DNA from: Akkermansiaceae bacterium
Lineage (GTDB): Bacteria > Verrucomicrobiota > Verrucomicrobiia > Verrucomicrobiales > Akkermansiaceae
Length of the DNA stretch: 39,733 bases
Assembly (NCBI GenBank): GCA_903837825.1
Contig: CAILVZ010000136.1
Span: 1 to 39,733, forward strand
Reading direction: 5' to 3'
Made by a program: the position numbers and the translations under genes. Numbering within the stretch: position 1 is the stretch's first letter; each line of letters begins with the position of its first letter. The notes beneath the pieces were generated by a model, which was not told where the DNA came from, searched no databases, and worked only from the letters and a program-made list of their open reading frames with translations. Shown in pieces: positions 1-39,733 of this stretch.

Positions 1-1125
1 ATCCAAATTGATGATCTCGCGCGCTCAATCCACCTTCATGCTGACCGGTCATTCAATATCGCCTCGCCCAAGCAACTTGGCGAAATTCTCTTCGACCAAC
101 TCGGGCTCGCAGAAAAGGCAAAGAAAACCAAAACCGGTCAGTACAAGACTGATGAACAAACACTCGCAATGCTTGAGGGCAAACACCCGATCATCACCGA
201 CATCTTATCGTGGCGCGAAGCAACCAAACTGAAGTCCACCTATCTTGATGCACTACCCACGCACATCGTCGCGGAGACGGGCCGCGTGCACACGCATTTC
301 CACCAACTCATCGCCGCCACCGGCCGACTGGCTTCGTCGGATCCCAACCTCCAAAACATCCCCGTCCGCTCTGAGGCCGGGCGTAAAATTCGAAAGGCCT
401 TTGTCCCTCGGCAATCGACCACGATCTATCAGATTTTGTCTTGCGACTACTCGCAAATCGAGCTTCGCGTGATGGCCGCACTATCGCAAGATGCCACGAT
501 GATTGAGGCATTCCAAAACGATGCCGACATCCACACGATCACTGCCGCTAAGGTGTTCAGCGTTGATCCTCTAGACGTCACCTCCGACATGCGGCGCACA
601 GCTAAAATGGTGAACTTCGGCATCATTTATGGAATCTCCGCGTTTGGGCTCAGCCAGCGCCTCGCCATCCCCCGAAGCGAGGCAGCCAGTATCATCGATG
701 CATACTTTCGTGAGTACCCTGCTATCCGCCACTTCATGGATCGCATGGTCAACGTGGCTCGCGAGTCCGGTTACGTCGAAACCCTCAGCGGACGCAGGCG
801 TTACTTTCCCGACTTAAATTCTGGCAACCAGAACCTCCGCAGCATCGCCGAGCGCGCCGCAATCAACATGCCCATTCAAGGCACCTCCGCAGACATGATC
901 AAACTCGCGATGATCCGCGTCGCGAACCTCCTAACGGAAAAACCGTATCAGACAAAGATGCTCCTTCAAGTCCACGATGAATTGGTCTTCGACCTCGCGC
1001 TCGATGAGCAGGAGGAACTCGTTCCCAAGATCCTGCATGCCATGAAAACCGCACTGCCTCTGCCAAGTGGAGTCCCCATCGAGGTCAGCTCTGGCGTCGG
1101 CCCAAACTGGCTCGCGGCTCATTGA
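1..1125 (+). CDS. polA: DNA polymerase I, C-terminal polymerase domain (5' partial)
   Basis: The gene is open from the first base of the window, so only the last 374 residues are present; the N-terminal 5' nuclease and 3'-5' exonuclease regions lie outside. Family A polymerase motifs appear in order: SDPNLQNIP, then motif A DYSQIELR with the catalytic Asp (near base 447), the O-helix motif B RRTAKMVNFGIIYG (near 595-636), and motif C QVHDELVF (near 970-990). The protein ends normally at TGA 1123-1125 with the usual family C-terminal region (VGPNWLAAH). It acts in Okazaki fragment processing and gap repair in the cytoplasm. It converges on the deaminase gene, 42 bp away. Family assignment is certain; whether the missing part carries an active proofreading domain cannot be told. 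Confidence 0.97.
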   Translation: MQIDDLARSIHLHADRSFNIASPKQLGEILFDQLGLAEKAKKTKTGQYKTDEQTLAMLEGKHPIITDILSWREATKLKSTYLDALPTHIVAETGRVHTHFHQLIAATGRLASSDPNLQNIPVRSEAGRKIRKAFVPRQSTTIYQILSCDYSQIELRVMAALSQDATMIEAFQNDADIHTITAAKVFSVDPLDVTSDMRRTAKMVNFGIIYGISAFGLSQRLAIPRSEAASIIDAYFREYPAIRHFMDRMVNVARESGYVETLSGRRRYFPDLNSGNQNLRSIAERAAINMPIQGTSADMIKLAMIRVANLLTEKPYQTKMLLQVHDELVFDLALDEQEELVPKILHAMKTALPLPSGVPIEVSSGVGPNWLAAH

Positions 1126-1128
1126 TTC

Positions 1129-1167
1129 GATGATCTAAATGCATCTCGCGCGAAGCGAAGATTCATC
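1129..1167. terminator. Possible bidirectional terminator hairpin between polA and deaminase
   Basis: The 42-bp gap between two convergent stop codons holds an outer stem, GATGATCT (1129-1136) against AGATTCATC (1159-1167) with one bulge, and an inner TCGC-GCGAA-GCGA hairpin. No clear U-tract follows in either direction, so the call rests on position plus base pairing only. Confidence 0.3.
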
Positions 1168-1641
1168 TCAATACCGCTGCAGACTGGGGAGCCGCAGATA
1201 GTCTCCTGCTAGGATCAGTGCCTGCTCGCGGCACAGCTCTCGAGACGGCACTAGGCGAGCAGCGGCCGGCAAGCCGATCTGCCTGAAAAACTCCGCATCG
1301 TCAAAGCCGATACCCGCTGCATCTTCAACCCGAAATCCATAGTAAATCCGATCAATCCTTGCCCAGTAGATCGCACCCAAACACATCGGGCACGGCTGAC
1401 CCGTCGTGTAGATTTCACATCCTTCTAACGAGAATGCTCCCAATTTTGCGCACGCATCACGGATGGCCATAACTTCCCCATGCGCTGTTGGATCCGACGA
1501 AGCGAGTACTTGGTTCCAACCCTCGCCCACAATGAGCCCATCCTTCACCACGACCGCACCGAATGGTCCGCCTGCACCTTGATTCATTCCATGGCGTGCC
1601 AACTCGATCGCACGAATCATGAATTTCTCGAGGTGTTGCAT
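1168..1641 (-). CDS. guaD: Guanine deaminase-like nucleoside deaminase
   Basis: A 157-residue protein of the cytidine/deoxycytidylate deaminase superfamily. The zinc site is visible as H54-G-E56 (proton-shuttle Glu) and P83-C84-P-M-C87. The run CLGAIYWARIDRIYYG after the PCxxC motif, and the conserved DAAGIGFDDAEFF segment, are characteristic of the small GuaD type of guanine deaminase (guanine to xanthine) rather than of the tRNA adenosine deaminase TadA. The start is ATG at 1641. It follows the small exported protein of the efflux block by 53 bp on the same strand, so it could be read from the same transcript, but there is no obvious functional link. Substrate is inferred from family resemblance only; other purine or pterin deaminases share this fold. 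Confidence 0.85.
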   Translation of the reverse strand: MQHLEKFMIRAIELARHGMNQGAGGPFGAVVVKDGLIVGEGWNQVLASSDPTAHGEVMAIRDACAKLGAFSLEGCEIYTTGQPCPMCLGAIYWARIDRIYYGFRVEDAAGIGFDDAEFFRQIGLPAAARLVPSRELCREQALILAGDYLRLPSLQRY

Positions 1642-1694
1642 CCTGGGAATATGCCCAATTCATCACCGAGATTCCACCCCAAAAACGGGTGACT

Positions 1695-2126
1695 TCAATG
1701 GTCGCAAGCGCAGGCGTATTCGGCATTCGAGCAAGTCGGACACGTGGCGAGGTTGAGATTGAACTTTGCATAAACCGGCTTGGCGTCCGGACCATTCTGG
1801 ATCTTAACGACCACTGGGAGCTCCTTGCCAGCGGGTATCGCTCGATCGGAGACAAGCGTATCCCCAACGCGGATGAAGAGCAGCGTCGTCGGTTTCGTGC
1901 GATCGCCCATGGTGACCGTGACAACTTGCGCGGTCGGCGCGATTGCTTTCCCAGCTGCATCAAGAAAGCGAATCTCAATTTTCTGGTCACTCGAAATGAG
2001 GAATTCCGCACGCGGATCCACCGCGTCGATGATCCTTCCGTGGTTAGGAGCACTTAGTTTCTCTGCAGAACTGGCGATGGCGAGTTCCGCAGCAAGGAAT
2101 ACGATTGCGATCATTTTTGTTTTCAT
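1695..2126 (-). CDS. Small exported protein with Cys/His-rich C-terminal tail, linked to metal efflux genes
   Basis: I do not recognise a named family. Starting at ATG 2126 gives 143 residues with a clear signal peptide (MKTKMIAIVFLAAELAIASSA); the upstream in-frame extension to 2186 would hide it. The mature part looks beta-rich (EIRFLDAAGKAI, VVTVTMGDR, LPVVVKIQNG), as in small periplasmic domains. The last 19 residues carry Cx2Cx6CxCxH (CPTC...CACDH), a plausible metal-binding or disulfide motif. It sits 81 bp downstream of the RND pump gene, and no Shine-Dalgarno sequence is evident. A role as periplasmic metal chaperone or sensor for the efflux system is inference from position and the Cys/His tail. 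Confidence 0.7.
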   Translation of the reverse strand: MKTKMIAIVFLAAELAIASSAEKLSAPNHGRIIDAVDPRAEFLISSDQKIEIRFLDAAGKAIAPTAQVVTVTMGDRTKPTTLLFIRVGDTLVSDRAIPAGKELPVVVKIQNGPDAKPVYAKFNLNLATCPTCSNAEYACACDH

Positions 2127-2207
2127 AAACTTATTAATTGATTGAGAGCTTTTCAGCAGAAAGCAAACTAGCGAGTTACAATCCATACAAATTGACTCAT
2201 TCGAATG

Positions 2208-5200
2208 TTAATGGGATGCGGCGGACTCAAGTTCGATCGACTGAGCAGCAGCCTTGCGCCCGAAAGCAAAGAAGACGGTGGGAGTCACCACCAATCCAAG
2301 CAAAGTGCTAGTGATCAGTCCACCGACGATGACGACCGCTACCGGATGGAGAATTTCCTTACCCGGTTGATCCGCAGCCAGCACGAGCGGAATCAGCCCG
2401 ATCCCTGCCGCGAGCGCCGTCATCAGTACTGGAACCAGCCGCTCTTTGGTACCGCGAATGACCATCTGCTCGGTGAAGCCCTCACCCTCGTGCTGCATGA
2501 GATGCAGGTAATGGGAAATGAGCATGATGCTATTTCTCGCTGCCACCCCTGCCACGGCGATGAAGCCTACGAGCGTGGCGATGCTGATGTTGTTTAACTT
2601 GAAGTAGGTGAACGCCAGGCCTCCGACCAATGCCAAGGGGATATCCCACAAAACCTGAAACGCGAAAAATGGCGTACGGAAATAACCATAAAGCAGGAAC
2701 CAGACCACCAGTAAAATAACCGCAGTGAAGAGCGCGATGCGTCTCGTTGCCTCTTGCTGTGCTTGAAACTCACCCTCAAACTTCACGAAATAGCCCTCGG
2801 GCAATTTCACCCTTTTCGTTACTTCACTTTTAAGACTTTCGACGAGAGTCGAAACATCTCTAACAGATGGTTTAATCGCCAAGGCATAGCGGCGCTGGCT
2901 ATCTTCACGGAAAATCACGTTCGGTCCTTTTGCCTCTCTCGCATCAGCGACGAGCGACAACGGAACATGCTGACCCCCGCTTACCTCGACTGGAATCTGC
3001 GATATTTTCTCCGGTGAATCCCTCCATTCTAACGGCAAGCGGGTGACAAGATTGACCGCACGCTGGCCATCCCGCAATTCTGCGACCTCCTTGCCCCCGA
3101 CGAGGGCAGAAACCTGCTCATTGAGATCCCCAGGTGTGATGCCGTAAGCACGCGCACGCGCGCGATCGACTTCGATCCGCAGTTGCGGGATCGACGACTG
3201 CACATCAAGTTTTGCGTCCTCAAGGCCGGGAATGGTTTTACAGATCGTCTGGATCTCGATGCCAATCCTTTTCAACCCCTCAAGATCTGGGCCGAATACC
3301 TTCACTGCGACGGGAGCTGAGACTCCGCTAAGCATGTGGCCGATCCGGTCCGCCAGTGGCCCGCCCACGACCGCAAAGACCCCAGGAACCGCCTTCAATC
3401 GCTTCGTGATATCCGCAAGGATCACATTGCGATCGCGATCCTTTGTTCCACTTGATGAATCAGCCCTGCGGAAGTCCACATCGAACTCCGCAGTCGAGAC
3501 AGGAACCACGTGATCTCCTCGCTCGGCACGCCCAAGTCGGCGACCAACCTTGCCGACTTCTGGCACGGCGAGGATCTCCTCTTCGACGACATCCGAAATC
3601 CGGTTCATCTCCTCCAACGAAGTGCCGGGCGCAGAAGTAACCGCAACCAGCGCAGTCTCCTCCTTGAACTTGGGAAGGAAATCCTTGCCCATCTGCGGAT
3701 AAAGCGAAATGGCAGCCACCACGATGCTCGCTGCCAGCGCGACTAGTAGATAGGGCTGGCTTAGTCCGAAACGAAGCCAAACATGCTCAAGCAACCACTT
3801 CATGCCACGCACGACAGCACCATCCCTGTGCACATGGCCAACCTCCGGACGAAGCAAGAACGAGCACAGCACCGGAATTGCGGTCAACGAAACCATAAAC
3901 GACGCGACCATGGAGATGATGGTAGCAATAGCGATCGGAGCAAAAAGCTTGCCTTCGACCCCTGTTAGTCCGAGGAGTGGAAGAAACACTAAAATGATGA
4001 GAATCGTCGCATAAAGAATCGAGTTCCTTACCTCCCCAGAGGCGCGACCGATAACGGCAAGTCGAGCATGAGGTCTCTCGAGCGCCGCATTCTCCCTGAG
4101 CCTGCGATAGACATTTTCCACGTCGACGATGGCGTCGTCCACGACCATGCCGATGGCCACCGCAAGTCCTCCAAGCGTCATGGAGTTCACACTGATTCCT
4201 GACCACTTGAAAATTAACATGGTGATTCCAAAGGAGAGCGGCATCGCCATGAGGGTGATGAACGTGGTACGAAAATTTAGGAGGAAGATGAAGATCACAA
4301 TCGTCACCATGATTGCTCCGTCGCGAATCGCTTCCATTAGATTTCCAATTGCGTGGTCGATGAAATCCTTCTGTTGGAAGAGCAGCATGGTTTCCACGCC
4401 TTTCGGAAATGATGGCTGCAGTTCCGCCAATGCCTTGTTAATTTCATCGGTCAGGGCACGGGTATCAAATCCTGGTGCCTTCGTGATCGACATGATCACT
4501 CCGTAGGTTGGCTTCTTTTCTGGGGTTTGGCTGACGGTGGCATCACCACGCATCGGCTCGATCCCCCATGCGACCTTTGCGACATCTCCAATCAAGATTG
4601 GCCGATCATTGGTTTTTTTAATAACCGTGCTAGCGATGTCACCGAGTTGCACCGTCATCGCCAGATTTCGCACCATGATTTCCGTAGTCCCCGAATTGAT
4701 GAATCCGCCAGTGGTGGTCGATGCTGATGCCGATGCCGCATGCTCCAACTCCTCGAGACTCACCCCATGAGCCTGCATCTTGTAGGGATCTGGCTGGATC
4801 TCAATTTGCTTCACGCCGCCCCCCATGTTGAGGATCTCGGCAATGCCCGAGATGCTCTGCAGGCGCCGCTTGATCGTCCAATCAGCGATGGAGCGAACCT
4901 CACTCGGTGGCAGATAGCCCGGCTCGCCCACTTTAATAGTCGACCGAACCCCAACCAACAGGATTTCACCCATCAGCGAGGCGACGGGTGTCATGAATGG
5001 CACCACGCCCGCTGGAAGTTGTTCGCGTACCCCTTGAAGACGTTCTTGGACGAGCGATCTCGCCTTGTATATGTCCATATCCCAGCCGAACTCAGCATAA
5101 ACGAGCGATAGAGACACATCGCTATTCGTTCGAAGACGCGTCAAGCCCGCCACTCCCATGAGTGCACTTTCGATCGGCTGCGTGATGCGCATTTCAACTT

Positions 5201-5378
5201 CCTCAGGTGAGAGCCCAGAAGATTCTGTTAGAATCATCACGGTTGGCTTTGATAGGTCAGGCAACACCTCTACTGGCAATTTCGATGCGGTGTACAGGCC
5301 CATCACCATGATCAGTAATGAGATCCCAACAACGATCGCTCGGTTAGCGAGTGACCAATGAATCATTTTATTCAGCAT
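2208..5378 (-). CDS. Heavy-metal efflux RND transporter, inner membrane pump (CzcA/CusA family)
   Basis: At 1056 residues this is the usual length for an HME-RND proton antiporter that drives metal ions from cytoplasm or periplasm through a tripartite channel. The N-terminus shows TM1 (RAIVVGISLLIMVMGLY) and the family's VEVLPDLSKPTV; porter-domain segments and two clusters of membrane helices (about residues 355-500 and 880-1040) follow. The fourth helix carries the proton-relay region IGMVVDDAIVDVENVYRR (D414, D415, D419, E421). This differs from the DFGxxxDGAVV form of Co/Zn/Cd pumps and from the VDAAIVMIEN form of Cu/Ag pumps, so no metal is assigned. The stop is 3 bp before the next upstream gene's partner arrangement: the adaptor gene ends at 5382, only 3 bp from this ATG, indicating one operon. 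Confidence 0.93.
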   Translation of the reverse strand: MLNKMIHWSLANRAIVVGISLLIMVMGLYTASKLPVEVLPDLSKPTVMILTESSGLSPEEVEMRITQPIESALMGVAGLTRLRTNSDVSLSLVYAEFGWDMDIYKARSLVQERLQGVREQLPAGVVPFMTPVASLMGEILLVGVRSTIKVGEPGYLPPSEVRSIADWTIKRRLQSISGIAEILNMGGGVKQIEIQPDPYKMQAHGVSLEELEHAASASASTTTGGFINSGTTEIMVRNLAMTVQLGDIASTVIKKTNDRPILIGDVAKVAWGIEPMRGDATVSQTPEKKPTYGVIMSITKAPGFDTRALTDEINKALAELQPSFPKGVETMLLFQQKDFIDHAIGNLMEAIRDGAIMVTIVIFIFLLNFRTTFITLMAMPLSFGITMLIFKWSGISVNSMTLGGLAVAIGMVVDDAIVDVENVYRRLRENAALERPHARLAVIGRASGEVRNSILYATILIILVFLPLLGLTGVEGKLFAPIAIATIISMVASFMVSLTAIPVLCSFLLRPEVGHVHRDGAVVRGMKWLLEHVWLRFGLSQPYLLVALAASIVVAAISLYPQMGKDFLPKFKEETALVAVTSAPGTSLEEMNRISDVVEEEILAVPEVGKVGRRLGRAERGDHVVPVSTAEFDVDFRRADSSSGTKDRDRNVILADITKRLKAVPGVFAVVGGPLADRIGHMLSGVSAPVAVKVFGPDLEGLKRIGIEIQTICKTIPGLEDAKLDVQSSIPQLRIEVDRARARAYGITPGDLNEQVSALVGGKEVAELRDGQRAVNLVTRLPLEWRDSPEKISQIPVEVSGGQHVPLSLVADAREAKGPNVIFREDSQRRYALAIKPSVRDVSTLVESLKSEVTKRVKLPEGYFVKFEGEFQAQQEATRRIALFTAVILLVVWFLLYGYFRTPFFAFQVLWDIPLALVGGLAFTYFKLNNISIATLVGFIAVAGVAARNSIMLISHYLHLMQHEGEGFTEQMVIRGTKERLVPVLMTALAAGIGLIPLVLAADQPGKEILHPVAVVIVGGLITSTLLGLVVTPTVFFAFGRKAAAQSIELESAASH

Positions 5379-5381
5379 CGG

Positions 5382-6506
5382 TCAGCAGTCGTTGGGTTGA
5401 GGTTTGGAAGCATTTCGTTTCTTGGCAATCAAGGAGCCGAGGAGCAGTACAAATAAAACACCACTCACATACATCCATGAACCACTGGTGCCGCCATCGG
5501 TATGAACCTTGCCGCCATTTTTTGCCACTGCCATCTCAGCCCTTTTTTCGGAGGTGAGTTCTCCACCATCTGCGGCATGTTCATGTCCATGAGCGGCGTC
5601 AAGGGCCTCCTTAAGCGACACGCTGCCGCCGGCGGCGAAAGAGAGCGAGTAGGCCCCGCGGGTGACCACTTCGTCCGCAGGAAAAAGTCCGTTGACGATC
5701 TCGACCATCCGATCATTCATTGCGCCCACTTGTACCGGCGATTTGATGAAGGTGTTCTCGAGTTCAAAATGTTTGACATAAACGAACCGATTGCTGGGCT
5801 CTCCTTGCAGCGCTGCGCGCGGCACGCTCATCACATTCGCTCGATGGTTAAGCACCATCGCGAACTCCGCACGCATGTTAGCACGCAGCCGCATGCCAGG
5901 ATTTGGCAATTTGAAAATGGCATCGACCGTGCCACTCTCGCGGTCGGCCACGCTGCCGAACCGAATCATTTCGCCATCGACCGATTGCTCGCCAAGCGCG
6001 GGGACATGGATATGTGCTTTGCTGCCGGGCTTGAGCATAGCGGCCTGACTTTCTGGGACGCGGGCGATGGCAAATACCTCAGATAAGTCGGAGATGTCTA
6101 GCAACTCCTTGTCCGGCTCAACTGGCTCCCCGAGGCGAACGTGGGATACGACCACCAATCCGCCGATCGGTGCCATCAACTTAATGCTGGGAGGAGGATT
6201 TCCAGGCTGACGGCTTTCGACAACGACAAGGGCTTGGCCTTTTTCAACCGTCTCGCCTTCCTTGAAATCCAAGCCCATCACCCGGCCTGAAACCCGACTG
6301 CTGACAACAGCATGGCTCTCTGGGATCTCCTCAATTCGCCCAAGGGCAAATGCGGTTTCTTCAAAGTCGGCTTCTTCGACCTCGACGGTTTCTATCCGGA
6401 GATTTTTCACGCCGATTTCGTCGAGGACAATCGTGTTAGATTCAGCGGCTCGACTCACTGAGAACAGCAGAAGAAACCAATAGCAAAAATAGAGTGAATG
6501 TTTCAT
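5382..6506 (-). CDS. RND efflux periplasmic adaptor (membrane fusion protein, CzcB/CusB type)
   Basis: 374 residues starting at ATG 6506 with a signal peptide ending near SVSRAAES. The barrel-sandwich/lipoyl-like halves are visible as VSSRVSGRVMGLDFKEGETV and KLMAPIGGLVVVSHVRLGEPV, followed by beta-barrel segments typical of HlyD/CzcB proteins. It would bridge the RND pump and the TolC-like channel. There is an unusual C-terminal extension: a short His-rich stretch (AAHGHEHAADGG), a Lys/Gly-rich linker, then a single predicted membrane helix (WMYVSGVLFVLLLGSLIA) and a basic tail. Most adaptors of this family lack a C-terminal membrane anchor. It lies 8 bp downstream of the outer membrane protein gene and 3 bp upstream of the pump gene. 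Confidence 0.9.
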   Translation of the reverse strand: MKHSLYFCYWFLLLFSVSRAAESNTIVLDEIGVKNLRIETVEVEEADFEETAFALGRIEEIPESHAVVSSRVSGRVMGLDFKEGETVEKGQALVVVESRQPGNPPPSIKLMAPIGGLVVVSHVRLGEPVEPDKELLDISDLSEVFAIARVPESQAAMLKPGSKAHIHVPALGEQSVDGEMIRFGSVADRESGTVDAIFKLPNPGMRLRANMRAEFAMVLNHRANVMSVPRAALQGEPSNRFVYVKHFELENTFIKSPVQVGAMNDRMVEIVNGLFPADEVVTRGAYSLSFAAGGSVSLKEALDAAHGHEHAADGGELTSEKRAEMAVAKNGGKVHTDGGTSGSWMYVSGVLFVLLLGSLIAKKRNASKPQPNDC

Positions 6507-6514
6507 GAAGTAAG

Positions 6515-7747
6515 TTAGATGGTTGATTTTCCAGTGGCATTTTCGTAACGAACCCTCGCAAGGTGGAAGGTGCGGATCGCCTCCAAGCGACTGACGGCCA
6601 ACTGAAGACGCTTCTCACGCGCACGAAAGACATCTTGGATTTCACCCAAACCGGAGCGCTGCCCGCTTTCAGACAAGGTCACCTGCTCCTCTGCTAAAGG
6701 CAGTAGTGTGGTTTGAATCTCACGAATGATTTGATGAGATTCAATCATCTCGGCGAGCGCGGCCTCTGCCTCAAGGCCAATGGTGCGGTGGAGTGCCACA
6801 ACCTCGATTTCCTTCCGTTCGTGTTTGGCGTTGGCCTCTTGAATCGCGCCTTCATTGCGATTCCAAAGCGGCCAAGGTATCTTCAGTTGAAACCCGATGA
6901 TGCCCTCTCGATCGTACCCTAGCGGCTCATCTTTCGTGCGGTCCGCTGCCAGGAAGATCCCGCCTTCCACATCGTCATAGCGACGCGCCTTCTCTAAGTC
7001 GACCGCAGCCGCGGTAGCGAGCACGTCCAGGCGAGCCACATTCAAGTCTGGCCGAGACGTGATGGCCACGCTGCGATGTGGCAGCTCAGGCTCAGGCAGA
7101 GTGCCGGTCACCACGAGCCCCTGCCTAGGAGCAATTCCCAAAAGCGGCTTCAGCTCACCGATGAGTGATATTTCAGCCAAATCAGATTGCCGAATCTCCA
7201 TGGCCAGACTCGCGGCCTCTAGCCTTGCTTGGCTAGCATCAACTGGAGAACCTTCACCCTTCGCAACAAGCTGCGACGCGAGCTCTGCAAGTTCTCCGGC
7301 CAATACGACCTGCTCACGGAGCAACTGCCGCCGACTTCGCTCAGCGAGAATGTTTACCACGCCGCTGCAGGCCTGACCCATCAGCCGCCGCTCATTTTCT
7401 AACACCTCGGCTTCGGATGACTTGATCTCGATTTGGGCAATCTCTCTCTCCAAACGCAAGCGGTCGGTAAGTGGAAATTTTTGCGAGAATCCCAGTTCGA
7501 ATTTCGTTTCGTGAAATCCGCGGTTCCCCTCGAAGGCCGCCTCAATTTGTGGATTTGAGAGTCGCCCTGATTGATTGGCCCGCCCATGCGCTTCTTGAAT
7601 CCGCAGGCGGGCGGCTGCTAGATCTGGGTTCTGTTGGTGAATTCGACGACCAACGCTTGAAAGCGAAACCACCACCTCTGGTTCCGCAAGCAATGGAAGG
7701 GAAATGGAGGCGAGAGCCACCATGGTACATGTTTGAAAGAATGACAT
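6515..7747 (-). CDS. TolC-like outer membrane efflux protein (CzcC type)
   Basis: An outer membrane channel component of the tripartite efflux system. Starting at ATG 7747 gives 410 residues with a signal peptide (MSFFQTCTMVALASISLPLLA); an in-frame ATG at 7825 would add 26 residues holding another hydrophobic stretch, and is less likely. The body is rich in long amphipathic helices with the TolC/OEP repeat pattern: NPDLAAARLRIQEAHGRA in the first repeat, and GFQLKIPWPLWNRNEGAIQE followed by coiled helices in the second. It is the second gene of the block, 132 bp downstream of the His/Cys-rich protein gene. Members of this family are recognised by architecture more than by fixed residues, but the partner genes make the assignment strong. 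Confidence 0.9.
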   Translation of the reverse strand: MSFFQTCTMVALASISLPLLAEPEVVVSLSSVGRRIHQQNPDLAAARLRIQEAHGRANQSGRLSNPQIEAAFEGNRGFHETKFELGFSQKFPLTDRLRLEREIAQIEIKSSEAEVLENERRLMGQACSGVVNILAERSRRQLLREQVVLAGELAELASQLVAKGEGSPVDASQARLEAASLAMEIRQSDLAEISLIGELKPLLGIAPRQGLVVTGTLPEPELPHRSVAITSRPDLNVARLDVLATAAAVDLEKARRYDDVEGGIFLAADRTKDEPLGYDREGIIGFQLKIPWPLWNRNEGAIQEANAKHERKEIEVVALHRTIGLEAEAALAEMIESHQIIREIQTTLLPLAEEQVTLSESGQRSGLGEIQDVFRAREKRLQLAVSRLEAIRTFHLARVRYENATGKSTI

Positions 7748-7879
7748 TAATTTGGAAAAGCTGCCGCAAAAACATGCGACAAGGGTAATGATCGAACAAA
7801 ATGCAAGATGGGCACGATAGACCACATCTTGAAGCGAGGGCGCAACTCAATCGCGCGCCGAGTCATCGCAGCGCGATGC

Positions 7880-8230
7880 TTAGATCAATGGTGGCTTTTC
7901 AGACCCCAATACGGGGGCCTCGGGCAGAATCGCTCGGTCATCTTGAACGCCCGAATAGGACGACCCGAGAATCCCGACCTTGCAATCCTGATGATTTTCG
8001 AAGGCGAATGCTACGCACTGCGAACAACAACTCGAATGATGGTGGTGATTCTGCGGGCAACCATCATCTGGATGATGCTCTTCGGGACCAGACGGATCCT
8101 GATGCTCGCTGCAACATGCATGAGCCGCCTTTGAACTGACCTCAGCATGGCTCGTGAACGATGCGAGAACGCGGACATTCAGTCCCGCAAACACGCAAGC
8201 CAACATCAGCCATGCCAAAAATGATTTCAT
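7880..8230 (-). CDS. Small exported His/Cys-rich protein at the head of the efflux operon
   Basis: No named family recognised. ATG 8230 gives 116 residues and places a signal-like hydrophobic segment (MKSFLAWLMLACVFAGLNV) at the N-terminus; the open frame extends upstream to 8269. After the signal comes a dense metal-ligand region with HACC, EEHH, NHHHH and CCSQC within about 40 residues, then an undistinguished tail. It is the first gene of the metal efflux block and so is closest to the promoter region shared with the divergent reductase gene. Binding of metal ions in the periplasm is inferred from composition; similar small His-rich proteins are common beside heavy-metal RND genes. Confidence 0.65.
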   Translation of the reverse strand: MKSFLAWLMLACVFAGLNVRVLASFTSHAEVSSKAAHACCSEHQDPSGPEEHHPDDGCPQNHHHHSSCCSQCVAFAFENHQDCKVGILGSSYSGVQDDRAILPEAPVLGSEKPPLI

Positions 8231-8316
8231 CAACGGGGTTATATTCAACGAGCACACGGGTCGATTCAAGCAGAAATCCCGCTTGGCGATGCGCGAACTT
8301 GTGGCAAATTTGCGCT
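8231..8316. promoter_or_regulatory. Divergent intergenic region between efflux operon and reductase gene
   Basis: An 86-bp gap separates the likely starts of two divergent genes, so it should hold the promoter of the efflux block and that of the reductase. I could not pick out convincing -35/-10 pairs or a clear palindromic operator by eye; no metal-responsive regulator gene lies in the window. Confidence 0.4.
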
Positions 8317-9321
8317 ATGGAAGATGACGAATCGACACGCTACGGGAAACAATTGATCTTCAGGCGATCCGGAGATCCCCGTGAGGTCCTCGAATTGGAG
8401 ACCGAGTGCCTGATCTCACAAGCGCTCGAACCCGGCCATGTCTTGGTGCGTTTGCTCGCCGCTCCCATCAATCCGGCAGATCTCAATTTCATTGAAGGCA
8501 CCTATGGCATCAAGCCCACCCTGCCAGCGACCCCCGGCATCGAAGGCCATGGAATGGTCGAGTTGAGTGACTCCGCAGAATTTGAAACTGGAGACTTGGT
8601 GATCTTCCTTCGTCGTGCCTCGACTTGGTCATCACACACCACGGTTCCTGGAGACGCACTTTTCAAAGTGCCACACGGCATTGATCCCATGCAGGCAGCG
8701 ATGCTCAAGGTCAACCCAGCGACCGCATGGCAATTGCTTCATGGCTTTGACCAGTTGGAACGCGGCGCATGGATCGTGCAAAACGCAGGAAATTCCGGCG
8801 TCGGGCGTTGCGTGATCCAATTGGCCCAACACCTCGGCATCCGCACCATCTCGTTCGTCCGCCGACCTGAATGCGTTGGCGAGCTTGAAAAACTCGGTGG
8901 CGACCACGTCTTCCTCGACAATGACGACTACCATGCGACTGCCCGCGAGATTCTCGGTGGCGCAAATGCAGCGCTTGCGCTCAACGCCGTGGGCGGAGAC
9001 AGCGCGCTGCGCTTGATGAAACTCCTCCGTGAAAGTGGTCATCACATCACCTACGGGGCGATGGCGCGTAAGCCTCTCACCATTCCTAACGGCATGTTGA
9101 TTTTCCGCGACATCCAAGTGCGGGGCCTTTGGGTGACGCGGTGGATCGAAAACACCCCGGCGGAGACAGTGCAGTCGGTCTATCAAAATCTAGCAGATCT
9201 TGTCGTCGCTGGCAAACTCCACCAACCGATTGATTCCACCTTTCCCATCGAACAGTTCCACGAAGCGCTCGATCGAGTTGGTTCGGCAGATCGATCAGGG
9301 AAAGTTCTCTTGATCCCTTGA
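8317..9321 (+). CDS. Zinc-independent MDR family reductase, trans-2-enoyl-CoA reductase (MECR/Etr1)-like
   Basis: 334 residues from ATG 8317; the open frame runs upstream but the first 52 codons overlap the promoter side of the opposite gene and look non-coding. The fold is medium-chain dehydrogenase/reductase: an N-terminal GroES-like part (VLVRLLAAPINPADLNFIEG, TPGIEGHGMVE) and a Rossmann domain with WIVQNAGNSGVGRCVIQLAQ followed by FVRRPE. This NAGNSGVGR...VRRP pattern matches NADPH-dependent enoyl thioester reductases of the MECR/Etr1 group more than zinc alcohol dehydrogenases, and zinc-ligand cysteines are absent. It may reduce 2-enoyl-CoA/ACP or a quinone-like substrate; the exact substrate is not determined. 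It is a single gene, convergent with hemL 21 bp further on. Confidence 0.8.
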   Translation: MEDDESTRYGKQLIFRRSGDPREVLELETECLISQALEPGHVLVRLLAAPINPADLNFIEGTYGIKPTLPATPGIEGHGMVELSDSAEFETGDLVIFLRRASTWSSHTTVPGDALFKVPHGIDPMQAAMLKVNPATAWQLLHGFDQLERGAWIVQNAGNSGVGRCVIQLAQHLGIRTISFVRRPECVGELEKLGGDHVFLDNDDYHATAREILGGANAALALNAVGGDSALRLMKLLRESGHHITYGAMARKPLTIPNGMLIFRDIQVRGLWVTRWIENTPAETVQSVYQNLADLVVAGKLHQPIDSTFPIEQFHEALDRVGSADRSGKVLLIP

Positions 9322-9342
9322 GTTTCTGGCCTGTCGCAGAAT

Positions 9343-10632
9343 TTAAATCTCCGCCAAAACCTCACCAAACACCGTGAGGGTGTCATCCAAATCCGCCTCG
9401 GTGTGCGCGAGGGAAATAAACCCAGTTTCATAGGGTGAAGGCGCCAGATAGATCCCCTTGTCGAGGCAACCCCAGAAGAATTTTTTGAAGAACTCCAAGT
9501 CCTGCTTCATCACATCGTTGACGTTAACGATCTCTCGTTCCGTGAAGAAAAGACAGAACATCGACCCGACACGATTGAAGCGGTGAGGCACCCCTTTTTC
9601 GGTAAGGAGCTGGCGCAAACCTTGTTCGAAGTGTGCGCCCAGCGAATCGAGCCGCGCGAAGCCCGAGCGGTTTTTTAACTCCCGCAACTGCGCAAGACCC
9701 GCCGCCATTGCCAGCGGATTTCCACTGAGTGTGCCGGCCTGATAGACTGGGCCGAGCGGCGCGAGGAAATCCATCACATCGGCCCGCCCCCCAAACGCAC
9801 CCACCGGCAACCCACCGCCGATGACCTTGCCGAAGCAGCTCAGATCTGGCGTGAGGTTTTCAAGTCCTTGCACGCCCGCCTGTCCGAGCCGAAACCCAGT
9901 CATCACTTCGTCGAAAATCAACAAGGACCCGTACTTTTTCGTAATGGACGAAAGCAAATCGAGATACCCCGCCCGCGGAAAAACCAACCCGGCATTCGCC
10001 GGATAAGACTCCACGATGATCGCCGCGATCTCCTCGCCGCGACTCGCGAACAAGGCCTCCAATGCCTCGGGGTCATTGTAGGGCAATACGATGGTCTTCT
10101 CAGCGAATGATCGGGGAACGCCTGCCGAATCCGGCTCGCCATGCGTGAGTGCACCCGACCCCGCAGCAACCAACAAGGAATCGCTGTGACCGTGATAACA
10201 ACCGTCGAACTTCACGATGCAATCCCGCTTGGTAAACCCACGCGCCAGCCGGATGGCCGACATCGTCGCTTCGGTACCCGAGTTGCACATCCGGACTTTT
10301 TCCACCGACGGCACCCATTCACAAATCGTGCGGGCCATTTCCACTTCAAACAGATTCGGAATACCAAACGAGATGCCGCTCTTTGCGACCTCGTGAATCG
10401 TGTTGGTGATGGCGACAGGCGCGTGCCCCAAGATGTTAGGCCCCCACGACCCGATGTAGTCGATGTAATGCTTGCCATCGATGTCCTCGATCCGGCACCC
10501 CGCGGCACGGCGGACGAAAAATGGCTCTCCACCGACATTTCGGAATGCTCGGACGGGAGAATTCACGCCGCCAGGGATCACCTGCTTGGCGGCAGCGAAC
10601 ATTTTTTGGGAGAGCGGGCCTTGCGCGTTCAT
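9343..10632 (-). CDS. hemL: Glutamate-1-semialdehyde 2,1-aminomutase
   Basis: Converts glutamate-1-semialdehyde to 5-aminolevulinate in the C5 route to tetrapyrroles, with PLP. About 429 residues from ATG 10632, the family's usual length. Visible features are IPGGVNSPVRAF at the N-terminus, MCNSGTEATMSAIRLAR, FDGCYHGHSD, FDEVMTGFRLG, and the Schiff-base lysine in CFGKVIGGGLPVGAFGG (K269 from this start). An in-frame ATG at 10659 would add nine residues; the shorter start is preferred because conserved sequence begins just after it. The gene stands alone, convergent with the reductase and divergent from the NTF2-like gene. Confidence 0.96.
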   Translation of the reverse strand: MNAQGPLSQKMFAAAKQVIPGGVNSPVRAFRNVGGEPFFVRRAAGCRIEDIDGKHYIDYIGSWGPNILGHAPVAITNTIHEVAKSGISFGIPNLFEVEMARTICEWVPSVEKVRMCNSGTEATMSAIRLARGFTKRDCIVKFDGCYHGHSDSLLVAAGSGALTHGEPDSAGVPRSFAEKTIVLPYNDPEALEALFASRGEEIAAIIVESYPANAGLVFPRAGYLDLLSSITKKYGSLLIFDEVMTGFRLGQAGVQGLENLTPDLSCFGKVIGGGLPVGAFGGRADVMDFLAPLGPVYQAGTLSGNPLAMAAGLAQLRELKNRSGFARLDSLGAHFEQGLRQLLTEKGVPHRFNRVGSMFCLFFTEREIVNVNDVMKQDLEFFKKFFWGCLDKGIYLAPSPYETGFISLAHTEADLDDTLTVFGEVLAEI

Positions 10633-10773
10633 GCGTGAACCATGAATGAGGAATTTCAAACGTCCAACCGCGAAGCGCAGGGAATGGGCGAAAATTTTGA
10701 GATTATCCCAATTTTAGGGCGCATCAATCGGCGAGGTCCCGAAGAAATTCGGGTGTTTCACAATTCGGAATCC

Positions 10774-11256
10774 ATGCTTTGTTTGTTCATGGCCCTTCAT
10801 TGTCCAGACACCTTGACCGCGGTGGCAGATCTCTTCATGGAGATGACACCCGAGAAACTCAGCCGCCTTGGTGACATTTACAGCCCTGGGATTGAATTTC
10901 ACGACCCGATCCACGAAGCGCGTGGACTGGATTCCCTCAAGCTCGTGCTTTCCAAGTGGTTCGAGAAAATGCCCAAGGTGTCATTCAAGGTGCTCGATGC
11001 TCATGGCGACGACCTTACAGGCTTCCTCCTGTGGACGATGAGCTATGGGTCCAATGGCGACGAGCGGGTAATTCACGGCATGAGCCATTTTCGCTTCGCA
11101 CCCGACGGGCGAATTCGTGAGCAGCGAGACCAGTGGGACGCGTCGTTTGTGCTTTATGGCGAGCAGCCGATCCTCGGCTGGCTAATGCACAAGATCAAAC
11201 GCCGCGCACAAGTCATCCCTGAAACACGCGGCAGGCGAATCCCTCACAAACCGTAA
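10774..11256 (+). CDS. NTF2/SnoaL-like protein
   Basis: About 160 residues with the cone-shaped NTF2-like fold pattern: an N-terminal helix ([30 protein letters not shown]), a helix [12 protein letters not shown], then beta strands [21 protein letters not shown] and [22 protein letters not shown]. The conserved FHDP near the start and the late D-x-W pattern are typical of SnoaL-like small hydrolase/isomerase or binding proteins, whose substrates cannot be predicted. The frame is open back to 10642; ATG 10774 was chosen because a weak GGAA precedes it, and ATG 10789 is an equally possible alternative. The 3' end overlaps the converging YyaL-like gene by 44 bp. Confidence 0.75.
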
Positions 11257-13222
11257 CCTCACGCCCAGCACCTCGTAGGTAAACTCCCCGAGGGAAATAC
11301 TGGGATCGCAGTGCTTCAAGGACATCGGCTGGCGGGGACTCCGGAACTTCAAATTTCATCACACCTCGCTCGTGGAGATCCAGCGCGGCCAGCAGCAATG
11401 GTGCCGCAAACGACTGGGTCTCTAACACCCTCGAACCCGCGCGCAACAGGGCTTCCGCGCGTTTCGCGTAGGCCGGATAATCTGCTAGAATCGCGAGCTT
11501 GAGTAAATTCTCCGCAGCAAGGTGATTCGGAGATGGCTCGGCCCCATCGTAGTCCTCACGAATCACTAGTAGCGTCTCACCCGCAAGCTCCGAGCGCATG
11601 ACATAACCCGCTTGGCTAACATCCCAGAACTCCTCATCGAGCTTCTTTTGGAGTTCAAGCGCCCATGCCAACCATCCCGCACCCGGCGAAATCGCATGCA
11701 GCTCGATCAGCCCAGAAATCAAAAAAACATAGTCCGAGGGAAATCCTTTAACCTTGCCCCGCTGACCACGGTGGGCGCGAAACAGCGAATCCCCGTCCCA
11801 CAGCGACTTCTTCAAAAACTCCGCTGCCGCACTCGCCGCTTGTGCTAGAGGATCGCCACCCAGCACCCGCGCTCCGCGGGCTAGCGCACCGATCACCAAA
11901 CCATTCCAGGCCGTCACGATCTTATCATCACGATGAGGCAGTGGACGTCGTGACCGAACTTCCATTAGAATCTCACGACAAACCGCCAGTCGCTGGCGAA
12001 TTTCACTCTCGGAGCAGTCGAAACGCTCGGCCAATTCCTCCTCATGCATCGCGCGAAAAAGCGTGTTCTGATTTTCCAAATCACCGTGAGGATCGCTTTC
12101 GGGCCGAGCATTACCCTGAGCCTCCACACCGAAGGCTGCCGAGAAAATCGCCGCATCTCGCGGAGTCAACAGCGCAGAAATTTCACGAGCCTCCCACGTC
12201 CAGAATGCTCCCTCGCGCTTTTCGGCCGCGTCCACCTGCGGCAGGCTGTCGGCATCCTCCGCTGCATGGAAGGCCCCACCCGAATCACGCAGCGTATCTA
12301 ACAGGTAACGAAAAATTCTCTCTACCACCTCGCGGAAAGTGCCGTCCTTGGAGATCTGCCACGCATCGAGATAGGCCATCGCAAGTTGGGCTTGGTCATA
12401 GAGCATCTTTTCGTAATGCGGCACGTGCCAGTAGCGATCCACTGAATAGCGGTGGAACCCGCCACCCAGCTGATCATGCATGCCACCTGCGGCCATCGCG
12501 CGAAGCGTGCGCTCGCTCATCTGCCATGCCATGGCTCCCTCCTCGCTTTCCAAGCCGAAGCGCTCGCTGAGCTGCATGAGGGCCCGAACGATCACCGGCC
12601 GCGGAAACTTGGGCGCACCACCGAATCCACCCCAATTCGGGTCATCGAGCGAGTCGCAGCGGTCCAAATAGTCGCCGAACACCTTGGGATCAGGCAGGCC
12701 TCGCAGGGCAATGGTCTCCGATGCTTCCTTTTGCAATCCTTCTAACACCCTAGCCGCACTGGACTCCATCTTCACGCGGTCGTCCCGCCACAAGCGTCCT
12801 AGCTCATGGCAAATTCTAACAAATCCAGCTCGTCCTTGCCGATCCTCTGGCGGAAAATACGTCCCCCCGACCACTGGCTTTCCCTCGGGCGTGAGCCACA
12901 CACTCATCGGCCAGCCGCCCTGACCCACCGTCGCTTGAACAAAGGCCATGTAGGTGGCATCGATGTCTGGGCGCTCTTCGCGGTCGACCTTCACGTTGAT
13001 GAAATGATGGTTCATTACCTCCGCCACGCGCTCGTTTTCAAAGCTCTCACGCTCCATCACATGACACCAATGGCAGGTTGAATAACCGACTGACAGAAAT
13101 ACCAGTTTCCCCTCTGCCTTTGCGCGCTCGAAAGCCTCATCACTCCATCCCAGCCAATCGACGGGGTTGTGAGCGTGCTGTAGCAAGTAGGGAGAGGTCT
13201 CGTGGATCAACGCATTGGGCAT
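11213..13222 (-). CDS. Thioredoxin-fold protein with six-hairpin-like C-terminal region (YyaL/SSP411 family)
   Basis: 669 residues from ATG 13222, matching the usual length of the DUF255 thioredoxin-like family. The N-terminus carries the family signature [17 protein letters not shown] and a CxxC pair in STCHWCHVM (C50 and C53), then the conserved [10 protein letters not shown] and [15 protein letters not shown]. The middle and C-terminal parts resemble an (alpha/alpha) barrel ([42 protein letters not shown]). The C-terminal VCEGFAC motif is also typical. Function is not established for bacterial members; a redox or sugar-epimerase-like role has been suggested from structure. The last 44 bp overlap the opposing NTF2-like gene. 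Confidence 0.92.
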
Positions 13223-13279
13223 CGCCCAAATGCTACATCCCAAACGATTGCTGTCCACTCTCGCGGACGAAGCCGCCCA

Positions 13280-13867
13280 TCAGCGCTCGGGCGCCGGAGG
13301 GGCTGAAGGGGGCAGGCGCCTCAGTGCGGGTGCAGCAGGTGTCGAGTTCACCTTAGGCTGCTCAGGCGCACCACGGCGGAAGCCCAGCCCGAAATCGGTG
13401 GCAAACAGCGTGTTGCTTTGGTTTTTGAAGATGAATTGCAAATTGGCTTGGGGCGCACTCATGACGCTGACCTCACCTGGCTTATAGGTGAACCATGCTG
13501 GTTTCTCACTCGAGACCTTCGCCGACTTCGACGAGATCATCCCAAAAGCATTGTCGTCGCGCAAATGCTTCAGCAACTCCGGCGATGCTTTCACTTCGAT
13601 GAACCACTGCCATTTGGTAACCCCTTCGGCATCGCTCCATTCGTGACGCTCTGCGTGGACGATTTGGTCGGCCCCAGTCGGCGTCCTCCAAAATGCGCGT
13701 TGGAACACAGCGACGGGATCGGTGACCACGTGATTTGGCGGTGCCCCCTTCCAAGCGATCGCCGCGACCTTATCGGCTACCGAATCCTTGTGATGCGCCA
13801 TCCGATACCAAACAAGCCCTGTGAGCAAGACGGCTAACGGAATCAGTATAAGCCAAGGTCTTTTCAT
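13280..13867 (-). CDS. Membrane-anchored protein of unknown function
   Basis: No family recognised. ATG 13867 puts one hydrophobic helix right at the N-terminus (KRPWLILIPLAVLLTGLVWY), suggesting an anchored periplasmic or envelope protein of 195 residues; the open frame extends to 13930. The middle holds WQWFIEVKASPELLKHLRDDNAFGM and FGLGFRRGAPEQP, and the C-terminus is Pro/Ala-rich and probably disordered. It lies 108 bp downstream of hflC and 57 bp upstream of the YyaL-like gene on the same strand, so it may share a transcript with either. Confidence 0.65.
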   Translation of the reverse strand: MKRPWLILIPLAVLLTGLVWYRMAHHKDSVADKVAAIAWKGAPPNHVVTDPVAVFQRAFWRTPTGADQIVHAERHEWSDAEGVTKWQWFIEVKASPELLKHLRDDNAFGMISSKSAKVSSEKPAWFTYKPGEVSVMSAPQANLQFIFKNQSNTLFATDFGLGFRRGAPEQPKVNSTPAAPALRRLPPSAPPAPER

Positions 13868-13975
13868 GAGTGCAGAACTGGATTCGTTTTCAAGTGGGAG
13901 AATTTCATATTTCACGCTGCCTTGGTGCAACCGTCGATCCTAAATCCATCATCCGCTCGAGTGGCCGCGATCTCC

Positions 13976-14953
13976 TCACGGAGTCTTCCGCGCTTCGATG
14001 TGTTTGAACAGAAGGAATAGGTCGCTATTCGACGTGAAAATGGTGGTCGTATCCTTGCCTAACGTCTTTTGATAGGTATCGAGCGTCTTGACGAACTGAT
14101 AGAAATCCGCAGCGGATGGACTCGAATTGTAAGCAGCTGCATAAATTCCAGTGGCTTCGGCATCAGCCTTGCCCTTGATTTCTTGCTCCTTGCGGTAGGC
14201 TTCCGACTGAATCGAGAGCAAGTCACGCTCCTTGCGACCGATGATTTTGGCCGCCTCGCCTGCGCCTTCGGAGCGGAATCGGTCAGCGATTTGATTGCGC
14301 TCCGAGGCCATTCGCGCATAAATTTTATCGATCACCCCAGACTTGTAGTTGATCCGCTTGAACCGGACATCGAGCAATTCGATCCCCCACGCCTTCACAA
14401 TTGGCTGCGCCGCAGCAAGGATCTGCTCATCCAACACGCTTCTCCCGTACCGGATCGGTGGGAGCAGTCCGAGATTCGAGTTCGCGGCAGTGAGTGCCTC
14501 ATCGCGGGCAGGCTTGCGATTCTTATCGCTGCGGATCACCTCGATCAAATCGTGCGAGGCGATCACGCTGAGCGTTTCGCTGCCGATGATGTCGTCCAAC
14601 CGAGAAAGAGCGCTGCGTTCGTCGCGAAGCTTGGTGAAATAGACTTGGGGGTCGGAGATTCGCCAGCGGGCGAAGTTGTCGACCGTCACGTAGAGCTTGT
14701 CCCGCGTCGTCATTTCACTGGCAGGACCGTCCCAAGCGAGGATCCGTTTTTCGATGCGATTCACCTGCTGAATGAATGGCAATTTCCAATGGAGCCCAGC
14801 CTCATTGTTGGTAGGGTCCGAGTTAATCGCATGACCCACTGGCTTGCCAAACTCGGTGATGAACACCTGCTCGGTTTGGTCCACGGTGTAGGCCATGCTC
14901 GAAACGACAATGATGCCGATGGCGGTGAAGAAAAGTAGAAGAATGGTTTTCAT
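13976..14953 (-). CDS. hflC: Protease modulator HflC (SPFH/band 7 protein)
   Basis: 325 residues with an N-terminal membrane anchor (TILLLFFTAIGIIVVSSMAY) followed by an SPFH/band 7 domain: VDQTEQVFITEFGKPVG, LYVTVDNFARWRISDPQVYF, and GIELLDVRFKRINYKSGVIDKIYARM leading into the Glu/Ala/Lys-rich coiled coil (EGAGEAAKIIGRKERD, KGKADAEATGIYAAAY). HflC pairs with HflK to form the ring around the FtsH membrane protease in other bacteria. It follows hflK by 20 bp, the standard order. The tail YQKTLGKDTTTIFTSNSDLF is the conserved HflC end. Confidence 0.93.
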   Translation of the reverse strand: MKTILLLFFTAIGIIVVSSMAYTVDQTEQVFITEFGKPVGHAINSDPTNNEAGLHWKLPFIQQVNRIEKRILAWDGPASEMTTRDKLYVTVDNFARWRISDPQVYFTKLRDERSALSRLDDIIGSETLSVIASHDLIEVIRSDKNRKPARDEALTAANSNLGLLPPIRYGRSVLDEQILAAAQPIVKAWGIELLDVRFKRINYKSGVIDKIYARMASERNQIADRFRSEGAGEAAKIIGRKERDLLSIQSEAYRKEQEIKGKADAEATGIYAAAYNSSPSAADFYQFVKTLDTYQKTLGKDTTTIFTSNSDLFLLFKHIEARKTP

Positions 14954-14973
14954 AACTTAGGAAAAGAGGTCGA

Positions 14974-15927
14974 TCACTTGAGATTCATGAGGGGGAGGAA
15001 TTGCTTGGCGTCCTCGTCGATGACGATCTTGGGCCCAAGCTTGGGTAGCACCTCGTTCATGGTCTCCAGGTAGAGTCGTTGTTTGGTGATCGCTGGGGCC
15101 TTGTCGTATTGGAGGAGAAGCTCCTTGAACCGAGCCACATCTCCTTGGGCTTCATTGATGCGCTGAACGGCAAATCCCTCAGCGCCAGAGATCCTCTGGT
15201 CGGCAAGTCCCCTGGCCTTGGGAATCACGCGGTTGTAGTCGCCATTTGCCTCGTTGATCAATTGCTCGCGTTCTTGTTGAGCGCGATTGACCTCATCAAA
15301 TGAACGCTGCACCGGCGCCGGAGGATGAACATTCTTGAGTTGGATTTGTTCGGCCGTGACTCCCATGTCGAGAACCTGCAACACCGACTTGAGACGCTTG
15401 AGCGCCTCCTGAGCGATCTCGGTACGGCCAATCGTGAGGACCTCATCCACGGTGCGATCCCCAATGACTTCGCACATCACACTTTCTGTTAGGTCACGGA
15501 GAGTTGCCCCAGGGCTACGAACTTGGAAAAGGTATTTTTCTGGCGACGAAATGCTATACTGCACGATCCACTCGACCTGTGCGGCATTCAGATCGCCCGT
15601 GACCATGTCTCGCTCAAGGTCTGCCTCATCGCTCGATTGGTCTGGGTTGGTGGAGTTAGGGGTTCCGAATCCAAATTCCAACTTCAGCTGCCGCCGGACT
15701 GGCACGATCGTCGCCGTGTCAACGCCGTAGGGCAGTTTGAAATGCAAGCCAGGCTTGGCGATGAACTGGAATTTCCCGAACCGCTGGACCACCGCTTCAG
15801 ATTCTGAGCTCACCGTGTAGTAGCCGGAAAACACGCCGATCAACAAAAAGACCGCACCCGCAGCATACAGGAGTGACTTGGGCGAGAAGTTGAGCGAAGG
15901 GCGCGGCAGCTCGACGATGTTGTTCAT
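14974..15927 (-). CDS. hflK: FtsH protease activity modulator HflK (SPFH/band 7 protein)
   Basis: 317 residues, shorter than the roughly 420 of Escherichia coli HflK because the Gly-rich N-terminal region and part of the C-terminus are missing. One membrane helix (LLYAAGAVFLLIGVFSGYYTV) is followed by the band 7 domain: SESEAVVQRFGKFQFIAKPGLHFKLPYG is split across TM exit and domain start, then MVTGDLNAAQVEWIVQYSI, SVMCEVIGDRTVDEVLTIGR, and MGVTAEQIQLKNVHPPAPVQ before the coiled coil. Acts with HflC on FtsH in the inner membrane. It is the first gene of its operon and begins 272 bp from the divergent TPM pair. Confidence 0.93.
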   Translation of the reverse strand: MNNIVELPRPSLNFSPKSLLYAAGAVFLLIGVFSGYYTVSSESEAVVQRFGKFQFIAKPGLHFKLPYGVDTATIVPVRRQLKLEFGFGTPNSTNPDQSSDEADLERDMVTGDLNAAQVEWIVQYSISSPEKYLFQVRSPGATLRDLTESVMCEVIGDRTVDEVLTIGRTEIAQEALKRLKSVLQVLDMGVTAEQIQLKNVHPPAPVQRSFDEVNRAQQEREQLINEANGDYNRVIPKARGLADQRISGAEGFAVQRINEAQGDVARFKELLLQYDKAPAITKQRLYLETMNEVLPKLGPKIVIDEDAKQFLPLMNLK

Positions 15928-16199
15928 GGGTGGTGGATTTATGATCTAGAATGATGATGGACGAAAACGGACAAATCTAAACGCCCGAGATCTTGGTCAG
16001 CTTCAGTTTACCCACAACTTAGGGAATAAGGAACCTTGAAAATTTACCTGATTTTGTAACCCCATGCGATGCATCCATCCTCGGATAACCCATGGCAGCT
16101 GGGTCCGCGCTTCATGGATTGCAATGTATTACGGATTTCCGAATGATTCGCTTTGACGGACTAGGTTTGTGTTCGTAGTGAATATGAATCGTATTGACC
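15928..16199. promoter_or_regulatory. Divergent intergenic region between hflK and the zinc-ribbon/TPM gene
   Basis: The longest non-coding stretch in the window (272 bp). It should hold promoters in both directions. For the rightward gene, TTGACG at 16153-16158 is a fair -35 element but the matching -10 (TAGTGA, 17 bp on) is poor. No convincing hairpin, RNA gene or tandem repeat was seen. Confidence 0.35.
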
Positions 16200-16859
16200 A
16201 TGAACTGTCCGCGCTGTGTCCAACGAATCCACCGAGCCGCGGCGTCTTGCCCGCACTGTGGGTTTTCGATCGAGGACGCAGACGAGCGATTTGGGGCCGA
16301 TCCGCCGCAGATTCGCTGCCTCACCGATAGCGCTGGCATTCTTCGCCGCCGCGACCGCCAGAGCGTCGAGTCGGCCATGGAGAAATTCACGCGCCGGTTT
16401 CCTCAGATTTTTCTAGCTCTTTACACGGGGTCGCTGGGGGATGCTGCAAACATTCGGCAATTCAGCTTTTGGCTCCTGAATCGCGCGGTCTATGAAGACA
16501 CGCCATCGCGCCTAGCGAATGACGCCGGCATCCTGGTGACCATCGATCCAGAATCCAAGGCCGCAACCATGGCATTCGGTTACCTGCTAGATTCTCTCCT
16601 CAGCACCCAAGACACTTTCGAGTGCCTATCTCGCGCTCATCCCTACTGGCTTGATGGAAGATATGCCGATGGCTTCCTCAAAGCGATCAACCACCTCGAG
16701 GTAATCCTCCGCAAGAAATGCAAAAAAGCGCGGCGCGACTCTGGGCCCTTGAAACGCATGGAATTGGCGCCACATCCTGCCGGAGATCTTGGCCAAGGTG
16801 GTCAACCATTCGACCGATCAATCGCTGAACCACCGACGACTGAGGAGGCTGCCTCATGA
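16200..16859 (+). CDS. Zinc-ribbon protein with TPM-like domain
   Basis: 219 residues from ATG 16200 (a TTG two codons earlier is the only other option). The N-terminus is a zinc ribbon, NCPRC...SCPHCGFSIEDAD (two CxxC pairs). Residues about 40-165 resemble the TPM domain of YgcG/TLP18.3-type proteins: LTDSAGILRRRDRQSVESAM, RFPQIFLALYTGSL, DAGILVTIDPESKAATMAFGY and the terminal DGFLKAINHLEVIL. TPM proteins have been linked to thylakoid/photosystem repair phosphatase activity in plants and to unknown envelope roles in bacteria. There is no signal peptide. The stop overlaps the next start (ATGA), so the two are translationally coupled. Function unknown. Confidence 0.7.
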   Translation: MNCPRCVQRIHRAAASCPHCGFSIEDADERFGADPPQIRCLTDSAGILRRRDRQSVESAMEKFTRRFPQIFLALYTGSLGDAANIRQFSFWLLNRAVYEDTPSRLANDAGILVTIDPESKAATMAFGYLLDSLLSTQDTFECLSRAHPYWLDGRYADGFLKAINHLEVILRKKCKKARRDSGPLKRMELAPHPAGDLGQGGQPFDRSIAEPPTTEEAAS

Positions 16860-17788
16860 AGTTTTTTACCCAACTCGTCGCGACCATGGCAGCGATCGTC
16901 CTACCGATTTCTGCGGCCAACCCTGCGCCTGCTGGTGCAAACCCGCCGCCTGTCGAATTACCTCCGACCCCTCCGCCCACAGAAACCGTGAGGCCATTCA
17001 CCCCAATCCCAGAAAAATTCATCCCCTCCTATTTCGGCAAGCGGCCCGATTCCTACCTCATCGATCCACAGAAGCTGCTAAGCCCGTCAGACTTCCGCAG
17101 TCGCCTCGCGTTTCTGAACTATCATGCCAGCGACTCAGCCATCGACCTATTCGTATTCGTCATCGGCGCAGATCAGGAAATTCCAGCGGGAGTCCGGTTA
17201 GATGAAACCATTCGACGGTTTTTCTCCAATGGGCGCCCTGCAGTGATCGTTTTTTATTATCCGAACTCCGTGCAGCGCTCGACGCTCCTCCTCAGCCCCT
17301 CCATCGCCAACACCATCCCGCAAGCAGAACAGCACCGGATCCTTGAGAGCGCGGTGATGCAGGCAAACCGCAAAACCAATGTTTCCGAGCAAACCGAGCA
17401 ATTCCTCGTCCAATTATCGATTCGCATCTATTGGATGGAGCAACTGATCTCTGACAAACCGGCCAAAAGCAATGAGGCACCTCAGGCCGACCTCAACCCC
17501 TCTCGCATCAAAGCCGCGGCCAAAGCGGCTCAATTGGCGAAGCTCCAAGAGATCGCTATGCGGCTCGTGATCCCAACTGCCGTTGTATTTGGAACACTTG
17601 CCTTCATCGCGTTACTCGTGACTTGGCGGAGATTGACGGCCCGCCATTTCTTCCCCGTGCATCAGGTGGAAAGCCGCCTCGGTGGGGACCATGCGGCTGG
17701 GGTTGGCGCGGTGATCACCTTTGCGAGCGCCAAGGTGCCGCCTGCTTCACAGCGCGAACAGGTTGCCGATTTCAGTCGTCGATTCTAA
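16856..17788 (+). CDS. Exported TPM-like membrane protein
   Basis: 310 residues starting at ATG 16856, which overlaps the stop of the zinc-ribbon gene by 4 bp. There is a signal peptide (FFTQLVATMAAIVLPISAA), a Pro-rich linker, a domain of about 150 residues (LLSPSDFRSRLAFLNYHASD, DLFVFVIGADQEIP, AVIVFYYPNSVQRSTLLLSP) that looks like a diverged TPM fold, then an Ala/Lys helix and one membrane helix (LVIPTAVVFGTLAFIALLVTW) with a cytoplasmic tail. The pairing of a cytosolic zinc-ribbon TPM protein with an envelope TPM-like protein suggests they work together; the role is unknown. Confidence 0.65.
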   Translation: MKFFTQLVATMAAIVLPISAANPAPAGANPPPVELPPTPPPTETVRPFTPIPEKFIPSYFGKRPDSYLIDPQKLLSPSDFRSRLAFLNYHASDSAIDLFVFVIGADQEIPAGVRLDETIRRFFSNGRPAVIVFYYPNSVQRSTLLLSPSIANTIPQAEQHRILESAVMQANRKTNVSEQTEQFLVQLSIRIYWMEQLISDKPAKSNEAPQADLNPSRIKAAAKAAQLAKLQEIAMRLVIPTAVVFGTLAFIALLVTWRRLTARHFFPVHQVESRLGGDHAAGVGAVITFASAKVPPASQREQVADFSRRF

Positions 17789-17801
17789 CTGATCGAATCA
17801 G
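17789..17801. terminator. Weak hairpin between convergent genes
   Basis: CTGAT-CGA-ATCAG directly after the TAA of the TPM-like gene, in the 26-bp gap to the converging kinase-like gene. The stem is only 5 bp and no T-run follows, so this is a possibility rather than a call. Confidence 0.2.
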
Positions 17802-17814
17802 AACGAGGCATCCC

Positions 17815-19074
17815 TTAGCCTCTCCGGATCTTTGATCCATTGAACAAGATCATCATCCGGTAAATCCGCTTTTTGCGCGTCTCAATCTTGCCCGTGACGA
17901 GATCAAAACGCTCCGGAATTTCCTGCCGATGGATGTCCACACTCGCCCGGAATCCTCGCTCGGAAAAAATATCAATTAGAATTGCAATGGCCACCGGATC
18001 GTTGAAAAGCGGATCCTCCGTGTTAATCATCGCCCGACCACTCACCGCATAGCGCTTGATGATGGGCATCATCTTTCCTTGGATAAAGTCCACGACTGCT
18101 AGCAATAGCTGCGCATGGGCAAACTGGTAGCCATCGAGGCGATTGACCAGCTCCTGCCTCGCCTGCTGGACGATCTCATCTGCAAGCGGGATGTGGCGGA
18201 GCGTATCGTAGGTGAGCGGCTCAAGCTCAAGCGAACTTTGATACTCAAGCTCGTTGATGATGTTCTGCTGGACCACCTCGATCGGAGCCTGAGCATTGAT
18301 GAAATGGTAGTGGAAAATCTCTCGAAGCGAGACGAGCGCATCGTAGGTTTTTTCCTTAAACGTTCGGTAGCGATTGCGGGCGAGTTCGGGCGAAAAGTCG
18401 GTATTTCGCTCTTCTTCAAACTCCCCGATGCCAGATTGCCGAATCTCCGCATTGCGAACCACCGCTTCGCGGCCACGCTTGAGCTGGCGGGCGATGCTCT
18501 CCGCCTCGTCCACGAAGAGCACCATGATGTGGAATGTAGGCTGTCTAAATTGAAATGCCAGCGGCGTGCCCGAGAACTCGCGACGCAAGAGGATCATCTG
18601 ATCGTAAAACATCTTGAGGCACTCGACTTGGACAGTCGTGCGAGGAAATCCGTCAAGCACCGCACTGTCGCGAAACTCCGGCTTGAGCAACTCATGCAGC
18701 AAGAGTCGGAGCACTTCCTCGTCGCCCACCATGCCACCGTCCGCCTTGATCTTCGTCGCCTCAGGCGAGTCTAACAGCTCACTGATCACGATCGGTGGAG
18801 CCGTGATACTCCGAACCGAGCAAATGAATGCCGTGTTCGTACCCTTACCCGAGCCAGGCGCCCCTCCTAACAGAATCAACTCCTTGGGGAAATGCAAATT
18901 CTCTCGTCCGAATGCCTTTTCCAAGCCTTTCCAAACCCGATTGAAAATCAGCTGGGCGTCCTTAATTTCAAGGTCTGGATTGGTTGAGGTGGCGACTGGT
19001 TGATTCGGCTTCACTGAAAGAAAATGGTAATAAAAATTGCGAGCGGATGCGAGCAGGGAGTGGTCATTCGACAC
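17815..19074 (-). CDS. Adenylate kinase-like P-loop protein with long C-terminal extension
   Basis: About 419 residues from GTG 19074. That start is chosen because AAGGAG (19081-19086) lies six bases upstream, the best Shine-Dalgarno match in this block; a TTG at 19098 is the only upstream option. Walker A is LILLGGAPGSGKGT, and DGFPRTTVQ matches the adenylate kinase DGFPR motif; the P-loop domain spans roughly residues 60-280. A normal adenylate kinase is about 190-220 residues, so some 140 C-terminal residues (from SLELEPLTYDTLRHIP) are extra, with no fold I recognise. The start overlaps the end of the rhamnosidase gene by 11 bp, so it is translationally coupled. It is not an FGGY sugar kinase, so it does not replace rhamnulokinase. 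Substrate unknown. Confidence 0.75.
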   Translation of the reverse strand: MSNDHSLLASARNFYYHFLSVKPNQPVATSTNPDLEIKDAQLIFNRVWKGLEKAFGRENLHFPKELILLGGAPGSGKGTNTAFICSVRSITAPPIVISELLDSPEATKIKADGGMVGDEEVLRLLLHELLKPEFRDSAVLDGFPRTTVQVECLKMFYDQMILLRREFSGTPLAFQFRQPTFHIMVLFVDEAESIARQLKRGREAVVRNAEIRQSGIGEFEEERNTDFSPELARNRYRTFKEKTYDALVSLREIFHYHFINAQAPIEVVQQNIINELEYQSSLELEPLTYDTLRHIPLADEIVQQARQELVNRLDGYQFAHAQLLLAVVDFIQGKMMPIIKRYAVSGRAMINTEDPLFNDPVAIAILIDIFSERGFRASVDIHRQEIPERFDLVTGKIETRKKRIYRMMILFNGSKIRRG

Positions 19075-20788
19075 GCTCGACTCCTTCAGGGAGATCAACG
19101 GCGGATTTCACGCTTCCATCCGCCTGCTTTTCATGGCGGACATGGATCGGCCCTTTCGGGGTGGGATACGTTCCCTCTGCCCATTCCAAGCGACCAAGAT
19201 GCGGAGCGATCCTTACCTTGCCGAAGCCTGGAGTCACTGGGACGATGCCCAAAACATTCTTGCTCAACCATGCGGTGGGCCCGCCCGACCAGCCGTGACA
19301 AAAGCTGTGGCGAAACCCAACATAGCAAAATGCCCCGAAGTCTCCGTGGAGATCTTTTTTGCCCGCTGGTACCCGCTCATCAATGCGCCCTGAGTTCTCG
19401 GTCCATGCGAGATCAAAATCCTCCCAAAACGTGGTCGCTCCCACATCCAACATGCCGCCCCAATAGCGGCTGATGAAATCCATTCCCGTATCGAAATCCC
19501 CTGACTTCGCGAGCGCATTGAGAACATAAAACCCGTAAAAAGTTCCTAGATCCTTGGGCCCATCTTTTTTGAGCACCTTGGAAGAAACCTCTGACGCCTC
19601 GCGAAACCCAGCAATGGAGAGCAATGCCGCAGGGGATTTACGACCACTCGATTCGGGTGTGTGGGTCTTCAACCGGGACGCCGCCACTCGGCAAAGCCGC
19701 GCGGTCTCAGGATCATTCAACACCTCACAAAGCCTCGCGCCGCTTTCCATCGTCAGCGTCATCATCGCTTGCAGGCCCTCATGCACCGCGGTCTTGTCCC
19801 GGTAAGTTGGCCAATCGAGAAAACGCATGCCATCCAGTTTCTCGCGCCCATTCTCGCCAACATAGGTCGTCAAGCGCTTGAGCAATTCGATTAGATACGG
19901 TTGTTGCTGCTTGAGATAAGCCAGGTTTCCATGGTGCATGTACCACTCCTCGTGAATCAGAATCCACCACATGGAGTATGAGCTTATCCCATTCATCCAC
20001 TCGGTGACCGGCGTCATTTCACGACTCAGGTCGAGACTCTTCGGCACCACTTCATTCTCACCAAACACGCAATTGATCACGCTCACCTCAGGATGCATGT
20101 CTCCCATCCAGACCAGTCGGTCACGCTTGATCCCATCCCACAGGTAGTCCTGCATGTTGAGATGAACGGTGTAGGCCCCCGTCTTCCAAACCTGGCTCAA
20201 TCGTTCATCCGAGCAGGTGAACGAACCCACGTACGGCACATCTCGAATCGTAAGCACCGCCCGCGCTTGGCTGATCTCCACCGTCTGCTCGGGATCCACG
20301 TTATCGATGCGGACAAAGCGGAATCCACTCGGGCCGATCGTACTCTTCCCGAGCCACGGCAGCATCACCGACCGGTCGCGCACCGCATGGTCGTTTTGGG
20401 CACCACGGTCGCCGAGTTCTGCCATCGCCTCGGAAACGGACTCGCCCAATCGCACCCGAACCGAAACCCCTTTGGGCTGTGACATCGTGGTAAACAACTC
20501 AACCGATCCCGCGATTTCCACCCCGAAGTCGATGACGATCGACCCGCCAGGGAGGAGCTGAAGCGGTGGATGCGGGTCAGCCAAAGTCGCTTGTCCATTC
20601 TGCGGTTGGAGCAGATTCTCCGAGTTCACCACTCCCTTGTCCGATGCCCAGACAATGCGCTTCGGCTGGATGAAAAACGATGTCAGCGGACTTTTTTCGG
20701 CAGCGACTGGAAACCCAGGCGGAGATGCCTCAGACACCATCGAGCTAACTAAAAAAACCGCTGGAATGAGGCAACCTAGGAGATTCAT
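19064..20788 (-). CDS. Secreted alpha-L-rhamnosidase-like protein (GH78)
   Basis: 574 residues with a signal peptide (LLGCLIPAVFLVSSMVSEA). An N-terminal beta-sandwich region (SIVIDFGVEIAGSVEL, SGFRFVRIDNV) precedes the (alpha/alpha)6 catalytic barrel, which contains the GH78 hallmark segment DYLWDGIKRDRLVWMGDMHPE with acidic candidates for catalysis, and the late HSFCHGWSGGPTAWL followed by the C-terminal beta domain (VTPGFGKVRIAPHLG). It is shorter than many GH78 enzymes (700-1000 residues) because extra N-terminal modules are lacking. It would release L-rhamnose from glycans outside the cytoplasm. It sits 17 bp downstream of the ABC binding-protein gene, which supports a shared rhamnose role. 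Confidence 0.85.
   Translation of the reverse strand: MNLLGCLIPAVFLVSSMVSEASPPGFPVAAEKSPLTSFFIQPKRIVWASDKGVVNSENLLQPQNGQATLADPHPPLQLLPGGSIVIDFGVEIAGSVELFTTMSQPKGVSVRVRLGESVSEAMAELGDRGAQNDHAVRDRSVMLPWLGKSTIGPSGFRFVRIDNVDPEQTVEISQARAVLTIRDVPYVGSFTCSDERLSQVWKTGAYTVHLNMQDYLWDGIKRDRLVWMGDMHPEVSVINCVFGENEVVPKSLDLSREMTPVTEWMNGISSYSMWWILIHEEWYMHHGNLAYLKQQQPYLIELLKRLTTYVGENGREKLDGMRFLDWPTYRDKTAVHEGLQAMMTLTMESGARLCEVLNDPETARLCRVAASRLKTHTPESSGRKSPAALLSIAGFREASEVSSKVLKKDGPKDLGTFYGFYVLNALAKSGDFDTGMDFISRYWGGMLDVGATTFWEDFDLAWTENSGRIDERVPAGKKDLHGDFGAFCYVGFRHSFCHGWSGGPTAWLSKNVLGIVPVTPGFGKVRIAPHLGRLEWAEGTYPTPKGPIHVRHEKQADGSVKSAVDLPEGVERVE
19081..19086 (-). promoter_or_regulatory. Ribosome binding site AAGGAG deciding a GTG start
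   Basis: AAGGAG on the minus strand, six bases before GTG 19074 and inside the last codons of the rhamnosidase gene. It stands out because most genes here lack a recognisable Shine-Dalgarno sequence. Confidence 0.7.
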
Positions 20789-20805
20789 TAAAAAATTAAT
20801 TTCGA

Positions 20806-21795
20806 TTAGAAATCGAATTGATCGATGTTATCCTTAGTGAATACAAATGGTTTTCCGAGAACGATGTTATCGCCAACCACGTCGATCTTCCCAAGCTTGC
20901 CCGCGTTGAACTCCTTGGCGCCGGCAACAAGTTCACCTTTCGCGACTGCAGCACCCGCCATCACCGAGAGATAACCGAGTTGCTCGACATTCCAAAGAAT
21001 GACCGCTTGGGTGACGCCCTCTTTGACGTAGGCCTTATTTTCGCTGGGCAATCCCAGTCCAAGCACTTTGACCGCTCCAGCTTTGCCAGCTTGTTTCACG
21101 GCTTCGGCTGCACCGGGGACCGCGGGCGAGCAAACGCCGATGATCGCCTTCAAGTTTGGATAAGCGCTCAAGAGGTTCGTGGCTTCCTGCTGTGCCTTAT
21201 CTTTTTGGTCGTCACAGGGCTTGATGTCCACCAGCTTCATGTTTGGGTACTTTGTGGCATGGCGCTCCTTAATGTACTTGATCCACTCGTTGAGGTTAGA
21301 GGCTGTTAGAGTTCCCGTAATGATGGCGAACTCACCTTCTCCACCTGTTAGGCTTGCAGCACTGTCCATCAATTGCTCACCGATTCCCTGAGCCGTTGCC
21401 TGATTGACGAAGAACGAGCGAGCGTCCGTGTTGGCATCCGCATCATAGGTGACCACTTTGATTCCAGCAGCTTGTGCCTTTTTCAATGCCGTCGAAATCG
21501 AATCTTTGTTTTCGCATGCTGCGGCGATCACGTCGACACCATCGGTGATCCAGTTCTCGACGATTTCATTTTGTTTGGCGGGGTCTGAGTTGATCGGGCC
21601 ATCAAATTTCAGCTCAGCATTGAGTTCAGCGGCAGCGGCCCGCGCACCTTTTTCGCAAGTGACGAAGTACTGGTTGCCTTTGCTCTTCGGAAGCAGGGCG
21701 ATGGTGAGCTTGCTGCTAGAATGCGACTTGCTGCAAGAAATGAAAGGAAGCGTGGCGATGAGCGCGACGGTGGCGGCGAGGGTTTTGCGTTTCAT
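20806..21795 (-). CDS. rhaS: Sugar ABC transporter substrate-binding lipoprotein, probable rhamnose binding (RhaS-like)
   Basis: 329 residues, type I periplasmic binding protein (ribose/LsrB class). The leader KTLAATVALIATLPFISC ends in a lipobox, so the protein is likely lipid-anchored. Two-lobe fold segments are LTIALLPKSKGNQYFVTCEKG, VDVIAAACENKDSISTALKKA, KVVTYDADANTDARSFFVNQ, and LKAIIGVCSPAVPGAAEAV. It resembles the rhizobial RhaS rhamnose-binding protein. The ATG overlaps no upstream gene, but the permease stop at 21792 overlaps this start by 4 bp (ATGA). Sugar specificity is inferred from the rhaA and rhamnosidase neighbours. Confidence 0.85.
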   Translation of the reverse strand: MKRKTLAATVALIATLPFISCSKSHSSSKLTIALLPKSKGNQYFVTCEKGARAAAAELNAELKFDGPINSDPAKQNEIVENWITDGVDVIAAACENKDSISTALKKAQAAGIKVVTYDADANTDARSFFVNQATAQGIGEQLMDSAASLTGGEGEFAIITGTLTASNLNEWIKYIKERHATKYPNMKLVDIKPCDDQKDKAQQEATNLLSAYPNLKAIIGVCSPAVPGAAEAVKQAGKAGAVKVLGLGLPSENKAYVKEGVTQAVILWNVEQLGYLSVMAGAAVAKGELVAGAKEFNAGKLGKIDVVGDNIVLGKPFVFTKDNIDQFDF

Positions 21796-22844
21796 GAGTT
21801 TGCTGGGTTAGGAGAGGTGTTTGCAAAAGACTGCTTGCGGGCGCGGCGGACGGCCAGCGTTTTTGTCAATGCGCCTAGGGAAAGTGCGGTGAGCAGGAGC
21901 AATCCGGTGAGAAGTCCTGAGAGCTCTCGGGCGACGCTAGCCACGGGCTGATCAAAAATTCGGTAGTCGGAAATTCGGGTAAGACCGTTGTTGAGAATCG
22001 CGAGAGCGACCCAACCCAGAAGCGTGCCGGCCACCGTTCCGGAGCCGCCAAAGATGCTGACGCCCCCTAGCACCACTGCCGTAATCGCCAGCAATTCATA
22101 GCCAATCCCAGCATTCGCACGAGCCTCGCCGAGCCTCGCCACGAGAACGACTGCGGCAATTCCCGCTGCGGCCCCTGCGATCATGTAAGCCAGGCTCGTG
22201 TTGCGCGCGACGGGAATCCCCGCATACCGAGCCCCATCCGCCGCGTAGCCAATGGCGCGGAACGAACGGCCAAAGGTCGTCCGGTGCACCAGCAACCCAA
22301 TGCCAGCCGCCACCCCGATAAAAATCCACACCTGAGCTGGAAGGCCCGCAACATCAGAATTCCCTAACGCCAGAAACGAGGGCGGGAAGCCAGAATACGA
22401 TTCCGCACCATGGGTAAGCGCCTCCGCCAAACCTCGGAAAAGCGAAAATGTCCCCAAGGTCACGATCAGCGGAGGCAAGTTCAAGCGAGTGATCAATACT
22501 GCGTTAAAACCACCGCCCAGCGCACCGATCCCGACCGCGGCCAAACTCGCCAGCCACGGATCCATCCCCAGCCGGTTGACCATCATGCCAAACAACACTG
22601 CGCACAGCCCCATCATCGAACCCACCGACAAATCGATGCCTCCTGTTAGAATCACTGGGGTCATCGCCACCGCGAGGAGACCGATTTCCACCGAGTGACG
22701 GAATACGTTGGAAACGTTGCGCCCCACGAGGAAATTGCGGCCTAACAACTGGAAGAGCACGACCTCCACCAAGATCGCGAGCACCAGCACAACCTCATGA
22801 CGGGCGAGCAATGATTTGAAAGAAATTGACCTTGAACTAGGCAT
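21792..22844 (-). CDS. rhaQ: Sugar ABC transporter permease (RhaQ-like)
   Basis: 350 residues with about ten hydrophobic segments of the BPD_transp_2 (ribose/AraH) type. Family marks include VILTGGIDLSVGSMMGLCAVLFG, LPPLIVTLGTFSLFRGLAEALT, and YELLAITAVVLGGVSIFGGSGT, the cytoplasmic EAA-like coupling region for the ATPase. It forms the channel with the second permease. The start is 12 bp after the stop of that permease gene and its own stop overlaps the binding-protein start. Confidence 0.85.
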   Translation of the reverse strand: MPSSRSISFKSLLARHEVVLVLAILVEVVLFQLLGRNFLVGRNVSNVFRHSVEIGLLAVAMTPVILTGGIDLSVGSMMGLCAVLFGMMVNRLGMDPWLASLAAVGIGALGGGFNAVLITRLNLPPLIVTLGTFSLFRGLAEALTHGAESYSGFPPSFLALGNSDVAGLPAQVWIFIGVAAGIGLLVHRTTFGRSFRAIGYAADGARYAGIPVARNTSLAYMIAGAAAGIAAVVLVARLGEARANAGIGYELLAITAVVLGGVSIFGGSGTVAGTLLGWVALAILNNGLTRISDYRIFDQPVASVARELSGLLTGLLLLTALSLGALTKTLAVRRARKQSFANTSPNPANS

Positions 22845-22856
22845 GGGGTTCGTCGG

Positions 22857-23786
22857 TTAGAATTGAGATTTGCGGCTGCGAAGTCCATCTGCCACCACAG
22901 CGAGAAGAATCACCAAACCCTGAATCGCCTTCTCCCAATAGGGCGGCTCGTGAAAATGGGTGAGCGCGGGATTCACGTTTGCGAGAAGTAGCATCCCTAA
23001 TAAAACACCCCACATCGTGCCTCGCCCCCCGCTGATCGCCACACCCCCAACCACTGCTGCGGCAATGGTTTTAAGATCAAGCCCATCGCCACAATTGGGT
23101 TGGACCTGTGGCGACTGCACCAAGTTGAGCACTGCCGCAAGTCCAGCGAGAAGCCCCATCAGAACGAACACACCGAAGGTGGTACGCTTGGGATCAATTC
23201 CGGCCAATCGCGCTGCCTCGGCATCGGTCCCAGTCGCGTAAATTTGTCGGCCACCCATCAGGTTTTTCATAGCCCATGCGGCACCCACGACCAAGGTGAG
23301 GGCAATGGACACCACGACCATTTGCCCCACTTGCTGGCTGAGCCCAAACCATTGAATGCCGTTCGGTAGCGCAAGCAAGCGCCCCTGCTGCCATAACCGC
23401 AGCGCCTCCTGCCACGTGACCATTGTCGCTAGAGTGACGACAATGCTGGGGAGTCCAAGGTAAGCAACCAGCACTCCATTGACCGCACCCATGAGAGCGC
23501 CTACCCCCAAGGCAGCGAAGACCGCCACGCCTAACGGAAATCCCGCAGAAGCAGTGACACCCGCGACGATCGCGCACATGCTGAACTGAGCGCCGATCGA
23601 GATGTCAATCTGTCGGGAAATGATTACCAATGCGATTCCTACGGCAGCCACCAATGCAGGCATCTGCGAGGTGAGCCGTGAACCAAGCGGTTGGGCTTGG
23701 AAAAAGTGCGGTGCAAAAACTGCTAGAGATAGGAGCAACAACGCCAAAGCGATCGCAACCGTGAGTTCACGAAAATACTTGTTCAT
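22857..23786 (-). CDS. rhaP: Sugar ABC transporter permease (RhaP-like)
   Basis: 309 residues, also of the ribose-type permease family: VIISRQIDISIGAQFSMCAIVAG, LPSIVVTLATMVTWQEALRLW, and DLKTIAAAVVGGVAISGGRGT, the conserved coupling loop. It contains a short Q-P-N-C insertion (SPQVQPNCGDG) before that loop. The ATG at 23786 overlaps the stop of the ATPase gene by 4 bp, so translation is coupled. A heterodimeric permease pair is the pattern of rhizobial RhaP/RhaQ. Confidence 0.85.
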   Translation of the reverse strand: MNKYFRELTVAIALALLLLSLAVFAPHFFQAQPLGSRLTSQMPALVAAVGIALVIISRQIDISIGAQFSMCAIVAGVTASAGFPLGVAVFAALGVGALMGAVNGVLVAYLGLPSIVVTLATMVTWQEALRLWQQGRLLALPNGIQWFGLSQQVGQMVVVSIALTLVVGAAWAMKNLMGGRQIYATGTDAEAARLAGIDPKRTTFGVFVLMGLLAGLAAVLNLVQSPQVQPNCGDGLDLKTIAAAVVGGVAISGGRGTMWGVLLGMLLLANVNPALTHFHEPPYWEKAIQGLVILLAVVADGLRSRKSQF

Positions 23787-25297
23787 GAGGCAACCTCGTT
23801 TCTGTTGGTTCCGAGAGCGGCAGCCATCACCGAGTGAGCGTCTGCATCCTGCTTCTCGAGGATTTCTACAAGCTTGCCATTGCGCATCACGGCAACGCGG
23901 TCACTCATTCCCAAGACCTCTGGAAGATCGCTGGAAATCATCAACACGGCGAGACCCTCACGCGCCAGGCCGCGGATGATCTTGTGAATTTCACTTTTCG
24001 CTCCGACATCGACCCCCTGCGTCGGTTCATCGAGAATGAGCAACTTCGGCTGAGTTGCGAGCCACCGGGCCACACTCACTTTTTGCTGGTTGCCTCCGCT
24101 TAAGCTACCGCCGGGCGCGTCTGGGGAAAATGCCTTAATGCCCAAATCTCGGATGAAATCCTTCGCCAATTGATGTTCGGCGGCAAGACGTAGCCAGCTG
24201 TTAGGAAAAAACCGCGGATGACTCGCCATCGTCATATTTTGAGCGATCGGCATCTCGAGGATCACTCCGTGGCGACGGCGATCTTCCGGCACATATGCGA
24301 TCCCCCGTGCAATTGCCTCACGCGGGGACCTAATGTGCAGCACTTCTCCATTCAAAATGATTTCACCCGAATCTGCCGGAGTGATTCCAAAAAGGATTCG
24401 AGCCAATTCCGTGCGGCCAGCACCCACCAGTCCAGCCATCCCAACAATTTCGCCCGCTCTAATTTCCAAGTTCACACCGCTGACGCCGCTAGCAGCACAT
24501 CCCAACTCTCTCAGCTCCAGCACCGCTGCGCCAGGCGCTCCTTCGGATGGCGGATAGATCGATGACACTTCCCGCCCCACCATCAGTTTGATCATCGCCG
24601 ACTCCGTGAGAGAATCGACTGCATAAGTGCCAACGCTCTCACCATCGCGTAGCACGGTCACACGGTCCGCCAACGCAAAAATCTCCTCGAGGCGATGGGA
24701 AATATAAATCACACCCACTCCATTTTTCCGGAGGTCGCAAACCACCTTGAAAAGCAACTGCTGCTCCTTTTGAGTGAGCGAGGCGGTCGGCTCATCCATC
24801 ACCACGATGCGTGCGCCGGACCCCAGCGCACACGCGATTTCCACCAACTGCTGCTCGGGCATCGAAAGCGAGCGAACCACGGCATCTGGCGAGATCTCCG
24901 CACCGATTTGCTGAAGGAGCTCGACCGCGTGCTTGCGTTGGGCGGCCCAGCGAACCCGAGAGAAGAGCCCTGATTTTTTTAAGCGAAGCCCGATATTCTC
25001 CGAAACGGTTAGATCAGGAAAAAGCGCTGGCTGTTGGTAAATGCAGGCAATCCCAAGCTCGCGTGCCTTGGAAGGTGTTAGATGAGAAATCTCCACACCC
25101 GCGACCCTCATGCTTCCGCCATCTGGCTGATGCGCGCCCGTGATCGTTTTGATGAGGGTGGATTTCCCTGCACCATTCTCTCCCAAGAGTGCGTGCACCT
25201 CCCCCGGATTCAATTCAAACGACACCCCTTTCAACGCACGGACCGCGCCGAACGATTTGCGAATTTCTGAAAGTTGAAGTAATGTCTGCAAACCCAT
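23783..25297 (-). CDS. rhaT: Sugar ABC transporter ATP-binding protein with two nucleotide-binding domains (RhaT-like)
   Basis: About 504 residues from ATG 25297, which lies 20 bp after the rhaA stop; a TTG at 25321 overlapping rhaA is possible but weaker. Domain 1 has Walker A GENGAGKST, signature LSMPEQQLVEIA and Walker B IVVMDEPTASLT. Domain 2 has a degenerate Walker A (GLVGAGRTELARILFG) but an intact signature LSGGNQQKVSVARWL and Walker B LLILDEPTQGVDVG. This tandem arrangement is standard for ribose/rhamnose/autoinducer-2 class importers. It powers the two downstream permeases. The symbol rhaT here follows the rhizobial ABC nomenclature, not the E. coli symporter. Confidence 0.88.
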   Translation of the reverse strand: MGLQTLLQLSEIRKSFGAVRALKGVSFELNPGEVHALLGENGAGKSTLIKTITGAHQPDGGSMRVAGVEISHLTPSKARELGIACIYQQPALFPDLTVSENIGLRLKKSGLFSRVRWAAQRKHAVELLQQIGAEISPDAVVRSLSMPEQQLVEIACALGSGARIVVMDEPTASLTQKEQQLLFKVVCDLRKNGVGVIYISHRLEEIFALADRVTVLRDGESVGTYAVDSLTESAMIKLMVGREVSSIYPPSEGAPGAAVLELRELGCAASGVSGVNLEIRAGEIVGMAGLVGAGRTELARILFGITPADSGEIILNGEVLHIRSPREAIARGIAYVPEDRRRHGVILEMPIAQNMTMASHPRFFPNSWLRLAAEHQLAKDFIRDLGIKAFSPDAPGGSLSGGNQQKVSVARWLATQPKLLILDEPTQGVDVGAKSEIHKIIRGLAREGLAVLMISSDLPEVLGMSDRVAVMRNGKLVEILEKQDADAHSVMAAALGTNRNEVAS

Positions 25298-25317
25298 GGG
25301 TTGGTTGGTGATTCTAA

Positions 25318-26586
25318 TCAAACTCGTTTGCTCAAGACCGCATTTTCATACTGTTTCACCTCCGACAACCAAGCCGTGCCGGCAGGGACATTTTGCGATT
25401 CACAATAAGCATCCCAAACCGCACCCCATGGCAAGCTCTTGGTTTCTTCCATCAACGCGAGTCGCGCGGTGTAGTCGCCCGATTTCTCTGCATCGCGGAG
25501 GGCGACTGGCTCTAACAATGCCATGAGAAGCGCCTTGAGCGTGTTGCGGGTTCCAATCGTCCACGCCGCGATCCGGTTGATGCTGGCGTCGAAGAAGTCG
25601 AGTCCGATGTGAGTGCGGGAAAGCAATTGGTTGCGCACCAATTCCGCAGCGATCGATTTTAGGGCATCGTCGAGGGTCACGACGTGGTCGCTGTCCCACC
25701 GGACACCGCGGCTGACGTGCAGAAGGATTTCTGGCACATACATCAACGCGGACGTCAACTTGTCGGCAATGCCTTCCGTCGGATGGAAATGACCGGCGTC
25801 GAGGCAGAGGAGTTTATGGTTCTTGATTGCGTAGCCCATGTAGAACTCGTGCGAACCGACCACGTAGCTTTCACTGCCGATGCCGAACAATTTGCACTCC
25901 ACCGCATCGAGGTGGTACTTCGGGTTGAGTTTTTTGGCAAACACCTTGTCTAGTGAGTCGGATAGGCGTTGGCGCGGCGCGAGCCGATCCACGGGGGTGT
26001 CTTTGTAGCCATCAGGAATCCAGACGTTCGTAACCGTCGGTGACCCAAGTGCCTTGCCCATCGACGCGCCGATTTCACGGGAGGCGATGCAATGCTCGAT
26101 CCAGAAATCCCGAATGGATTTTTTCGGATGGGAAAGCGTGAATCCGTCGGCAGCTTTCGGGTGCGCAAAGCAGGTCGGATTGAAATCCATGCCCATGCCA
26201 TTCGCCTTTGCCCAGTCGATCCAGCCTTTGAAATGCTCCGGCCTGATCTCATTGCGGTCGACTTTTTTGCCGCCAAACTCGCCATAAAATGCGTGGAGAT
26301 TGAGGCGATGCTTGCCAGGGATGAGCGAGAGCGCCTTGTCCAAGTCTGCGCGGAGTTCATCGGGGGTGCGAGCCTTGCCGGGGTAGTTGCCGGTCACGGC
26401 GATCCCACCGCTCAAGCCTTCTCCCGAGTTTTCGAATCCGCCCACATCGTCGCCCTGCCAGCAGTGGAGAGAAATCGGGATTCTCGCTAGCTTGGCCATT
26501 GCGGCGTCCGTATCCACGCCGAGTTCAGCGTATCGGGATTGGGCAAGCTTGTAAGATTGGGCGATGGATTTGGAAGATTTGGCCAT
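25318..26586 (-). CDS. rhaA: L-rhamnose isomerase
   Basis: 422 residues, close to the 419 of E. coli RhaA, and clearly collinear: [116 protein letters not shown], and [15 protein letters not shown]. The metal-ligand Glu/Asp/His residues in those segments are kept. It converts L-rhamnose to L-rhamnulose in the cytoplasm. It is the first gene of the block, 97 bp from the divergent AraC regulator. The confident identity of this gene is what fixes the transporter's likely sugar. Confidence 0.96.
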
Positions 26587-26683
26587 AAGGATGGATTTCT
26601 AGCGGGAACAGCGTTGCAATCATGCTCAGAATTCCAAAGAAAAACCTCCACAGTATTGCCAAAAAATAGCACAATCCCGCCAG
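26587..26683. promoter_or_regulatory. Divergent promoter region of the rhamnose block and its AraC regulator
   Basis: 97 bp between two divergent ATGs, AT-richer than the surrounding genes. It is the expected site for AraC-type binding. I see no strong inverted or direct repeat; the partly symmetric ATTG...CAAT flanks at 26655-26675 are too short to call an operator. Confidence 0.5.
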
Positions 26684-27553
26684 ATGAAACGCATTTTAAA
26701 AATCGACGAGTGGTTTCACCCAGACGGCTTCCCCATCAGCGTTGAGCGCAGGGAGCCGCAGGAGCTTTTCGGGCCGCATTCGCACGAATTTGCCGAGTTG
26801 GTGATCGTGACGGGCGGCAAGTGCTTGCACGTGACGGGGCAAGATTCTTGGGAGCTCACCGCTGGGGACGTCTTCGTCATCGCTGGCACGCGGGAACATG
26901 AGTATCGCGATCTCGTCGATCTAAGGCTCGTCAACATCCTCTACCAGCCCAACCAATTGAAAATGGCCCTGCTAGACCTGCCATCTGTGGCGGGATACCA
27001 CGCGCTTTTTACCCTAGAGCCCTCGTGGAAAAAACGCCAATCCAGCAAAGGGCGTCTGCATTTGAATGCCAAAGAGTTGGCTCAAGTCGTGGAGGTTGCA
27101 GAGCGTTTGGAAGTCGAGCTGAACGCGCGTGAGCCCGGATTCGGATTCATGGCCATGGCCTCATTCATGCAGATGGTCGGGCTACTTTCACGCTGCTACG
27201 GGCGCAACCCATCCCCGGACGTGAAGGCGCTTCTGCGCATCGGCGAGGCGCTATCCCACCTCGAGCGCAACATCCACCGAGATGTCAATCTGGAGGAATT
27301 GGCCAAGACTGCGCACATGTCACCGCGCAGTTTTTTACGAGTTTTCCATTCCGCCACAGGGACTTCTCCGCTCGCATGGGTGATCGAGCAACGGATCAAC
27401 CGCGCCTGCAGCCTGCTCCGCCATACCGAACGCCGCGTCACCGAGATCGCCTTCGACGTCGGGTTCAACGATAGTAATTATTTCACCCGCCAATTCCATA
27501 AATTGACGGGGGTTTCGCCACGTGACTATCGTCTGCGCCGTGGCATCACCTGA
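26684..27553 (+). CDS. AraC family regulator, probable rhamnose-responsive (RhaS/RhaR-like)
   Basis: 289 residues. The N-terminal cupin-like sensor shows HSHEFAELVIVTGGKCLHVTG and GDVFVIAGTREHEYRDLVDL, as in the E. coli RhaS/RhaR arabinose-binding-like domain. The C-terminal AraC DNA-binding domain has two helix-turn-helix units: VNLEELAKTAHMSPRSFLRVF and RVTEIAFDVGFNDSNYFTRQF, ending KLTGVSPRDYR. It is divergent from rhaA with a shared 97-bp region, so it probably activates the rhamnose block when the sugar is present. Ligand is inferred from context. Confidence 0.9.
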   Translation: MKRILKIDEWFHPDGFPISVERREPQELFGPHSHEFAELVIVTGGKCLHVTGQDSWELTAGDVFVIAGTREHEYRDLVDLRLVNILYQPNQLKMALLDLPSVAGYHALFTLEPSWKKRQSSKGRLHLNAKELAQVVEVAERLEVELNAREPGFGFMAMASFMQMVGLLSRCYGRNPSPDVKALLRIGEALSHLERNIHRDVNLEELAKTAHMSPRSFLRVFHSATGTSPLAWVIEQRINRACSLLRHTERRVTEIAFDVGFNDSNYFTRQFHKLTGVSPRDYRLRRGIT

Positions 27554-27626
27554 ATTTCTCGCACAGAAACTGCGGGAGCTTCACTTGACCTCAAGCCATG
27601 ATGGGTGCAACTTCCCCCACTCAAAA

Positions 27627-28256
27627 GTGAAAACAAGTTACTACCTCTCCATCCCGCTTTTTGCACTTCTAGCGATCTGCCTCCCTTCGTGCGCCCCTCC
27701 CATTCCTGGGCAGTCCGACTACCTCAAAGGCGTCGGCGGATCAATCCACCAACCCGTGTCCGGTGGCCCGCATCATCCAGCTCCAGCGATCCCCGACGAC
27801 GTCTCCTACTGGGATGGCGACGGTGTGGGTGGCAACCCGCTGATCCGGATCAATCGTGGCCAGCAAAAAGCGTTCTTCTACAAAGGCGGAGTGCTTGTCG
27901 GCATTTCACGGATTTCCAGCGGCAAGGAAGACCACGGAACCCCAGCGGGAAATTACAAGATCATCGAAAAAGACAAAAACCACATCTCATCCGCCTACGG
28001 TGTTTTTAAAAGCAAATCGACCGGCATGACGACCAACGACAACGTGGACATCCGCACCGACAAGATCCCTCCAGGCCAAATCTTCTACAACGCGCCCATG
28101 CCGAATTTCATGCGGATCACCAACGGTGGGATTGGCATGCACACGGGCTACCTGCCCGGCTACGCGGCATCCCACGGCTGCATCCGAATGCCGCACCCGA
28201 TGTCGACCAAGTTTTTTGAAAACGTCCAACTCGGCACACCGGTGATCATCGAGTGA
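27627..28256 (+). CDS. L,D-transpeptidase (YkuD) lipoprotein
   Basis: 209 residues starting at GTG 27627, chosen because it begins a lipoprotein signal (KTSYYLSIPLFALLAICLPSC) with the lipobox Cys; upstream codons overlap the end of the AraC gene and look non-coding, and no ATG is in frame. The YkuD domain includes NPLIRINRGQQKAFFYKGG, SSGKEDHGTPAGNYKI and the catalytic motif YAASHGCIRMPHPM (Cys nucleophile and His). Such enzymes make 3-3 peptidoglycan cross-links or attach proteins to the wall. The stop overlaps the rhodanese start by 4 bp (GTGA), so the two are coupled. Confidence 0.88.
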   Translation: MKTSYYLSIPLFALLAICLPSCAPPIPGQSDYLKGVGGSIHQPVSGGPHHPAPAIPDDVSYWDGDGVGGNPLIRINRGQQKAFFYKGGVLVGISRISSGKEDHGTPAGNYKIIEKDKNHISSAYGVFKSKSTGMTTNDNVDIRTDKIPPGQIFYNAPMPNFMRITNGGIGMHTGYLPGYAASHGCIRMPHPMSTKFFENVQLGTPVIIE

Positions 28257-28621
28257 GCGAAGAAAACTCACTCATCCCAAACGCTGCGTCCACCTTGGAG
28301 ATCAGCCCCACAGCGGTCGCGTCGTGGATCCATCTCCCGCATGCGCAACGGCCAAGACTCATCGATTGCCGCGAGGCCGAGGAGTTGGCGATTTGCCAGA
28401 TCCACGGCAATGAATGGATTCCGCTCGGCGACTTTCCCAGCACCGGGCCCGAGCGATGCGCCGACGCCTCTCTGGGGGTGGTCGTTTACTGCCACCACGG
28501 GATGCGCTCACTTCGCGCAGCAATGATCCTCCGATCGCGTGGCATCGAAAACGCATTTTCCATGGCCGGCGGGATCGACGCCTGGTCACGCTTCATCGAT
28601 CCTGCCGTGCCACGCTATTGA
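28253..28621 (+). CDS. Single-domain rhodanese-like protein
   Basis: 122 residues from GTG 28253, overlapping the L,D-transpeptidase stop. Fold marks are PRLIDCREAEELAICQIHG, the active loop YCHHGMRS with catalytic Cys80, and the end FSMAGGIDAWSRFIDPAVPRY, common in bacterial rhodaneses. It may move sulfane sulfur in the cytoplasm; substrate unknown. Its last 29 bp are also readable on the opposite strand as the C-terminal codons of a cutA remnant, and a second copy of its 3' part lies at 30322-30417. Confidence 0.9.
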   Translation: MSEENSLIPNAASTLEISPTAVASWIHLPHAQRPRLIDCREAEELAICQIHGNEWIPLGDFPSTGPERCADASLGVVVYCHHGMRSLRAAMILRSRGIENAFSMAGGIDAWSRFIDPAVPRY

Positions 28622-28636
28622 GCAACCAAGCACGAT
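28427..28636. repeat. Left copy of duplicated rhodanese/cutA tail junction
   Basis: Two blocks match the region 30322-30417. Block 1, 28427-28469, matches 30322-30364 at about 37 of 43 positions. Block 2, 28577-28636, matches 30358-30417 at about 55 of 60, including 22 identical bases around the rhodanese stop. The 114 bp between the blocks are absent from the right copy; both edges carry GACGCCT, so the deletion likely arose by recombination or slippage between these 7-bp repeats. Counts were made by eye. Confidence 0.8.
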
Positions 28637-28670
28637 GAGCCTCGTCTCCCGCGGCAATCCCATTTGAGTA
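28593..28670 (-). pseudogene. cutA C-terminal remnant (overlaps rhodanese tail)
   Basis: Read on the minus strand, 28593 to about 28664 gives SNGIAAGDEAHRAWLLNSVARQDR then TGA at 28593-28595, closely matching the end of the intact CutA nearby (AVAEPYRAWLLNSVARQVR). Shared codons differ mainly at synonymous positions. Slightly further upstream, EVINVV may correspond to the EVPEII of CutA, running under the first codons of the peptidase gene. There is no upstream CutA body, so this is a broken copy; its upstream limit is uncertain. Confidence 0.55.
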
Positions 28671-28680
28671 AACGACATTA

Positions 28681-30180
28681 ATGACTTCCATCCTCCGATA
28701 TCCCACGCTCGCTTCTTTCATCTTCATTTCAGCCTCCACCAACACGATGTTGGCGGACGATGCCGACAGCCCCGCGCGCGCCGCTTATCCCCAGCCGTTT
28801 TCCCGACCTCATTCGATGGGAGACAATTATGACACCTGGCGCGATGCGACAGGCCCTGATGTCGGCGGGACACCCGTCGACATCAGCCGTTTGCCCTCGC
28901 GCGTCGATAACTCCACCCGCCCGCAGTTCCCTCCGATCTACAAACAGAAGGGAGGTGCCTGTGGCCAGTTCACCGCGGTTGCCTCGATCTTCACCTACGA
29001 AATGAACGTGCTGAGTGGCACTGAGGCCAGAACCACCGCCACGCAATTTCCCGCCGACTTTTCATGGAACATGTGCAATGCCGCCGATAGCGCCCAAGGA
29101 TCGGAGGCGCATCATGGTTGGGAAGTGGCCAAGCAGATTGGAATTCCCACCGTCAAATCCTACGGCCGCGTGGAAGGAGACAAGGACAAGATCGGCTCGT
29201 GGGCCAACGGTTACCCCATCTGGCGCGAAGCGATGGAATATCGCGTCGCTGGCTATCGCTACACCCCGACCGCCACCATCTCACAAATCAACGAAGCCCG
29301 CGGCTGGCTCTTCGATCGCAACCAACCCAAACCCGGCAAGGAATCCATCGGCGGATTGCTGGCGCTGGACGGACGGATGGGCGAACTCAAAACGATCACG
29401 AGGACGATTCCCGAAGGAGATTATCTAGCAGGCGAGGACCTATGGATCCATTGGTGCCCCAGCGGTTTCGGCCACGGCATCACATGTGTGGGATACGATG
29501 ACCAGGTCGGATTCGATGTGAACGGCGATGGCAAGGTGACCAACGACAGCGACATCAACGGCGATGGTAAAGTCACCCTCGCTGACCACGAGCGCGGTGC
29601 CTTCATCGTGCTCAACTCATGGGGCAAGACCTGGTCGAAAGACGGCAAGATTTACCTGCTCTACAGCGCGATGGTCGATCCCACTTGGGAACGCGGAAAC
29701 TACCTCGGACGGATCGAGGTTTGCCGAAACATTCCCCGACTCACTTTGAAACTGAATCTCGCCTGCAACAAGCGCTCGGACTTGCGGGTGACCATCGGCA
29801 TCGCCGGCAAGAAAGACGCCAAGAAACCCGAACACGAGCTCGCTCCAGAGGTCCTCAACGGCTGGCCGCTCTTCGGTAAGAATCGGAAGGGCAACGTCGG
29901 CGAAGTCCCTCTCGCCGGACCTAATAATGACAGCCCGCTCGAAATCGGCATCGATCTCACGCCATTGCTCAACAAGTTGGGCCCTGAGTCTGCTGGTGAT
30001 GGCCGCCTTTTCCTAAGCTTCAGCTGCGCGGAAAAAGGCGAGACCACCGGCGTGCTCCACGCCTGTGCCATCCGACGCTACGATGATCAAGGCGCCTTTG
30101 TCCGAGATTCAGTCGTGGAAGTTCAAGATGGAACCTTTGGTAAAAAAGCACTCACGCTCGAAACAATCCTGCCCCCCTAA
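28681..30180 (+). CDS. Secreted papain-like (C1) peptidase with embedded dockerin-type calcium loops
   Basis: 499 residues from ATG 28681 with a signal-like N-terminus ending near MLADDA. The catalytic triad is readable: GGACGQFTAVASIFTYEM with Cys94, SGFGHGITCVGYDD with His265, and IVLNSWGKTW with Asn312. Between His and Asn (residues 279-302) sit two back-to-back 12-residue loops, DVNGDGKVTNDS and DINGDGKVTLAD, of the DxNxDGxV dockerin/EF-hand type. Residues 340-499 form a second, beta-rich region without a recognised family. It would act outside the cytoplasm, possibly calcium-dependent. The usual CWAF after the nucleophile is replaced by CGQF, as in some divergent bacterial C1 enzymes, so activity is likely but not proven. 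It is flanked by the duplicated rhodanese/cutA junctions. Confidence 0.85.
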   Translation: MTSILRYPTLASFIFISASTNTMLADDADSPARAAYPQPFSRPHSMGDNYDTWRDATGPDVGGTPVDISRLPSRVDNSTRPQFPPIYKQKGGACGQFTAVASIFTYEMNVLSGTEARTTATQFPADFSWNMCNAADSAQGSEAHHGWEVAKQIGIPTVKSYGRVEGDKDKIGSWANGYPIWREAMEYRVAGYRYTPTATISQINEARGWLFDRNQPKPGKESIGGLLALDGRMGELKTITRTIPEGDYLAGEDLWIHWCPSGFGHGITCVGYDDQVGFDVNGDGKVTNDSDINGDGKVTLADHERGAFIVLNSWGKTWSKDGKIYLLYSAMVDPTWERGNYLGRIEVCRNIPRLTLKLNLACNKRSDLRVTIGIAGKKDAKKPEHELAPEVLNGWPLFGKNRKGNVGEVPLAGPNNDSPLEIGIDLTPLLNKLGPESAGDGRLFLSFSCAEKGETTGVLHACAIRRYDDQGAFVRDSVVEVQDGTFGKKALTLETILPP

Positions 30181-30321
30181 CGCCGACGACTGACCTCGAT
30201 CAGACACCCGCTCTCCCCGTTCGCTGCCCAGCCGCTGCGGCGACCCGCAATTCAATCTCACGTACAAATAGAAAGCTTTCTTGTATCCTAACGAGTTATA
30301 AGGCGAGGAGCGGGGAGAGGA
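30181..30321. other. Intergenic region with palindromes after the peptidase gene
   Basis: Contains a perfect 12-bp palindrome AGAAAGCTTTCT (30269-30280) inside TACA...TGTA flanks (30263-30285), a GCCG-CTG-CGGC hairpin near 30231-30241, and a 9-bp inverted pair CTCTCCCCG (30211-30219) / CGGGGAGAG (30311-30319). No T-run follows, so none is a clear terminator; the 12-bp palindrome could be an operator or chance. Confidence 0.3.
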
Positions 30322-30402
30322 GGCGACCATCCCAGCACTGGGCCTGGGCGGTGCGCCGACGCCTGGTCACCCATCATCGAACCTGCCGTGCCACGCTATT
30401 GA
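30322..30402 (+). pseudogene. Rhodanese 3' remnant with in-frame internal deletion
   Basis: In the rhodanese frame this reads GDHPSTGPGRCADAW-SPIIEPAVPRY and stops at TGA 30400-30402, matching GDFPSTGPERCADA fused to DAWSRFIDPAVPRY of the intact gene at 28253-28621. The 38 codons holding the catalytic Cys loop are missing, and no start or N-terminal half is present. The 3' part overlaps the end of the intact cutA on the other strand by 29 bp, the same overlap as in the left copy. Confidence 0.75.
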
Positions 30403-30417
30403 GTAACCAAGCGCGAT
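30322..30417. repeat. Right copy of duplicated rhodanese/cutA tail junction
   Basis: Direct repeat of 28427-28469 plus 28577-28636, at offsets of 1895 and 1781 bp, with the 114-bp deletion between. The repeat extends 15 bp past the rhodanese stop, so it is a DNA duplication and not only shared protein motifs. Confidence 0.8.
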
Positions 30418-30703
30418 AGGGTTCAGCCACCGCCGCCGCCTCGAGCGCGATGATTTCCGGGACCTCGTATGGGTGAAGCTCCGCTAGGGCTTTCTGAAAC
30501 TGGGGAAACGCCTCCGCAGACGTTTTGAAAACCGCCAGCACCTCAGCCGATTGCGCCACCCTGCCTTCCCAGCGGTAAATCGACTCGATGCAGGGGACAA
30601 GATTGACACAAGCCGCGAGTTGCATTTCGACGAGGACTGTGCCAATTTGTCGCGCCCGCTCGGAATCGGGGAAGGTGCATAGGACTAAAAATACGTGATT
30701 CAT
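30374..30703 (-). CDS. cutA: Divalent-cation tolerance protein CutA
   Basis: 109 residues from ATG 30703, supported by GGGAG (30709-30713) five bases upstream; the frame stays open to 31033 but that part is antisense to the kinase gene. CutA1 marks are FLVLCTFPDSERARQIG, LAACVNLVPCIESIYRWEG, and the conserved LHPYEVPEIIAL. CutA forms trimers resembling PII proteins; copper tolerance was the first reported role but its function remains unclear. Its last ten codons lie on the antisense of the rhodanese remnant, and its ATG shares the tetramer CATG (30701-30704) with the ATG of the divergent histidine kinase. Confidence 0.93.
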   Translation of the reverse strand: MNHVFLVLCTFPDSERARQIGTVLVEMQLAACVNLVPCIESIYRWEGRVAQSAEVLAVFKTSAEAFPQFQKALAELHPYEVPEIIALEAAAVAEPYRAWLLNSVARQVR

Positions 30704-31928
30704 GGCTACTCCCGGCAACCGAAAGCCTAAACCCAGCAAGCTCAAAGTGAAATCCGGTTTTTTGGAAAAACTGGTGGCAAGGTTGGATCGTGTGGTTCCC
30801 GGCGATGTCCAGCAGATCGTCACCCGCCTGATTCGCGAGAAGGGATTTCTCGAAAAGGTCTTCGAGGCCCTGCACGAGGGGGTCATCATTTTGGACCCGC
30901 AAGGGGTCATCGGGTTCCTCAACCACGCCGCCTGCCAGTTTTTCGGACTCGATCCAGATCGCGCGACCGGTGAATTCATTTCCTCCCAAATCCGCGGCCT
31001 CGACTGGATGCACCTTGGCAAGCCCGGCCGCACGATCAGCCGCGACCTCGAGGTCTTTTACCCAGAGAACCGCTACCTCAACTTCTACCTCGCCCCGATC
31101 GATGGGACCGAAGGAGACCACGAACCACTCGGCTACGTGATGCTCGTCCGAGACCTCACCAGCACGCGCGCAGAAGCAGAAGAAACCCTCGAGTCCGAAC
31201 GCCTGAACTCCCTGACCCTCTTGGCCGCTGGAGTCGCCCACGAAATCGGCAACCCGCTGAATTCGCTCGATATCCACCTCCAGTTGTTAGCCCGCAAACT
31301 GCGCAAACTGTCATCCACCGAGCGTGAACCCCTTGAGAAAAACCTCACCACCGCCCGGGAGGAAATCCAACGCCTCGATCTGATCCTCAAGCAGTTTCTC
31401 AATGCCGTCCGCCCCACCGCACCCCATCGCGAACGCAAGGACCTACACGCCATCCTCCACGACACCCTGCGCCTGCTTGAACCTGAACTCGAAGCGCGCA
31501 AGGTCGCCATCGAACTCGACCTCGCAAGCTCCCTCCCGCCCGCCTTCGTCGACCCCGTCCAATTTCAACAAGTGTTCTACAACCTGATCCGCAATGCCTT
31601 CCAAGCGATCCCATCCGATCAAGGCCTCGTCACGATCCGCACCCGCGTGAACGACTTTGAGTACATCATTTCCATTGAAGACAACGGAACTGGCATTTCG
31701 CCCGAGCACATGGGCGCACTCTTCGAGCCCTACCGCACCACCAAACCCTCGGGCTCCGGACTCGGCCTGCTCATCGTCAGACGCATCATCCGCGAACACG
31801 GCGGCGCCATCGCCATCGAAAGCGAGGCCAACCAAGGCACTCGGGTCATCATTCATTTCCCACACACCGAACGCCCCGTCCGACTGCTAAGCGCTCCCGA
31901 GCCGCCCCCTGTCATCGATGTGATCTAA
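30702..31928 (+). CDS. PAS-containing sensor histidine kinase (NtrB-like)
   Basis: 408 residues with no membrane segment, so probably cytoplasmic. After a basic N-terminus, a PAS domain spans about residues 50-155 (EALHEGVIILDPQGVIGFLNHAACQFFGLD). The dimerisation/phosphoacceptor H-box is LLAAGVAHEIGNPLNSLD with His180. The ATPase domain has an N-box around FYNLIRNAFQAI, G1 EDNGTGIS, F-box LFEPYRTTK and G2 GSGLGLLIV. It pairs with the NtrC-type regulator 26 bp downstream. ATG 30702 overlaps the cutA start; GTG 30747 is an alternative start that would remove the overlap. Signal unknown. Confidence 0.93.
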   Translation: MATPGNRKPKPSKLKVKSGFLEKLVARLDRVVPGDVQQIVTRLIREKGFLEKVFEALHEGVIILDPQGVIGFLNHAACQFFGLDPDRATGEFISSQIRGLDWMHLGKPGRTISRDLEVFYPENRYLNFYLAPIDGTEGDHEPLGYVMLVRDLTSTRAEAEETLESERLNSLTLLAAGVAHEIGNPLNSLDIHLQLLARKLRKLSSTEREPLEKNLTTAREEIQRLDLILKQFLNAVRPTAPHRERKDLHAILHDTLRLLEPELEARKVAIELDLASSLPPAFVDPVQFQQVFYNLIRNAFQAIPSDQGLVTIRTRVNDFEYIISIEDNGTGISPEHMGALFEPYRTTKPSGSGLGLLIVRRIIREHGGAIAIESEANQGTRVIIHFPHTERPVRLLSAPEPPPVIDVI

Positions 31929-31954
31929 CCGATTTTAAGCATTAAATCCCGCCC

Positions 31955-33322
31955 ATGCTGCCGACCCTGCTGATTGTTGAAGATGAACGCGCAACCCGCG
32001 AGGGCCTTCGCAGCGCACTGGAAGATGAGTTCGAGGTCTACACGGCGTCAGGTACCAGCGAAGCCCTAACCATTCTCAAATCCGAACCGATCCAACTCCT
32101 CCTCACCGACCTCAGACTTGGCGGCGATTCGGGCATGGATTTGTTAGATCACGCCTTGGCGATGCCGCAACCACCCGTCGCGATCATGATGACCGCATAC
32201 GGCTCGGTGGACACCGCCGTTGAGGCCATGCGCCGAGGGGCTTGGCATTTCGTCACGAAGCCCTTGAATCTGGATGAGGTCGAGATGCAGCTCAAACGGG
32301 CGCTCCGCAGCCAGGCACTGGAAACCGAAAACCAGCAGCTGGTCCAGCAGGTCAAAAAATCCCACAAACTTGACCGTCTAATCGGAAAATCCCCCGCCAT
32401 CGAACGCGTCGCCGAGCTCGTCCAACAAGTCGCGCCCACTCGGGCTACCGTCCTCATCGAGGGCGAATCCGGAACCGGTAAAGAAGTGGTCGCTCACACG
32501 CTGCACCACCTATCTGGCCGCCCCACGGCAAAAATGGTGATCGTCAATTGCGCGGCACTTTCACCACAACTTCTTGAAAGCGAGCTATTTGGACACGAAA
32601 AAGGCGCCTTCACTGGCGCCTCCCAACGTCGAATCGGCCGCTTTGAACAGGCCGACGGCGGAACCCTTTTTCTTGACGAGATCGGAGAAATCGACGCCGC
32701 AACTCAAGTCAAACTCCTCCGAGTACTTTCAGAACGGAGCCTCGAACGCGTCGGATCTAACTCCCCAATCAAAGTCGATGTACGAGTCATCGCCGCCACC
32801 AACAAAAGCCTCAAAGAACTGGTCTCACGCGGCAGCTTCCGCGAGGACCTCTATTTCCGACTCAATGGGGTCAAAATCGAAATGCCCCCGCTTCGTGACC
32901 GAAGGGAGGACATCGTCTTGCTCGCAGGGAGCTTTCTCACCGAATTCGCCAAGGAGAATGATCGACCCGTGAAGCCTCTGAGCGATTCCGCCATGCAGTC
33001 ACTGCTCGCCTATTCATGGCCCGGCAATGTCCGAGAACTCCGCACGGCCATCGAACACGGCGTCGTGATGAGCAACAGCAACACCATCGAGGTCTGGCAC
33101 CTTCCCCAATTCCTCCAGTCGCAGGAACAATCCCCTACCAGCACGGCAATGGCACCCAAAAACACCCTTGCCGCTGCTTCAGAATTCAACTTGAATGCGC
33201 TTGAGACCAAAACGATCCGCGCCGCGCTCGCACTCGCCCGAGGCAACCGCACGCATGCATCGGAACTTCTTGGGCTAAGTCGAAGAACACTCCAGCGCAA
33301 ATTAAAGGATCTAGGAATCTAG
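31955..33322 (+). CDS. Sigma-54-dependent response regulator (NtrC/AtoC family)
   Basis: 455 residues. The receiver domain (1-120) has the phosphoacceptor Asp52 in [10 protein letters not shown], with T80 and K102 in their usual places. The AAA+ domain (about 140-370) has Walker A GESGTGKE (170-177), the sigma-54 contact loop GAFTGA (217-222), Walker [12 protein letters not shown] and the arginine-finger region. The Fis-type helix-turn-helix is at the C-terminus ([25 protein letters not shown]). It would activate sigma-54 promoters when phosphorylated by the upstream kinase. Target genes are not evident; no clear -24/-12 sequence was identified in the window. Confidence 0.95.
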
Positions 33323-33353
33323 CCAAATTAACGAATTTCACTCAATTCTCACC

Positions 33354-35165
33354 ATGACATCCTCCTCACAGCTCGACGCTGGCATGATCGTCCGCCGCAG
33401 CTTGTTTTTCTTAGTGTTGATCATTCTGACGCTCGGAAATCTTTTCGTTTTATTCAAGGGACTCGACTCGCCCCAGGCGATGGATCAGGCGCAAATCTCA
33501 CGCGAAATCGCCCGAGGCAATGGATTCACCACGAAAGTGATCCGACCTGTCGCCTACGACCAAGCGCAGCGCTCACAAAACCGCGCAGTTCCGCTCAAGG
33601 GATTCGAGGACACCTATCACTCGCCCCTCAATCCCCTGCTCAATGCGGCCGTCCTGAAACTCGTCGGTGCCAATAATCCAGATTCATGGCAAATGCAGGA
33701 TAACGAGATGGTCTTCCCGCTCGACCGAGTGATCGCTGCGGTTTCGATCCTGTTCTTCCTCATGTCCATCGGCGTGAATTACCTGCTAATTTCCCGAATC
33801 TTCGACGCCAAAATCGCGGGGGTCTGCGCGGTCCTCATGCTGTTTTGCCAGACATTTTGGACCTACTCACTGAGCGGCTTGCCACAAATGCTGATGCTAC
33901 TGCTTTTTTCGTGCGGCATTTATTTCGCCTACCGTGCCGTGGAAGCAGCAGCCACCGGCCGCCTCGCCGCGGCTCCCGCCATCATCGCTGGCATCTTCTT
34001 CACGCTGCTCGCTCTCACGCATTGGCTCACGGTTTGGATCGCACTCGGCTACATCATCTATGCAGCCATCGCCTTCCGCCCGCGCGGAATCATCGGGATT
34101 TCAGTCCTCGCACTCATCCTACTGGCCGGCATCGGGCCACTGATTCGCAACAATAACCTCACGGGATCACCCTTCGGAACCGCATTCCTCACCATCTACA
34201 ACGGCCTTGGCAATGGCGGCGAAAGCGCAGTGATGCGCAACGGTGACCTCGAAACACAGCCGCTTGTCCTCGATGGCCTACTCTCCAAAATTGTTAGAAG
34301 TGCCTTGGTGCAATCCAATGACATCATCCCCTTCCTCGGAGGGATTGTCGTCGCACCTCTCTTTTTCATCGCCCTTCTCCACCCGTTCAAACGTGCTTCG
34401 ACTGCCAACTTTCGATGGGCAATTTTGCTCATGTGGGTGGGCGCGGCCTTCGGCATGGCAATCTTCGGGGTCTCGAAAACCGAGCTCGATGCCAACCAGC
34501 TCCACCTACTGTTTGCGCCGATCATGACGGCTTATGGGGTCGCGTTCGTCTCGATCCTCTGGAGCCGCCTTGATTTCGTCACCTCAACCCCATTCCTGCG
34601 AAACACGCACTTCTACGTGATCATCCCGCTCTGCTCCCTGCCCTTCCTGCTCAGCCTGCCCCTCAGCGTTCGCATCGGCCTCGCACTCCGAGATCGTGGC
34701 GGCGTCCCACACTGGCCACCCTATTACGCACCGGCGCTGAATAACCTTAAAAAAGGGCTGAAAGGTTACACCACCTCAAAACAAGTGGTCTTCTCCGACC
34801 AACCATGGGCTGTTGCCTGGTACGCCGACAGAATCAGCATCTGGCTGCCACCGACCTATGCGGAATTCGAAAAACTTGAAACCATCGCCAATGACCTACA
34901 AACCCCGGTTGCTGGCGTGACCATTTCACCCTCATCGCATGGATCTGGCAATCTATCAGAAGTTGCGAACCAATACAAAGACTTCACGATGATGGTTCTC
35001 GAGGGAAAGACGCTTTATCCCGAAAACGTGACACTCATCGACCGAGATCAAAGAATCCAAGGAGTTGCCAAGCGCTACCCTTACCGAATCCCACTGGTCG
35101 GCCCAGACATGATTTTCTATAGCAACCGCCAAACTCGCCCATCCGAAGCCGATGACCTTCAATGA
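33354..35165 (+). CDS. GT-C fold membrane glycosyltransferase-like protein (family 39/PMT type)
   Basis: 603 residues with about ten membrane helices in the first 450 (LFFLVLIILTLGNLFVLF, VIAAVSILFFLMSIGVNYLLI, IIAGIFFTLLALTHWLTVWIAL and others). The first extracytoplasmic loop carries an acidic residue in QAMDQAQISREIARGNGF, the GT-C/ArnT-like pattern that contacts a polyprenyl-phosphate sugar, followed by YHSPLNPLLNA. A soluble C-terminal part of about 130 residues follows. It probably transfers a sugar from a lipid donor to an envelope acceptor; neither is known. It starts 31 bp after the regulator gene and overlaps xseB by 4 bp. Confidence 0.8.
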   Translation: MTSSSQLDAGMIVRRSLFFLVLIILTLGNLFVLFKGLDSPQAMDQAQISREIARGNGFTTKVIRPVAYDQAQRSQNRAVPLKGFEDTYHSPLNPLLNAAVLKLVGANNPDSWQMQDNEMVFPLDRVIAAVSILFFLMSIGVNYLLISRIFDAKIAGVCAVLMLFCQTFWTYSLSGLPQMLMLLLFSCGIYFAYRAVEAAATGRLAAAPAIIAGIFFTLLALTHWLTVWIALGYIIYAAIAFRPRGIIGISVLALILLAGIGPLIRNNNLTGSPFGTAFLTIYNGLGNGGESAVMRNGDLETQPLVLDGLLSKIVRSALVQSNDIIPFLGGIVVAPLFFIALLHPFKRASTANFRWAILLMWVGAAFGMAIFGVSKTELDANQLHLLFAPIMTAYGVAFVSILWSRLDFVTSTPFLRNTHFYVIIPLCSLPFLLSLPLSVRIGLALRDRGGVPHWPPYYAPALNNLKKGLKGYTTSKQVVFSDQPWAVAWYADRISIWLPPTYAEFEKLETIANDLQTPVAGVTISPSSHGSGNLSEVANQYKDFTMMVLEGKTLYPENVTLIDRDQRIQGVAKRYPYRIPLVGPDMIFYSNRQTRPSEADDLQ

Positions 35166-35506
35166 GCATGGCGCGCCGAAAATCAATCACTCCCGAAGGT
35201 GGCTCGTCCCAACCCACTTTTGAAGAAGCCCTCGCCGGTCTTGAAAAAATCGTCGAGAAGATGGAACACGAACACCTTGCCCTTGAAGAACTCGTGAGCC
35301 ACTACGAAAAAGGCTCGGAACTCCTCGGCCGCTGTGAATCCATGATCAAGGACGCACGCAATCGCATCGACCTAATCACCCTGCAAAGCCAAAGTGACAA
35401 TTTGCTGGATACTCACCCGCAAAATGTGGATGATGCAGAGAATTCCCCCATAACAAATTCACGGGACGATTCCGACGACCAAGATAATGAGATCCGACTC
35501 TTCTAG
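35162..35506 (+). CDS. xseB: Exodeoxyribonuclease VII small subunit
   Basis: 114 residues. The conserved core is TFEEALAGLEKIVEKMEHEHLALEELVSHYEKGSELL (read as adjacent pieces), forming the family's two helices, then CESMIKDARNRIDLI. The acidic C-terminal tail after about residue 75 is longer than the usual 70-85 residue protein. It partners the large subunit XseA, which is not in the window. The start overlaps the glycosyltransferase stop (ATGA) and the end overlaps dxs by 20 bp. An xseB-dxs neighbourhood is common in bacteria. Confidence 0.92.
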   Translation: MSMARRKSITPEGGSSQPTFEEALAGLEKIVEKMEHEHLALEELVSHYEKGSELLGRCESMIKDARNRIDLITLQSQSDNLLDTHPQNVDDAENSPITNSRDDSDDQDNEIRLF

Positions 35507-37379
35507 CCCACCCTCCGTCGGCTCACTCCTCGCAACGATCTTCTCACCCAGCGATGTCAAACGACTCGCCGATGATGATTTGACCGCTCTCGCAGCAGAG
35601 ATCCGGCATACCTTAATTGATTCACTCTCAAGAACCGGCGGCCATCTCGGCCCCAACCTCGGAGTGGTGGAGTTGTCCATCGCAATGCACCGAGTCTTTT
35701 CAACGCCCAAGGACAAGTTTGTGTTCGATGTCTCCCACCAAGGGTACGTACACAAAATGCTCACAGGCCGCGCCCAGCAAATCCACACCATCCGCACCTA
35801 CAAGGGCCTGAACGGATTCCTGCTCCGCAGCGAGTCAGAGCATGATGCCTATGGCGCTGGCCATGCTGGCACCGCTCTCTCGGCCGCCCTTGGGATGGCC
35901 GCAGCCCGCGACCTCTCTGGAAATGACCACCACATCGTTGCCGTCGCTGGCGATGCCGCATTCACCTGCGGACCGACGCTCGAGGCGCTCAACAACATCG
36001 CAGAGACCACCAAAAAATTCATCGTGGTTCTAAACGACAATGAATGGTCGATCGATAAAAACGTAGGGGCCATCGCCCGTTATTTTAATGCTCTTCAGAC
36101 GCACTCGGCCTACGCGACCGTCCGCCGCCAAGCCGCTGAATTCGTCGAAAAAATCGCAGGAAAGGCGGCACGCACCCTCGCACACAAAGTTGAGGAAGGC
36201 GCAAAAAATCTATTTTTCCAAAACGTCCTGTTTGAAAAATTCGGCTTGCGCTACTTTGGCCCGATCGACGGCCACGACCTACCGCTGCTCATCCGCACCT
36301 TCGAACACCTCAAGACGCTTCACGAACCCGTCGTCCTTCATATCATCACGGAAAAAGGCCGCGGCTACCAACCCGCACTCGACAATCCAGGGAAATTTCA
36401 TGGCCTCGGGACCTATAAAATTGAGGATGGATCAACCGACTCAACCCTCACTCCAACTTGCTCAGATATCTTTGGCAGAACCGTAACCGATCTCGCAAAA
36501 AAAGACCCAAAGATCGTCGCCATCACCGCAGCAATGCCCGGTGGAACCAAGTTGGAAATTTTCAAACGCGAGCTGCCGGACCGCTACTTCGACGTCGGGA
36601 TCGCTGAGGAACACGCCGCACTCTTCGCCTGCGGTCTCGCGACCGATGGATTCAAGCCGTTTCTTGCAATCTACTCGACCTTCATGCAGCGCGCTTATGA
36701 CATGATCATCCACGACATGGCCCTGCAGGGACTGCCAGTGCGCCTCTGCATGGATCGCGGTGGCCTGTCCGGTGATGATGGCCCAACCCATCATGGTCTG
36801 TTCGACATCGGATATCTCCGCCATGTCCCTGGCATCATCCACATGCAGCCAAAGGATGAAGATGAGTTTGTCGACATGCTCTACACCATGGCGCAATACG
36901 ATGCCGGTCCATCCGCCATCCGCTTCCCGCGGGGTACCATCAAAGGAAGCCCGATCAAAGAAAATCCACAGCTCCTCGAAATCGGTAAAGCAGAGGTGAT
37001 CTCCGATGGCGTAGACGTGGCCCTGATCGGCCTCGGCACCCTGTTTGAAATGGCCGAGCGCACCAAAGAAATCCTAGAGAAACAAGGACTATCAGTCGCG
37101 CTCATCAATCCTCGCTTCATCAAACCTCTTGATGCTAGGGTGTTAGAGAAATACGCCACCCAATGCAAGGTGGTCTGCACCTTCGAAGATCATGTGATCA
37201 TGAATGGATTCGGCGCCGCAGTCATCGAACATCTGCATGCCGCTGGCATCCATACACCCATCGAGCGCATCGGTTGGCCAGACCAATTCATCGAACATGG
37301 GAAACCAGAAGTCCTCAGGGAGCTTCATGGCATCAGCCCCGAACACGCGGCTACGAAGATCCTCGCTCACTTCAAGTAA
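35487..37379 (+). CDS. dxs: 1-deoxy-D-xylulose-5-phosphate synthase
   Basis: 630 residues, the usual length. Catalyses the first step of the MEP isoprenoid pathway, condensing pyruvate with glyceraldehyde-3-phosphate using thiamine diphosphate. Visible parts: GGHLGPNLGVVELSIAMH, FDVSHQGYVHKMLTGR, GHAGTALSAALGMAAARD, the ThDP-binding GDAAFTCGPTLEALNN...VLNDNEWSID, the pyrimidine-domain GIAEEHAALFACGLA, and DRGGLSGDDGPTHHGLFD. GDAAF replaces the commoner GDGAL, and NDNEWSI the commoner NDNEMSI. The ATG lies inside the end of xseB. Confidence 0.97.
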   Translation: MRSDSSSPPSVGSLLATIFSPSDVKRLADDDLTALAAEIRHTLIDSLSRTGGHLGPNLGVVELSIAMHRVFSTPKDKFVFDVSHQGYVHKMLTGRAQQIHTIRTYKGLNGFLLRSESEHDAYGAGHAGTALSAALGMAAARDLSGNDHHIVAVAGDAAFTCGPTLEALNNIAETTKKFIVVLNDNEWSIDKNVGAIARYFNALQTHSAYATVRRQAAEFVEKIAGKAARTLAHKVEEGAKNLFFQNVLFEKFGLRYFGPIDGHDLPLLIRTFEHLKTLHEPVVLHIITEKGRGYQPALDNPGKFHGLGTYKIEDGSTDSTLTPTCSDIFGRTVTDLAKKDPKIVAITAAMPGGTKLEIFKRELPDRYFDVGIAEEHAALFACGLATDGFKPFLAIYSTFMQRAYDMIIHDMALQGLPVRLCMDRGGLSGDDGPTHHGLFDIGYLRHVPGIIHMQPKDEDEFVDMLYTMAQYDAGPSAIRFPRGTIKGSPIKENPQLLEIGKAEVISDGVDVALIGLGTLFEMAERTKEILEKQGLSVALINPRFIKPLDARVLEKYATQCKVVCTFEDHVIMNGFGAAVIEHLHAAGIHTPIERIGWPDQFIEHGKPEVLRELHGISPEHAATKILAHFK

Positions 37380-37406
37380 TCGCCGAGCATCACGCTAGCC
37401 AATTGC

Positions 37407-38000
37407 ATGCAAATTAAATCAGCGAAGTTCACCCTCAGCGCCCGCGACCTCGCAGCCTCGCCCCAGTGGCACTTCCCCGAGTTCGCTTTTATCGGACGTT
37501 CGAACGTCGGCAAAAGCTCGATGATCAATATGCTTTCTAACAAGGATCACCTTGCAAAGGTATCCGCCACTCCAGGAAAAACTAGGCTCCTCAACTTCTT
37601 CGTCATGAACGAATCCTGGAGTCTCGTCGACCTTCCAGGCTATGGATACGCCAAAGTAGCAAAAAGCGAGAAAATGGATTTCACCGAATCGGTCGGCGAC
37701 TACATTGAGCAGCGCGAAAACCTAAAACATGTCTTCGTTTTGATCGACTCGCGCTTAAGCCCACAACGCATTGACATCGACTTCACCAGCTGGCTTGCCA
37801 CATGCGCCGTGCCGTTCACCTTGGTGTTCACCAAAACGGACAAGCAATCACCCGCAAAGACACGCACCACAATCGATACCTTCCTCACGTCCATGCCTGC
37901 TGATATAGTCACGAACTCAAAGGTGATCACCAGCTCATCCAAGAACCGAACTGGACGAATCGATGTCCTAAAAGTCATCGAACATCACCTAGTGGCATAA
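37407..38000 (+). CDS. ysxC: Ribosome biogenesis GTP-binding protein YsxC/EngB
   Basis: 197 residues. TRAFAC-class GTPase motifs are in order: G1 GRSNVGKSSMI, G2 near KVSATPGKTRLLNFF, G3 DLPGYGYAKV, G4 FTKTDK and a G5-like ITSSSKN. Needed for large ribosomal subunit assembly in other bacteria. It follows dxs by 27 bp and converges on the polysaccharide export gene with only 11 bp between stops. Confidence 0.95.
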   Translation: MQIKSAKFTLSARDLAASPQWHFPEFAFIGRSNVGKSSMINMLSNKDHLAKVSATPGKTRLLNFFVMNESWSLVDLPGYGYAKVAKSEKMDFTESVGDYIEQRENLKHVFVLIDSRLSPQRIDIDFTSWLATCAVPFTLVFTKTDKQSPAKTRTTIDTFLTSMPADIVTNSKVITSSSKNRTGRIDVLKVIEHHLVA

Positions 38001-38011
38001 TCACCTGACGA

Positions 38012-38680
38012 TCACCAAACGCTCTGCCGAACGTAAATCACGTCATAAACCCTTAGATAGAATGGTTGACTCTCTTCCCCGTTGAGCGCATCATTCAAGT
38101 TCAATGGATAACGCACCATGTGATTCGCCTGATTCCGCACCACGATCACTTGACGCGGATTCGCAAGTTTGGTAAATCCACCACACTCCATCACCGCCTC
38201 AAGTGCAGTGATCGGACGATCCAACGGGATCTTGCCGGGTCGTAGAACCTCCCCAGATACATAAACCCCTGCTGCCGCATTTTCGAGAGATACCACTACG
38301 GTTGGGTCTTGAAAATGGGGCTGATAGCGTGCGGTTAACTCGGCCTGAAATCCCGATATACTCTTCCCGACAGCATGAACGTCACCAATCGTGGGCAAAC
38401 TCAGATTCCCATTGACCTGAATCTTTTGCTTCAGATTCAAATCAGGGGCTCCAGAAAACGACACCTTGACCTCATCCCCTGCGGCAAGAGTTGCATTGGG
38501 AATCGACATGGCCGCCTCCCTTGGCAAGGGCGGTGAAGGATTCATCCCACCACACCCCGAAATAAACAGGCTCATGCCAAAATAGATCAAAGCAATATAA
38601 TAACTTCGAACAAACTTGCGACGATGATTTGCCTGTCCTGAGTCCTTCAAAACCATACTATTCATTATTTTATCTTTCAT
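38012..38680 (-). CDS. Polysaccharide export outer membrane lipoprotein (Wza/GumB-like, short)
   Basis: 222 residues. After a basic N-terminus comes a lipoprotein signal with SLFISGCGG lipobox, then a Poly_export domain (LAAGDEVKVSFSGAPDLNLKQK, GNLSLPTIGDVHAVGKS, YQPHFQDPTVVVSLE) and one SLBB-type domain (AGVYVSGEVLRPGKIPL, AVMECGGFTKLANPRQVIVVR, YPLNLNDALNGEE, YDVIYVRQS). At about half the size of Wza it has one SLBB domain and lacks the C-terminal barrel helix, like GumB/short BexD-type proteins. It starts 11 bp after the glycosyltransferase stop, in a strikingly AT-rich junction. It probably forms the export channel of an exopolysaccharide system continuing outside the window. Confidence 0.9.
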   Translation of the reverse strand: MKDKIMNSMVLKDSGQANHRRKFVRSYYIALIYFGMSLFISGCGGMNPSPPLPREAAMSIPNATLAAGDEVKVSFSGAPDLNLKQKIQVNGNLSLPTIGDVHAVGKSISGFQAELTARYQPHFQDPTVVVSLENAAAGVYVSGEVLRPGKIPLDRPITALEAVMECGGFTKLANPRQVIVVRNQANHMVRYPLNLNDALNGEESQPFYLRVYDVIYVRQSVW

Positions 38681-38691
38681 TGAGTTTATAC

Positions 38692-39630
38692 TTATTTAAA
38701 ACAATTTTTGCGTAGTGACCGATACTGATAATTCCTCGGTAGGCTCGATTCAGATGCAATCCTCCGAAGCCTCGCGATCTGAACCCGATAACTCATCTCC
38801 CATTCTGAACAACCTTCTATATTGTGCCCTTGGCTCATCATCAACCATTGACGCAGTCGTAATTTTATCCCCACCATCCATGCGCGAATCTTTGGAAAAA
38901 CGACCAAAGCGTGCTCCCAGTGGTGCATGATGTATGCAGAGGTCTCGCCAAACCGCCTAGCGGCCACCAACCAGTCAGAGCGCAACAGCCTCGCAGGGTC
39001 GGGGTAATGAACCACAAATGTGTCAACCACCGGCGAAATCAACATCCCAGCCTCCTGCATCTGCATCCCCAATAAAGTCTCCTCACCGAATCCTGATGCA
39101 CCTGGACCTAGAGCCTCATCGAAGTCTCCAATCAAATCAAACACACAGCGATGAGCCGCCATGCTTGCACCAACCAATGCAATCTTCCCATCAGCAGGAT
39201 CTAACACCTCTGCCAACCACGTCCGGTGCATCACCCCGAACCATGACCTCGCAAGATGGGGGGCGAGCACGATACGACCTGCCACTGCCGCACAACGTCT
39301 TTCTAACAAAGGCTCTGCCATCCTCTCAAGCCATGACGCAGCAGGCTCAACGTCGTCGTCTGTAAACAAAAGTACCGTCCCACTTGCCTTGGCTAGGGCC
39401 GCGTTCAACGCTCGACTCTTACCGGGTATCGGATGGTGCAGATAATGAATATCAATCTTGTCGAGCCTCGTCGACCGAACAACTTCTTCAGCGCTTCCAG
39501 TCTCATCGTTGTCGGCGACAATCATCTCAACCATCCACCCAGCAGGAACCCGGAGTGCAGCAAAGACACGCAGAGTCTTTTGCAGCCTCTCAACCCGCCC
39601 ACGGGTGCAAATGATGATCGAACAATCCAT
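38692..39630 (-). CDS. Family 2 glycosyltransferase
   Basis: 312 residues from ATG 39630; a TTG at 39678 is less likely because the GT-A fold begins right at MDCSIIICTRGRVERL. Other marks: EMIVADNDETGS, PGKSRALNAALAKASG, LLFTDDDVEPAASWLERM (the DxD-like metal site), and GFGEETLLGMQMQEAG (the acidic ED-type acceptor motif). It would add a sugar to a growing surface polysaccharide on the cytoplasmic face. It begins one base after the stop of the preceding partial gene and is followed by the export lipoprotein gene. Confidence 0.9.
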   Translation of the reverse strand: MDCSIIICTRGRVERLQKTLRVFAALRVPAGWMVEMIVADNDETGSAEEVVRSTRLDKIDIHYLHHPIPGKSRALNAALAKASGTVLLFTDDDVEPAASWLERMAEPLLERRCAAVAGRIVLAPHLARSWFGVMHRTWLAEVLDPADGKIALVGASMAAHRCVFDLIGDFDEALGPGASGFGEETLLGMQMQEAGMLISPVVDTFVVHYPDPARLLRSDWLVAARRFGETSAYIMHHWEHALVVFPKIRAWMVGIKLRLRQWLMMSQGHNIEGCSEWEMSYRVQIARLRRIASESSLPRNYQYRSLRKNCFK

Positions 39631-39631
39631 C

Positions 39632-39733
39632 TCACTCAGCAACACCGTAGTCACCGGCAGCTTCGACTCCTCTCTCAAGGTACTCGACGCTGTGATGAGC
39701 TACCAAGAGCGGGCAGTCCTCGCCAGCACTGCA
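39632..39733 (-). CDS. C-terminal end of an upstream gene (partial)
   Basis: An open frame enters from the window edge and ends at TGA 39632-39634, one base before the ATG of the glycosyltransferase (TGA-G-ATG), a typical operon junction. The 33 visible residues (PLLVAHHSVEYLERGVEA...) are too few to assign a family. It is most likely another gene of the polysaccharide cluster. Confidence 0.4.
   Translation of the reverse strand, partial: CSAGEDCPLLVAHHSVEYLERGVEAAGDYGVAE

Follow-up and report, generated by a model that had tools for sequence, protein, structure and literature searches.

Genes and repeats at the rhodanese-cutA junction

The window analysed here, i.e. the whole stretch of 39,733 nucleotides (contig CAILVZ010000136.1, assembly GCA_903837825.1), comes from a lineage that is an Akkermansiaceae genus. 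Within it, an L,D-transpeptidase gene is followed by genes for a rhodanese, a peptidase, CutA (on the opposite strand), a PAS/histidine kinase and an NtrC-type regulator. The features are as follows.

27522-28256, plus strand: L,D-transpeptidase (YkuD) gene, conserved upstream neighbour of rhodanese (Pfam YkuD 2e-22)
28253-28621, plus strand: intact rhodanese-like gene, left copy (Pfam Rhodanese 2.4e-12)
28391-28621, plus strand: rhodanese part of the duplicated block, left copy, codon 47 to stop; 5' limit taken from the right-copy fragments of the sister genomes G079 (28391) and G076 (28393)
28593-28635, minus strand: C-terminal CutA remnant, left copy, about 14 residues, overlapping the rhodanese stop by 29 bp
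28636-28680, plus strand: leader of the peptidase cassette, with the left insertion edge at TGAG (28636-28639)
28681-30180, plus strand: papain-like peptidase gene of patchy distribution
30248-30326, no strand assigned: right-border sequence common to G076 (79% over 78 bp, G076:C197 789-712)
30322-30402, plus strand: right-copy rhodanese remnant in two segments, brought together by an in-frame deletion of 114 bp at CGACGCCT (30357-30364)
30374-30703, minus strand: intact cutA gene, right copy (Pfam CutA1 2.4e-33)
30702-31928, plus strand: PAS/histidine kinase gene, conserved neighbour beyond cutA (Pfam HATPase_c 1e-25)

The repeat search and self-BLAST recovered two direct matches across the insert: positions 28576-28636 and 30357-30417 are identical at 56 of 61 bases (92%, E 6e-18), and 28427-28469 matches 30322-30364 at 37 of 43 (86%, E 4e-7). 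They were the sole repeats at E<1e-6 in the self-BLAST of the 39.7-kb window, and the longest exact stretch common to the two copies is 22 bp. The best 61-bp match did not exceed 36/61 in 500 Markov shuffles or 35/61 among 268 other stretches of the window, so the similarity is far above chance. A preliminary description of this DNA had reported the first match at 28577-28636 and 30358-30417 (about 55 of 60 bases) and the second at about 37 of 43, both in agreement with our alignment. The 29-bp stop overlap that it gave for both copies is borne out by the stop coordinates, which are 28619-28621 (left) and 30400-30402 (right) for rhodanese, and 28593 (left) and 30374 (right) for the low base of the CutA-frame stop.

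Both matches belong to one collinear copy that is interrupted by a deletion on the right. The right copy lacks 114 bp, in frame, between two 8-bp CGACGCCT repeats (28462 and 28576), so that its rhodanese remnant still reads through to its own stop (GDHPSTGPGRCADA-WSPIIEPAVPRY, followed by the stop). The earlier account of the right copy as an intact CutA with a rhodanese tail thus holds (30374-30703 and 30322-30402, respectively). On the left, rhodanese is indeed intact, but the proposed CutA tail is CutA for only about 14 residues, up to 28635: similarity to the right copy ends at about 28636, and 28636-28680 is peptidase leader DNA also present upstream of the peptidase in G076, which places the residues GIAAGDE outside CutA.

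It should be added that the start codons of cutA (minus strand) and of the PAS kinase gene (plus strand) overlap in CATG (30701-30704), and that the two genes abut or overlap alike in several relatives; at least one promoter would therefore have to sit within the other gene. Further upstream, about 5.7 kb (window 20802-26515) comprising most of a xylose-isomerase-like gene is absent from G079 and G076, where an N-terminal remnant is all that is left of the gene.

The right-border sequence opens with a dispersed motif, AATTCAAT(T/C)TC..ACAAATAGAA. This short intergenic motif (AATTCAATTTCCC..ACAAATAGAA) is located at gene borders in the window (30248-30274), at G000:C196:32354 and at several places in G076; 0-9 near-exact copies were found per genome searched, beside unrelated genes, and the motif had no match in Rfam. 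As a short dispersed intergenic sequence with no Rfam match, it was not retained as a mobile element, and an integron attC site was rejected, since the edge of the cassette is not as expected for one and no integrase was observed.

The peptidase is probably secreted. Its Peptidase_C1 match (E 0.026, 15.0 bits) is below the Pfam gathering cut-off of 20.7, a profile search aligned it with procaricain at E 0.089, and the Cys94, His265 and Asn312 motifs are invariant in four homologues; the protein is therefore papain-like by motif only. A calcium-binding (dockerin/EF-hand-like) loop repeat was detected by repeat search at 29514-29605, between the His and Asn motifs (Dockerin match 0.11). The gene is present in 8 of the 73 genus genomes, in some as decayed fragments. 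In G076 it stands directly at the stop of a gamma-glutamylcyclotransferase-like (GGCT-like) gene, a locus that is empty in G000 (the genome of the window) and in G079. Homology of the window and G076 peptidase copies begins at the same base, 28636, at TGAG, and the leader matches G076:C240, behind the stop of the GGCT-like gene, at 95% over 43 bp. Since the same left edge is found behind a different gene, the peptidase arrived separately and is a later arrival joined at TGAG. The preliminary description had left it to be either gained or left between the copies; the former stands and the latter does not.

The empty site and the sister genomes

Rhodanese orthologues were found in 34 of the 73 genus genomes, with 53-88% identity. 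Five relatives (G013, G034, G003, G001 and G089; rhodanese identity about 63-68%) carry rhodanese and cutA once, with the exact 29-bp convergent overlap and no insert, and the order transpeptidase-rhodanese-cutA-kinase is the same in relatives. Other genomes, too, have rhodanese adjoining cutA. This exact junction in five genomes makes the empty pair ancestral, as the preliminary description had supposed, and the window insert derived.

The sister genomes G076 and G079 keep an intact rhodanese gene (87-88% identity) without an intact cutA. In G076 the rhodanese is followed by a CutA remnant from about codon 79, a sulfatase, a phosphate-binding-like protein, restriction-modification genes and a rhodanese fragment, which starts at 28393 and is fused to a mid-CutA piece. 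A second fragment, on another contig and again starting at 28393, is joined to the 5' end of cutA and adjoins the kinase gene. The corresponding fragment of G079 starts at 28391, with the same fusion and the same neighbour; a rhodanese-tail copy in that genome adjoins the same phosphate-binding gene that G076 carries. Cargo therefore differs among the three genomes: the peptidase in the window, the genes listed above in G076, and a phosphate-binding-like protein and PhoD in G079. The inserts of G076 and G079 extend past the ends of their contigs, so that no single contig contains both borders.

Right copies thus start within rhodanese at codon 47-48 in G079 and twice in G076, while that of the window starts at 28427, after further deletion. 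The sequence preceding this limit in G079 and G076 has no rhodanese similarity. Rhodanese codons 1-46 were found in no right copy, and CutA before about codon 79 in no left copy, of the three sister genomes, where decay could hide both. By this comparison, the recoverable duplicated block extends from rhodanese codon 47 to CutA codon ~79, or about 298 bp. The right-copy fragments share mostly 82-92% identity with the rhodaneses of G000, G076 and G079 alike, as compared with mostly 74-80% for outgroups; this near-equidistance, measured over short pieces with few sites, indicates that the duplication predates the split of the three genomes. Furthermore, 78 bp of border sequence are common to the right copy of the window and G076, and the join at 30326 probably reflects a second deletion, between GGCGA repeats.

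Repeats were also observed around cargo in the sister genomes. In G079 a 149-bp repeat encloses 4 kb right behind rhodanese, and in G076 repeats of 109-303 bp surround single genes. On G076:C197 (locus L100), three direct copies of a 100-300-bp element (4080-4185, 5974-6265 and 7829-8131) flank a phosphate-binding-like gene and a sulfatase one by one.

Gene turnover downstream of rhodanese

The interval between transpeptidase and rhodanese is at most 60 bp in 33 of the 34 genomes and opened in one. On the other side, the distance from rhodanese to kinase is at most 433 bp in 16/34; in 16 of the 32 testable genomes (those with more than 2 kb downstream of rhodanese, or otherwise giving an answer) it is greater, or the two genes do not occur together in the DNA examined, with differing cargo. 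Different genes are thus located between the same conserved genes in relatives, the pattern of a gene-turnover hotspot.

Further rhodanese copies were found in this position. In G078, a DUF3160 gene separates rhodanese from a 131-bp copy 3.1 kb downstream (88%, with the genome's own gene as best match), and G012 has a 200-bp copy at 86%, 5.1 kb downstream. The duplicated piece varies by lineage, being codon 47 onward in G000, G076 and G079, codons 32-75 in G078 and the 3' half in G012. Across 888 kb surrounding rhodanese at 56 loci, all spaced direct pairs longer than 60 bp (identity at least 78%) lay 0-8 kb downstream of rhodanese. A plasmid search with the locus gave no match.

The minimal mobile elements of Neisseria are also known for differing cargo between the same conserved genes, with no mobile element recognised. 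In many species, hotspots without recognisable mobile elements show frequent homologous recombination in the flanking core genes (Oliveira et al. 2017, PMC5635113). Our locus is alike in its varied cargo between the same conserved genes, and no mobile element was recognised among the ORFs read in G000, G076, G079 and G078; however, the flanking double crossover proposed for those hotspots needs no duplicated junction, and here the junction is duplicated.

Origin of the insert

We consider the structure in the window to be an eroded relic of a gene insertion that duplicated its target, with a probability of roughly two in three (0.66). The insert is flanked by a direct repeat of sequence that is single in the empty site, and a direct target duplication with one partner intact on each side is the expected product when a circular molecule bearing part of the target recombines by a single crossover. 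Here, a circular or recircularised fragment with a piece of the junction would have entered by one RecA crossover, giving the duplicated junction, after which further recombination and deletion may have turned the cargo over. The right copy has lost 114 bp at CGACGCCT and, in all likelihood at GGCGA, a second piece; the peptidase came later, joining at TGAG.

In E. coli lacZ, recircularised linear DNA produced target duplications of 109-950 bp by single crossover in the clones sequenced (PMC3240628). Such integration (Campbell-type, or insertion-duplication) and the present insert have in common an insert flanked by direct target duplication, a target left intact on one side and the size class, with about 298 bp here. 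In contrast, the case in the window is natural, old and eroded by microhomology deletions, and its mechanism is one that we infer. Counting against single-crossover insertion, no donor circle was seen, and the similar-sized insertions in G077 and G071 are without duplication. The same pattern would result if the block had first been duplicated in tandem and the insertions had come separately afterwards.

The preliminary description favoured a duplication of the rhodanese-cutA pair with one gene lost from each copy. On this view the whole pair would have been duplicated in tandem, the left cutA and the right rhodanese would have degenerated, and other genes would have entered between the copies. 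An intact rhodanese on the left, an intact cutA on the right and a remnant of the partner in each copy agree with this, as does the left CutA remnant of G076, reaching to codon ~79. It is nevertheless unlikely: the right remnants of G079 and G076 share their starting point at codon 47-48 with no rhodanese similarity before it, the adjacent tandem state was seen in none of the 34 genomes with rhodanese, and the remnants do not cover the whole of each lost gene. Duplication of the junction itself is upheld, but not that of the whole pair with reciprocal loss, given right copies that begin at codon 47-48 and a left CutA part of codon ~79 at most; reciprocal loss of full gene copies is not needed. 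The other possibility named there, in which a long duplication flanks an insertion, is the better fit.

Genomic islands at gene 3' ends use tyrosine integrases and, as here, have direct repeats of the gene's 3' part flanking the cargo. The rhodanese 3' end could accordingly be an attachment site of which islands carry a copy, and the insert edges of G000 and G079, which fall no more than about 20 bp beyond the rhodanese stop, together with the rhodanese-tail copy bordering the phosphate-binding cassette in G079, would suit such site-specific integration. We regard it as very improbable, because no integrase or transposase was recognised among the ORFs read in G000, G076, G079 and G078 (the sister inserts leaving their contigs), and the duplicated piece, which reaches about 300 bp, varies by lineage and in G078 (codons 32-75) is not the 3' end; no fixed attachment core was found across the independent insertions. 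Least credible is that the repeat is a dispersed one with no relation to rhodanese or cutA, or that it is an artefact of assembly. A short dispersed motif is present at 30248-30274, but the repeated block consists of rhodanese/cutA coding sequence and does not recur elsewhere in its own genome. Against an artefact stand the longest exact match of 22 bp between the copies and the like structure in independent assemblies of other species.

The locus is a natural, well-resolved case of known processes and a readable trace of foreign-gene entry without a recognised mobile element, in which the empty site, the duplicated junction, its erosion and the cargo turnover are all visible by comparing related genomes. 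Moreover, it illustrates that paired gene remnants around an insert do not imply whole-gene duplication. It is a rather speculative idea that the junction copies serve as home-made recombination anchors, cassettes with one copy being excised as circles and reinserted by homologous recombination; that this would amount to integron-like gene exchange without an integrase in this Akkermansiaceae lineage is likewise doubtful. If junction copies were reused in this way, integrase-free hotspots would gain a testable mechanism.

Spaced direct repeats were counted beyond the locus as well, with 5 direct and 0 inverted in 295 kb of G079 and 12 direct and 4 inverted in 400 kb of the closed genome G077. 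Since these counts also include domain repeats, paralogues and dispersed repeats, a genome-wide excess of direct repeats is not claimed. Single examples include a 112-bp direct repeat (96%) around 8.2 kb in G079 (L164, G079:C5 1613-1724/9986-10097), which is the 3' end of a comM/yifB-like gene. Small toxin-antitoxin-like gene pairs are enclosed by direct repeats of 57 bp in G087 (L134, G087:C92 6215-6271/6916-6972) and of 73 bp in G076 (L101, G076:C240 11094-11166/11891-11963), one of these pairs adjoining a yidC-like gene.
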